Source of the DNA: an uncultured Hyphomicrobiales bacterium
GTDB taxonomy: Bacteria; Pseudomonadota; Alphaproteobacteria; Rhizobiales; Aestuariivirgaceae
Assembly (NCBI GenBank): GCA_903951595.1
Contig: CAJBCQ010000178.1
Location: 1-36,096 of the forward strand
Direction of reading: 5' to 3'
Length of the DNA: 36,096 bases
The stretch's first letter is position 1. The number at the start of each line of letters is the position of its first letter. A program made the position numbers and the translations under genes. Positions 1 through 36,096 of this stretch are shown here, piece after piece. The notes under the pieces were generated by a model. That model was given only the letters and a program-made list of their open reading frames with translations, was not told the origin of the DNA and did no database searches.

Positions 1-1632
1 CGCGATCAGGAATTTTCTAGCGATTTACGCTCGCGCGGTGTGAAGCGCATTCAGGATGTGCGGACCCTTCGCATGCAGCAATTTCCCGAAGATGGCGGGC
101 CGCTGTCGCACCCCGTGCGGCCTTCGACCTATGTGGAGATCAATAATTTCTATACAGCGACCATTTATGAAAAGGGCGCTGAGCTTGTGCGGATGATGAA
201 AACGCTGATGGGGGATGAAGCTTTCCGCGCAGGCATGGATTTGTACTTTGATCGGCATGATGGGCAGGCCTGCACGATGGAGGATTTCGTGGCCTGCATG
301 GCGCAGGCTTCGGGGCGCAATTTTGGTCCGTTCTTTCGCTGGTACAATCAAGCTGGAACGCCAGAACTGATTGCCGAGACACGTTATGAGCGGGCAGCGG
401 GCGTGTTTGAATTGACCCTCACCCAGCACCAGCCGCGGCGTGAGGCAGAGGCGGAGAAATTGCCGCTGCATATGCCGATTGCACTGGGGCTGGTGGGGCC
501 GAATGGGGCGGATTTGCCGTTGCATCTGGAAGGACATGGCCCCCTTTCGCGACCCGTGATTGAGTTGCAGGAGCGCACCCAGCGTTTCCGCTTTACCAAT
601 ATTGGGGCTGAGCCTGTGTTGTCGCTCAACCGAGGTTTTTCGGCACCCGTGAAGGTGAGCATGGCGGCAAAGTCTGCGGATGGCTTGTTTCTGATGCGCC
701 ATGATGCCGACAGCTTCAACCGCTGGGAAGCGGGCCAGCGTTTGGGGCGGGAATTGATATTTGCGGCCATCACGGGTGAGACTTCCGGGCTTTCCTCTTA
801 TGCCACCGCGCTGAATGAGGCGGTGATGGATGAGGGGCTGGAGCCTGGGTTCCGCGCGCTTCTGCTGCAACTTCCATCCGCGACGGATCTTGCCGGAGAG
901 CTGGGGCAGAATGTGGACCCTAGCCTCATGCATGAAGCGCGCGAGATGGTGCGGGCGGGATTGGGCGCGCGCATGATGGCGGGGCTTTCGCGATTGGCTG
1001 ACATGCGCCTGGACGATGAATATGCGCCAGACCCGCGCCAATCCGGAATGCGGGCTTTGCGCTATGCGGCCTTGGGGTTGATTTCGGCCGCCGAGCCTTC
1101 GCGCGGGGCACAGATGGCGCTGGCGGCATTGCGTTCGGCTTCGAATATGACGGATGAAATGGGGGCCATGAATGTGCTGGCCTTGATGGATGTGCCCGAG
1201 CGCAGGCTGGCGCTGGATGAATTCCATGCGCGTCATCGCACTGACCATCTGCTCATCGATAAATGGCTGGCTTTGGAAGCCATGGGGCCGTTTTTTGCCA
1301 CGGTGGGTGCTGTTGAAAAGCTGCTGCTGCATGCCGATTTCAAGCTCACCACCCCCAACAAAGTGCGCGCACTTATCGGCACTTTCGCAAGCCTGAACCC
1401 TGTGGCGTTCAATGCGCCGGGGGGCGAAGGTTACCGGCTGGTGGCGGATGTGATTTTGCGGCTGGATGCGATCAACCCGCAGGTGGCGGCAAGGCTGTGT
1501 GGCAGTTTCCGCAGTTTCCGCCTGCTGGAACCGGGGCGGCGGGCAAGGGCGGAGGCCGCATTGGGCCAAATTCTCGCGCATCCGGGCCTTTCACGCGATA
1601 CCCAGGAGATTGCCGCGCGCAGTCTTGGTTAA
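1..1632 (+). CDS. pepN: aminopeptidase N (M1 family), C-terminal part; 5' end outside window
   Basis: Open from the first base of the window (frame 1) to TAA at 1630-1632, about 543 codons; the start and the zinc motifs HExxH...E lie upstream. The first ~70 residues match the end of the M1 catalytic domain in PepN: a QFPEDGGPLSHPVRP stretch, then NNFYTATIYEKGAE, whose tyrosine corresponds to the transition-state tyrosine of E. coli PepN. The rest fits the DUF3458 Ig-like domain and the C-terminal ARM-repeat domain of the PepN subclass. The enzyme is a cytoplasmic zinc exopeptidase that removes N-terminal residues from peptides. It is a housekeeping gene at the left border of the polysaccharide locus. 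Its stop codon lies inside the first half of a CtrA-like box. A 518-codon antisense frame over it is a high-GC shadow. Confidence 0.93.
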   Translation, partial: RDQEFSSDLRSRGVKRIQDVRTLRMQQFPEDGGPLSHPVRPSTYVEINNFYTATIYEKGAELVRMMKTLMGDEAFRAGMDLYFDRHDGQACTMEDFVACMAQASGRNFGPFFRWYNQAGTPELIAETRYERAAGVFELTLTQHQPRREAEAEKLPLHMPIALGLVGPNGADLPLHLEGHGPLSRPVIELQERTQRFRFTNIGAEPVLSLNRGFSAPVKVSMAAKSADGLFLMRHDADSFNRWEAGQRLGRELIFAAITGETSGLSSYATALNEAVMDEGLEPGFRALLLQLPSATDLAGELGQNVDPSLMHEAREMVRAGLGARMMAGLSRLADMRLDDEYAPDPRQSGMRALRYAALGLISAAEPSRGAQMALAALRSASNMTDEMGAMNVLALMDVPERRLALDEFHARHRTDHLLIDKWLALEAMGPFFATVGAVEKLLLHADFKLTTPNKVRALIGTFASLNPVAFNAPGGEGYRLVADVILRLDAINPQVAARLCGSFRSFRLLEPGRRARAEAALGQILAHPGLSRDTQEIAARSLG

Positions 1633-1645
1633 CCTCTCATTAACC
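1629..1645 (+). promoter_or_regulatory. CtrA-like box TTAA-N7-TTAACC upstream of the sugar transferase
   Basis: TTAACCTCTCATTAACC at 1629-1645 is a perfect match to the alphaproteobacterial CtrA consensus TTAA-N7-TTAA(C), and the second half reads TTAACCAT, the rhizobial form. It starts 57 bases before the ATG at 1686, in the only gap between pepN and the polysaccharide operon. A GANTC site (GACTC, 1657-1661) lies just downstream in a possible -10 region (TAGACT, 1655-1660). The first TTAA overlaps the pepN stop codon, so half of the match could be coincidental. Binding is inferred, not shown. Confidence 0.5.
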
Positions 1646-1685
1646 ATGCCAACGTAGACTCTCGGTTGAATTTACCGGAGCGTGC

Positions 1686-2336
1686 ATGTCTTACGTTGTA
1701 TTTTCGCCTGTAGAAGTCGTCCAACCGGCAAGGGCGGTTCCGGGTATTCCCGCCCTGTTGCAGCGCGGACTGGAAAAGATCCTCGCGCTTGTCCTGCTTA
1801 TGGTGGCAAGCCCGGTGATAGTGGCGGCAGCCATTGCGATCCGCTTGGACACGGCTGGGCCAGTGTTGTTCCGGCAAGAACGGCATGGCCTTGGCGGGCG
1901 CATTATCCGCATTTACAAATTCCGCACCATGCGCGTGGTCGAGCCCGGATCTAGCGCGCAGCAGGCGGTGCCGGGGGATGCGCGTGTGACGCGGGTGGGG
2001 CGTTTTCTGCGTGCGAGCAGCATTGATGAGCTGCCACAGCTTTTGAATGTGCTGACTGGTGACATGGCGCTGGTGGGCCCGCGCCCGCACCCCATCATGC
2101 TCGACAAACAATTCAGCCCCCTCATCGCCGGCTATATGGCGCGTTATGGCGTGAGGCCGGGCATTACGGGGCTTGCGCAGGTGAAGGGCCATCGCGGCCC
2201 CACACCGGATGTGGAAACCATGCGCCAGCGCGTGGCGGCGGATGTGGAATATGCACGGCGCAAGAGCCTGGCGCTGGATGCGTGGATTTTGGCGCGCACG
2301 GTGCCTGCGGTGCTAGGGGCCAAGAATGCGCTTTGA
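1686..2336 (+). CDS. polyprenyl-phosphate sugar-1-phosphate transferase (initiating transferase)
   Basis: The 216-residue product belongs to the bacterial sugar transferase family (PF02397; ExoY/WcaJ/HfsE-like). It would transfer a sugar-1-phosphate from a nucleotide sugar to undecaprenyl phosphate at the inner membrane, the first step of a lipid-linked repeat unit. Seen in the sequence: one hydrophobic segment at about residues 32-52, a YKFRTM motif near 77-82, the catalytic Asp-Glu pair in [13 protein letters not shown] (D114, E115), and the GPRP signature near 131-134. The length fits the short single-segment class without the CoA-binding-like N-terminal domain. The ATG at 1686 follows GGAG at 1677-1680. 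It is the first gene of the plus-strand arm, preceded by a CtrA-like box, and overlaps the next gene by 11 bases. Sugar specificity cannot be read from the sequence. Confidence 0.92.
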
Positions 2337-3081
2337 GGTTCTGGGCCTGCCAGTAGACGCCTTGAGTGCAGATGAAATCAGCTCCTGCATTCTGCACAGC
2401 GTTAAAACTGACGCCCGAATTACCTTAGCGCATATCAATCTGCATGGGCTTTATTGCGCCCTTCGATCCGCGCCTATGCGTGCGCTTTATCAAGCATCCG
2501 AAACGCGCGTCTATATTGATGGCATGCCTTTTGTCTGGCTCGGCAAGCTATTCGGGCATCAAGTCACACGAAGCCACCGCAACACAAGTGTCGATTTTCT
2601 TCCCCCGATTCTGAAAATTTTTGCAGCCCAAAAATGGCCTGTGGCATTTGTTGGCGCTGCACCTGAACATGTTGCATCAAACCGAGACGCCTTGCGGCGT
2701 TTGGCACCGGGGCTTGATGTGGAATGTTTCCATGGTCATTTCGATATGGCCGATCATGGCCCCACTAGCCATCAGGCATTGATATTGCAAAGGCTTGCAG
2801 CGGTGCGACCCAAGCTTTTGTTGGTGGGCATGGGCATGCCGTTGCAAGAGGCGTGGATTGAACAAATTCGCGCGTCGGTGGATGTTCCCGTCATTATGCC
2901 CTTGGGTGGATTTATAGACTACTTCACGCATCGCGTTGCCATGCCACCGCGCCAATTTGGGCGTTGGGGCCTGGAAGGCCTGTGGCGGTTGGCGCATGAT
3001 CCGAAGCGGTTGGCGTTTCGCTATTGCGTAGAACCAGTTTACATCATCAGAGCCCTATTGCGGCGCGGCAGAGCCACATGA
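2326..3081 (+). CDS. WecG/TagA/CpsF family glycosyltransferase (GT26)
   Basis: The 251-residue product is of the WecG/TagA/CpsF family. These enzymes usually add the second sugar to an undecaprenyl-diphosphate-linked sugar on the cytoplasmic face, and HfsJ of the Caulobacter holdfast pathway belongs here. Seen: a substrate-binding YIDGMPFVW motif near residues 63-71, VGMGMPLQEAW near 167-177 (the family's GxPxQE region), and a C-terminal RWGLEGLWRL motif typical of the family, followed by a basic amphipathic tail. The ATG at 2326 has AGGGG about 8 bases upstream and lies inside the end of the sugar transferase gene, so the two are translationally coupled. The stop overlaps the next start as ATGA (3078-3081). 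Confidence 0.9.
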   Translation: MRFEVLGLPVDALSADEISSCILHSVKTDARITLAHINLHGLYCALRSAPMRALYQASETRVYIDGMPFVWLGKLFGHQVTRSHRNTSVDFLPPILKIFAAQKWPVAFVGAAPEHVASNRDALRRLAPGLDVECFHGHFDMADHGPTSHQALILQRLAAVRPKLLLVGMGMPLQEAWIEQIRASVDVPVIMPLGGFIDYFTHRVAMPPRQFGRWGLEGLWRLAHDPKRLAFRYCVEPVYIIRALLRRGRAT

Positions 3082-3878
3082 AGTTCCTCTTCTTGGCCAC
3101 AAATCAGGTCGGCCGTGGGCGAATGAACGAGTTATTGCGGCTAATCAAATCTATTAAACAGCAAGATAACAAAGACCACACAATCGCACTGCATGTATTG
3201 CTGCAGGGCACTGCAACCACTCCCGTAGAATTGTCTGAATTTACAAATGTTAACTTCTACCCGAACCCGGAATTCGTAGGTCTTAGCAAGGCAAGAAATC
3301 TACTGCTAGAACGGATAGAAATTGCTGAGGATGACCTGATACTATTTCCGGATGATGATTGTTGGTATCCTGCGCAGTTCATCTCATGTATTGCCTCACT
3401 TATCAGAGAAAAAAAGCCTGACCTTGCGGTTTGGCGTTTCTCCATCAAGGCGCAAGTCCCATCAGAGCTGCGATTCACTAGGATGAGCGGTGCGCAAGCG
3501 CTCAGAACCGCTTGCTCGATAGCCTTTGTCATCCGCGGAGCCATACTCAACCGCATTGGACCATTCGACGAAAACCTTGGACTGGGAACCGAGATCGGTG
3601 GTGGCGAAGATACCGATTATGCTTTCCGCGCATTCAGCGTGGCAGGCTGCTCTTTGGTCAGCGAGCATGAACTAGTCTTCCATCGGAGCATTAAAGACAG
3701 CATAGAAGAGCGATCAAAATACTGGAAGGCGAACATGTATCTGGCGATTAGGTACTTTGGCCCAGCCATCTTCGCGCTAACACTATATAGGTTGTTTGGC
3801 GGTTTATTCCTTTTACTTCGCGGCCACATAGACCTTTCAACTTTTATCCAGCCGTTCAGGACGGCTGCTCGAGGATGA
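3078..3878 (+). CDS. GT2-type glycosyltransferase
   Basis: The 266-residue product has a GT-A (family 2) fold. Seen: a hydrophobic beta-strand start (KFLFLAT), the metal-binding acidic motif FPDDDCWY with DDD at about 92-94, and a later GGGEDTDYAFR motif holding the likely catalytic acidic residues. It probably adds one sugar of the repeat unit in the cytoplasm; donor and acceptor are unknown. I start it at the ATG at 3078, which overlaps the upstream stop as ATGA. An earlier in-frame ATG at 3024 would add 18 residues unlike the family and overlap the previous gene by 58 bases. The gene is clearly AT-richer than the flanks (a hand count of 3241-3300 gives 25 of 60 G+C) and uses ata/aga/agg codons, suggesting transfer. 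It overlaps the next gene by 4 bases. Confidence 0.85.
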   Translation: MKFLFLATNQVGRGRMNELLRLIKSIKQQDNKDHTIALHVLLQGTATTPVELSEFTNVNFYPNPEFVGLSKARNLLLERIEIAEDDLILFPDDDCWYPAQFISCIASLIREKKPDLAVWRFSIKAQVPSELRFTRMSGAQALRTACSIAFVIRGAILNRIGPFDENLGLGTEIGGGEDTDYAFRAFSVAGCSLVSEHELVFHRSIKDSIEERSKYWKANMYLAIRYFGPAIFALTLYRLFGGLFLLLRGHIDLSTFIQPFRTAARG

Positions 3879-4720
3879 TCTCCGTTGTCATACCAAGCTA
3901 CCGAGCGCGAGATCTATGCATCCGTGCTGTTAAATCAGCACTGGACCAGACATTCGCTGACTTGGAAGTGATTGTTGTTGAGGACGGCAGCCACGCGTTG
4001 GGTCTTGAAGACTTTCCCCCTGATCCACGAGTACGATTTTTCCAGCTACAGGAAAACATGGGTGGGGCGCGCGCTCGCAACTTTGGTGTTCAAAATGCTC
4101 AAGGCAATCTGATTGCTTTCCTTGATGCAGATGATTGGTGGACGCCAACAAAACTCGAAGAACAACTAAGGATAATTAGAACCATACCGCCGTCCGAGAA
4201 AGACTGGTTAATCTACAACCAAGTCAACTTCTCATCAAAATGGTTCCCAATTCGGCCTATCGACGAAACTGACGACCTTACAACATTTTTGATTTATGAA
4301 CGCAATTACATACAAACAAGCGGATTTCTGATGCCACGACGAACAGCACTGCGCTTCCCATTCGATGAGAGCCTGCGGCGACATCAGGATTTTGATCTCT
4401 TGATAGACCTACGTTCTGCATCCGTACCATTCATCATGTGTGATGCGAAAACTGTATTTTACGGTGAAGATGACGGGCGATGGCGAGTTGGAAGCGTAAA
4501 AGAAATACAGGCTACGCTTCATTGGATCAGCAAGAGGCAAGAAGAAATTTCTCGCGCGGCCCTTGCTGACCTGTATGCTTTTCATTTGGGACGAGCGCTG
4601 ATCACGAGCCATCCATTTGTTGCGGCAAATTATCTGTTATTGGCTGTTCGTATTTTTCCTCCCATTTTCATCAGGCTGGTTCAGAGAACTGTGGCCAAAA
4701 CCATCTCTAGGCAGACTTAG
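3875..4720 (+). CDS. GT2 family glycosyltransferase
   Basis: The 281-residue product is a classical family 2 glycosyltransferase. The N-terminus SVVIPSYRARD is the nucleotide-binding strand, VVEDGS near 34-39 matches the usual VDDGS motif, GGARARNFG near 63-71 is typical, and FLDADDWW carries the DxD metal-binding residues (D84, D86, D87). It probably transfers a sugar to the lipid-linked repeat unit. It is translationally coupled to the preceding transferase (ATGA at 3875-3878) and is the last gene of the plus-strand arm. It ends convergently against the next transferase with a 4-base overlap (4717-4720). Base composition is low in G+C (27 of 60 in 4141-4200), as in its neighbours of the cassette. 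Donor sugar unknown. Confidence 0.9.
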   Translation: MISVVIPSYRARDLCIRAVKSALDQTFADLEVIVVEDGSHALGLEDFPPDPRVRFFQLQENMGGARARNFGVQNAQGNLIAFLDADDWWTPTKLEEQLRIIRTIPPSEKDWLIYNQVNFSSKWFPIRPIDETDDLTTFLIYERNYIQTSGFLMPRRTALRFPFDESLRRHQDFDLLIDLRSASVPFIMCDAKTVFYGEDDGRWRVGSVKEIQATLHWISKRQEEISRAALADLYAFHLGRALITSHPFVAANYLLLAVRIFPPIFIRLVQRTVAKTISRQT

Positions 4721-5619
4721 GCATAAGCTTTGTGCAACCTTCCGCAAAAAGCGGCCAACCTTCCACAGTGATAGGCGATCCTCCCCTTCCACTTCATGCG
4801 ACTGGCCTTATTTGTTGAAACCAGAAATAGCAAGCAACCCTTACCCAGACCCAAGAACGTTCTCACAAGTGTCAAACTAGACGACCAGCCTGGTGGACGA
4901 TTTTTCATATTGGACGCCAGCTCTGTGCCACCTATCCTGAACAACCTCATCAGCAACCACTTACTCGTCGTGCGATCTACAGTAATGAAGTGATAAATTA
5001 CCGACTCGTTGGAATAGGCAAATTTTGCCCCCTTGAGCTTGGCGCGGAGCATAAAATCGAAGTCCTCTCCACCAGTTAGGCCAAAGGCAGGATCAAACCA
5101 CTGCTCGGCAAAATCTCTTATGAAGTTGGTCCTTATGAGAGTGTTTCCGGTCCTCACGACCATTTCAATCGGGCCAGACTTCATCGGCTGGCTTCTGAGG
5201 ATCTCATGTTCGGCGATATGTTCTGGCGGAGAGCCGTCAAAGATGGGCGCAACAGCGCCTCCCACAATATCAGCGTCAGTCGAAGCTTGAACTTGAATGA
5301 GTTCTTTTAGCCAAGCGGTATCGGGTATTTCATCGTCATCAATAAGCGCCGCAAAATCACAATCAGCTTCATTCGCAGCCTCGTTGAATAATGCATTTCG
5401 CGCTGCGGATATGCCACGCTCGTGAACCAGAATGCAGCGCAATGGAAAAGCGAATTCAGGTGCCAAACTCTGACAAACGGCTTTGGCCTCAGCTCGTTCT
5501 GCGTCATTGTCAGCAACAGTCACTTTCCTCGGCTTTAAATCAAGTTGTTCTATAGCTCTCAGTAGTCTCAGGAGTTCGTTAGGTCTTTTGTAGGACGGTA
5601 TCAGTACATGTATGTGCAT
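4717..5619 (-). CDS. GT2 family glycosyltransferase
   Basis: The product is 300 residues from the ATG at 5617-5619. It has an N-terminal HVLIPSYKRP strand, a VADND motif near 35-39, ERGISAARN near 68-76, the metal-binding DDDE at 94-97, and GGEDFDFMLRA as the catalytic acidic motif, all typical of GT2. A second in-frame ATG at 5629-5631 (4 residues longer) is possible; I prefer 5619 because a GGGGG tract sits 6-10 bases upstream. Longer starts would run deep into the polymerase gene. It is the last gene of the minus-strand arm, overlaps or abuts the polymerase stop (5621-5623), and shares the AT-rich composition of the two plus-strand transferases. Acceptor and donor unknown. Confidence 0.88.
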   Translation of the reverse strand: MHIHVLIPSYKRPNELLRLLRAIEQLDLKPRKVTVADNDAERAEAKAVCQSLAPEFAFPLRCILVHERGISAARNALFNEAANEADCDFAALIDDDEIPDTAWLKELIQVQASTDADIVGGAVAPIFDGSPPEHIAEHEILRSQPMKSGPIEMVVRTGNTLIRTNFIRDFAEQWFDPAFGLTGGEDFDFMLRAKLKGAKFAYSNESVIYHFITVDRTTSKWLLMRLFRIGGTELASNMKNRPPGWSSSLTLVRTFLGLGKGCLLFLVSTNKASRMKWKGRIAYHCGRLAAFCGRLHKAYA

Positions 5620-5620
5620 C

Positions 5621-6841
5621 TCAACCCCCATAGCTTCCAGATAAGCCAGAATTTGCGACCCTCGGTGAACCAATGATAAGAAACAGCAGAAGGGCCAGAC
5701 AGACAGAGAACCCAAACCACGCTTCAACAAAGTTGCTCACTGAGTAGATGATAATGATTCCCAATGTTTCTGTACGGCCGAAACGACTCCAGACTTCACG
5801 AAGTAATTTTCTCAATATCGTCGTCACAAATATAGCGAGCGAGCCGATCCCTCCTGCTAGCGCGATTGTTATATAGCCGTTGTGAGTTGATCGCAGATTG
5901 CTCCAGATTGTTGCTTGCGCCACAGCAACATAGTCGCCGTAGATTACCGTTGATCCATACCCCCAGCCCAGCCAAGGCCGCTGCATGACAAGTGGCATAA
6001 AGAAATTCCAAATCAGGGTTCTGCCGCTGAAGGTGGAATCGCGGCCCAGAAGGCCGAAGATGCCTTCTTCTGAGTGCGTTATGAAAAAGATGCCCAGTGA
6101 TGCAATGAAGATGGTGAGCAGACTCAAAATGATCGTGGGCAGTCTCCCTCTGGCCGCAACCAGCAGGCAAACTGGAAGGGCAATCAACACAGCGCCCAAT
6201 GCGGTTGAGCTTTCCGCGTTCACAAGCACCAAGGCTGCCAGCGCCACATCCAGCGCCCGCCGCGCGGGGTGCGCATAGCCGGGCAGGAAAAGCGCCAAGA
6301 TAAAGAAATAAGCGGCGAATGCGCCAAGTTGGTTCTTGTGCAGGAAAAGCCCACGCCAGCGGCCCAGATGATCGCCAGCCATCAAGCCATATTGCGGCAG
6401 CAGCAGCGAAACCATTATGGAGCCGTAAAGCGTCCACCGCATCAGCCGGGCGATGAACGCCACGCCATCAAAGCTAAGTGAGCGTATTGTCATGCAGGCA
6501 CACAGGAAGGCCAGCATCATTGGCAGGAAGGTAAGGGATGACGTTCGCCAGTTTATCAAGGTTGAAATGGCAACAAGGCACCAGATACCGAGGAAGGCTT
6601 TGTCTTCCCAGCGTATGCTTGAAGTGGCCTGCCGCCAGTTCAGGGTAAAAAGAAGGGAGCAGGCCAAAAAACCAGCATAGCGGATGGGTTGCTCAAATGG
6701 CTTGATGATCTCCAGGCTCATTTGGCTATCGATGGGATAAAGACCAATCTCGGCCACCCATATATAAACAAGCAGGATCAGCAGCTTTTCAAAACGTTTG
6801 CGACTGAGCAAGACTGGTGCTTGGCTTTTGGCAACCGTCAT
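5621..6841 (-). CDS. Wzy-type polysaccharide polymerase / O-antigen ligase family membrane protein
   Basis: The 406-residue product is very hydrophobic, with about ten membrane segments. It carries O-antigen ligase/polymerase (Wzy_C-like) signatures: WRGLFLHKNQLG near 162-173, FSGRTLIW near 271-278, and in the large periplasmic loop RPWLGWGYG (288-296) followed by STHNGY with H320. Proteins of this family join lipid-linked repeat units in the periplasm, or ligate polymer to an acceptor. Its place directly downstream of the flippase favours a polymerase. The ATG at 6839-6841 overlaps the flippase stop as ATGA; a start at 6952 would read through a Gly-rich shadow stretch and was rejected. A second family member is at 13062-14348. 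Confidence 0.85.
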   Translation of the reverse strand: MTVAKSQAPVLLSRKRFEKLLILLVYIWVAEIGLYPIDSQMSLEIIKPFEQPIRYAGFLACSLLFTLNWRQATSSIRWEDKAFLGIWCLVAISTLINWRTSSLTFLPMMLAFLCACMTIRSLSFDGVAFIARLMRWTLYGSIMVSLLLPQYGLMAGDHLGRWRGLFLHKNQLGAFAAYFFILALFLPGYAHPARRALDVALAALVLVNAESSTALGAVLIALPVCLLVAARGRLPTIILSLLTIFIASLGIFFITHSEEGIFGLLGRDSTFSGRTLIWNFFMPLVMQRPWLGWGYGSTVIYGDYVAVAQATIWSNLRSTHNGYITIALAGGIGSLAIFVTTILRKLLREVWSRFGRTETLGIIIIYSVSNFVEAWFGFSVCLALLLFLIIGSPRVANSGLSGSYGG

Positions 6842-8073
6842 GCGCGCACCGCCAAGGCGAACCGGGGCCAAGCCACCAACCCCCAAGCCAATCCAGCCCC
6901 CAGCCCCGCCACCGCAATCAGCCCGGCCCACAGAGTATCCGGACCCAAACACTGCACCACTGCCACCATCGCCCCCGCCTGCGCGAAGGCCAGAATGATA
7001 TTCATGGTGATGCGCGCCCTCTGCCGGTCCACGCCGTTCAGCATGTCGCTTCCTACATAGAAAAGCCCAGTCAGCAGCACCACGGGGCTTGCCGCGCGCA
7101 GGAAGGTGATGATGGGGGCATAGTCGGGTCCGAAGATTTCATCCGACAAGGGAACCAGCGCCCATAGCAGTGCTATTTCCAAAAGGGCGACCAGCGTCAT
7201 CCATTGCAGAACATGGCGGGCCAGACGGGGAAGCTTTTCCGGCGCGTGGTGACCATATTCGAAATAGCGCGGAATATAACGGCGCGAGACAATCTGCAGC
7301 GGAATGAAGGTCACTTGCAGGGCGCGCGTGGCGACCGAATAAAGCGCCAAGGCCGCAGGCGGCAACAGCAGTGCCAGTACAAAACGGTCTGCCGAGTTCT
7401 GGCAGGCGCGCAAGGTGGCGTTGACGGTGAAGTAAAGGCTGCCGCGTATATCTCGGGGCCAGCACAATAAGGGCGTGCCATGGCGGGCAAAGCACCAAGC
7501 CATCGCCAGGCTCGCAAAGCACAAGGCACCCCCTGCCCCCGCCAACGCGCAAATCCAGGCATCGGCCCCTTGCAGCAGCGCCCATGTGAGCGCCAGTGCG
7601 GCTAGCCGGCTCATGGCGCCACCGGTACGCACCAAATCTGCCCGATGCACCTCACCGCGCGCCAATGCGACGGACTCGGCAATGGCAAGGCCGCGCTGGG
7701 CGGTCAATTCGATTACCGCCAACGACATCAGCGGACCCAGCGCGCCATGGTCTGGGAAAAGCTGCATCAACCCCACATAAAGTCCGACAACCGCAGGCAG
7801 GGTGAGAACGGAAAGGGCAAGCGCGCTGCCCATCCATTCGCGCGTTTCATGCGGGCTTCGCGCAATGCCGCGCAGGGCTGCTTCATGACCACCAAGGCCT
7901 GCCACGGCACCCAGCATCGGCAGCAAGGCGGTGAGAGTGAAATAAGCTCCCATTTGCGTGATCGACAACGTGCGCGACAGCACGATCAAGGTGCCAAATT
8001 GCGCCACGGGGCCGAGCATCAAGGTGGCAAGGCTGCCGGTGAAGCCGACAAATGAGAGGCTTTTGTGGCTCAT
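6838..8073 (-). CDS. Wzx-like polysaccharide flippase (MOP superfamily)
   Basis: The 411-residue product has about 12 predicted membrane segments and the look of a polysaccharide biosynthesis/Wzx flippase (PF01943/PF13440 type): an N-terminal segment with conserved Gly and Gln (GPVAQFGTLIVLSRTLS), a helix with GAYFTL, and the loop Gly-Gly-His-Glu-Ala near 59-63. It would translocate the undecaprenyl-diphosphate-linked repeat unit to the periplasmic face. The ATG at 8071-8073 has GAGG about 9 bases upstream. It is the first gene of the flippase-polymerase-GT2 block and is divergent from the BTLCP gene. Assignment to Wzx is by fold pattern and context, since the family has little sequence conservation. 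Confidence 0.83.
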   Translation of the reverse strand: MSHKSLSFVGFTGSLATLMLGPVAQFGTLIVLSRTLSITQMGAYFTLTALLPMLGAVAGLGGHEAALRGIARSPHETREWMGSALALSVLTLPAVVGLYVGLMQLFPDHGALGPLMSLAVIELTAQRGLAIAESVALARGEVHRADLVRTGGAMSRLAALALTWALLQGADAWICALAGAGGALCFASLAMAWCFARHGTPLLCWPRDIRGSLYFTVNATLRACQNSADRFVLALLLPPAALALYSVATRALQVTFIPLQIVSRRYIPRYFEYGHHAPEKLPRLARHVLQWMTLVALLEIALLWALVPLSDEIFGPDYAPIITFLRAASPVVLLTGLFYVGSDMLNGVDRQRARITMNIILAFAQAGAMVAVVQCLGPDTLWAGLIAVAGLGAGLAWGLVAWPRFALAVRA

Positions 8074-8167
8074 GCGGCAAGCCTCAAAATTGGCAAGTTA
8101 TTTACTAAACTTTGCCGCAACGGCAGATTGCCTAAATTTGTTTGCTTTCTGGTTTGCTGCGGCAAAG
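8073..8167. repeat. three copies of TGCGGCAA/TTGCCGCA in the flippase-BTLCP divergent region
   Basis: TGCGGCAA occurs at 8073-8080 and again inside TGCGGCAAAG at 8158-8167. The exact reverse complement of the latter, CTTTGCCGCA, is at 8110-8119. The 10-base inverted repeat has a 38-base spacer, and the region also holds a small hairpin TGCCG-CAA-CGGCA (8113-8125). The repeats sit between the divergent starts 8073 and 8217, so they could be operators for one or both genes. The first copy overlaps the flippase start codon. No regulator is known to me for this motif. Confidence 0.4.
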
Positions 8168-8216
8168 GAACCTGAGTGCATGTTGTCTGTACCAACCTGC
8201 AAAGGAAATATTCGCC

Positions 8217-8858
8217 GTGGCCATTAAACGGATCATGATTGCCGCTTTCACTTTTGCGGTCGCGCAGTCGGCTTTTCTGGTAAAATCCGCTAGCGCATCT
8301 CCGTTTACGGGTGCGAGCCGGTTGAAGGGCGAGTTGTCCGTCAAGCCGGGGCATACGCTGCGGCAACGCTTGCCTGCCATTAAGAAGCGGTTTGCGCTGC
8401 CGCCCATTGCGTTTGTGAATTTCTGCAGGCGCAAGACGGACCAATGTGCGGTGCGGCAGGGCAAATTGGCCGTGCGCGATGGCGTTGTCATCGCTACACC
8501 AGCGGTGCTTTCCAGCCTGATCAGCATCAACACGCAGGTCAACAAAACCATTCGCAGTCAGTCCGACGGCCCCCGACAGGATGTCTGGGAGGTGAATGTG
8601 ATGGCAGGTGATTGTGAGGATTACGTGTTGACCAAGCGTGCCCAATTGCTGGCCAAGGGCTGGCCATCCTCGGCACTTGCGATTGCGGTCGTCTATACGC
8701 CCAAGCGCATTGGCCATGCCGTGCTGGTGGCGCGAACGGATGCGGGGGAATTTGTGCTCGACAATCTGCGCGGCGAAATCATCACGCGTGAAAAAAGCGA
8801 TTACCACTTTATTTCTATGCAGGATGGCTCGCGCCGGTTGGGCTGGGTGGCGTTGTAA
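8217..8858 (+). CDS. periplasmic transglutaminase-like cysteine peptidase (BTLCP, DUF920)
   Basis: The product is 213 residues from GTG at 8217, chosen because AAAGGAA (8201-8207) lies 9 bases upstream and the next residues form a clean signal peptide (AIKRIMIAAFTFAVAQ..., probable cleavage after SASA near residue 28). An ATG at 8142 would add 25 atypical residues. Seen: the BTLCP catalytic triad in order, Cys133 in GDCEDYVLTKR, His167 in IGHAVL and Asp182 in VLDNLRGE, the hallmark of PF06035/COG3672. The best-known relative is LapG, a periplasmic protease that releases a cell-surface adhesin; other members have no known substrate. The gene stands alone on the plus strand between two minus-strand blocks, two bases from the convergent stop of the unknown gene at 8861. 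A role in surface attachment is plausible but inferred. Confidence 0.88.
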   Translation: MAIKRIMIAAFTFAVAQSAFLVKSASASPFTGASRLKGELSVKPGHTLRQRLPAIKKRFALPPIAFVNFCRRKTDQCAVRQGKLAVRDGVVIATPAVLSSLISINTQVNKTIRSQSDGPRQDVWEVNVMAGDCEDYVLTKRAQLLAKGWPSSALAIAVVYTPKRIGHAVLVARTDAGEFVLDNLRGEIITREKSDYHFISMQDGSRRLGWVAL

Positions 8859-8860
8859 AT

Positions 8861-9598
8861 TCATGGCGCGGCCCTTTGCAGCGCGAGTATCAGCTGACGC
8901 TGTGGCGCGTCGTGCAGCCTTTGGGTGATGATCTCGGCAAGGGCGGGCCGGACAAGAGGATGGCTGGCATATTCTTGCGCCATGGCATCGGCCATGGGCT
9001 GTGAGTTGGCGATAAGGCCTGCATCCAGTGCTGCACGGGCTTTGCTTTCCTCCGGTAGGAAGGCCCAAACCCTTGCGGCAAAGCGCAAGCGTTCAAGCGC
9101 AATCCAGCCCGCCCGTGGTGCGGTTTGCCAAGAAGCGGCTAGGCTTTCGTGAACCGGAGCTATGGGGCCGGAGATTTCAAAGACAAGCCCTGCTTTTTCC
9201 AGCCATAGTCGGCCATTGGCGGGTGATTGCGCCAGGGCTTGCGTGACGATTGCCAAACATTCGCGCCGCGCGATTTGCGCGCTGACAAAATCATTCGCGG
9301 CGACAGCTTGGCTCAGCTTGGCTTGGCAATATGAATGGCGGGAATGGACGCGCAAGGGATCAGGGCTTAGAGCCGCCATCCAAGCCCAAGATGATGGCTG
9401 GCCTTGGGTGGAAGCAAACAGGCGTAATTCATCCAGCCGCAAATGGGCCGGCAAGGAAAGCTCCACCGCCAGCGTGCGAAAGGCCAACAACGCCACCACC
9501 ACAGCCGAGAGCCAAGCCAAGGCCAAGGCGGGCCAAGGATTGGCTGGCAAGGTTTCAGCTTGCCTTTTTGACCGCGGCATCCGTTTTCTTTTCAGCAT
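8861..9598 (-). CDS. bitopic membrane protein of unknown function in the polysaccharide locus
   Basis: The product is 245 residues from ATG 9598 (239 from the alternative ATG 9580, where an A-rich GAAAACGG precedes the start). I do not recognise the family. Seen: a short basic N-terminus (KRKRMPRSKRQ), one membrane segment (ALALAWLSAVVVALLAF), then about 190 residues of alanine/leucine-rich helical sequence with repeated LWLEKAGLVFE- and RLRFAARVW-like helices that could be degenerate TPR-like pairs, presumably periplasmic. It follows the BY-kinase gene, whose 3' end it overlaps by 26-44 bases, so it is probably co-translated with it. Context suggests an accessory role in export or chain-length control, which is a guess. 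The frame can be read to an ATG at 9664, but that is inside the kinase gene. Confidence 0.7.
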   Translation of the reverse strand: MLKRKRMPRSKRQAETLPANPWPALALAWLSAVVVALLAFRTLAVELSLPAHLRLDELRLFASTQGQPSSWAWMAALSPDPLRVHSRHSYCQAKLSQAVAANDFVSAQIARRECLAIVTQALAQSPANGRLWLEKAGLVFEISGPIAPVHESLAASWQTAPRAGWIALERLRFAARVWAFLPEESKARAALDAGLIANSQPMADAMAQEYASHPLVRPALAEIITQRLHDAPQRQLILALQRAAP

Positions 9599-11726
9599 GA
9601 TGGCCATAGCCGTAGCCATAGCCCATGCCCAGCAAGCTGTGGGCAGCGTTGAGAACCGGCACAAGGCGGATCCCTTCCGAATCCATCGTCAACTCCCGCA
9701 TAGCCGCCATAACGCCGCGTTGATTGGCATGGCCGCTACGCACCACAAAAACCACCGTATCGGCGAGCTTGGTGATGATGCGCGCATCCACCACGCGGCC
9801 GATTGGGGGTGTATCAATGATGACGAAATCATATTTTTCACGGCAATGGCGGATCAGATCGGCAAATTGCTGAGAGCCAACCAGAACATCACTGCCCCAG
9901 CTGCCGCCAACTTCACTGGATAGAACCTCAAGACCCGAACCGGTTTCGCGCAGGATGGAACCGGCGATGTCATTGGCTGTCATGCTCGACAATAATAGTC
10001 GGTTCAGGGTGCGGCCGCTGGAGAGGCCGAGAATGCGGGTCAGGCCAGGCTGGCGGAAATCCGCATCTACCAGAATGGTGCGGCGGCCATTGGAGGCCCA
10101 GCTACGAGCGAGCGACAGCGATAGTGTCGATTTACCTTCACTTTCCGCGCTGGAGGTGAGCAGCACAACCTGACCATCGCCACGGCGCGGGGCAACCATT
10201 TCCACATTCACGCGCACGCGGCGGATGGATTCAGCATAAACCGAAAGAGGATCCATGAGGACCAGTTCTTCCGGGCTTTCCGCCTCGCGCGGCACCACCG
10301 CGCCCACGCGCATTCCGGTTACGGATTCAAACTGCTCGTCCGACAGGAAGCCGCCGAATAGATGGTCACGCAACAGGGCGGCGGCAACACCAAAGCCCAA
10401 AGCCATCATCGCGCCCAGTGCCAGAATGGCAAAGCGTGGCGGATAGCTGGATTCTGCTGGGGTGATGGCGGGTGCGACGACGCGCGCATTGGGCAAGGCC
10501 AGACCGATCTGCTGCTGCACGGCACCCAGACGGGTTGTGTAGCTTTCATAAAGGGCGCGACTATTTTCGGATTTGCGCTGCAGGCGATACAGATCAACGG
10601 CAACTTCATTCGGAATGGATTGCTGGGCGAAAAGCTCTTGCAGGGATTTTCGTAAAGATGCCGTGCGGGTGTCGGTTTGGTTGCGCTGTGTGGTGAGTTC
10701 ACCAATGCGGCTTGATGTGATTGCGTTAAGTTTCTCGTCGATCACCCGGATTTGCTCGGCCGCGTCGGTGGCTGATAGCTGCGCGTTGGCTTGGGCTGCC
10801 GCCTCAGCGCGCCGCTCCAGCAAATTACGCACATCGGCGGGCAGGTCAACGGCGGGGAACACACCTTGGCTTGCCGATTCAAGGCCGGCAATGAGGTTGG
10901 TGATCTCTTGCTTGCCGCCTTCGATTTCCTCGATCTGCAGGCGCAGGGCGTTGATGGCTTCGCGGGCCTCTGGGGTGCCGATCTTGCCGCTTTGTTCCAG
11001 AATGAAGGCGTCAATCTCAGCATCAAAGGAACTGAGGTCGCTGGCCAAGCCATCGACGCGCTGCTGTAGGAAGGAGGCGGCGCGCTGGGCGCTTTGGACA
11101 CGCGCTTCCACCTGCAGGTCGATATAGGCATCACTGACCGAATTGGCGATCTCGGCTGCCTTTTGGGGTGATTTGCTGACCGCACTGACCGCCAGAACGC
11201 TGGTCAGGCCGCGACGGCGAATGCGAAGAGATTCGTCCAGAGTGGTCACAAGGCGGGCGCGGATTTCCGCAGGCAGTTGGGAAATGTCCGTCACTTCATC
11301 ATAAGCCAGTGTATTCACCGGTGTGGATGCAATGAGGTTCCGCAGTTTTTCGAGCGTTCCAGGCGCAATGCCAAATTCATCATCGCGCCACAGTCGCAGC
11401 CGCTGGGCAGCGGAGAGAAGCACGGCGCTGGAGCCCAACACTTCGGCTTCCGTTTCGATGCGATTGTTGAGATTCGAGGCCTGTTCAGGCGTGTCATCCA
11501 GCCCCACAAGGCGGGCTTCGCTTTCATCCACCACGATGAGCGCGGTGGCCGTGTAGCGGGTGTCAAGTTGGCTGATAATTCCCACAATCACCAACATGAT
11601 GAGTGTGGCAGTGAGCAGCACCAGCATGGAATGGCGCAGCAATGTGCCGATGAGGATGCGTAATTCTAGGCCTGCCGCGCGGGCTTGGGGAACATCGCCT
11701 GCCCCGGATAAATCCGAAGCGTTCAT
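9555..11726 (-). CDS. Wzz/BY-kinase: polysaccharide co-polymerase with tyrosine autokinase domain
   Basis: The 723-residue inner-membrane protein is of the Wzc/ExoP type. It has a Wzz domain with a first membrane segment at about 33-52, a long coiled-coil periplasmic region rich in Q/A/E (about 190-400), a second segment starting at PPRFAILALG, and a cytoplasmic bacterial tyrosine kinase domain. That domain has Walker A SSAESEGKST (K532), Walker A' ILVDADFRQP (D554, D556) and Walker B FVIIDTPP (D638). The C-terminus has a short tyrosine cluster GYGYGYG (Y703, Y705, Y707), the likely autophosphorylation sites. Such proteins set chain length and drive export with an outer-membrane channel. The ATG overlaps the upstream phosphatase stop as ATGA (11723-11726). 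Kinase and co-polymerase are fused, as usual in Gram-negatives. Confidence 0.93.
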   Translation of the reverse strand: MNASDLSGAGDVPQARAAGLELRILIGTLLRHSMLVLLTATLIMLVIVGIISQLDTRYTATALIVVDESEARLVGLDDTPEQASNLNNRIETEAEVLGSSAVLLSAAQRLRLWRDDEFGIAPGTLEKLRNLIASTPVNTLAYDEVTDISQLPAEIRARLVTTLDESLRIRRRGLTSVLAVSAVSKSPQKAAEIANSVSDAYIDLQVEARVQSAQRAASFLQQRVDGLASDLSSFDAEIDAFILEQSGKIGTPEAREAINALRLQIEEIEGGKQEITNLIAGLESASQGVFPAVDLPADVRNLLERRAEAAAQANAQLSATDAAEQIRVIDEKLNAITSSRIGELTTQRNQTDTRTASLRKSLQELFAQQSIPNEVAVDLYRLQRKSENSRALYESYTTRLGAVQQQIGLALPNARVVAPAITPAESSYPPRFAILALGAMMALGFGVAAALLRDHLFGGFLSDEQFESVTGMRVGAVVPREAESPEELVLMDPLSVYAESIRRVRVNVEMVAPRRGDGQVVLLTSSAESEGKSTLSLSLARSWASNGRRTILVDADFRQPGLTRILGLSSGRTLNRLLLSSMTANDIAGSILRETGSGLEVLSSEVGGSWGSDVLVGSQQFADLIRHCREKYDFVIIDTPPIGRVVDARIITKLADTVVFVVRSGHANQRGVMAAMRELTMDSEGIRLVPVLNAAHSLLGMGYGYGYGHHAEKKTDAAVKKAS

Positions 11727-12565
11727 TTTCTGGCTTCCAGAAAGCGGCAGGTATTATGTTCAAGCACGGCGGCGGTGAGCCTGCCGGTTGCATAGGCACC
11801 GGTATCCACGCCGATGCGGTATTTTGCGACTAAAGGCTCCGCCATGGTTTGATGCCCATGCACGATCACTTTCTCAAAGCCATGATCGCCATTGGTGAAA
11901 TCGTCTCGGATCCAGAGCAGGTCTTTTTCCTTCTGGTCAGCCAGCGCAACGCTTGGCCGGGCACCGGCATGGCAGAAGAAATAATCGCCCAGCGTGAAGG
12001 AGGTTTTGAGTTCAGTCAGAAAGCCGAAATGCGACATGGGCATGCAGCGCGCCAGAGCCTTGCGGGCCAAGCGCATTCCTTCCGGTGTTCCGTCTGGCGG
12101 TGCGATTTTGTAGGAGCGCAGGGTTTGATCCCCGCCATTGGCCATCCAGGCTGGGCCGAAGCGTTCAGGCTGTTCCATGAAACGTTGGAGCATATCTTCA
12201 TGATTGCCGCGCAAGGCCACGGTTTCGATGCCCGATAGGCTTAAGGCAGACAGGATGGACAAGACGCCCGCACTGTCGGGACCGCGATCCACATAATCGC
12301 CGCACAGCACAATAATGTTGCGCTGCGTTTCGCCTTCAGGCGTTCGCGCTGCATCGTCACAAATCTCATTCAGCATGTTGAGCAACAAGGATGACATGCC
12401 GTGAATATCGCCCACGGCATAAATGCGCGTGGAAGGCGGAAGGTAGGCTGAACCCGTTTCGCAAAGCCGGGCAGCGGGTGGCTGCTGAGAGCGCATATTC
12501 GCGGATTCGCGAACCCACCTAGTCCAGGGCTGCGGTAAGCGCCAGCCAGACGAATCAAAAAACAT
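11723..12565 (-). CDS. PPP-family metallophosphoesterase (Ser/Thr protein phosphatase type)
   Basis: The product is 280 residues from ATG 12565. All PPP signature motifs are present in order: GDIHG (52-56), GDYVDRG (89-95), RGNHED (119-124), HAG (199-201) and VHGHQ (235-239), together providing the two-metal site. Related enzymes (lambda phosphatase, PrpA/PrpB, ApaH) hydrolyse phosphoserine, phosphothreonine, phosphotyrosine or dinucleoside polyphosphates; the substrate here is unknown. The stop overlaps the BY-kinase start as ATGA, so the two proteins are made together, and dephosphorylation of the kinase's tyrosine tail is an attractive inference. Start uncertain: a GTG at 12601 and an ATG at 12496 are also in frame; 12565 has GGTGG about 9 bases upstream. 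Confidence 0.88.
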   Translation of the reverse strand: MFFDSSGWRLPQPWTRWVRESANMRSQQPPAARLCETGSAYLPPSTRIYAVGDIHGMSSLLLNMLNEICDDAARTPEGETQRNIIVLCGDYVDRGPDSAGVLSILSALSLSGIETVALRGNHEDMLQRFMEQPERFGPAWMANGGDQTLRSYKIAPPDGTPEGMRLARKALARCMPMSHFGFLTELKTSFTLGDYFFCHAGARPSVALADQKEKDLLWIRDDFTNGDHGFEKVIVHGHQTMAEPLVAKYRIGVDTGAYATGRLTAAVLEHNTCRFLEARK

Positions 12566-12584
12566 GCGGTTTTGCCACCATGAC

Positions 12585-12637
12585 TTGCAAATTAACTGCA
12601 CATACTATTGACAGTTGCAACGCATATCAAGTACTTT
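12585..12637 (+). promoter_or_regulatory. candidate promoter and TTGCAA palindromes before the small secreted protein
   Basis: TTGACA at 12608-12613 is a perfect -35 hexamer; TACTTT at 12632-12637 could be a weak -10 with an 18-base spacer. The 8-base palindrome GTTGCAAC (12614-12621) touches the -35, and a second TTGCAA is at 12585-12590, 30 bases (about three helical turns) upstream, so an operator pair is possible. The region is shared with the divergent phosphatase-kinase arm. Assignment is by eye only. Confidence 0.35.
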
Positions 12638-12665
12638 CTAAAGGAAAGAACTAACGGGGAACCGG

Positions 12666-13073
12666 ATGAAAAAAGTCATTTTCGCTACAGTCTTTGCGGC
12701 CATCATGGGGCTTCACGCTTTGCCGGCAACAGCGGCCACGCGCGCGGAAATTGCTGCAGACCTCGTTGCTGCATGCTCTGGCGGTGGCGATTGCGCGGCC
12801 GCTGTGAATGCAGCCATCGCGCTTGCCACCACGCCGGATTTGTCGGTCGTCATCGGCCAAGGGCTTGCTGATGCCGTGGCGATGGTCGGTGACATCGACC
12901 CTGAGCTTGCCACCCTGATGCTGACATTGATCGCTGCGGCACCTGCGGATGTGCAAACGGCCTATCAGATCGCGGTTGACGTTTCGACGGCGGCTATTGG
13001 ATCGACACCGGTTCCCCCTGCACCTGCCACGCCTGATGTGCCCGCAAACACCGATGCTGGTTCACCGGGCTGA
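12666..13073 (+). CDS. small secreted Ala-rich protein of unknown function
   Basis: The product is 135 residues and I do not recognise it. Seen: a textbook signal peptide (MKKVIFATVFAAIMGLHALP..., cleavage likely after ATA at about residue 23); a helical alanine-rich mature part with two cysteines (C37, C43) in SGGGDC context that could form a disulfide; three short amphipathic helices; and a Pro/Ala-rich C-terminal tail from about 112. The ATG follows CGGGGA (12655-12660). It is monocistronic on the plus strand, divergent from the phosphatase-kinase arm, and its last 12 bases overlap convergently with the O-antigen ligase-family gene. Location suggests a periplasmic or exported accessory of polysaccharide production, but nothing in the sequence gives a function. 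Confidence 0.75.
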   Translation: MKKVIFATVFAAIMGLHALPATAATRAEIAADLVAACSGGGDCAAAVNAAIALATTPDLSVVIGQGLADAVAMVGDIDPELATLMLTLIAAAPADVQTAYQIAVDVSTAAIGSTPVPPAPATPDVPANTDAGSPG

Positions 13074-14348
13074 AGCATTTTGCGTTTTGTCGGCTGACGC
13101 GCCGACTGCAAGGCCGCAGAGGATGGTGATGGTGAGCGCCACGGCCTGCGTTTGTAGGGCAAAGTCAACGCTGGCATGCAATGCCAGCGTGAGGCTTGAG
13201 GCCAGTGCGGCTTCGGCAACCAAGCCATTGCCTGCTTGGCGGCGGCGCAACAGCGCGATCCAGATTCCGACGCAGGCGATGGTCAACCCGGCTGCCATCG
13301 GCAAGCCCAAGGTCGCTGCCGCTTCCAGATAAAGCGAATGGGCATTCTGCCAGACATATTCACTGCTGGTTTGCGGCTGGTGATAAAGCGGCTGGACCGA
13401 TTGGAACGCCCCTGCCCCGTGGCCCAGCCAAGGCCGATCGGCAATGGCGGCGATGGTTTCCTGATAGAGGCTGAAGCGCGAAGCGTTGCTGGCGATGCTG
13501 TCATCAGCGCGCATCATCAAGGCTGAAGCGGCAAGCGTGATAGCAGGGGCCGCGAAGGCTGCGATCATCACGCCACCCCAAGCCCCTGCCCGCGAATGGC
13601 GTATCCGCAGGAAGGCGAGCCAGCTCAGGCCCACCAGCGCGCTCACAATACCTGCCCGCGATCCGGTCAACAGAAGTGCCGGCAGAAGCAACATGGCGCA
13701 GATGGCCGCTATCACGCGGGCGCGATTGGCTTTCTCGCCGGGGGTGGTGAGGATGCTGGTGCAGATGATGAGGCCCACGGCAAAATAGGCCGCCGCCGAA
13801 TTGCGGCTGACAAATGTGCCCGTGACCCAGCCGATATAGGCCTGCTTGGGCAGCAGGCCCAGTGTCGGCAATTGCAGTTGCTCCACCAGCATGCCGAAAG
13901 TGGCAATGATGGCTCCTGTCACGGCGATCGTCAGCAAAGCCGTGCGGGTGAAGGCCGGGTTTTCGGCACCGGCGCGCATGGCGGGAAAGAAGATGGCAAG
14001 CGTTAGCCACCAGCCCAGCGTCGCCCAGCCTGCCGCTGGTGCAAGGCTGATGGCACCGGGCGCATCCGGAATGAGTTGCCAGACAGGATGATGCCAGCTT
14101 TGGGGTGTGAAGGACACGCATTGCAGCGACATCCACACTGCACCCAAGCCCAAAACTGCCGCCACCGCCCAGAAAATCGGATCACGCCAGACAAGCGGCG
14201 CGCGGTATTCGCGAAGGCCAAAGGCGATGAGGGCAAAAGCGGTGATCAGCCCGTTCAACGCCCAGAAGATGGGCCGGTTGGCACCCAGCAAAAGGGGCGG
14301 CAGGACGAGCAAGAGCCAGAGGCAGGCAAGTAGAAAAGCTTTAATCAT
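13062..14348 (-). CDS. second O-antigen ligase / Wzy-family membrane protein
   Basis: The 428-residue product has about 11-12 membrane segments. Wzy_C/WaaL family marks: FVSRNSAAAYFA near 179-190, TGSRAG with R231, and a large periplasmic loop with a RFSLYQETIAAI segment (R291), RPWLGHGAGAF (305-315) and NAHSLYLE with H337. These arginine and histidine positions are the ones conserved in ligases and polymerases. The protein could be a second polymerase (as HfsC and HfsI in Caulobacter) or ligate the chain to an anchor; sequence does not decide. It begins at ATG 14348 in a 79-base divergent region shared with the UDP-glucuronate decarboxylase, and its 3' end overlaps the small secreted protein gene by 12 bases. 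Confidence 0.87.
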   Translation of the reverse strand: MIKAFLLACLWLLLVLPPLLLGANRPIFWALNGLITAFALIAFGLREYRAPLVWRDPIFWAVAAVLGLGAVWMSLQCVSFTPQSWHHPVWQLIPDAPGAISLAPAAGWATLGWWLTLAIFFPAMRAGAENPAFTRTALLTIAVTGAIIATFGMLVEQLQLPTLGLLPKQAYIGWVTGTFVSRNSAAAYFAVGLIICTSILTTPGEKANRARVIAAICAMLLLPALLLTGSRAGIVSALVGLSWLAFLRIRHSRAGAWGGVMIAAFAAPAITLAASALMMRADDSIASNASRFSLYQETIAAIADRPWLGHGAGAFQSVQPLYHQPQTSSEYVWQNAHSLYLEAAATLGLPMAAGLTIACVGIWIALLRRRQAGNGLVAEAALASSLTLALHASVDFALQTQAVALTITILCGLAVGASADKTQNASAR

Positions 14349-14363
14349 CTAGCAGTATAAAGC

Positions 14364-14404
14364 TTGTAGTTGAGATATTCGTCAAGATACAATCATAAGA
14401 TTGT
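14364..14404. promoter_or_regulatory. divergent promoter region with 6-base dyad
   Basis: The gap 14349-14427 is AT-rich and lies between divergent genes. A possible plus-strand promoter is TTGTAG (14364-14369), 18 bases, TACAAT (14388-14393). On the minus strand TTGACG (complement of 14380-14385) could be a -35. The perfect dyad ACAATC-ATAA-GATTGT (14389-14404) covers the plus-strand -10 and likely start point, as an operator would. Recognised by eye; no specific regulator assigned. Confidence 0.3.
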
Positions 14405-14427
14405 GTTCAGACCATGGAGTTTGAGAT

Positions 14428-15384
14428 TTGCGCAGGATTTATGATCAACGCAAACGGGTTCTGGTAACAGGTGGTGCCGGTTTCCTTGGGTCACACTTAA
14501 TCGATCGGTTGCTCGACAAGGGCCATGATGTGCTGTGTGTCGATAATTTCTTCACTGGCACCAAGCGAAACCTAGATCACTTGCACAATGCAAGCCGCTT
14601 TGAACTCATGCGCCATGATGTAACCTTTCCGCTTTTTGTAGAGGTCGATGAGATCTACAATCTCGCCTGCCCCGCCTCGCCGATCCATTATCAGCACGAT
14701 CCGGTGCAAACGACAAAAACCTCCATCCACGGCGCTATCAACATGCTGGGACTGGCCAAGCGGGTGAGAGCGCGGATTTTCCAGGCGTCCACCAGCGAGG
14801 TTTATGGCGATCCGGTGGTCCATCCGCAGGTGGAAAGCTATTGGGGCAATGTGAACCCCATTGGCATCCGCTCCTGCTATGATGAGGGCAAGCGCGCGGC
14901 TGAAACGCTGTTCTTCGATTATCACCGCCAGCATGGCCTGGACATCAAGGTGGCGCGGATTTTCAACACCTATGGCCCGCGCATGCACCCCAATGACGGG
15001 CGGGTGGTTTCCAGCTTCATCATGCAGGCGCTGCGCGGGGATGACATCACCATTTTCGGCGATGGCCGGCAAACCCGTTCCTTCTGCTATGTCGATGATT
15101 TGATTGATGGCTTTATCCGCCTGATGGATACGCCGGAGGGTGTGACCGGGCCGATCAATCTGGGCAATCCGGTGGAATTCACCATGCTGGAACTGGCGGA
15201 GGAGATTTTGAAACAGACGGGCTCGCGCTCCAAGCTCGTCTTCAAGCCCCTGCCACAAGATGACCCGATGCAGCGCCGCCCCGACATCACGCAGGCGCGT
15301 GAAAAGCTGGGCTGGGAGCCTGCCGTGCCGCTGCGTGACGGACTGGCGCGGACCATTGATTATTTCCGGGGCCTTCAAGGCTGA
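14428..15384 (+). CDS. UDP-glucuronate decarboxylase (UDP-xylose synthase)
   Basis: The 318-residue product is an extended short-chain dehydrogenase of the UXS type: NAD-binding GGAGFLG (15-21), the STSEVYGDP motif near 121-129, and catalytic Tyr151/Lys155 in [11 protein letters not shown], whose sequence is specific for UXS rather than GalE. The enzyme oxidises and decarboxylates UDP-glucuronate and re-reduces the intermediate to UDP-xylose in the cytoplasm. It starts at TTG 14428: an in-frame TGA at 14422 rules out anything earlier, and GGAG (14416-14419) lies 8 bases upstream. It is the rightmost gene of the polysaccharide locus and suggests that the polymer contains xylose or a derivative. 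Confidence 0.92.
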
Positions 15385-15421
15385 CGGTCCAGCCGCCGCC
15401 AAAGCACGGATAAACTTGCCA

Positions 15422-15462
15422 AATCACCCTGTTTTCGAATCAATGGGGGCAACGGTGATTCG
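15422..15462 (+). promoter_or_regulatory. leader of the PleC-like gene: competing inverted repeats with two GANTC sites
   Basis: CGAATCA (15436-15442) and TGATTCG (15456-15462) form a 7-base inverted repeat with a 13-base spacer, and each arm contains a GANTC site (GAATC 15437-15441, GATTC 15457-15461). The right arm can also pair with AATCACC (15422-15428) through GGTGATT (15454-15460), so two mutually exclusive hairpins are possible. The element is 24 bases before the GTG at 15487. GANTC is the CcrM methylation sequence of alphaproteobacteria; function here is inference. Confidence 0.35.
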
Positions 15463-15486
15463 TTCGCCGGGGCAGGGAAGCAGGCA

Positions 15487-17772
15487 GTGGCGAAAACACA
15501 GCTAGGTGAGTTGTTTTTCAAGGAGCGCGCGCTGCATTTGGCGCTGGCGCCGCGCAATTTGGCGCGCATTACCATTTCCGAAAAGGGCCTTCGCAATCTC
15601 ATCACGGTTTTGATTGCGCTTTTCCTGCTCACGCTTGGGGCTGCCCTGCTGCTTCAGCTCATGATGTCGCGCAATTCCCATATTGATGACCATAACCGCG
15701 TGACGCTTTTGCAGGGCGAGCTGACGGCGCTGCGCCTGCGCGACAAGCTGACGGAGGGCACGAGCGACCCCGTGGGCAAGCTTCTGGGGGTGGCTGCCGG
15801 GCCTGAAGCGGGCAAGGCTGGGCGGCTGATGGCGCTGGCGGATGAAAAGGGCACGCTGCTGGCCACCCTTCCGGCAGTGGAAAATCTCAATGGCAAGACG
15901 CTGACCGACTTCATCCGGGCCGCCGACCTTCTGACCATTCTTGCGGATACCGGTGGCATGCGCGCGGTCACTTTGGCTGACGGGCGGGAGGCTTACGCCT
16001 TCACCGAGAGCCTTGCTCCGCACAAATACAGGCTCGTCATCATCCAGCCGCGCAGCGACCTTCTGATGACATGGCGGCAGGACATGGCGCAGATCACCAC
16101 ACTGTTCACCGTGACGCTGGCGGTATTGGTGCTGCTGGGAGCGGCCTTTCATTGGCAAGCCTCACGCGCTTCCGAAGCCGACCGCACCTTGGCGATGGCC
16201 ACGGACCGGCTGGATACGGCACTGGATCGCGGGCGTTGCGGCTTGTGGGATTGGGATGTGGCGCGCGGCCAGATCTTCTGGTCCAAATCCATGCATGAAA
16301 TGCTGGGCTTGCCGGCACGCGGCAATTTCCTTTCCTATGGCGAATTGGCTGACCGGTTGCATCCAGATGATGCGCCGCTCGATGTGATGGTGGAGCGGCT
16401 GCTGGCGCAGGGCCACGGGGCCATTGATTGCGAATTCCGCATGCGCCATGCCGATCAAAGCTGGGTGTGGTTGCGCGCGCGCGCTGAGCTTACCCCGGCA
16501 GCGGGTGAGGATGCACCGCATCTGGTTGGCATTGCCATCGACATCACCGACCAGAAGCTTGCCACCCGTGCCAATCAAGAAGCCGAATTGCGGCTGAAGG
16601 ATGCGATTGAAAATATCTCGGAAGCCTTCGTGCTTTGGGATACTGAAAACCGGCTGGTGATGTGCAATTCGAAGTATCAGCAATTCCATAATTTGCCGCC
16701 CCATATGTGCCTGCCAGGCACGGCTTATGAGGAAGTCGCCAAGCTTGCCAAGGAACCAGTGGTGCGCCAGCGCGTGCCCTTGGCGCAAGGCGAAGGTGAA
16801 GGCCAGACATTCGAGGTGCAGCTTGGCGATTCCCGTTGGCTGCAAATCAACGAACGGCGCACCAAGGATGGTGGGTTTGTGTCGGTCGGCACCGACATTA
16901 CGCCCCTGAAGCAACATGAAGAACGCCTGCTGCTTTCCGAGCGTGAGCTGATGAATACGGTGCGCGATTTGCAGAAATCGCGCATGACGCTGGAACAGCA
17001 ATCGCAGCGGCTGGCGGATTTGGCCGAGAAATATTCACGCGAAAAGACGCGCGCGGAAGCTGCCAACCGATCCAAATCCGAATTCCTCGCCAATATGAGC
17101 CATGAGCTGAGAACGCCGCTGAATGCCATTATCGGTTTTTCCGAAGTGATGGAGCAGCAGATTTTTGGCAAGCTCGGCTCAACAAAATATAATGAATATG
17201 CCAGTGACATTCATCGCTCCGGGCAATATCTGCTCGATGTGATCAGCGATATTCTGGATATGTCGAAGATCGAAGCTGGCCGCGTGGCGTTGGAAATCAA
17301 GCCGGTGAATATTGCCGCCGTGGTGGAGGATGCGCTTCGCATCATCAGCCCACGGGCAGCGGAAGGCCGCGTGGCGATCGTGCGGCGTTTGCCTGCCCAT
17401 GTGAACGCGCAAGCCGATGGCCGCGCCATCAAGCAAGTGCTGATCAACCTTTTGGCCAATGCCGTGAAATTCACGCCGGAAGGCGGCAAGGTAACCGTGT
17501 CGCTTCTGGAGAAAGCCCAGAGTGTGACCATCACCATCGCCGACACGGGCATCGGCATCCCCAAGCGCGACATGCACAAGCTGGGCCGACCCTTTGAGCA
17601 GGTGGAAAACCAGTTCACCAAGACCAAGAGCGGTTCAGGCCTGGGGCTGGCAATTTCTAAGTCCCTCATCGAATTGCATGATGGTCAGGTGCTGATCGAC
17701 AGCATCGAAGGCAAGGGCACCACGGTCAGCGTGAAACTGCCCAAGCAGGCAAAGGCGCAGGCAGCGGCCTGA
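15487..17772 (+). CDS. pleC: PAS-containing sensor histidine kinase of the PleC/DivJ type
   Basis: 761 residues from GTG 15487 (GGGAAG about 11 bases upstream). Seen: membrane segment at about 38-60, a periplasmic region to ~200, a second segment at about 203-222, a PAS domain from ~245 (CGLWDWDVARG), a second PAS from ~370 (AFVLWDTENRLVMCNSKY), a short coiled coil, a HisKA domain with His539 in NMSHELRTPL, and an ATPase domain with the N box (LLANAVKF), DTGIGIP and SGSGLGLAIS. The kinase core (SDILDMSKIEAGR) resembles PleC/DivJ, which act on DivK/PleD and thereby on CtrA and cell polarity. Rhizobial pleC is, as I recall, near glnE as here. The exact orthology (PleC versus another DivK-acting kinase) is not certain. 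No receiver domain is attached. Confidence 0.8.
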   Translation: MAKTQLGELFFKERALHLALAPRNLARITISEKGLRNLITVLIALFLLTLGAALLLQLMMSRNSHIDDHNRVTLLQGELTALRLRDKLTEGTSDPVGKLLGVAAGPEAGKAGRLMALADEKGTLLATLPAVENLNGKTLTDFIRAADLLTILADTGGMRAVTLADGREAYAFTESLAPHKYRLVIIQPRSDLLMTWRQDMAQITTLFTVTLAVLVLLGAAFHWQASRASEADRTLAMATDRLDTALDRGRCGLWDWDVARGQIFWSKSMHEMLGLPARGNFLSYGELADRLHPDDAPLDVMVERLLAQGHGAIDCEFRMRHADQSWVWLRARAELTPAAGEDAPHLVGIAIDITDQKLATRANQEAELRLKDAIENISEAFVLWDTENRLVMCNSKYQQFHNLPPHMCLPGTAYEEVAKLAKEPVVRQRVPLAQGEGEGQTFEVQLGDSRWLQINERRTKDGGFVSVGTDITPLKQHEERLLLSERELMNTVRDLQKSRMTLEQQSQRLADLAEKYSREKTRAEAANRSKSEFLANMSHELRTPLNAIIGFSEVMEQQIFGKLGSTKYNEYASDIHRSGQYLLDVISDILDMSKIEAGRVALEIKPVNIAAVVEDALRIISPRAAEGRVAIVRRLPAHVNAQADGRAIKQVLINLLANAVKFTPEGGKVTVSLLEKAQSVTITIADTGIGIPKRDMHKLGRPFEQVENQFTKTKSGSGLGLAISKSLIELHDGQVLIDSIEGKGTTVSVKLPKQAKAQAAA

Positions 17773-17910
17773 GGTTACACCCCCACCGTCAAACCGGCCT
17801 GCGAGCCGAGCCAGAAGCCGTGGCAGGTACAGTGTTTTGGGTTGCGGCCGCAAAGCCCTGTCGCGGCTGTGCGCTGCGCTATGGTCGGGATGAGAATTTA
17901 TTTGGCGATT

Positions 17911-18381
17911 CTATTGCTTACCCGGACCGCCTGCCCGTTTGCGGATTTCTGCGGCGAGGATTTTGCGTTCCTCTGGCGTGAGCTTGCCGATCACACCCAA
18001 GGCGACGGCAGAGCCCTCATCCATCAGCCTTTTGCCCTCATCGCCGAATTGGGTGATGGCGACTGCCATGAGCGTAGCATCATAGGGTTCGGCTTCGAGC
18101 GCGGCGGCCACCGCGGCCGCGCGGTTACGCAGCTCACCACGGCCTTTGCGGAAATTGCTGTTGTGGGCTTTCAGTTCATCGAGCAGCGCCTGGCGGCGGT
18201 CATCCTCCAGCTGCATGAAAAAACCGCGCGGCAGAAGCTGGCTCCAACTGGTAGCCTGAATGCGCCCCGGCCCACGCTTTTCCATGAAGCCATGAGCGAC
18301 GACCATGCCAATGACGAGCAGATTGATGGCAAGCGACATGACCAGAAGGGTCGATTTCCAGTTTGCTTTGAGCCAGTTCAC
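17911..18381 (-). CDS. periplasmic CpxP/Metal_resist-like protein tied to an ECF sigma factor
   Basis: The 156-residue product has one N-terminal membrane anchor (about 10-31, STLLVMSLAINLLVIGMVV), then a periplasmic all-helical domain with the LTPEERKILAAEIRKR motif near the end, typical of the heavy-metal resistance/CpxP/Spy group (PF13801). CnrX-type members sense metal and release an anti-sigma/sigma pair. Here only two histidines are visible (near residues 30 and 73) and no CnrX-like ligand set, so metal binding is doubtful and a chaperone-like or envelope-stress role is equally possible. It starts with GTG at 18381 overlapping the upstream stop as GTGA, and is last in the four-gene minus-strand cluster. 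It ends 138 bases from the convergent PleC-like kinase. Confidence 0.75.
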   Translation of the reverse strand: MNWLKANWKSTLLVMSLAINLLVIGMVVAHGFMEKRGPGRIQATSWSQLLPRGFFMQLEDDRRQALLDELKAHNSNFRKGRGELRNRAAAVAAALEAEPYDATLMAVAITQFGDEGKRLMDEGSAVALGVIGKLTPEERKILAAEIRKRAGGPGKQ

Positions 18382-18695
18382 AATGTTTCTCCATCACTCA
18401 AAGCTACCACTTCCCCTAGACCTGTGAGGTCTTCGGCGGTCAGCTCCTGCAACGAGGCTGTGTCGGTCAAGCCGGGAACCGCAATGCCCACGGCACCGAG
18501 CCAGATGCCCAGTGCCAGAGAGGCCGCGAGTGCCATTCCGGCGGCATAGGGGGCGGCGGTGGATTTGCGCTGCTGCGGGCTGATACCGGCGCGCGCGGCA
18601 ATGCGTGCGGCAAGGTCTACAGCGACCGGTGGCGGTGCGGCGGCTTTATCCAACAGCCTATCCAAGGCCAGGTCTTCTTTTGTTTTTTGGCTCAT
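18378..18695 (-). CDS. small bitopic putative anti-sigma factor
   Basis: 105 residues: a charged cytoplasmic N-terminus with helix EDLALDRLLDKAAA and a second helix DLAARIAARAG, one membrane segment at about 50-73, and a ~30-residue periplasmic tail. There is no zinc anti-sigma HxxxCxxC motif and no cysteine. Size and topology resemble CnrY-type anti-sigma factors, where a short N-terminal helix binds the sigma factor. It lies between the ECF sigma gene (5-base gap; its AGGG ribosome site lies in the last sigma codons) and the periplasmic Metal_resist-like gene, overlapping the latter by 4 bases. Function is inferred from context and topology; the sequence alone would be called hypothetical. 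Confidence 0.65.
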   Translation of the reverse strand: MSQKTKEDLALDRLLDKAAAPPPVAVDLAARIAARAGISPQQRKSTAAPYAAGMALAASLALGIWLGAVGIAVPGLTDTASLQELTAEDLTGLGEVVALSDGETL

Positions 18696-18700
18696 GGCAA

Positions 18701-19333
18701 TTACCCTAAGGTTTCAAATTCTGATAACATATCAGCGTGGCGGTTTTTCAATTTTTCTTTCAAGGAACGCCGGGCGCGAGAGAGAAGCGATTCCAGGGCT
18801 TCCACGGTGATGCCCAGCGTCTGCGCTGCTGTTTTCTGGTTCACTTCCTCGAAATGGACAAGAATGAGGGCGAGGCGTTGGCGGTCGGGAAGTTCGGCAA
18901 TGGCGGCATCCACTTCTGCCGATAGCTCATTCACGCGCATTTGCGTTTCCTGATCGGCAGCACCATCGGAGGTTTCGGGCAACACTTCCATCAGTTCCGG
19001 CTTCTTGCGCCGGTAACGGTCGATGGCGAGATTGGAGGCGACCCGATAGAGCCAGGGTTCCACCGGCACATCGCCCAAGCTTGGCGCTTCCCGCCACAGG
19101 CGCAGAAAGGTTTCCTGGGCGATATCTTCAGCCTCCGCATGGCTTTTTACAATGCGCCAAGCGATGGCCTGCACGCGCGGCAGGGTTTGCGCCAGAAGCT
19201 GCTCGAAGGCTTTGTCATCTGCCTTGGCGATTTTTGCCAGCAGGGATTCTTCCTGCCGCAGCGCGGGGCTTGCGGCAGGGAAGTTTGCCTTGCGGAAATT
19301 CAACAAAGCCAAATGGGTGGCCTCTGCTTGCAT
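18701..19333 (-). CDS. ECF-type RNA polymerase sigma factor
   Basis: The 210-residue product has the two-domain ECF layout. Region 2 spans about 39-100, with AEAEDIAQETFLRLWR (core binding) and EPWLYRVASNLAIDRYRRKK (-10 recognition). Region 4 is at about 145-195, with AIAELPDRQRLALIL and the helix-turn-helix TAAQTLGITVEALESLLSRARRSLKEKL. It is cytoplasmic and presumably held by the bitopic protein encoded next. Start at ATG 19333, 5 bases after the stop of the EF-hand gene, with only a weak ribosome site; translation may depend on the upstream gene. Regulon unknown; ECF operons are usually autoregulated, so the operon promoter would be upstream of 19803. Confidence 0.92.
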   Translation of the reverse strand: MQAEATHLALLNFRKANFPAASPALRQEESLLAKIAKADDKAFEQLLAQTLPRVQAIAWRIVKSHAEAEDIAQETFLRLWREAPSLGDVPVEPWLYRVASNLAIDRYRRKKPELMEVLPETSDGAADQETQMRVNELSAEVDAAIAELPDRQRLALILVHFEEVNQKTAAQTLGITVEALESLLSRARRSLKEKLKNRHADMLSEFETLG

Positions 19334-19338
19334 GTGTT

Positions 19339-19803
19339 TCAGGGAGTGGCCTGTTGCTGGCTTGCCCTGCGGTAAAGCTCGCGCATCTCTTGGCGCATAG
19401 CAAGCTTATAGGCTTGGGCTTCCTCGAAAGTCACTGCACCATTGGCATCCACATCAGCCTTGCCGAATTTGGTGGTGAGAAGCCCGTCAAATTCACCTTG
19501 CGTGATGGTGCCATCCTTATCTGCATCCATGCGGGTGAGCATGCGTTCGAGCTGGCGTTCCATCGCCGCGCGTAGGCGGGTTTCGATTTCCATGCGCGAT
19601 ACGGCATTATCGCCATTGGTGTCCATTTTGAGGAAACGGCGTTCGGCGGGTGGCGTGAGTTCGGCAAGGGTGAGTGTTCCGTCCTTGTCCTTATCGGCGG
19701 CGAAGAAGGATTTTTCACCCGTGGGCAGGCTTGGTTCGGCGGCATGCAGAGCGGTGGCGGCAAGCACGAGTGAGGCGGCGGCGACGGTGATGATGAGGCG
19801 CAT
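19339..19803 (-). CDS. secreted EF-hand calcium-binding protein
   Basis: 154 residues from ATG 19803, with GGGAGA about 6 bases upstream; the frame extends to 19854 but that adds residues before an obvious signal peptide. Seen: a signal peptide (MRLIITVAAASLVLAATALHAA, cleaved about residue 22), then four EF-hand loops starting at Asp37 (DKDKDGTLTLAE), Asp61 (DTNGDNAVSRME), Asp93 (DADKDGTITQGE) and Asp117 (DVDANGAVTFEE). The first and third match the consensus best. It is probably a periplasmic calcium binder. It is first in the cluster with the ECF sigma factor, 5 bases apart, so it may feed calcium or envelope status into that system or simply be co-expressed with it. Confidence 0.87.
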   Translation of the reverse strand: MRLIITVAAASLVLAATALHAAEPSLPTGEKSFFAADKDKDGTLTLAELTPPAERRFLKMDTNGDNAVSRMEIETRLRAAMERQLERMLTRMDADKDGTITQGEFDGLLTTKFGKADVDANGAVTFEEAQAYKLAMRQEMRELYRRASQQQATP

Positions 19804-19867
19804 GGCAATTCTCCCTGTTGCAAGGGGCACGGTTTGTTCCGGCCCTGTGAGCAAGACGATGGAGGTG

Positions 19868-19880
19868 GACGGAATCCGTC
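19868..19880. promoter_or_regulatory. perfect dyad GACGGA-A-TCCGTC upstream of the EF-hand/ECF operon
   Basis: GACGGAATCCGTC at 19868-19880 is a perfect 6+6 dyad around one base, with a GANTC site (GAATC, 19872-19876) at its centre. It lies 65 bases upstream of the EF-hand ATG, 11 bases after the glnE stop. With a one-base centre it cannot form a hairpin terminator, so a protein-binding operator is more likely. No ECF-type -35/-10 pair with good spacing was found by eye in 19804-19890. Confidence 0.25.
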
Positions 19881-19890
19881 GCAGAAATTT

Positions 19891-22746
19891 TTAGCCGATC
19901 AGGCGGGCATAAATGGCCGAAACTTCGCCTTGCGTTTCCATGAGCAAGGCTTCGGCAGCTTCGATGGTGGGAAGGCCAGCGGCGGAGGCGACAATGCGGT
20001 TGAGGCCCGCCGGAGCTGCCGCAGGGTCATAGGGCGCGGAAACGCACAGGCGCAAAACTTGGGTTAGGCGATGATAAAGCGCGTTGGCGGCAATGAGGTG
20101 GGTGGCGTCTGCTTGCGGGATGAAGCCAGCCGTGGCGAGCTTGGTGAGGGCGGCGCCGGTGGAAACATCCAGCACGCTGGCATCATCGCGGGCATGCAGG
20201 ATCTGGAAGGTTTGGGCGATGAATTCGACATCCACCAGACCACCTGCGGCGTGCTTCAAATCCCACACCGGGCGGGGGCCGAACTCCTGGCGCATGAGGG
20301 CGCGCATTTCGCGCACATCTGCAAGGGTCTTTTGCGTCTCGCGCGGGGCTTGAAGGGCCGTGCGGATGGCTTGGGCCACTTCGGTTTGCAAATTTGCGTC
20401 ACCAGCCACGACGCGCGCGCGGGTGAGGGCGAGCTTCTCCCATGTCCAAGCCGAGCCTTGGTGATAGCCGATAAAGCTGTCGATCCGGGTTGCCACGGGG
20501 CCCTTGTTGCCCGAGGGGCGCAGGCGCATATCCACCTCATAAAGCCCGCCTTCGGAAGTGGGAACCGAAAGGCCTGCAATGAGGCGTTGGGTGAGGCGGG
20601 CGTAATATTGATCGACACTGAGCGGGCGTTTGCCGTCGGACATTTCAGCATCGGGGGCGGCGGAATACATGAGGATGAGGTCCAGATCGGAGGAAGCGGT
20701 CATTTCGCGCCCACCGAGTTTGCCCATGGCGATGACGGTGGCGGTGCCTGCTTTCACACAGCCGTGGCGGGTGATCATTTCTTCGGTCGCGGCAGCCAGC
20801 GTGCGGGTGATGAGGGCATCGGCCAGATCCGACCAAGCGCGGCCCGCTTCACCTGCGCTCACCGTATCGGAAATGACGCGCACGCCGATGCGGAACATCT
20901 GCTCTTTACCAATGACGCGGACGCGATCCAGCACTTCTTCCTGCAAGGTGCCTTGCGGGATTTGTGAGGCAATACGGGTTGCTATTTCTTCTGCTGTTGG
21001 CAGGGCGCTGAAAAAGCCCGGGTCGAGCACGGCATCCAGCACCTTCGGGCGGTAGCTCAATTCTTCGGCCAGTCGCGGTGCGGTGCCGAGGATGGTGGCG
21101 ATCAATTCGAGCAGGTTTGGGTTAGCGCGCAGAAGCGAGAAAAGCTGCACGCCAGCGGGAAGGCCACCGAGGAAACGGTCAAAAGCCAGGAAGGCTTGGT
21201 CGGCATCGCCCGTGGAAGCCAGCGCGGCGAGCAGAGCGGGCATAATTTCGGTGAGCCGTTCGCGGGCTTGCGCGCTGCGGGTGGCGGCATAGCGACCAAA
21301 GTGCCAGCTTCGCACCATGGCGGATAAATCAGAGGGGCGTTCAAAGCCCATCTTCTTCAGGGTCTGGATGGTTTCTGGGTCATCTTCGCCACCGGTGAAA
21401 ACAAGGCTGCCGCTGGCGCTTCCCAAATCGGCTGCATCTTCGAATAGCCTGGCATAATGGCTTTGCACGCGGGTGAGGACGGCGCGCAATTGGCTGGCGA
21501 ATTGTTCAGTGGTTTCATAGCCACAAAAACGCGCGATGCTATCAAAGGCTGGGCCTTGTGGGGGCAGAGTGTGGGTTTGTTCATCGGCCACCATTTGGAT
21601 GCGGTGTTCGATGCTGCGTAAATAGCGGTAATCCTGTTTCAACTCAAAAGCCGCTTCGGGCGTGATCCACTGCGCGGCGGCCAGTGCATCTAGCATTTCC
21701 AGCGTGCGGCGGCCACGCAGTGCTGTGTTGCGGCCACCGGCGATGAGCTGTTGGGTTTGCACAAAGAACTCGATCTCGCGGATGCCGCCGCGGCCCAGTT
21801 TTATATTGTGGCCGAACACGGCAATTTCACCATGGCCCTTCACGGCATGGATTTGCCGCTTCATGGATTGCACATCCGCGATGGCGGCAAAGTCGAGATA
21901 TTTGCGCCAGACATAGGGTTTCAGATCATGGAGGAACCTGTCGCCCAGCGCCAGATCACCAGCCGCGGGCCGCGCCTTGATCATGGCGGCGCGTTCCCAG
22001 TTCTGGCCCATGCTTTCATAATAGATGCTGGCCGCTTCCATCGAGATGGCGATTTGGGTGGCGCGCGGGTCTGGGCGTAAGCGCAGATCTACGCGGAAGC
22101 CATAGCCGTTCTCGTCGGGTTCCTGCATCAGTGCCACAAGGCGGCGGGTGAGGCGGACGAAAACATCCGAAGGTTCGGCACCGGGTTTGAGCTTGGGAGT
22201 GCTGGCATCGTAAAGCACGATGAGATCGACATCGGAGGAATAGTTCAATTCATTGGCGCCATGCTTGCCCATGGCAAGCACCGTGTAGCCGCAATCCTTG
22301 GCTGGGTTTTGTGGGTCGATATGGGTGAGTTTTGGCGTGTCGAGCAAAAGCCAGTTGACGCAAGTGGTCAGAAGGCTATCGGCAAGGCGGGTGAGCGCGT
22401 CGGTTACTTGTTCGATGTTCCAGCGACCGGACAAATCAGCGATGGCAATGAGAAGGGCTGATTTGGCCTTGGTCTGACGGACGAGACGGCGCAGGGTGGT
22501 TTCATCGGTCTGCCAATGGAGTGCGGCCAGCACTTGCGGGAAAAGCGCATCGGGGTTTTCGGCAAGCGTGCGGCGCGCAAAGGCAGGATCACGCAAGATG
22601 AGATCGCGCAAATAGGGCGAGGCTGCGAAAACTGCGCCAAGAAAGGCGCGTGTTTGCTCATCCAGCACCCAATCGGGGCTGCGGTCAGCAAGATCGTGGA
22701 GCGCGCGGGTGGCGGCGGCTTCATCTAGGGGTTTGGGCAATCTCAT
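19891..22746 (-). CDS. glnE: bifunctional glutamine synthetase adenylyltransferase/adenylyl-removing enzyme
   Basis: 951 residues, the usual GlnE length. Two nucleotidyltransferase domains are visible. The N-terminal adenylyl-removing domain has GKHGANELNYSSDVDL (D172, D174); the C-terminal adenylylating domain has GKLGGREMTASSDLDL (D687, D689). Each is followed by a helical regulatory domain (PII-binding region and GlnD_UR_UTase type). The enzyme adenylylates and de-adenylylates glutamine synthetase according to glutamine and PII state, in the cytoplasm. ATG at 22744-22746. It sits 11 bases downstream of the sensor kinase gene and is likely the last gene of the degP-regulator-kinase-glnE run, an arrangement known from rhizobia. 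Confidence 0.96.
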   Translation of the reverse strand: MRLPKPLDEAAATRALHDLADRSPDWVLDEQTRAFLGAVFAASPYLRDLILRDPAFARRTLAENPDALFPQVLAALHWQTDETTLRRLVRQTKAKSALLIAIADLSGRWNIEQVTDALTRLADSLLTTCVNWLLLDTPKLTHIDPQNPAKDCGYTVLAMGKHGANELNYSSDVDLIVLYDASTPKLKPGAEPSDVFVRLTRRLVALMQEPDENGYGFRVDLRLRPDPRATQIAISMEAASIYYESMGQNWERAAMIKARPAAGDLALGDRFLHDLKPYVWRKYLDFAAIADVQSMKRQIHAVKGHGEIAVFGHNIKLGRGGIREIEFFVQTQQLIAGGRNTALRGRRTLEMLDALAAAQWITPEAAFELKQDYRYLRSIEHRIQMVADEQTHTLPPQGPAFDSIARFCGYETTEQFASQLRAVLTRVQSHYARLFEDAADLGSASGSLVFTGGEDDPETIQTLKKMGFERPSDLSAMVRSWHFGRYAATRSAQARERLTEIMPALLAALASTGDADQAFLAFDRFLGGLPAGVQLFSLLRANPNLLELIATILGTAPRLAEELSYRPKVLDAVLDPGFFSALPTAEEIATRIASQIPQGTLQEEVLDRVRVIGKEQMFRIGVRVISDTVSAGEAGRAWSDLADALITRTLAAATEEMITRHGCVKAGTATVIAMGKLGGREMTASSDLDLILMYSAAPDAEMSDGKRPLSVDQYYARLTQRLIAGLSVPTSEGGLYEVDMRLRPSGNKGPVATRIDSFIGYHQGSAWTWEKLALTRARVVAGDANLQTEVAQAIRTALQAPRETQKTLADVREMRALMRQEFGPRPVWDLKHAAGGLVDVEFIAQTFQILHARDDASVLDVSTGAALTKLATAGFIPQADATHLIAANALYHRLTQVLRLCVSAPYDPAAAPAGLNRIVASAAGLPTIEAAEALLMETQGEVSAIYARLIG

Positions 22747-22757
22747 GGGCGATGAGC

Positions 22758-24149
22758 TTAGCCGCCTTGCAGCTGGCGGGGAAGGATAAGCTTGACGGTG
22801 AGGCCGGGGGCGTTGTCTTCCAGCGCAATCTGGCCCTGATGCAATTTCACAATGCCCGCCACAAGGCTCAAGCCCAGTCCGCTGCCCGGTTTTGAGCGGC
22901 TGGCATCCAGCCTCACAAAGCGTTCCAGCACGCGGGCGCGGTCTGGTTCGGCAATGCCGGGGCCGTGGTCGGATACCGACAGGATGACATGGCCATTATC
23001 CACGGCGGCGGCCACCGTGATGTCGGGCTTGCCGTCTGGGCCTGCGCCATATTTCAGGGCGTTGTCGATGAGATTGGCTAACGCCTGCGCCAGAAGCTGA
23101 CGATCCGCGTGGAGATGCGCCCCTTCTGCCGTCTGGACGGTCAGCGTGCCGCCCTGCTCTTCGGCGCTCGGGCCATAAAGCTCGGCCATTTCCTCGATGA
23201 GGGGGGCTATTTCCATCGGGGCCAGCCCCTCGCGCGCTTGGCCTGCTTCGGTGCGAGCGATGGACAAAAGAGCGTTGAAGGTTTGCAGCAGGCGGTCGGC
23301 ATCTTCCAGTGTTTCGGTAAGGGCTTCGCGCTGTTCATCCGGATTTCCCGAACGGATGGCCCCTTCAAGGCGTGCACGCAGGCGCGTGAGGGGGGTGCGA
23401 AGATCATGGGCCACATTGCTCGATACTTCGCGCATGCCACCCATCAGGCGTTCGATCTGGTCGAGCATGTCATTGAGGCTGACGGCGAGACGGTCCAGTT
23501 CATCGCCAGAGCCGCTTAAAGCCACGCGGCGGGAAAGCTCGCCTTTCATGATGGAGCGCGCGGTGCTGGTCATCGCATCGACGCGCGTGAGGAAGTTGCG
23601 GCTCATCCAGAGCCCGCCACCAACGCCCAGAACCAGGGTTAAGCCCAGCGCCCAGAACAGGGTGCGGCGGATGATCTGGGCGAGCTTGCGGCGCTCCTCC
23701 ACATCGCGGCCCACCACCAGCCTGGCACCATCGGCAAGGGTGACATGGAAAGCGCGCGCCTGATGCTGCTGCGGCCCGCGCACGGTGACGACGGCATAAG
23801 AAAATTCCACCCAGCCGGATTTGCCCTTGGTGGCCTCTGGCGGCAAGCCTTGCAGGTTTCCGGCAAGGCGCGCGCCTCTGATATTGGTGAGCAGATAGAC
23901 GGAATTGGAATCCTGTGCCGAGCGCCGTTCCACCGTTTCGATGAGCCCACCTACCCCGCGCGTGCGGTATTGCTCCGCCAAGCCCTGCACTTCAGCCTCA
24001 ATGGTATCTTCCAATTGACGTTCGAGAAGAAGGCCCGTGTTCCAATAGACATAACCCAACACCAAGCCCACCGAGACGGCGAACACGGCAAGGTAAGTGG
24101 CAGCCAGCCGGAAGGTGGAGGTTTGGAGGAGTTTGAGATTAGCGGGCAC
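22758..24149 (-). CDS. HAMP-containing sensor histidine kinase
   Basis: The 463-residue inner-membrane sensor kinase starts with GTG at 24149, overlapping the response regulator end by 11 bases. Seen: membrane segment at about 12-34, a periplasmic domain of ~125 residues, a second segment at 164-183, HAMP at about 184-236, a HisKA domain with His248 in NVAHDLRTPLTRLRARLE, an N box (LANLIDNALKYG), DHGPGI and SGLGLSLVAGI. This is the group that partners OmpR-type regulators. The stimulus is unknown. The same pair lies between degP and glnE in rhizobial genomes as far as I recall, so it is likely core rather than acquired. Confidence 0.93.
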   Translation of the reverse strand: MPANLKLLQTSTFRLAATYLAVFAVSVGLVLGYVYWNTGLLLERQLEDTIEAEVQGLAEQYRTRGVGGLIETVERRSAQDSNSVYLLTNIRGARLAGNLQGLPPEATKGKSGWVEFSYAVVTVRGPQQHQARAFHVTLADGARLVVGRDVEERRKLAQIIRRTLFWALGLTLVLGVGGGLWMSRNFLTRVDAMTSTARSIMKGELSRRVALSGSGDELDRLAVSLNDMLDQIERLMGGMREVSSNVAHDLRTPLTRLRARLEGAIRSGNPDEQREALTETLEDADRLLQTFNALLSIARTEAGQAREGLAPMEIAPLIEEMAELYGPSAEEQGGTLTVQTAEGAHLHADRQLLAQALANLIDNALKYGAGPDGKPDITVAAAVDNGHVILSVSDHGPGIAEPDRARVLERFVRLDASRSKPGSGLGLSLVAGIVKLHQGQIALEDNAPGLTVKLILPRQLQGG

Positions 24150-24816
24150 GGATAGAATATCCCGCGCCGCGCACGGTTTGCAGCAGGGGTTCGCCTTCGA
24201 AGCCCTTGTCGATCTTGGAGCGCAGGCGCGAGATATGTACGTCGATCACATTGGTCTGCGGGTCGAAATGATAGTCCCAGACATTTTCCAAAAGCATGGT
24301 GCGGGTGACGACATGGCCGGCATTTCGCATGAGATATTCCAGTAGCTTGAACTCGCGCGGTTGCAGGGGAATGTCGATACCGCCGCGCGTGACGGTGCGG
24401 GCGAGAAGGTCCATCACGAGGCCGCAAGCTTCAAGCTTGGTCTGCTGGGGTTCCGGGCTCGTGCGTCTTGTCAGGCCTTCGATGCGGGCGAGAAGTTCGG
24501 AAAAGGCATAGGGCTTGGCGAGATAATCATCGCCGCCTGCCCGCAGGCCCTTCACCTTCTCGTCCACATCCGAGAGTGCGGATAAAATCAACACCGGTGC
24601 CCGCATGCCTTCGGCGCGCAGGGTACGCACGACCGAAAGCCCATCCAAGCGCGGCAGCATGCGGTCTACCACCAGAACATCATGCACATTCTCGCGAGCT
24701 AGCGTGAGGCCTTCCTCGCCATCGGCGGCGTGGTCGGCCACATGACCGGATTCATGCAGGCCTTTGATGAGCCAGCCTGCCTGTTCGCGGTCGTCCTCGA
24801 TCACCAGAATACGCAT
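24139..24816 (-). CDS. OmpR/PhoB-family response regulator
   Basis: 225 residues. The receiver domain has the acidic pocket E7/D8/D9, phosphoacceptor Asp51 in LVVDRMLPRLDG, the conserved Ser79 and Lys101 in DYLAKPY. The C-terminal winged-helix domain (about 128-225) has QPREFKLLEYLMRNAGHVVTR and the RGAGYSIR end typical of OmpR/PhoB regulators. It would be phosphorylated by the kinase encoded next and bind DNA repeats upstream of target genes. The ATG at 24816 is 11 bases after the degP stop, so it may be co-transcribed with the protease; control of degP by this pair is a reasonable but unproven idea. Confidence 0.95.
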   Translation of the reverse strand: MRILVIEDDREQAGWLIKGLHESGHVADHAADGEEGLTLARENVHDVLVVDRMLPRLDGLSVVRTLRAEGMRAPVLILSALSDVDEKVKGLRAGGDDYLAKPYAFSELLARIEGLTRRTSPEPQQTKLEACGLVMDLLARTVTRGGIDIPLQPREFKLLEYLMRNAGHVVTRTMLLENVWDYHFDPQTNVIDVHISRLRSKIDKGFEGEPLLQTVRGAGYSIRAR

Positions 24817-24827
24817 GTTGCTTGCCG

Positions 24828-26369
24828 TCAGCCCTTCAAGGCGGGAAGGGCGATGAAACGCTGGCGGTCGCCAGAGCGGACCAGCATCAGCACGCGCTTC
24901 TGGCCTGCATCGGCTGCCTTGGTGACAGCGGCGCGCACATCGGCCGGATTGGAGACGGCTTCACCTGCCACTTCGACGATGATGTCACCGGAGGAAAGGC
25001 CACTATCGGCACCGGGGGTGCCGGGTTTGACTTCGGTGATTTCCACCCCTGCCCCATCATCAGCCTGACGCAGGCTGAGGCCCAAGGCGGCAAGGCTGGT
25101 GCGTTCGGCACCTGAAGTGGCCGGAGCGGGGGCCGCGGCTTGCTTGTCGCCGGGCATGACGGCGATGGCGACCTTGATGTCCATGCTCTTGCCATCGCGC
25201 TCAATGGTGATGACGGCATCCTTGCCGGGAGCCAGACCCGCCACACGGCGCGACAGGTCTTTGGGTTCAGCAATGTCCTGGCCATTCACCTTGGTGATCA
25301 CATCTCCGGCCTTCACGCCCGCTTTGAGGGCGGGTGAATCTTCGGTCACATCGGCAACGATGGCACCCTTGGCGGCTTTCAGCCCCAAGCTTTCGGCGAT
25401 TTCCGCGGTGACGGGCTGGATGGCGACACCCAGCCAGCCGCGCGTGACTTTGCCGGAAGATTTGAGATCCTCAATGATCTGGCTTGCGGCAGAAGCTGGA
25501 ATGGCAAAGCCGATGCCGACACTGCCGCCGGAGGGCGAATAGATGGCCGTATTGATGCCAACCACTTCACCATTGAGATTGAAGGCGGGGCCGCCGGAAT
25601 TGCCACGGTTGATGGGGGCGTCGATCTGCAGGAAATCATCATAAGGGCCAGAGCCAATGTCGCGGCCACGTGCCGAGATGATGCCCGTTGTCACCGAGCC
25701 GCCAAGGCCGAAGGGATTGCCCACGGCCACCACCCAATCGCCCACGCGCGGTTCGGCGGTGGCGAATTTGACGAAGGTGAAGGGCTTGTCAGCATCCTTG
25801 ATGCGGATGAGGGCCAAATCAGTTTTGGGATCGGTGCCGACGACTTCGGCACTGTATTCCTTGCCGTCATCGAATTTGACGGTGACGGCTTCAGCATCCT
25901 TGACGACATGGTTGTTGGTGACGGCGTAGCCATCCGCAGAGATCAAGAAGCCCGAGCCTTCCGAGCGGCCCTGCGGGCCTTGCTGGCCTTCACCCGGCTG
26001 GCCTTTTTTGAACTGGGGAAGCTGTTCAAAGAATTTGCGGAAGGGGCTGTCTTCGGGAAGCTGGTCAAGGCCGGGGGGAAGCTCCATGCCGCCACCTTCG
26101 CCGGCTTGCTCATCATCACTGCTGGCGGTTTGGGTATACTTCACCTCCACCGACACAACGGCAGGCATGACCTTCTCCACCAGATCAGCAAAGCCTGAGG
26201 CTGGGGCCGGGGTGGTGACTGACTGGGCGGCGGCGGGAACCGGGGGTGGCATGAAGGTTGAGGAAGCGGTGAGCGCCGTAGCACTCAAAAGCCCTGCCAC
26301 CAGCAGGCCCATCACGGTGCGCGTGCGCTTGGTGCGGACAGGCTGAAAGCCCCGGAGTTCGGTGGTCAT
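24828..26369 (-). CDS. degP: Do-family periplasmic serine protease/chaperone
   Basis: 513 residues from ATG 26369 (AAGGA about 10 bases upstream); an earlier in-frame ATG at 26408 is rejected for lack of a ribosome site. Seen: a signal/anchor segment at about 18-37, a trypsin-like domain with His154 (TNNHVV), Asp184 (TDLALIRI) and Ser258 (NRGNSGGPAF), a Q/G-rich linker loop (about 84-138) typical of DegP/MucD proteins, then two PDZ domains (about 280-370 and 410-500). It degrades or refolds misfolded envelope proteins. It is preceded by a 122-base gap and followed by the two-component pair and glnE. Confidence 0.95.
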   Translation of the reverse strand: MTTELRGFQPVRTKRTRTVMGLLVAGLLSATALTASSTFMPPPVPAAAQSVTTPAPASGFADLVEKVMPAVVSVEVKYTQTASSDDEQAGEGGGMELPPGLDQLPEDSPFRKFFEQLPQFKKGQPGEGQQGPQGRSEGSGFLISADGYAVTNNHVVKDAEAVTVKFDDGKEYSAEVVGTDPKTDLALIRIKDADKPFTFVKFATAEPRVGDWVVAVGNPFGLGGSVTTGIISARGRDIGSGPYDDFLQIDAPINRGNSGGPAFNLNGEVVGINTAIYSPSGGSVGIGFAIPASAASQIIEDLKSSGKVTRGWLGVAIQPVTAEIAESLGLKAAKGAIVADVTEDSPALKAGVKAGDVITKVNGQDIAEPKDLSRRVAGLAPGKDAVITIERDGKSMDIKVAIAVMPGDKQAAAPAPATSGAERTSLAALGLSLRQADDGAGVEITEVKPGTPGADSGLSSGDIIVEVAGEAVSNPADVRAAVTKAADAGQKRVLMLVRSGDRQRFIALPALKG

Positions 26370-26407
26370 GAATGTTGATCCTTCAATTGGCGATGTCGAT
26401 GCACACA

Positions 26408-26452
26408 AGATAGGAAGCCCAGCCTTACATCAACCTTTCAGCGCGGTGAAAG
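26408..26452 (-). promoter_or_regulatory. ccmH-degP intergenic region: hairpin and possible promoter
   Basis: The 122-base gap 26370-26491 holds a perfect 6-base hairpin CTTTCA-GCGCGG-TGAAAG (26435-26452) without a following T-run, so it is at best a weak terminator of the ccm operon. On the minus strand TTGATG (complement of 26429-26434) and TATCTT (complement of 26408-26413) could form a promoter for degP, but the 15-base spacer is short. Both calls are by eye. Confidence 0.25.
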
Positions 26453-26491
26453 CTTGGTAATGTTCATGGCAGAAACGTGGCGGGGTCGGTT

Positions 26492-26932
26492 TTAGATCAG
26501 CTTTTTCAGCTTTTCGGCCTCTTCGGCCGAAATGGGCGCTTCCGCTGGGGAGGCTTGGCGGCGGCGGTTTAGCAGAAGATAGAGGGTTCCGGCGGCCAGC
26601 ACGAGGAAGGGGCCGAGCCACAAGAACAGGGTCGTTGTGTTGAAAGGCGGCTTTAGCAGCACGAAATCGCCATAGCGGGCGACGAGATAGGCCTTGGCGG
26701 CTTCGTCACTGTCGCCGGCTTGCAGGCGTTCGCGCAGCAGCAGGCGCAAATCACGCGCCAGGGGGGCTTCCGAATCATCAATCGACTGGTTCTGGCAGAC
26801 GACACAGCGAAGCTCGGTGGAAAGGGCGCGGGCGCGGTGTTCGAGGGCCGGATCGGCGAGGATTTCATCGGGCTCAACGGCCAGTGCAGGGGCGGCGTTC
26901 AGCAGAGCTGCGAGGATGAGCGCCTTTTTCAT
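26492..26932 (-). CDS. ccmH: cytochrome c maturation protein CcmH (CycL)
   Basis: 146 residues: signal peptide (cleavage near ALA, residue 18), the LRCVVCQNQS motif with redox cysteines C43 and C46, a three-helix domain, and a C-terminal membrane segment at about 101-122. It keeps apocytochrome c haem-binding cysteines reduced and hands them to CcmF on the periplasmic side of the inner membrane. It is the short CcmH form without the TPR domain, which is encoded separately as ccmI, as in other alphaproteobacteria. The start overlaps the ccmF stop by 4 bases (26929-26932). Last gene of the operon. Confidence 0.95.
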   Translation of the reverse strand: MKKALILAALLNAAPALAVEPDEILADPALEHRARALSTELRCVVCQNQSIDDSEAPLARDLRLLLRERLQAGDSDEAAKAYLVARYGDFVLLKPPFNTTTLFLWLGPFLVLAAGTLYLLLNRRRQASPAEAPISAEEAEKLKKLI

Positions 26933-28911
26933 GCCGTGGCCTCAAGCGCCGCGCGGGGTGCGGTTTTGGGGACACCAACGCGGTAGCGGCGATCCGCCAA
27001 GGACAAGAGGCCACCCAGGAACATGATGACGGTGCCAATCCAGATCCAGCGCACCATGGGATTGTAATAAGCGCGCAGCGTGCGGCCGGTGCCATCGGCG
27101 GTTTTATCGCCCATCACGACATAAAGATCGCCTGACCAGAAGGCGTGCAATCCCGCTTCTGTAGTGGGCATGGAGGCGGGGCGGAAATTGCGCTTTTCGG
27201 AGGTGAGTTCGCCGATTTCCCGGTCGCCAATGGTGACGCGGAAAAGCCCCTGTTCGGCGGTGAAATTGGGGCCTTCGAGGGTGCGTTCGGAAAGGAAGGT
27301 GAGCGTCATGCCGGAGATTTCCACCTTGTCGCCGGGTTTGACCGTGGTGATGATTTCGGTGCGCCAAGCGGAGACGGCAGTAATGCCGATGACCATGACG
27401 CCAACCCCCAAATGCGCCAACGCCATGCCGAAAGCCTGACCGGGAAGGCCTTTCAAGCGTGCAAAAGCGGTTGCGGGCGAGACTTTGAAGAATTGCGCGC
27501 GCTGGGCGATTTCACTCAACGAGCCCGCGATCAGCCACGCGCCAAGAGCGATGGCGAGGGGTGCGGCCCACGGGCCTTTGAAATGGAAGGCAAAGGTGAG
27601 GATGGCGGTGAGCAAGGCGATGGACGCTGCCGCCCATAGGCGCTGCATGGCGGGGTATATATCAGCCCGTTTCCAGCTCAGCATCGGCCCCAGAGGCACG
27701 AGCAGCAGAAGCGGGATCATGAGCGGCACGAAGGTTAAATTGAAATAGGGTGGGCCGACGGAGATTTTACCGGCATTCAGCGCATCCAGCACCAGTGGAT
27801 AGAGCGTGCCGATGAGCACCGTGGCGGTGGCAGCGGCAAGCAGCAGGTTATTGACGACGAGTGCACCTTCCCGGCTCAAAGGGGCAAATAGGCCACCTTG
27901 TTTGAGGGCGGGGGCGCGTAGGGCAAACAGGCTCAAGGCACCGCCGATGAACACCATCAGGATGACGAGGATAAACAGGCCGCGCTGCGGGTCCACCGCG
28001 AAGGCGTGAACGGAGGTGAGCACGCCGGAGCGCACGAGGAAGGCACCCATCAGCGACAGCGAGAAGGACAGGATGGCGAGCAGGATCGTCCAGATTTTCA
28101 GAGCATTTCGCTTTTCCACAACGATTGCCGAATGTAGCAAAGCGGTGGCGGCAAGCCATGGCATGAGGGAGGCATTTTCAACCGGATCCCAGAACCACCA
28201 GCCGCCCCAGCCCAATTCATAATAGGCCCACCAGCTGCCCATCGAAATGCCAAGGGTGAGGAACATCCAAGCCAATAGCGTCCACGGCCTTACCCAACGC
28301 GCCCAAGCGGCATCGACTTTGCCTTCAATAAGGGCGGCCACGGCAAAGGAGAAGGCAATCGAGAGGCCAACATAGCCGGCATAGAGAAAAGGCGGGTGGA
28401 AGGCGAGTGCGGGGTCTTGCAGCACGGGGTTGAGGCCCGCGCCTTCAATGGGTGCCGGATCCAGCCGCAAGAAGGGATTGGACACGGTGACGATGAATAA
28501 TAGAAACGCCAAGCCCACCATGCCCTGCACCGAAAGCACGCGGGCTTTGAGTGCGGGCGGCAGGTTGTTTCCGAAAGCCGCCACCGCAGCACCGAAAGCG
28601 GCAAGGATCAAAACCCATAGCAACATCGAGCCTTCGTGATTGCCCCATACGCCGGAGATCTTATAGAGCATGGGCTTGGCTGAATGTGAGTTCTCATAGA
28701 CATTCAGCACGCTGAAATCACTCGTCACATAATTCCAGGTGAGTGCCGAGAAAGCCAATAAGATCAATAGGAATTGCGCCAATGCGGCAGGGGATGCGGC
28801 GCGCATCAGGCGGGTGTCATTCACATGCGCGCCATAAAGTGGCACCAGCGATTGCCACAGGCTTGCGGCAAGGGCGAGGATGACGGCGAAGTGACCCAGT
28901 TCAGCGATCAT
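26929..28911 (-). CDS. ccmF: cytochrome c haem lyase subunit CcmF (CycK)
   Basis: 660 residues with about 15 membrane segments, the usual length. Seen: the tryptophan-rich WWD haem-handling motif ([18 protein letters not shown], about 235-252) flanked by conserved histidines (H172 in FHPPFLY, H260), and a C-terminal periplasmic domain (about 520-600) before the last membrane segment. CcmF receives haem from CcmE, and with CcmH and CcmI attaches it to apocytochrome c. It overlaps ccmE and ccmH by 4 bases each. Confidence 0.97.
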
Positions 28912-29351
28912 GGCTTTTTGCCTTCGTTCCAGACGCCCTTTTCTTTCAGGCTGTCGGCGAGTTCCTTGGGCATGTAATTCTCATCATGCTTGGCAAGCAC
29001 CGTATCGGCGACAAAAAGGCCGGTGGCATCTAGCGCCCCTTCGGTGACAACGCCCTGACCTTCGCGGAACAGGTCGGGCAACTGGCCCGTATAGGTGACG
29101 GGAATGGTTTTGAGCGTATCGGTAACGGTGAAAGTCACGACCGCTCCTTCGCCCTTCTTGAAGCTGCCCTGCTCCACCAGCCCGCCCAGTCTGATGCGCG
29201 TGCCGGGGGGGATGGCTTTTTCGGTGATGTCGGAAGGTGTGTAGAAGAATACGATGTTATCGCGCATGGCATAGAGCACAAGGCCCGCGGCAACCGCCAG
29301 CACGGCAAGGCCAGCGCACAGCATCATGAGGCGTTTTTGTTTGCGGGTCAT
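28908..29351 (-). CDS. ccmE: periplasmic haem chaperone CcmE (CycJ)
   Basis: 147 residues: basic N-terminus, one membrane anchor at about 9-29, an OB-fold beta-barrel with [10 protein letters not shown] and [18 protein letters not shown], and the haem-binding loop AKHDENYMP with His122 (covalent haem site) and Tyr126. It carries haem from CcmABCD to CcmF. Overlaps ccmI (29348-29351) and ccmF (28908-28911) by 4 bases each. Confidence 0.97.
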
Positions 29352-30466
29352 GGGTTCAACCCCTGTCGGGCGGCGGCAATGCGGGCGAGTGCGAGGGCGT
29401 CATCCTTATAGATTTCAGCGGCATCATCGAGCGCCTTTTTTGCGGCGGGCAATTCGCCCAGCATTTTGCGAGCATTGGCCAGACGCAGCCAGCCGTCGAG
29501 GTCTTTGCCATTGAGGCTCAGTTTTTCAGCCAAGCCATCCACCATCGAGCGGATCATGGCCTGACGATCTTGCGGGCTCATTTGCTTGGCGGCGGCGATT
29601 TGTTCATCCGAAAGCTGCGGCATGCCGGGGGCGGAGGCGGCGGGGGCGGAGGCAACTTCGTCGATCGCCGCGCGCACGGCGGCCCGCCACGGGGCATCCG
29701 CCGGGGCCTTGTCAAAAAGGGCTTGCCAGATGGCCAGGGCTTCGGCGGTTTTGCCTTTTTGGCGCAAAGCGAGACCTTGGAAAAAGGCGGATTTGGGATG
29801 GTCTGGATTGAGTTTCAGGGCTTCCGCAAAGGCGGTTTCGGCCCTTTCATTCATTTGCCCGCCATTGGCCAGCACCAGCGTTTCACCGTAATCGGCAAGC
29901 AAATCTGCATTCGGCGTGGTGTTCCGCAACAGGCCTGCGAGGGCTTGGGAGGCTTCCTCATAACGTCCGCGCCCGGCAAGTGCGGTTGCCATGACCTGCC
30001 AGCCGCGCAAATCGGTGGGGTTTTGCTCCAAATGAGCGGAAACCTTGGCGATGAGGGCTTCGAAATCACCCGTCTTTTCCGCATTGGCGAGGCGTTCGGC
30101 ATGGGGCGCGCCGACCAAACCGGGGCGCCCTTCCACCAGATAGAGCCCGATTGCGAGCAGTGGGATGGCAATGGCGGTCGCCAATTTGGCCCAGAGGATT
30201 TTGGATTGGGTGCCGGGGGCGGATTGGCGGGCGGCATCGGCGGCGAGAATGCGGCGCGAAATCTCAGCGCGGGCAGCATCTGCATCGCTGGCGGCAATGG
30301 CACCACGGCCAAGATCACGCTCCAATTCGGCCAATTGGTCGCGATATACGGCCAGATCATAGTCCGAGCCTGTTTGCGCGGATGGGATTTGCGCCCGGCG
30401 CAGGGGGGCAATCAGCACCGCGACAAGGCCGAAGGTAAGGACGGCGAGCAGGAACCAGAGCATCAT
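29348..30466 (-). CDS. ccmI: cytochrome c maturation TPR protein CcmI (CycH)
   Basis: 372 residues from ATG 30466 (an adjacent ATG at 30463 is equally possible; a start at 30487 has no support). Seen: two N-terminal membrane segments (about 2-22 and 90-112) around a cytoplasmic loop with [11 protein letters not shown] and EISRRIL, then a periplasmic domain with TPR-like repeats (for example [20 protein letters not shown] and a [17 protein letters not shown] repeat). CcmI binds apocytochrome c C-termini and delivers them to CcmFH. First gene of the operon ccmI-E-F-H; the promoter should lie in 30467-30639, shared with the divergent sarcosine oxidase operon. Confidence 0.93.
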
Positions 30467-30564
30467 GAGCCTATGTAGGGCCGCCAAGGGGGTTAAATCA
30501 ATTCACGCCTTTGCCGGGGCGCGGCGGCTCGGTGTCGCAGTTACCCTAGGGGGGGTCGCAAAAA

Positions 30565-30608
30565 TCTGGTGATCTGGCGGCGGCTTTGCTAGTTTCCGCC
30601 TCACCAGA
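30565..30608 (+). promoter_or_regulatory. long imperfect hairpin in the leader of the sarcosine oxidase operon
   Basis: TCTGGTGA (30565-30572) pairs perfectly with TCACCAGA (30601-30608), and inside it GGCGG (30576-30580) pairs with CCGCC (30596-30600) after a 3-base bulge, giving 13 pairs around a 15-base loop. It ends 31 bases before the soxB ATG, inside the 173-base divergent region. It could be an operator dyad or a leader RNA structure. No T-run follows, so it is not an ordinary terminator, and I could not match it to the glycine riboswitch. Confidence 0.35.
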
Positions 30609-30639
30609 GGCCCCTCCTCATACAGCATAAGCCAGGCCC

Positions 30640-31890
30640 ATGAACCGATATTCCGTATTCTCGGTCGCGCGCAACGCGATGAACTATAACAAGGACTGGG
30701 AACGCGCTTGGCGCAGCCCCAACCCCAAGGCCGAATATGACGCCGTGATCATCGGCGCTGGCGGCCATGGGCTGGCCACGGCCTATTATTTGGCCAAGGA
30801 ACACAAGATGACCAATATCGCGGTCATCGAAAAGGGCTGGCTGGGTGGCGGCAATACGGGCCGCAACACCACCATTATCCGCTCTAACTATCTGCAAGAG
30901 CCGTCGATCGCCATTTATGAGCTGTCGCGCTCGCTCTATGAGGGGCTTTCCCAAGAGCTGAACTACAACATGATGTTCAGCCCCCGTGGCCTCATGATGC
31001 TGTGCCAGACCGAGCATGAATTGCGGGCACTGAAGCGCACTTGGCATGCCAACCGGCATGCGGGGCTGGATTGCCGCATGATCTCACCGAAAGAGGTCAA
31101 GGAAATCTGCCCGATCATCAATGATGATCCCAATGCGCGCTATCCCATTCTGGGTGCCTATTACCAGCCGCGTGGCGGCACGGGCCGACATGATGCGGTT
31201 GCTTGGGGCTATGCGCGTGGGGCGGACGCAATGGGTGTCGATATCATCCAGAATTGCGCTGTCACCGGCATCCGCCGCGAAGGCGGCAAGGTGGTGGGTG
31301 TGGAAACCGAGCGCGGTTACATCAAGACCAAGCGCGTGGGCGTGGTGGCGGCTGGACATACATCGGTTGTGATGCAGATGGCGGGTGTGAACATGCCCAT
31401 CGAAAGCGTGTGCTTGCAGGCGCTTGTTTCAGAACCCATCAAGCCCGTGATTGATTGCGTGGTGATGGCCAATACGGTGCATGGCTATATGAGCCAGTCT
31501 GACAAGGGCGAGTTGGTGATCGGCGGTGGGGCGGATAGTTATAACAACTATTCGCAGCGCGGTTCCTTCCCCGCACTCGAACACACGGTCACGGCCCTTG
31601 TGGAAACCTTCCCCATCATCTCGCGGCTTCGCATGTTGCGCCTGTGGGGTGGCATTGTGGACATGACGGGGGATCGTTCGCCCATTCTGTCCGGCACCGA
31701 TGTCGAAGGGCTTTATGTGAATTGCGGCTGGGGCACGGGTGGCTTCAAGGCCATTCCGGGTTCGGGCTTTGTGTTTGCTGATACCATCGCCAATGGCAGG
31801 CCGCATCCCATTGCGGAACCGTTTAGCCTCAACCGCTTCGCCGAAGGCCGCCTCATTGATGAGAGTGTGGCTGCGGCGGTGGCGCATTAA
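30640..31890 (+). CDS. soxB: sarcosine oxidase beta subunit
   Basis: 416 residues, the usual length for the beta subunit of heterotetrameric sarcosine oxidase. Seen: FAD-binding VIIGAGGHGLATAYYLA at about 36-52, the NTGRNTTIIRSNY region, the RGGTGRHDAVAWG segment with His184 (by analogy the covalent FMN site of this family), and the C-terminal GWGTGGFKAIPGSG flavin motif. It is the flavin subunit that oxidises sarcosine to glycine and formaldehyde equivalents with oxygen as acceptor. Cytoplasmic. First gene of the operon; its ribosome site (CCAGG) is weak and a long hairpin precedes it. glyA, often next to soxB, is not upstream here. Confidence 0.95.
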   Translation: MNRYSVFSVARNAMNYNKDWERAWRSPNPKAEYDAVIIGAGGHGLATAYYLAKEHKMTNIAVIEKGWLGGGNTGRNTTIIRSNYLQEPSIAIYELSRSLYEGLSQELNYNMMFSPRGLMMLCQTEHELRALKRTWHANRHAGLDCRMISPKEVKEICPIINDDPNARYPILGAYYQPRGGTGRHDAVAWGYARGADAMGVDIIQNCAVTGIRREGGKVVGVETERGYIKTKRVGVVAAGHTSVVMQMAGVNMPIESVCLQALVSEPIKPVIDCVVMANTVHGYMSQSDKGELVIGGGADSYNNYSQRGSFPALEHTVTALVETFPIISRLRMLRLWGGIVDMTGDRSPILSGTDVEGLYVNCGWGTGGFKAIPGSGFVFADTIANGRPHPIAEPFSLNRFAEGRLIDESVAAAVAH

Positions 31891-31901
31891 GGGGATTTAA
31901 G

Positions 31902-32255
31902 ATGCTGGTTGTAACTTGCCCGGTTTGCGGCGTGCATGGCGATGAAACGGATTTTCATTGCGGTGGCCAAGCGCATGTTGCGCGCCCGGCTTCCACGCGG
32001 CCTGAAAATGTGACGGATGCCGAACAGCGCGATTATCTGTTCATCCGCCATAATCCGAAGGGTTTGCATTTCGAGCGTTGGCGCTGTGACCGTGGCTGCG
32101 GCAAGTGGTTCCATGCGGCGCGCGATACGGTGAGCCTGGAGTTCAAGGCTTTCTATGGTGTGACCGAATTGCCGCCTGTTGAACTGATGAAACAGGCAAC
32201 AGGCACTTGGGCTGAATTCTTCAAAGACAAGATCAAGGCGGGCAAAGCATCATGA
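31902..32255 (+). CDS. soxD: sarcosine oxidase delta subunit
   Basis: The 117-residue small subunit starts with a zinc-binding pair C6-P-V-C9 and has further C62 and C66 in WRCDRGCGKWFH, which with nearby histidines complete the metal site seen in this family. The RDYLFIRHNPKG and KWFHAARDT motifs are typical of SoxD. It is structural in the tetramer. ATG at 31902 with GGGGA at 31891-31895. It overlaps soxA by 4 bases (ATGA at 32252-32255). Confidence 0.95.
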   Translation: MLVVTCPVCGVHGDETDFHCGGQAHVARPASTRPENVTDAEQRDYLFIRHNPKGLHFERWRCDRGCGKWFHAARDTVSLEFKAFYGVTELPPVELMKQATGTWAEFFKDKIKAGKAS

Positions 32256-35200
32256 GTGGCAAGCCTTATAGACTTTCAGATGCTGGGCGGTTGATTGACC
32301 GTTCCAAGCGCGTTTCCTTCACCTTTGATGGCAAGACGGTTTCCGGCTTTGCGGGCGATACGGTCGCCTCGGCTGTGATGGCTTCGGGCCAGCGCGTGAT
32401 GGGCCGATCGTTCAAATATCACCGCCCGCGTGGGGTTGTGGGTTTGGGCTCGGAAGAAATGAACGCGCTCATCGGCGTGGGCAAGGCAGAGCGGCACGAG
32501 CCGAACCTGCTGGCCACGAAGGTTGAGATTTTTGATGGGCTGAGCGCGGTGAGCCAGAACCGCTGGCCTTCGCTCAACCATGATATTGGTGCGATCAACA
32601 ATGTGCTGGGCCGGTTTTTCTCGGCGGGCTTTTACTACAAGACTTTCATGTGGCCGCAGGCTTTCTGGAAGCATGTGTATGAGCCTTTCATCCGCCAAGC
32701 AGCAGGCCTTGGCAAAGCGCCGACGGGGCGTGACCCGGATGTGTATGAGCAAGTGCATGTGCATTGCGATGTGCTGATTGCCGGTGCGGGTGCGGCAGGC
32801 TTGGCGGCGGCGGAAGCGGCGGCGGCTTCGGGGCTTCGCGTGATCATTGCGGATGAGAATCCGCGCCTGGGCGGCTTGTGCGATATTGGCGGCGGGTTGA
32901 TTGATGGCGCCTCGCCGCTGGAATGGGCCAAGACGCGCGCGGCGGCGCTGGCGGCGGCTGATAATGTGCAGGTTTTGACCCGCACAACGGTGGCTGGGCA
33001 TTTCGAAGACAATTACGTTTTAATGTTCGAGCGTGTGGGCGATCATGATCCGTCGATCACCGCAGCAGGCACGCCGCGCCATCGTTTATGGAAGGTGCGC
33101 GCAGGCCAGATCATCATTGCGGCGGGTGCCATTGAGCGGCCCATCGCATTTGCCAATAATGACCGGCCGGGTGTGATGCTGGCTTCTGCTGCGCGTGGCT
33201 TGGCTGCGCGTTATGGCACGGCTGCGGGTGTGAATGGCGTGGTGTTCACCAATAATGATGACGCTTACCGCACGGCTTTGATGCTCAAATCCATGGGTGT
33301 AGGTGTGGCCCGCATCATCGACAGCCGCACCAACCCGGAAAGCGCGCTGATTGATCAGGCAAAGGCAGCGGGCCTGGATATCTCGTTCGGTTCTTCCATC
33401 GCCGGTGTGATGACGAGCAAGGGCGGCAAGCAGATCGATGGTATCAAGATGTCGCCCTATAATCGTGGGCGGGTGACCAACGAAACCAAGGTCGATTGTG
33501 ATTTCGTGGCTGTTTCCGGCGGGTGGAACCCGGCTGTGCATTTGTGGTGCCACAATGGTGGCAAGATCAAGTTCGATCACGAGCTGCAAACCTATCGCCC
33601 CGACCGCAGCCCCGATGGCCTGCTGATCGCGGGTGCGGCCAATGGCACCTTCGATGTGCCGGGTGCTTTGGCGGAAGGCTATGCGGCAGGTGAACAGGCT
33701 GTTGCTTTGCTGAAGGGCAAGGCTGGCAAGATTGCCAAAGCTTCGGCCACGCAAGAGGCCCAAGCCAAGTTGGAGCCCATCTGGTTTGCACCGGCAACGG
33801 GTGCTTACAATGAAGGCGACAAGCACTTCATCGACCAGCAGAATGACGTTGTGGCTTCTGGTTTGGAATTGGCGCAGCGCGAAGGTTACGAGTCGGTTGA
33901 GCATACCAAGCGTTACACCACGCTTGGCATGGCGACCGATCAGGGCAAGACTTCGAATATTCTGGGCTTGGGCGTTGTGGCGGAAGCCACGGGCAAGACC
34001 ATTCCGGAAATCGGCACGACGACCTTCCGCCCGCCCTACACCACCGTTTCCTTCGGCTCGATTGCCGGCGCGCATGTGCGTGATCGCTTTTTGCCCGTGC
34101 GCCGCACCGCCATTCATGATTGGCATGTGGCCAATGGCGCGGATTTTGAGCCGGTGGGCCAATGGCGCCGCCCCTATTGCTACCCGAAGGCTGGTGAAGA
34201 TCGGCACAAGGCGGTGACGCGCGAGATTCTCGCTGTCCGCAACAAGGTGGGTCTGCTCGATGCCTCGACGCTGGGCAAGATCGAGATCAAGGGGCCGGAT
34301 GCGGGTGAGTTTTTGGACCGCATGTATACCAACACCTTCTCCACCTTAAAGGAAGGCCGCTGCCGCTATGGCCTGATGGCCAATGAGATGGGCTTTCTGA
34401 TGGATGACGGTGTGACCGTGCGCGTTGGGCCGGAACATTTCATCATGCACACCACATCCGGTGGTGCAGACCGCATTGCTGGGTGGCTGGAAGAATGGCT
34501 GCAAACAGAATGGCCAGATCTGAAAGTGTTCGTGACACCTGTTACGGAACAATGGGCGCAGTTTGCGGTGGCTGGTCCTAATGCCCGCAAGGTTTTGGAA
34601 AAGCTTTCTGGCGATATTGATTTTTCCGCCGAAGCCTTCCCCTTCATGACCATGAAAACGGGCACGCTCGCTGGCATGTCGGTTCGCGCCTACCGTATTT
34701 CGTTCTCCGGTGAGCTTTCTTACGAAATCGGCGTTCCGGCCAATCAGGGCCGCGCGTTGTGGGATGCGATTTTGGAAGCAGGTGCGGCATTCGGCATTGA
34801 GGTTTACGGCACCGAAGCCTTGCACGTTCTTCGCGCGGAAAAAGGCTTCATCATCATTGGCGATGAAACCGACAACACGGTGACCGCCATTGACGTTGGC
34901 TTGGAAGGTTTGGTTTCCAAGAAGAAGCGCGATTTCATCGGCAAGCGTTCGATGGAACAATCGTTCCTGAAGATGGATGGCCGCAAGCAGCTTGTGGGGC
35001 TTTTGACGGAAGATCCCAATTATGTTCTGCCGGATGGCGCGCATGCTTTGGAAGATGCCACAGGCAAGCCGCCGCAAAAGACTTTGGGCCATGTGACATC
35101 GACCTATATGTCGCCCTCGATCGGGCGTTCCATTGCGATGGCGCTCATCTTCAATGGCCGCGCGCGCATGGGGGAAACACTTTCCTTCTCGCTCGATGGC

Positions 35201-35269
35201 AAGGTGGTGAAGGCGAAGGTCGTCGAACCGGTATTCTATGACAAGGAAGGGGCGCGCCAGAATGTCTGA
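32252..35269 (+). CDS. soxA: sarcosine oxidase alpha subunit
   Basis: 1005 residues, full length. Domains in order: an N-terminal ferredoxin-like fold (about 18-110, with FKYHRPRG, as in SoxA and related dehydrogenases); an NAD-binding Rossmann domain with GAGAAG (178-183) and a second dinucleotide half near 300-470; and a C-terminal folate-binding GcvT-like domain (about 610-1005) with the LRAEKGFIIIGDE and GLVSKKKRDFIGK motifs. The folate domain traps the one-carbon unit as 5,10-methylene-tetrahydrofolate. Overlaps soxD by 4 bases and soxG by 8. Confidence 0.96.
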   Translation: MSGKPYRLSDAGRLIDRSKRVSFTFDGKTVSGFAGDTVASAVMASGQRVMGRSFKYHRPRGVVGLGSEEMNALIGVGKAERHEPNLLATKVEIFDGLSAVSQNRWPSLNHDIGAINNVLGRFFSAGFYYKTFMWPQAFWKHVYEPFIRQAAGLGKAPTGRDPDVYEQVHVHCDVLIAGAGAAGLAAAEAAAASGLRVIIADENPRLGGLCDIGGGLIDGASPLEWAKTRAAALAAADNVQVLTRTTVAGHFEDNYVLMFERVGDHDPSITAAGTPRHRLWKVRAGQIIIAAGAIERPIAFANNDRPGVMLASAARGLAARYGTAAGVNGVVFTNNDDAYRTALMLKSMGVGVARIIDSRTNPESALIDQAKAAGLDISFGSSIAGVMTSKGGKQIDGIKMSPYNRGRVTNETKVDCDFVAVSGGWNPAVHLWCHNGGKIKFDHELQTYRPDRSPDGLLIAGAANGTFDVPGALAEGYAAGEQAVALLKGKAGKIAKASATQEAQAKLEPIWFAPATGAYNEGDKHFIDQQNDVVASGLELAQREGYESVEHTKRYTTLGMATDQGKTSNILGLGVVAEATGKTIPEIGTTTFRPPYTTVSFGSIAGAHVRDRFLPVRRTAIHDWHVANGADFEPVGQWRRPYCYPKAGEDRHKAVTREILAVRNKVGLLDASTLGKIEIKGPDAGEFLDRMYTNTFSTLKEGRCRYGLMANEMGFLMDDGVTVRVGPEHFIMHTTSGGADRIAGWLEEWLQTEWPDLKVFVTPVTEQWAQFAVAGPNARKVLEKLSGDIDFSAEAFPFMTMKTGTLAGMSVRAYRISFSGELSYEIGVPANQGRALWDAILEAGAAFGIEVYGTEALHVLRAEKGFIIIGDETDNTVTAIDVGLEGLVSKKKRDFIGKRSMEQSFLKMDGRKQLVGLLTEDPNYVLPDGAHALEDATGKPPQKTLGHVTSTYMSPSIGRSIAMALIFNGRARMGETLSFSLDGKVVKAKVVEPVFYDKEGARQNV

Positions 35270-35882
35270 TCCCGTTTTCAGAAGCGCACTCGCGCATCGT
35301 AATGACCGCAATAGCGTTCCGGGGCTTTCCATCGGTCTTACGGAAATCTCCGATCGCGGCATGATTGATCTGCGCGGGGCGGCTTCGGACAAGAAGTTCG
35401 CAGGTGCTGTGAAGGATGTGCTGGGGGTGGCGCTGTGCACCAAGCCGCGCTCATCGGCCAGTGCCGGAGACATCACCGTGCTGTGGCTGTCCATCGACCA
35501 ATGGCTCATCACCTGCCCGCGCAGCGCGGCTTCCGATCTGCATGGCCGCTTGGTGAAGGCGCTCGACGGTATTCATTCGCTGGCTGTGGATGTAAGCGAC
35601 ATGCGCGCGATCTTCCGGCTGGAAGGTGACAATGCGCGTGTGGTGCTGAACAAGGGCACCAGCGTTGATTTCACGGATGGCACGCTGGGTGCCGGAAGCG
35701 TGCGCCGCCTGCGCTATGCCGAAATCGCGGCCGCCGTGCATGTGATAAGCGACGCGCCGTGTGTGATGGATATGTATCTGTTCCGCTCTTACGCCGATTA
35801 TGCGTGGAGCTATCTGAGCAAGACAGCTGCGAAGGCTTCGGAAGTGAAATTGTTTGGGGTGCAGGTGGGGATTGGGGTTTAG
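35262..35882 (+). CDS. soxG: sarcosine oxidase gamma subunit
   Basis: 206 residues from ATG 35262, preceded by AAGGAAGGGG at 35248-35257; an ATG at 35238 would add eight residues and overlap soxA further. The sequence has the GcvT/SoxG fold pattern (ITVLWLSIDQWLITCP, DVSDMRAIFRLEG, CVMDMYLFRSYADYAWSYL) usual for the gamma subunit. It completes the tetramer as soxBDAG, the standard order. It ends 11 bases from the convergent partial gene at the window edge. Confidence 0.93.
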   Translation: MSDPVFRSALAHRNDRNSVPGLSIGLTEISDRGMIDLRGAASDKKFAGAVKDVLGVALCTKPRSSASAGDITVLWLSIDQWLITCPRSAASDLHGRLVKALDGIHSLAVDVSDMRAIFRLEGDNARVVLNKGTSVDFTDGTLGAGSVRRLRYAEIAAAVHVISDAPCVMDMYLFRSYADYAWSYLSKTAAKASEVKLFGVQVGIGV

Positions 35883-35903
35883 TTGATAATTGTTTACTCA
35901 ACT
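35881..35903. terminator. weak stem-loop between convergent soxG and edge gene
   Basis: AGTTGA (35881-35886) and TCAACT (35898-35903) form a 6-base stem with an 11-base loop. It spans the 11-base gap between the soxG stop and the stop of the minus-strand partial gene. No T-run follows on either strand, so it could at most be a weak bidirectional terminator. Confidence 0.25.
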
Positions 35904-36096
35904 GAAAAGAAGCTAAATATCAGCTTCCCCAATGAGAGCATTCCGCCAATAAAGCCGGAGAAAACGGGCAGCGCCATTAATGCAATAATGGTTTTGTCTG
36001 CAAATTTTAAGTCAACAAAACCGCTGTATAGTCTTTTGAACACATTCTTTGAGGGATGATTTCTTACATCCAATATGTAAACTACTTGAAAGGCTA
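35894..36096 (-). CDS. C-terminal fragment of an unrecognised membrane protein; 5' end outside window
   Basis: On the minus strand a frame stays open from the window edge to TAA at 35894-35896, about 66 residues; the other minus frames have stops. Visible: a mixed stretch with FKRLYSGFVDLKFADK, then a hydrophobic segment (IIALMALPVFSGFIGGMLSL) and a short aromatic C-terminus (IFSFFSVE). This looks like the end of an integral membrane protein. I cannot name the family. The stretch is far AT-richer than the rest (19 of 60 G+C in 36001-36060), suggesting a gene of different origin beyond the edge. Confidence 0.5.
   Translation of the reverse strand, partial: AFQVVYILDVRNHPSKNVFKRLYSGFVDLKFADKTIIALMALPVFSGFIGGMLSLGKLIFSFFSVE

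Follow-up and report, generated by a model that had tools for sequence, protein, structure and literature searches.

Between an aminopeptidase gene and a set of glycosyltransferase genes of an uncultured Hyphomicrobiales bacterium lies a short gap, and the question that it raises is whether the CtrA-type box found there belongs to a true CtrA-dependent promoter, which genes such a promoter could serve, and whether the CcrM methylation site next to the box has any part in it. In this report, the box was examined in the window (by which we mean the whole stretch of 36,096 nucleotides that was analyzed), in the rest of its genome and in related genomes.

The site in the intergenic gap

The initial annotation had described a perfect match to TTAA-N7-TTAACC followed by a CcrM site, and the sequence of the window confirms it: TTAACCTCTCATTAACC at 1629-1645 matches exactly, and exactly 11 bases separate it from GACTC at 1657-1661. 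The gap between pepN and the sugar transferase gene is 53 bases long (1633-1685), and the first half-site does reach into the pepN stop codon, as had been pointed out; TAA occupies 1630-1632, so that 3 bases are common to the stop codon and the first TTAA. The box resembles an inverted repeat, GGTTAA-N7-TTAACC from 1627, and matches on both strands. TTAA-N7-TTAA occurs only once in the window, at this position (mean of 0.09 in shuffled sequences), and the box lies upstream of the start codon, 40 bases from the ATG at 1686. The features of the gap are as follows:

1629-1645, plus strand: CtrA-type box TTAACCTCTCATTAACC (sequence, genome-wide counts, family long form, identical 17-mer in relatives)
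1655-1660, plus strand: possible -10 element TAGACT, overlapping GACTC (suggested by the geometry of Caulobacter boxes)
1657-1661, no strand assigned: GACTC, a CcrM (GANTC) methylation site (sequence; similar offset in relatives)
1678-1681, plus strand: ribosome-binding site GGAG, 4 bases before the ATG at 1686 (sequence)

A consensus scan of 1500-1800 gave no ordinary sigma-70 promoter, and TAGACT was the only recognizable -10 element in the gap. No terminator was found in the gap, and the search for a structured RNA returned no Rfam match.

Genes behind the box

The box stands at the end of pepN and is followed by four plus-strand genes with overlapping ends:

1-1632, plus strand: pepN, aminopeptidase N, 5' end outside the window (Pfam Peptidase_M1, DUF3458, DUF3458_C)
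1686-2336, plus strand: initiating sugar-phosphate transferase, short form of 216 aa (Pfam Bac_transf, 1.2e-58)
2326-3081, plus strand: WecG/TagA/CpsF glycosyltransferase (the family of Caulobacter HfsJ), overlapping the preceding gene (PF03808, 6.3e-38)
3024-3878, plus strand: glycosyltransferase family 2 (PF00535, 8.3e-06)
3875-4720, plus strand: glycosyltransferase family 2, last plus-strand gene of the operon, abutting an opposite-strand gene (PF00535, 4.2e-25)

The sugar transferase matches the NCBIfam WcaJ/EPS transferase models below their cut-off, and it does not qualify as an HfsE-type initiating transferase (211.6 bits on the HfsE model against a cut-off of 750). The WecG/TagA/CpsF product scores 83.4 bits on TIGR00696, above the cut-off of 69. 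The gene annotated from 3024 may have its true start after 3081. Polymerase, flippase and chain-length/kinase genes come next, on the opposite strand, and the box can therefore drive only the four plus-strand genes; control of the whole polysaccharide cluster from this site is not supported, given the orientation of the flippase, polymerase and chain-length genes. We consider it unlikely that the polymer is a holdfast or polar adhesin, the kind of product with which the initial annotation had compared it.

Rarity and location of the box in the genome

The initial annotation had left chance open as an origin of the box, and had proposed its background rate and its location relative to genes as a check. 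In the assembly that contains the window (2,717,859 bases in 264 contigs), TTAA-N7-TTAACC is present at 8 distinct sites, where a first-order Markov model predicts about 1.0, divided into 0.47 between genes and 0.53 within them. These correspond to nine strand matches, as the window site is nearly an inverted repeat and is read twice. All 8 are intergenic or meet the end of a gene, so that 8 sites stand against the 0.47 expected between genes. In a 953-kb sample of the genome, the coding fraction was 89.6% according to a simple codon-usage gene caller; in the same sample TTAACCAT was intergenic in 11 of its 13 occurrences, compared to 10.6% for the reversed hexamer CCAATT.

Spacings from 0 to 25 were compared in contigs of the same genome picked by number only, contigs that had been chosen partly for their matches being left out; N7 with TTAAC was the highest, with small numbers (6 matches). 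TTAA-N21-TTAACC was also raised, with 4 matches in a 1.05 Mb sample, and may reflect a repeat element or another way of arranging the half-sites. Elsewhere in the window, a GGTTAA half-site is found at 30491-30496, just upstream of a minus-strand ccmI-like gene, in the intergenic stretch that precedes the sarcosine oxidase genes.

A longer form of the box in the family

Among 48 genomes of the same family, the N7 spacing gave 434 matches (221 for the reversed control) and the N8 spacing 95 (283 for the reversed control), with N7 more frequent than N8 in 45 of the 48. The spacers are not random: among the matches listed, 57% have C directly after the first TTAA, and the last four spacer bases are most often CTCA. 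The long form built on this preference, TTAACNNCTCATTAACC, was matched 26 times, in 20 of the 69 family genomes searched, and its reversed pattern not once. Because TTAACNNCTCATTAACC was derived from listed matches that overlap the 69 genomes, the 26 are in part the data that suggested it, and they are not independent of one another, most belonging to a few orthologous promoters (those of a receiver-domain gene and of a polysaccharide-deacetylase gene). The zero of the reversed control and the fit of the window still hold, the window having contributed nothing to the matches from which the long form was drawn.

The spacer of the window box fits TTAACNNCTCATTAACC, and the box is counted among the 26. 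In its own genome, 0.0008 occurrences of the long form are expected and one is found, the window site; in two relatives (loci L292 and L295) there is a 17-mer identical to the window box. With this fit, and given the rarity of the box in the genome, chance is now an unlikely origin for it. Judged against the open papers, both the long motif and its instance in the window appear to be new.

Promoters that carry the box

In nine relatives, the long form of the box is followed 12 to 13 bases later by GA[CG]TC, in front of a gene whose product is a receiver-domain protein about 121 aa long (loci L280, L281, L282, L283, L286, L291, L293, L295 and L298). The copy of this gene in the genome of the window (L009, C240:6452) is preceded by a slightly different box, TTAACCTCCGATTAACC, with GACTC 12 bases on. 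The protein consists of the single domain, often without the usual phospho-acceptor aspartate, and by description only it is reminiscent of Osp, which inhibits CckA in Rhodobacter (PMC9430884).

The long form TTAACNNCTCATTAACC also stands before a divergent polysaccharide deacetylase gene in seven loci (L279, L285, L287, L288, L297, L299 and L300), four of which were read (L279, L285, L287 and L300), with PF04748 confirmed in L279. In the genome of the window, the box further precedes ftsK (L007, C179:1040), the Caulobacter counterpart of which is a CtrA-motif target (PMC4287350), and a gene for an rmlB-like dTDP-glucose dehydratase (L001, C6:18788), a second sugar gene that may be under the same control. 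The form of the window site is thus common to promoters of unlike genes, as is expected of a regulator's site.

Another promoter form that recurs, with TTAACC-N5-TTAAG and then GACTC, was seen around position 1500 of L310, L316 and L317. The gene behind it encodes a small, conserved protein (ALRYILEAWEEA...DGLDPD) that had no Pfam match in the one copy scanned.

Conservation of the gene pair

Aligning the pepN-transferase gap across relatives had been suggested at the outset. No relative searched has pepN adjoining the sugar transferase gene: each is present in most relatives, never adjacent to the other, and the nearest pairs are 17-19 kb apart (G011, G021). As the gene pair is found in no relative, the comparison of the gap is empty rather than negative; it is at other promoters that the box is conserved. 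Within the family, identity to the nearest sugar transferases reaches only about 50%. Among about 110 loci in other genera, one full box was found before a sugar transferase gene, 180 bases upstream of a gene for a 226-aa enzyme in Agrobacterium vitis (L086), and as a parallel to the window site this is only a hint.

Cell-cycle regulators and a nearby histidine kinase

The genome encodes the proteins that the site calls for. CtrA is found on C70, with its end on C169; it shares 87% of its residues with Caulobacter CtrA, and the two agree in the region of the DNA-binding helix. CcrM, on C166, has 61% identity to its Caulobacter counterpart. In the half of the genome that was sampled, the GcrA N-terminus was 83% and DivK 78% identical. 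With matches as strong as these, small errors in the Caulobacter query sequences would be immaterial. The region upstream of ccrM contains CATTAACCAT and four GANTC sites, and that upstream of ctrA contains TTAACC and four GANTC sites. In a genome with genes for CtrA, CcrM, GcrA and DivK, the proposal of a CtrA-type box in promoter position, close to a CcrM site, is supported.

The initial annotation also drew attention to a kinase gene downstream, which it called PleC-like and which, if the box is real, it expected to act on the same pathway:

15487-17772, plus strand: histidine kinase of 761 aa with PAS_3, PAS_7, HisKA and HATPase domains and two membrane segments (Pfam, membrane-segment prediction)

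The description holds for the architecture, with a periplasmic domain between the two membrane segments, a PAS region and a kinase core of the DivJ/PleC type. As PleC it is at most a candidate: with the DivJ model as the measure, the protein is the best match of the genome but far below the cut-off (224.6 bits against 1000), and a second kinase on C14 follows closely with 213.7 bits. Its sequence would place the kinase in the vicinity of DivJ, PleC and PdhS; that it acts on the promoter is speculation and serves as a lead only.

Likeness to known promoters

Several characterized promoters resemble the window site. Full CtrA boxes of Caulobacter have their 5' base near -35 and belong to promoters that fire in predivisional cells (PMC4287350), and CtrA ChIP-seq in Hyphomonas gave the motif TTAA-N7-TTAAC, with 211 of 222 sites between genes (PMC7200025). 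The half-sites, their spacing, the position between genes and the placement upstream of a start codon are the same here; the difference is the preference of the present family for a CTCA spacer end (TTAACNNCTCATTAACC), which comes from counts, not from binding.

Two precedents concern surface polysaccharides. In Caulobacter, CtrA directly activates hfsJ, the gene for a holdfast glycosyltransferase from the family to which the second gene of the operon belongs (PMC3900383); in both cases a CtrA-type box precedes a WecG/TagA/CpsF gene, which is second in the operon here. The hfsJ box is degenerate (cttaGCGGGATttaa) and was established by ChIP and reporter, whereas ours is a prediction. In Agrobacterium tumefaciens, also an alphaproteobacterium, putative CtrA sites lie before the succinoglycan exopolysaccharide genes (PMC7003649), although polysaccharide and organism differ and the evidence there consists of the motif and of expression in a pdhS2 mutant. 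The two precedents make a CtrA reading of the window site plausible, but do not thereby make the polymer a holdfast.

Finally, there are cell-cycle promoters of the GcrA/CcrM kind with GANTC between -35 and -10 (PMC4287350, PMC7987155), an arrangement that in Caulobacter goes with earlier activation (PMC4287350). The window likewise has a CcrM site by the predicted core promoter, next to the CtrA box, but this site may overlap the -10 element rather than sit between the two elements.

A model for the promoter and its alternatives

We put at about 0.75 the probability that the CtrA site is real and that it belongs to a putative activating promoter of the four-gene glycosyltransferase operon. 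From the evidence above we infer CtrA binding, the direction of its effect, the start of transcription, the effect of methylation and the timing. CtrA would occupy the two TTAA half-sites of a box placed near -35, TAGACT (1655-1660) could serve as the -10 element, and activated transcription would start at about 1665-1668, giving a leader of some 20 bases with the ribosome-binding site intact. GACTC would lie on or next to the -10 element and could through its methylation state, via GcrA or directly, adjust firing after the replication fork has passed. Production of the initiating transferase and of the three glycosyltransferases encoded behind it would then fall mainly in cells with active CtrA (predivisional cells in Caulobacter). 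Timing of the operon by the cell cycle is, in our estimate, an even bet, and the odds that GANTC is functional lie slightly under that.

The alternative that fares best, at odds lower again by a little, is that the CtrA box is real and GACTC is there by chance, without a role, the operon being simply CtrA-dependent. A GANTC site would occur by chance in about 10% of gaps of this size. When TTAACC followed at 10-14 bases by GANTC was counted across the family, the number did not exceed that of the reversed control (CCAATT, which in the one genome measured is itself commoner than TTAACC), and GANTC is therefore not a demonstrated general partner of CtrA half-sites in the family; several relatives have long-box promoters with no GANTC at such a distance. 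Against this, the 11 bases found here differ little from the 12-13 at the receiver-domain promoters of nine relatives and of the same genome, and the chance of a GANTC at 11-13 bases from the box is only about 0.7%.

It is a good deal less probable that CtrA represses here, with transcription starting further upstream or close behind the box and CtrA covering the -10 element or blocking RNA polymerase, which would shut the operon down in cells with active CtrA. The start at this locus is deduced rather than mapped, Caulobacter CtrA sites placed over -10 do repress (PMC4287350), and mutation of a CtrA motif derepressed dgcB in Agrobacterium (PMC7003649). Yet full TTAA-N7-TTAA boxes in Caulobacter are mostly near -35 and activating (PMC4287350), and a start at 1665-1668 agrees with the distances from the box to the ribosome-binding site and to the start codon. 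This reading and that of a GANTC without role both retain the CtrA site, so that their probabilities overlap with that of the activating promoter. Least probable of all is a coincidence in which the pepN stop codon supplied one TTAA and an unrelated TTAACC fell at the right distance, expression coming from another promoter or from pepN read-through: half of the box overlaps the stop codon, which fixes three bases, the gap is not conserved in relatives and about one such match is expected in this genome, but the excess of boxes between genes, a fit to the long form, of which only 0.0008 are expected in it, and the lack of a sigma-70-type alternative in 1500-1800 speak against it.

Beyond the activating CtrA promoter itself, a bolder proposal, which we regard as doubtful, would be a composite promoter of the family, used by CtrA and CcrM together, in which TTAACNNCTCATTAACC is followed 11-13 bases on by GA[CG]TC, at -10, and which has captured a polysaccharide operon, so that the first sugar-loading step would be timed by CtrA and by the replication fork.

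Switches of this kind are already known, and the present site adds an instance. A longer, family-specific CtrA motif would permit sharper prediction of the regulon, and the arrangement of a box with a methylation site can be tested with reporters. If the model is true, the first steps of surface-polysaccharide synthesis in this bacterium would be timed by the cell-cycle clock, as for the Caulobacter holdfast, with another gene order.

Follow-up and report, generated by a model that had tools for sequence, protein, structure and literature searches.

The window, a stretch of 36,096 nt from an uncultured Hyphomicrobiales bacterium, carries on its reverse strand a complete PPP-type metallophosphatase gene that overlaps a canonical BY-kinase gene, surrounded by polysaccharide genes (Table 1). 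A preliminary description of this DNA had reported both the overlap by ATGA and a full set of metal motifs in the phosphatase, and the sequence and the Pfam Metallophos profile (58.1 bits; cut-off, 21.5) confirmed this. Specifically, GDIHG, GDYVDRG, and RGNHED are intact, and the two later metal-binding histidines are also there (FCHAG, VHGHQ). Across an alignment of 84 rows, D53, H55, D90, H122, H199, and H238 are invariant, with N121 kept in at least 90%, and the AlphaFold2 model has a mean pLDDT of 91.5. Metallophos alone matched the protein at E 0.001; the LMWPc profile of low-molecular-weight tyrosine phosphatases (LMW-PTP, Wzb) gave no match. The open frame spans 11723-12601 (-) if begun at a GTG; the alternative is the in-frame ATG at 12565 used in the preliminary description, a candidate start that fits with a sigma70-like site at 12630-12602. 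Sites of this type number five in the region versus 1.6 expected from shuffles.

Table 1. Genes and sequence features of the phosphatase-kinase locus (positions in the window)
Feature	Position	Strand	Basis or remark
Initiating sugar-phosphate transferase (Bac_transf)	1686..2336	+	PF02397, 198 bits
Wzy-type O-antigen ligase/polymerase	5621..6952	-	PF04932, 53.1 bits
Possible Wzx-like flippase	6838..8073	-	PF01943, 24.1 bits, under cut-off of 28.2
HvyA-like transglutaminase/cysteine protease (BTLCP)	8142..8858	+	PF06035, 147.1 bits
BY-kinase, Wzz/GNVR periplasmic part plus cytosolic tyrosine kinase, 723 aa	9555..11726	-	Profile matches, motifs
Codons of C-terminal tyrosine cluster Y703/Y705/Y707 of BY-kinase	9606..9620	-	Sequence
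ATGA overlap: TGA stop of PPP plus ATG of BY-kinase	11723..11726	-	Sequence
PPP-type metallophosphatase	11723..12565	-	280 aa from ATG 12565; motifs, Pfam, AlphaFold2
GGAAG, Shine-Dalgarno-like stretch for BY-kinase	11734..11738	-	Within PPP gene; presumed function
Sigma70-like promoter match, TTGATA-17-TAGTAT	12602..12630	-	Consensus match only; precedes two-gene unit
Second Wzy_C O-antigen ligase/polymerase	13062..14348	-	PF04932, 79.7 bits

BY-kinases control the polymer length of capsules and slimes, and the accepted model invokes cycles of phosphorylation and dephosphorylation. The window kinase shows Walker A (SSAESEGKST), A' (ILVDADFR), and B (FVIIDTPP) motifs, which were assigned by eye; our search patterns for Walker A and B missed them. 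It scores 104.3 bits (E 6.2e-30) with NCBIfam TIGR01007, just short of the curated cut-off of 108.05, and its ATG follows the GGAAG stretch at a distance of 7 nt. The tyrosines Y703, Y705, and Y707, named earlier as possible targets of the phosphatase, are present in its sequence.

As for the wider neighborhood, no scanned ORF of the window matched Poly_export (Wza). Among 109 PPP loci, in which two contigs count twice (L043/L133 and L040/L116), 12 have an HvyA-like BTLCP gene no more than 8 kb from the PPP. In 60 of the 109, none of the five polysaccharide families that we looked for occurs over this distance; sequence of 8 kb on both sides was available for 62 of the 109. Several PPP loci contain polysaccharide genes and no kinase within the stretch examined. 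A fused phosphatase-kinase gene would match both models, and none was seen among the ORFs of the loci examined.

In a first set of 60 genomes, one of them the window's own, the PPP family was detected in 24, in a few cases by a weak match. Our survey of the order covered 150 genomes, again including the window's own, and filtering of the matches listed (scores from roughly 60 bits upward; open frame no shorter than 440 aa) left 119 BY-kinases. Outside this set are the eligible G179:C45, which has no linked phosphatase, and G114:C1, of 403 aa and with a PPP at 2 kb. Within 15 kb of the 119 listed kinases we found a PPP for 30, a CpsB-type PHP phosphatase for 14, an LMW-PTP for 2, and none of the three for 73. 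The adjacency that the preliminary description wished to see surveyed thus recurs, with linkage in 27/150 genomes and 15 family codes among the matches listed, including 13 directly adjacent pairs (gap of at most 120 bp) in the loci examined. It had also proposed to look for an absence of Wzb and PHP enzymes in the same loci, and none of the 119 listed kinases is linked to two classes (p = 0.0066, a value that overstates independence because the kinase classes are clades). Random placement in genomes of 4.5 Mb would give about 1.1 PPP links versus the 30 observed, and on these numbers we reject chance adjacency, with the caveat that both are polysaccharide-locus genes.

Viewed from the phosphatase side, a listed kinase occurs within 15 kb for 32 of 110 PPPs, and the other 78 have none that near; 23 of 80 PPP genomes have no filter-passing kinase among the matches listed. 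Since most PPPs are away from a listed kinase, further roles of this family in the order are likely. For the comparison with LMW-PTP we used matches from about 57.5 bits upward, among those listed, in genomes with a listed kinase. At the level of whole genomes no exclusion was found: LMW-PTP matches of 84 bits or higher occurred in 31/57 genomes with a PPP and in 10/23 without one (Fisher p 0.46). Nor was there a clear difference within these 80 kinase genomes between those with a linked PPP (10/27) and the others (31/53; p 0.098).

The kinase tree was built from uniform domain cuts, with L151 and L157, whose Walker A' was unmatched by the pattern, left out. The window kinase falls into a clade of 11 rows (SH-aLRT 99), eight of them PPP-linked, and in all eight the PPP lies upstream, at most 301 bp away. 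All 14 CpsB-linked kinases sit within one 17-row clade of their own. These pairs resemble that of the window in that CpsB/YwqE is a metal-dependent phosphatase near a BY-kinase of CpsD type, but the fold is PHP and, among the matches listed, the distance to the phosphatase gene upstream is 0.7 to 2.1 kb, with both genes sharing a strand in 13/14. In E. coli, the gene for Wzb, an LMW-PTP, lies directly upstream of the gene for the BY-kinase Wzc. The same slot is filled by a PPP in the window and by an LMW-PTP in L150 and L152 (29 and 27 bp from the kinase), yet Wzb differs from PPPs in fold and catalytic chemistry, and the two LMW-linked kinases of the survey form a separate clade. Therefore, whole kinase/phosphatase units differ and not the phosphatase alone; on this tree we reject an exchange of LMW-PTP and PPP upstream of the same kinase within one genus. 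A quick PPP tree provisionally placed the window PPP among relatives from Caulobacter and Hyphomonadaceae (SH-aLRT 94). Constraining it with the PPPs of its own kinase clade was not rejected and had a higher likelihood (p-AU 0.68), and a constraint with a wider PPP set was not rejected either (p-AU 0.38).

The preliminary description had counted as evidence against its reading a Wzb-type phosphatase elsewhere in the genome that co-varies with the kinase. No such phosphatase was found: the own genome gave no match to LMW-PTP (PF01451), CpsB (PF19567), or Y_phosphatase3 (PF13350), and its two PHP matches sit in open frames of more than 1,000 aa. Among the 80 kinase genomes it is alone in lacking PF01451 in the matches listed, and as LMW-type domains occur in 141/150 genomes of the order, this absence is unusual rather than typical. 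A Cys-based DSP-like ORF with HCWAGVSRS on contig C18 is a candidate alternative phosphatase for the kinase. The second BY-kinase of this genome (G000:C118, our L054) also adjoins a PPP, with a gap of 555 bp, and both kinases have tyrosine clusters, of three tyrosines in the window kinase and ten in the second.

Curated models helped to narrow the family. The ApaH and PrpE equivalogs of NCBIfam reached 39.6 and 41 bits on the PPP, with cut-offs of 176 and 340; scores so far under the cut-offs led us to reject an identity as Ap4A hydrolase, though the protein may have some activity of that kind. PRK11439 and PRK09968, which we take to be the models of E. coli PrpA and PrpB, also stayed below their cut-offs (46.2 of 326 and 35.8 of 332 bits). 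The nearest solved fold to our model is Arabidopsis RLPH2 (5VJV; Z 24.5, rmsd 2.4 over 218 residues, 24% identity in the structural alignment), followed by PnkP (Z 22.8), the putative Ap4A phosphatase 2QJC (21.5), lambda PP (21.1), and ApaH (20.2), so close behind that the fold leaves the substrate unfixed. Foldseek placed the lambda Ser/Thr phosphatase on top. Sequence profile scores do not single out RLPH2, which came fourth with 76 bits behind 83.2, 82.5, and 79.1. RLPH2 is characterized as a PPP with tyrosine phosphatase activity (PMC12817480), but it is a plant enzyme with MAP kinases as substrates.

The idea that a PPP might stand in for Wzb is not wholly new: in an eLife 2014 paper (PMC4241560), CCNA_00167 of Caulobacter crescentus is already called a Wzb-like metallophosphatase, and its deletion yields heavy cells reported as non-capsulated. 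According to the same paper, it belongs to a capsule locus with the Wzc-like BY-kinase CCNA_00163, Wza, and HvyA. In Caulobacter sp. Root655 (L126) the order is BBP2_2, BYK, Wzy, sugar transferase, BTLCP, PPP, Wza, the PPP being of the window family, and by synteny with this locus CCNA_00167 would be a member of the same family. In contrast to the Caulobacter locus, the window PPP directly overlaps its kinase, and Wza went unmatched in the scanned ORFs. That paper was the sole match for a metallophosphatase combined with a tyrosine autokinase in the open-licence literature searched, where we found no biochemical test of a PPP as BY-kinase phosphatase. Rhizobium leguminosarum PssZ, compared here by its published description (PMC6071215, PMC6628131), is a PPP of 263 aa, close in size to the window protein, that is encoded in an exopolysaccharide (EPS) cluster and needed for EPS, the mutant making about 1% of wild-type high-molecular-weight EPS. 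The SDVHG and GNHD variants reported from PssZ recur in L056, a relative in our PPP set. Different from the window gene, pssZ forms a single-gene unit beside exo5, and its authors suggest that it partners with Ser/Thr kinases and regulators.

Taken together, we give about an even chance to the PPP being the cognate phosphatase of the adjoining BY-kinase in a Wzx/Wzy-type capsule or exopolysaccharide locus. The two proteins would be made together, the kinase would phosphorylate the tyrosine cluster on its own C terminus, and the two-metal centre of the PPP would strip these phosphates, the kinase thereby cycling between states required for polymer assembly. Such cycling is established for Wzb acting on Wzc and CpsB on CpsD. 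As related pairs recur in other bacteria, the PPP class may be the off-switch of the kinase there. We counted in favor of the cognate phosphatase the intact motifs, the gene overlap, the repeated occurrence of such pairs, and the way in which kinases divide between PPP, PHP, and LMW enzymes; RLPH2 as nearest fold and the capsule phenotype of CCNA_00167; and the PPPs adjoining both own-genome kinases where the other three families gave no match. Counted against it were the 73/119 listed kinases without a linked phosphatase of the three classes, the 78/110 unlinked PPPs, the DSP-like ORF, the 23/80 PPP genomes without a listed kinase, the 60/109 loci without the polysaccharide families checked, the Ser/Thr proposal for PssZ, and the unclear genome-level difference in LMW-PTP. 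The interpretation offered in the preliminary description is thus partly supported: a different phosphatase fold serving the same switch agrees with the linkage and the missing Wzb and CpsB matches, whereas exclusivity is called into question by the DSP-like ORF and by the small share of PPPs, 32/110, that are linked.

It is less probable, though a serious contender, that the PPP works on Ser/Thr residues of another polysaccharide component, such as a sugar transferase, glycosyltransferase, or regulator, and that the kinase is not its substrate. The EPS loss and proposed Ser/Thr substrates of PssZ (PMC6071215, PMC6628131), the Foldseek result, and the PPP loci with polysaccharide genes and no kinase in the stretch examined would fit such a role, but the 13 directly adjacent pairs and the lack of any kinase with two phosphatase classes among the matches listed favor the kinase itself. 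Hydrolysis of a small molecule, be it an Ap4A-type dinucleotide, a nucleotide sugar, or another phosphoester, with the locus position being metabolic, seems improbable to us; the weak ApaH and PrpE matches and the ApaH fold similarity speak for it, while those scores lie far under the curated cut-offs and a protein phosphatase heads the structural ranking, though only narrowly ahead of PnkP and 2QJC. Least of all do we expect a general cytosolic phosphatase that is a chance neighbor, with the kinase served by a different enzyme, for example the DSP-like ORF: that ORF is present in the genome and 78/110 PPPs have no listed kinase within 15 kb, but the excess of linked kinases over the random expectation and the PPP beside the genome's other BY-kinase argue against it.

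Beyond this locus, and with somewhat less confidence than for the cognate phosphatase itself, PPPs may have converged on the role of dedicated BY-kinase phosphatase as a third class beside LMW-PTP and PHP, the commonest gene-linked one in the order, and a phosphotyrosine-adapted lineage switching capsule or EPS assembly. If a PPP replaces Wzb or CpsB in many members of the order, the question of which enzyme resets the kinase becomes directly testable. A common mechanism could then underlie the phenotypes reported for CCNA_00167 and PssZ, and there would be bacterial examples of PPPs that target a tyrosine kinase, a counterpart to RLPH2 in plants.

The PPP-type metallophosphatase gene (hereafter PPP) and the BY-kinase gene lie in the window, itself one entire contig of a 2.7-Mb genome in 264 contigs. 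As the preliminary description had it, the two genes overlap by ATGA in the minus-strand sequence, the phosphatase carries the full set of PPP motifs, and the kinase has tyrosines at 703, 705 and 707; the gene-pair observation is real. Across 84 aligned PPP rows, D53, H55, D90, H122, H199 and H238 are invariant. The kinase displays three Walker-type motifs and scores 104.3 bits against TIGR01007, just below the cut-off of 108.05. The claimed translational coupling would be compatible with GGAAG, a Shine-Dalgarno-like stretch inside the PPP gene, 7 nt ahead of the kinase ATG, a fit that falls short of proof.

Features of the window, of its own genome (contigs C18 and C6) and of loci fetched for comparison (L-numbers)
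Feature	Position	Strand	Length	Remark
PPP metallophosphatase	12565 (ATG) to 11723 (stop)	minus	280 aa	
BY-kinase	11726-9555	minus	723 aa	
HvyA-like, transglutaminase-like BTLCP gene	8142-8858	plus		PF06035, 147 bits; near the PPP/BY-kinase unit
ORF divergent from the PPP/BY-kinase unit	12666-13073	plus	135 aa	signal-peptide-like start by eye
Cys-based DSP-like ORF, contig C18	L212:1396-1899		167 aa	HCWAGVSRS; under PF00782 cut-off
Kinase-related protein, contig C6	L169:6623-8815		730 aa	C-terminal part BY-kinase-domain-like; 27% identity to the window kinase over residues 531-689
Convergent PPP/BY-kinase pair	L162:5416-8695			
Convergent PPP/BY-kinase pair	L163:6323-9512			
Convergent PPP/BY-kinase pair	L164:4834-8028			
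Locus with two related PPPs	L159:7270-15002			

The pairing is recurrent. We searched 150 genomes of the same order (own genome included, at least 90% complete) in turn for BY-kinases, LMW-PTPs (Wzb), PPPs and CpsB; 119 kinases in 80 genomes passed the filters, with a family PPP within 15 kb of 30, CpsB of 14, LMW-PTP of two and none of 73. The proposed adjacency recurs in other genomes, the 30 PPP-linked kinases being spread over 27 genomes and 15 family codes, against about 1.1 links expected by random placement (4.5-Mb genomes assumed). None of the 119 had two kinds of phosphatase within 15 kb (hypergeometric p 0.0066, which overstates the evidence, since the kinases sharing a phosphatase class are relatives of one another). 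PPP and kinase are also associated at the genome level (both 57, PPP only 23, kinase only 23, neither 47; p 3.5e-6). On the other side of the balance stand the 23 of 80 PPP genomes that have no filter-passing kinase, the 78 of 110 PPPs with no such kinase within 15 kb, and strong LMW-PTP presence, which did not clearly differ with PPP (p 0.46) or with linked PPPs (p 0.098).

In a tree of 59 kinase domains, all 14 CpsB-linked kinases fell within one 17-row group (SH-aLRT 98) that also takes in three unlinked rows; the pair of LMW-linked kinases fell into a separate one (SH-aLRT 100). The window kinase belongs to an 11-row group (SH-aLRT 99): for eight members a PPP lies -4 to 301 bp upstream of the kinase, and for three the fetched stretch contains no PPP. 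The remaining PPP-linked kinases fall into further groups. Phosphatase class thus tracks kinase lineage. A single clade of solely PPP-linked kinases was rejected (p-AU 1.3e-56), as expected given the unlinked sisters among them. The PPP tree left the placement of the window PPP unsettled.

We also compared 109 loci: the window itself, 28 taken from searched relatives and the window's own genome, and a further 80 from named genomes. In just 62 did the sequence extend 8 kb in both directions from the PPP. Within 8 kb of the PPP were found BY-kinase (34 loci), Wza (33), BBP2_2 barrel (21), sugar transferase (19) and Wzy_C (17), at least one of these five in 49; the one-strand order PPP, Wza, BBP2_2, BY-kinase occurred in 11 (one contig counted twice). 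Thirteen pairs were immediate neighbours (gaps of -4 to 100 bp): the PPP precedes the kinase in eight and follows it on the same strand in two, and three pairs are convergent; only the window pair overlaps. The convergent, tail-to-tail pairs, from three genomes, have gaps of 34 to 61 bp. One locus holds two related PPPs, the second with another Wzz-like stretch close by, an arrangement that looks like a duplication of the pair.

The window locus itself is of polysaccharide type, with an initiating sugar transferase, a WecG-type transferase, family 2 glycosyltransferases and two Wzy_C proteins; no scanned window ORF matched Poly_export (Wza). Of the 109 loci, 12 (one contig counted twice) carry a BTLCP gene no more than 8 kb from the PPP, suggesting that a factor restricting the capsule accompanies the pair. 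The divergent 135-aa ORF had no match in a Pfam search.

Which enzyme serves the kinase can be weighed within its own genome. Profile searches there gave no match to PF01451 (LMW-PTP), PF19567 (CpsB) or PF13350 (Y_phosphatase3), so that the Wzb-type enzyme that would have spoken against the PPP was not found; among the 80 kinase genomes, this one alone lacks a PF01451 match. PF02811 matched just two open frames, each above 1,000 aa and, judged by size, presumably DNA polymerase III alpha-type proteins. The DSP-like ORF on contig C18 is a possible alternative tyrosine phosphatase. The second BY-kinase of this genome (contig C118), which carries ten tyrosines at 747-770, is followed 555 bp downstream by a second PPP of the family. 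The 730-aa protein of contig C6, with no visible GKS/T Walker A motif and no Pfam family matched, is possibly a pseudokinase.

The AlphaFold2 model of the PPP (84 rows; pLDDT 91.5) matched Arabidopsis RLPH2 best in VIA-align 2 (5VJV; Z 24.5, rmsd 2.4, 218 aligned), followed by PnkP (22.8), 2QJC (21.5), lambda phosphatase (21.1) and ApaH (20.2), with a Shewanella cold-active tyrosine phosphatase at 19.4; Foldseek placed lambda phosphatase first and RLPH2 below it and 2QJC. RLPH2 has been described as a tyrosine phosphatase of plants (PMC12817480), so the PPP fold is able to serve phosphotyrosine; this does not fix the window PPP's own substrate.

In Caulobacter, CCNA_00167 has been called a Wzb-like metallophosphatase, encoded in the same cluster as the Wzc-like CCNA_00163, and its deletion strains are heavy and non-capsulated (PMC4241560); a Caulobacter sp. 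Root655 locus (L126) shares the gene order of that capsule cluster and has a PPP of the window's family. For the Rhizobium PPP PssZ, mutation of which cuts high-molecular-weight EPS to 1.09% of the wild-type level, Ser/Thr kinases and regulators were proposed as partners, and the available passages do not name PssP as substrate (PMC6071215, PMC6628131); the word tyrosine is absent from the main text of the 2019 paper. Our search of the open-licence literature found no paper testing a PPP on a BY-kinase.

Taken together, the pairing is probably functional, and the BY-kinase is the likeliest target of the PPP, a reading to which we give an even chance. The cognate-phosphatase idea extends a proposal already printed for Caulobacter. 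Added here are numbers for the linkage, the division of kinases among three phosphatase classes and the kinase clade structure, together with a genome that, with the DSP-like ORF as remaining alternative and no Wzb or CpsB match, has a PPP beside both of its BY-kinases.
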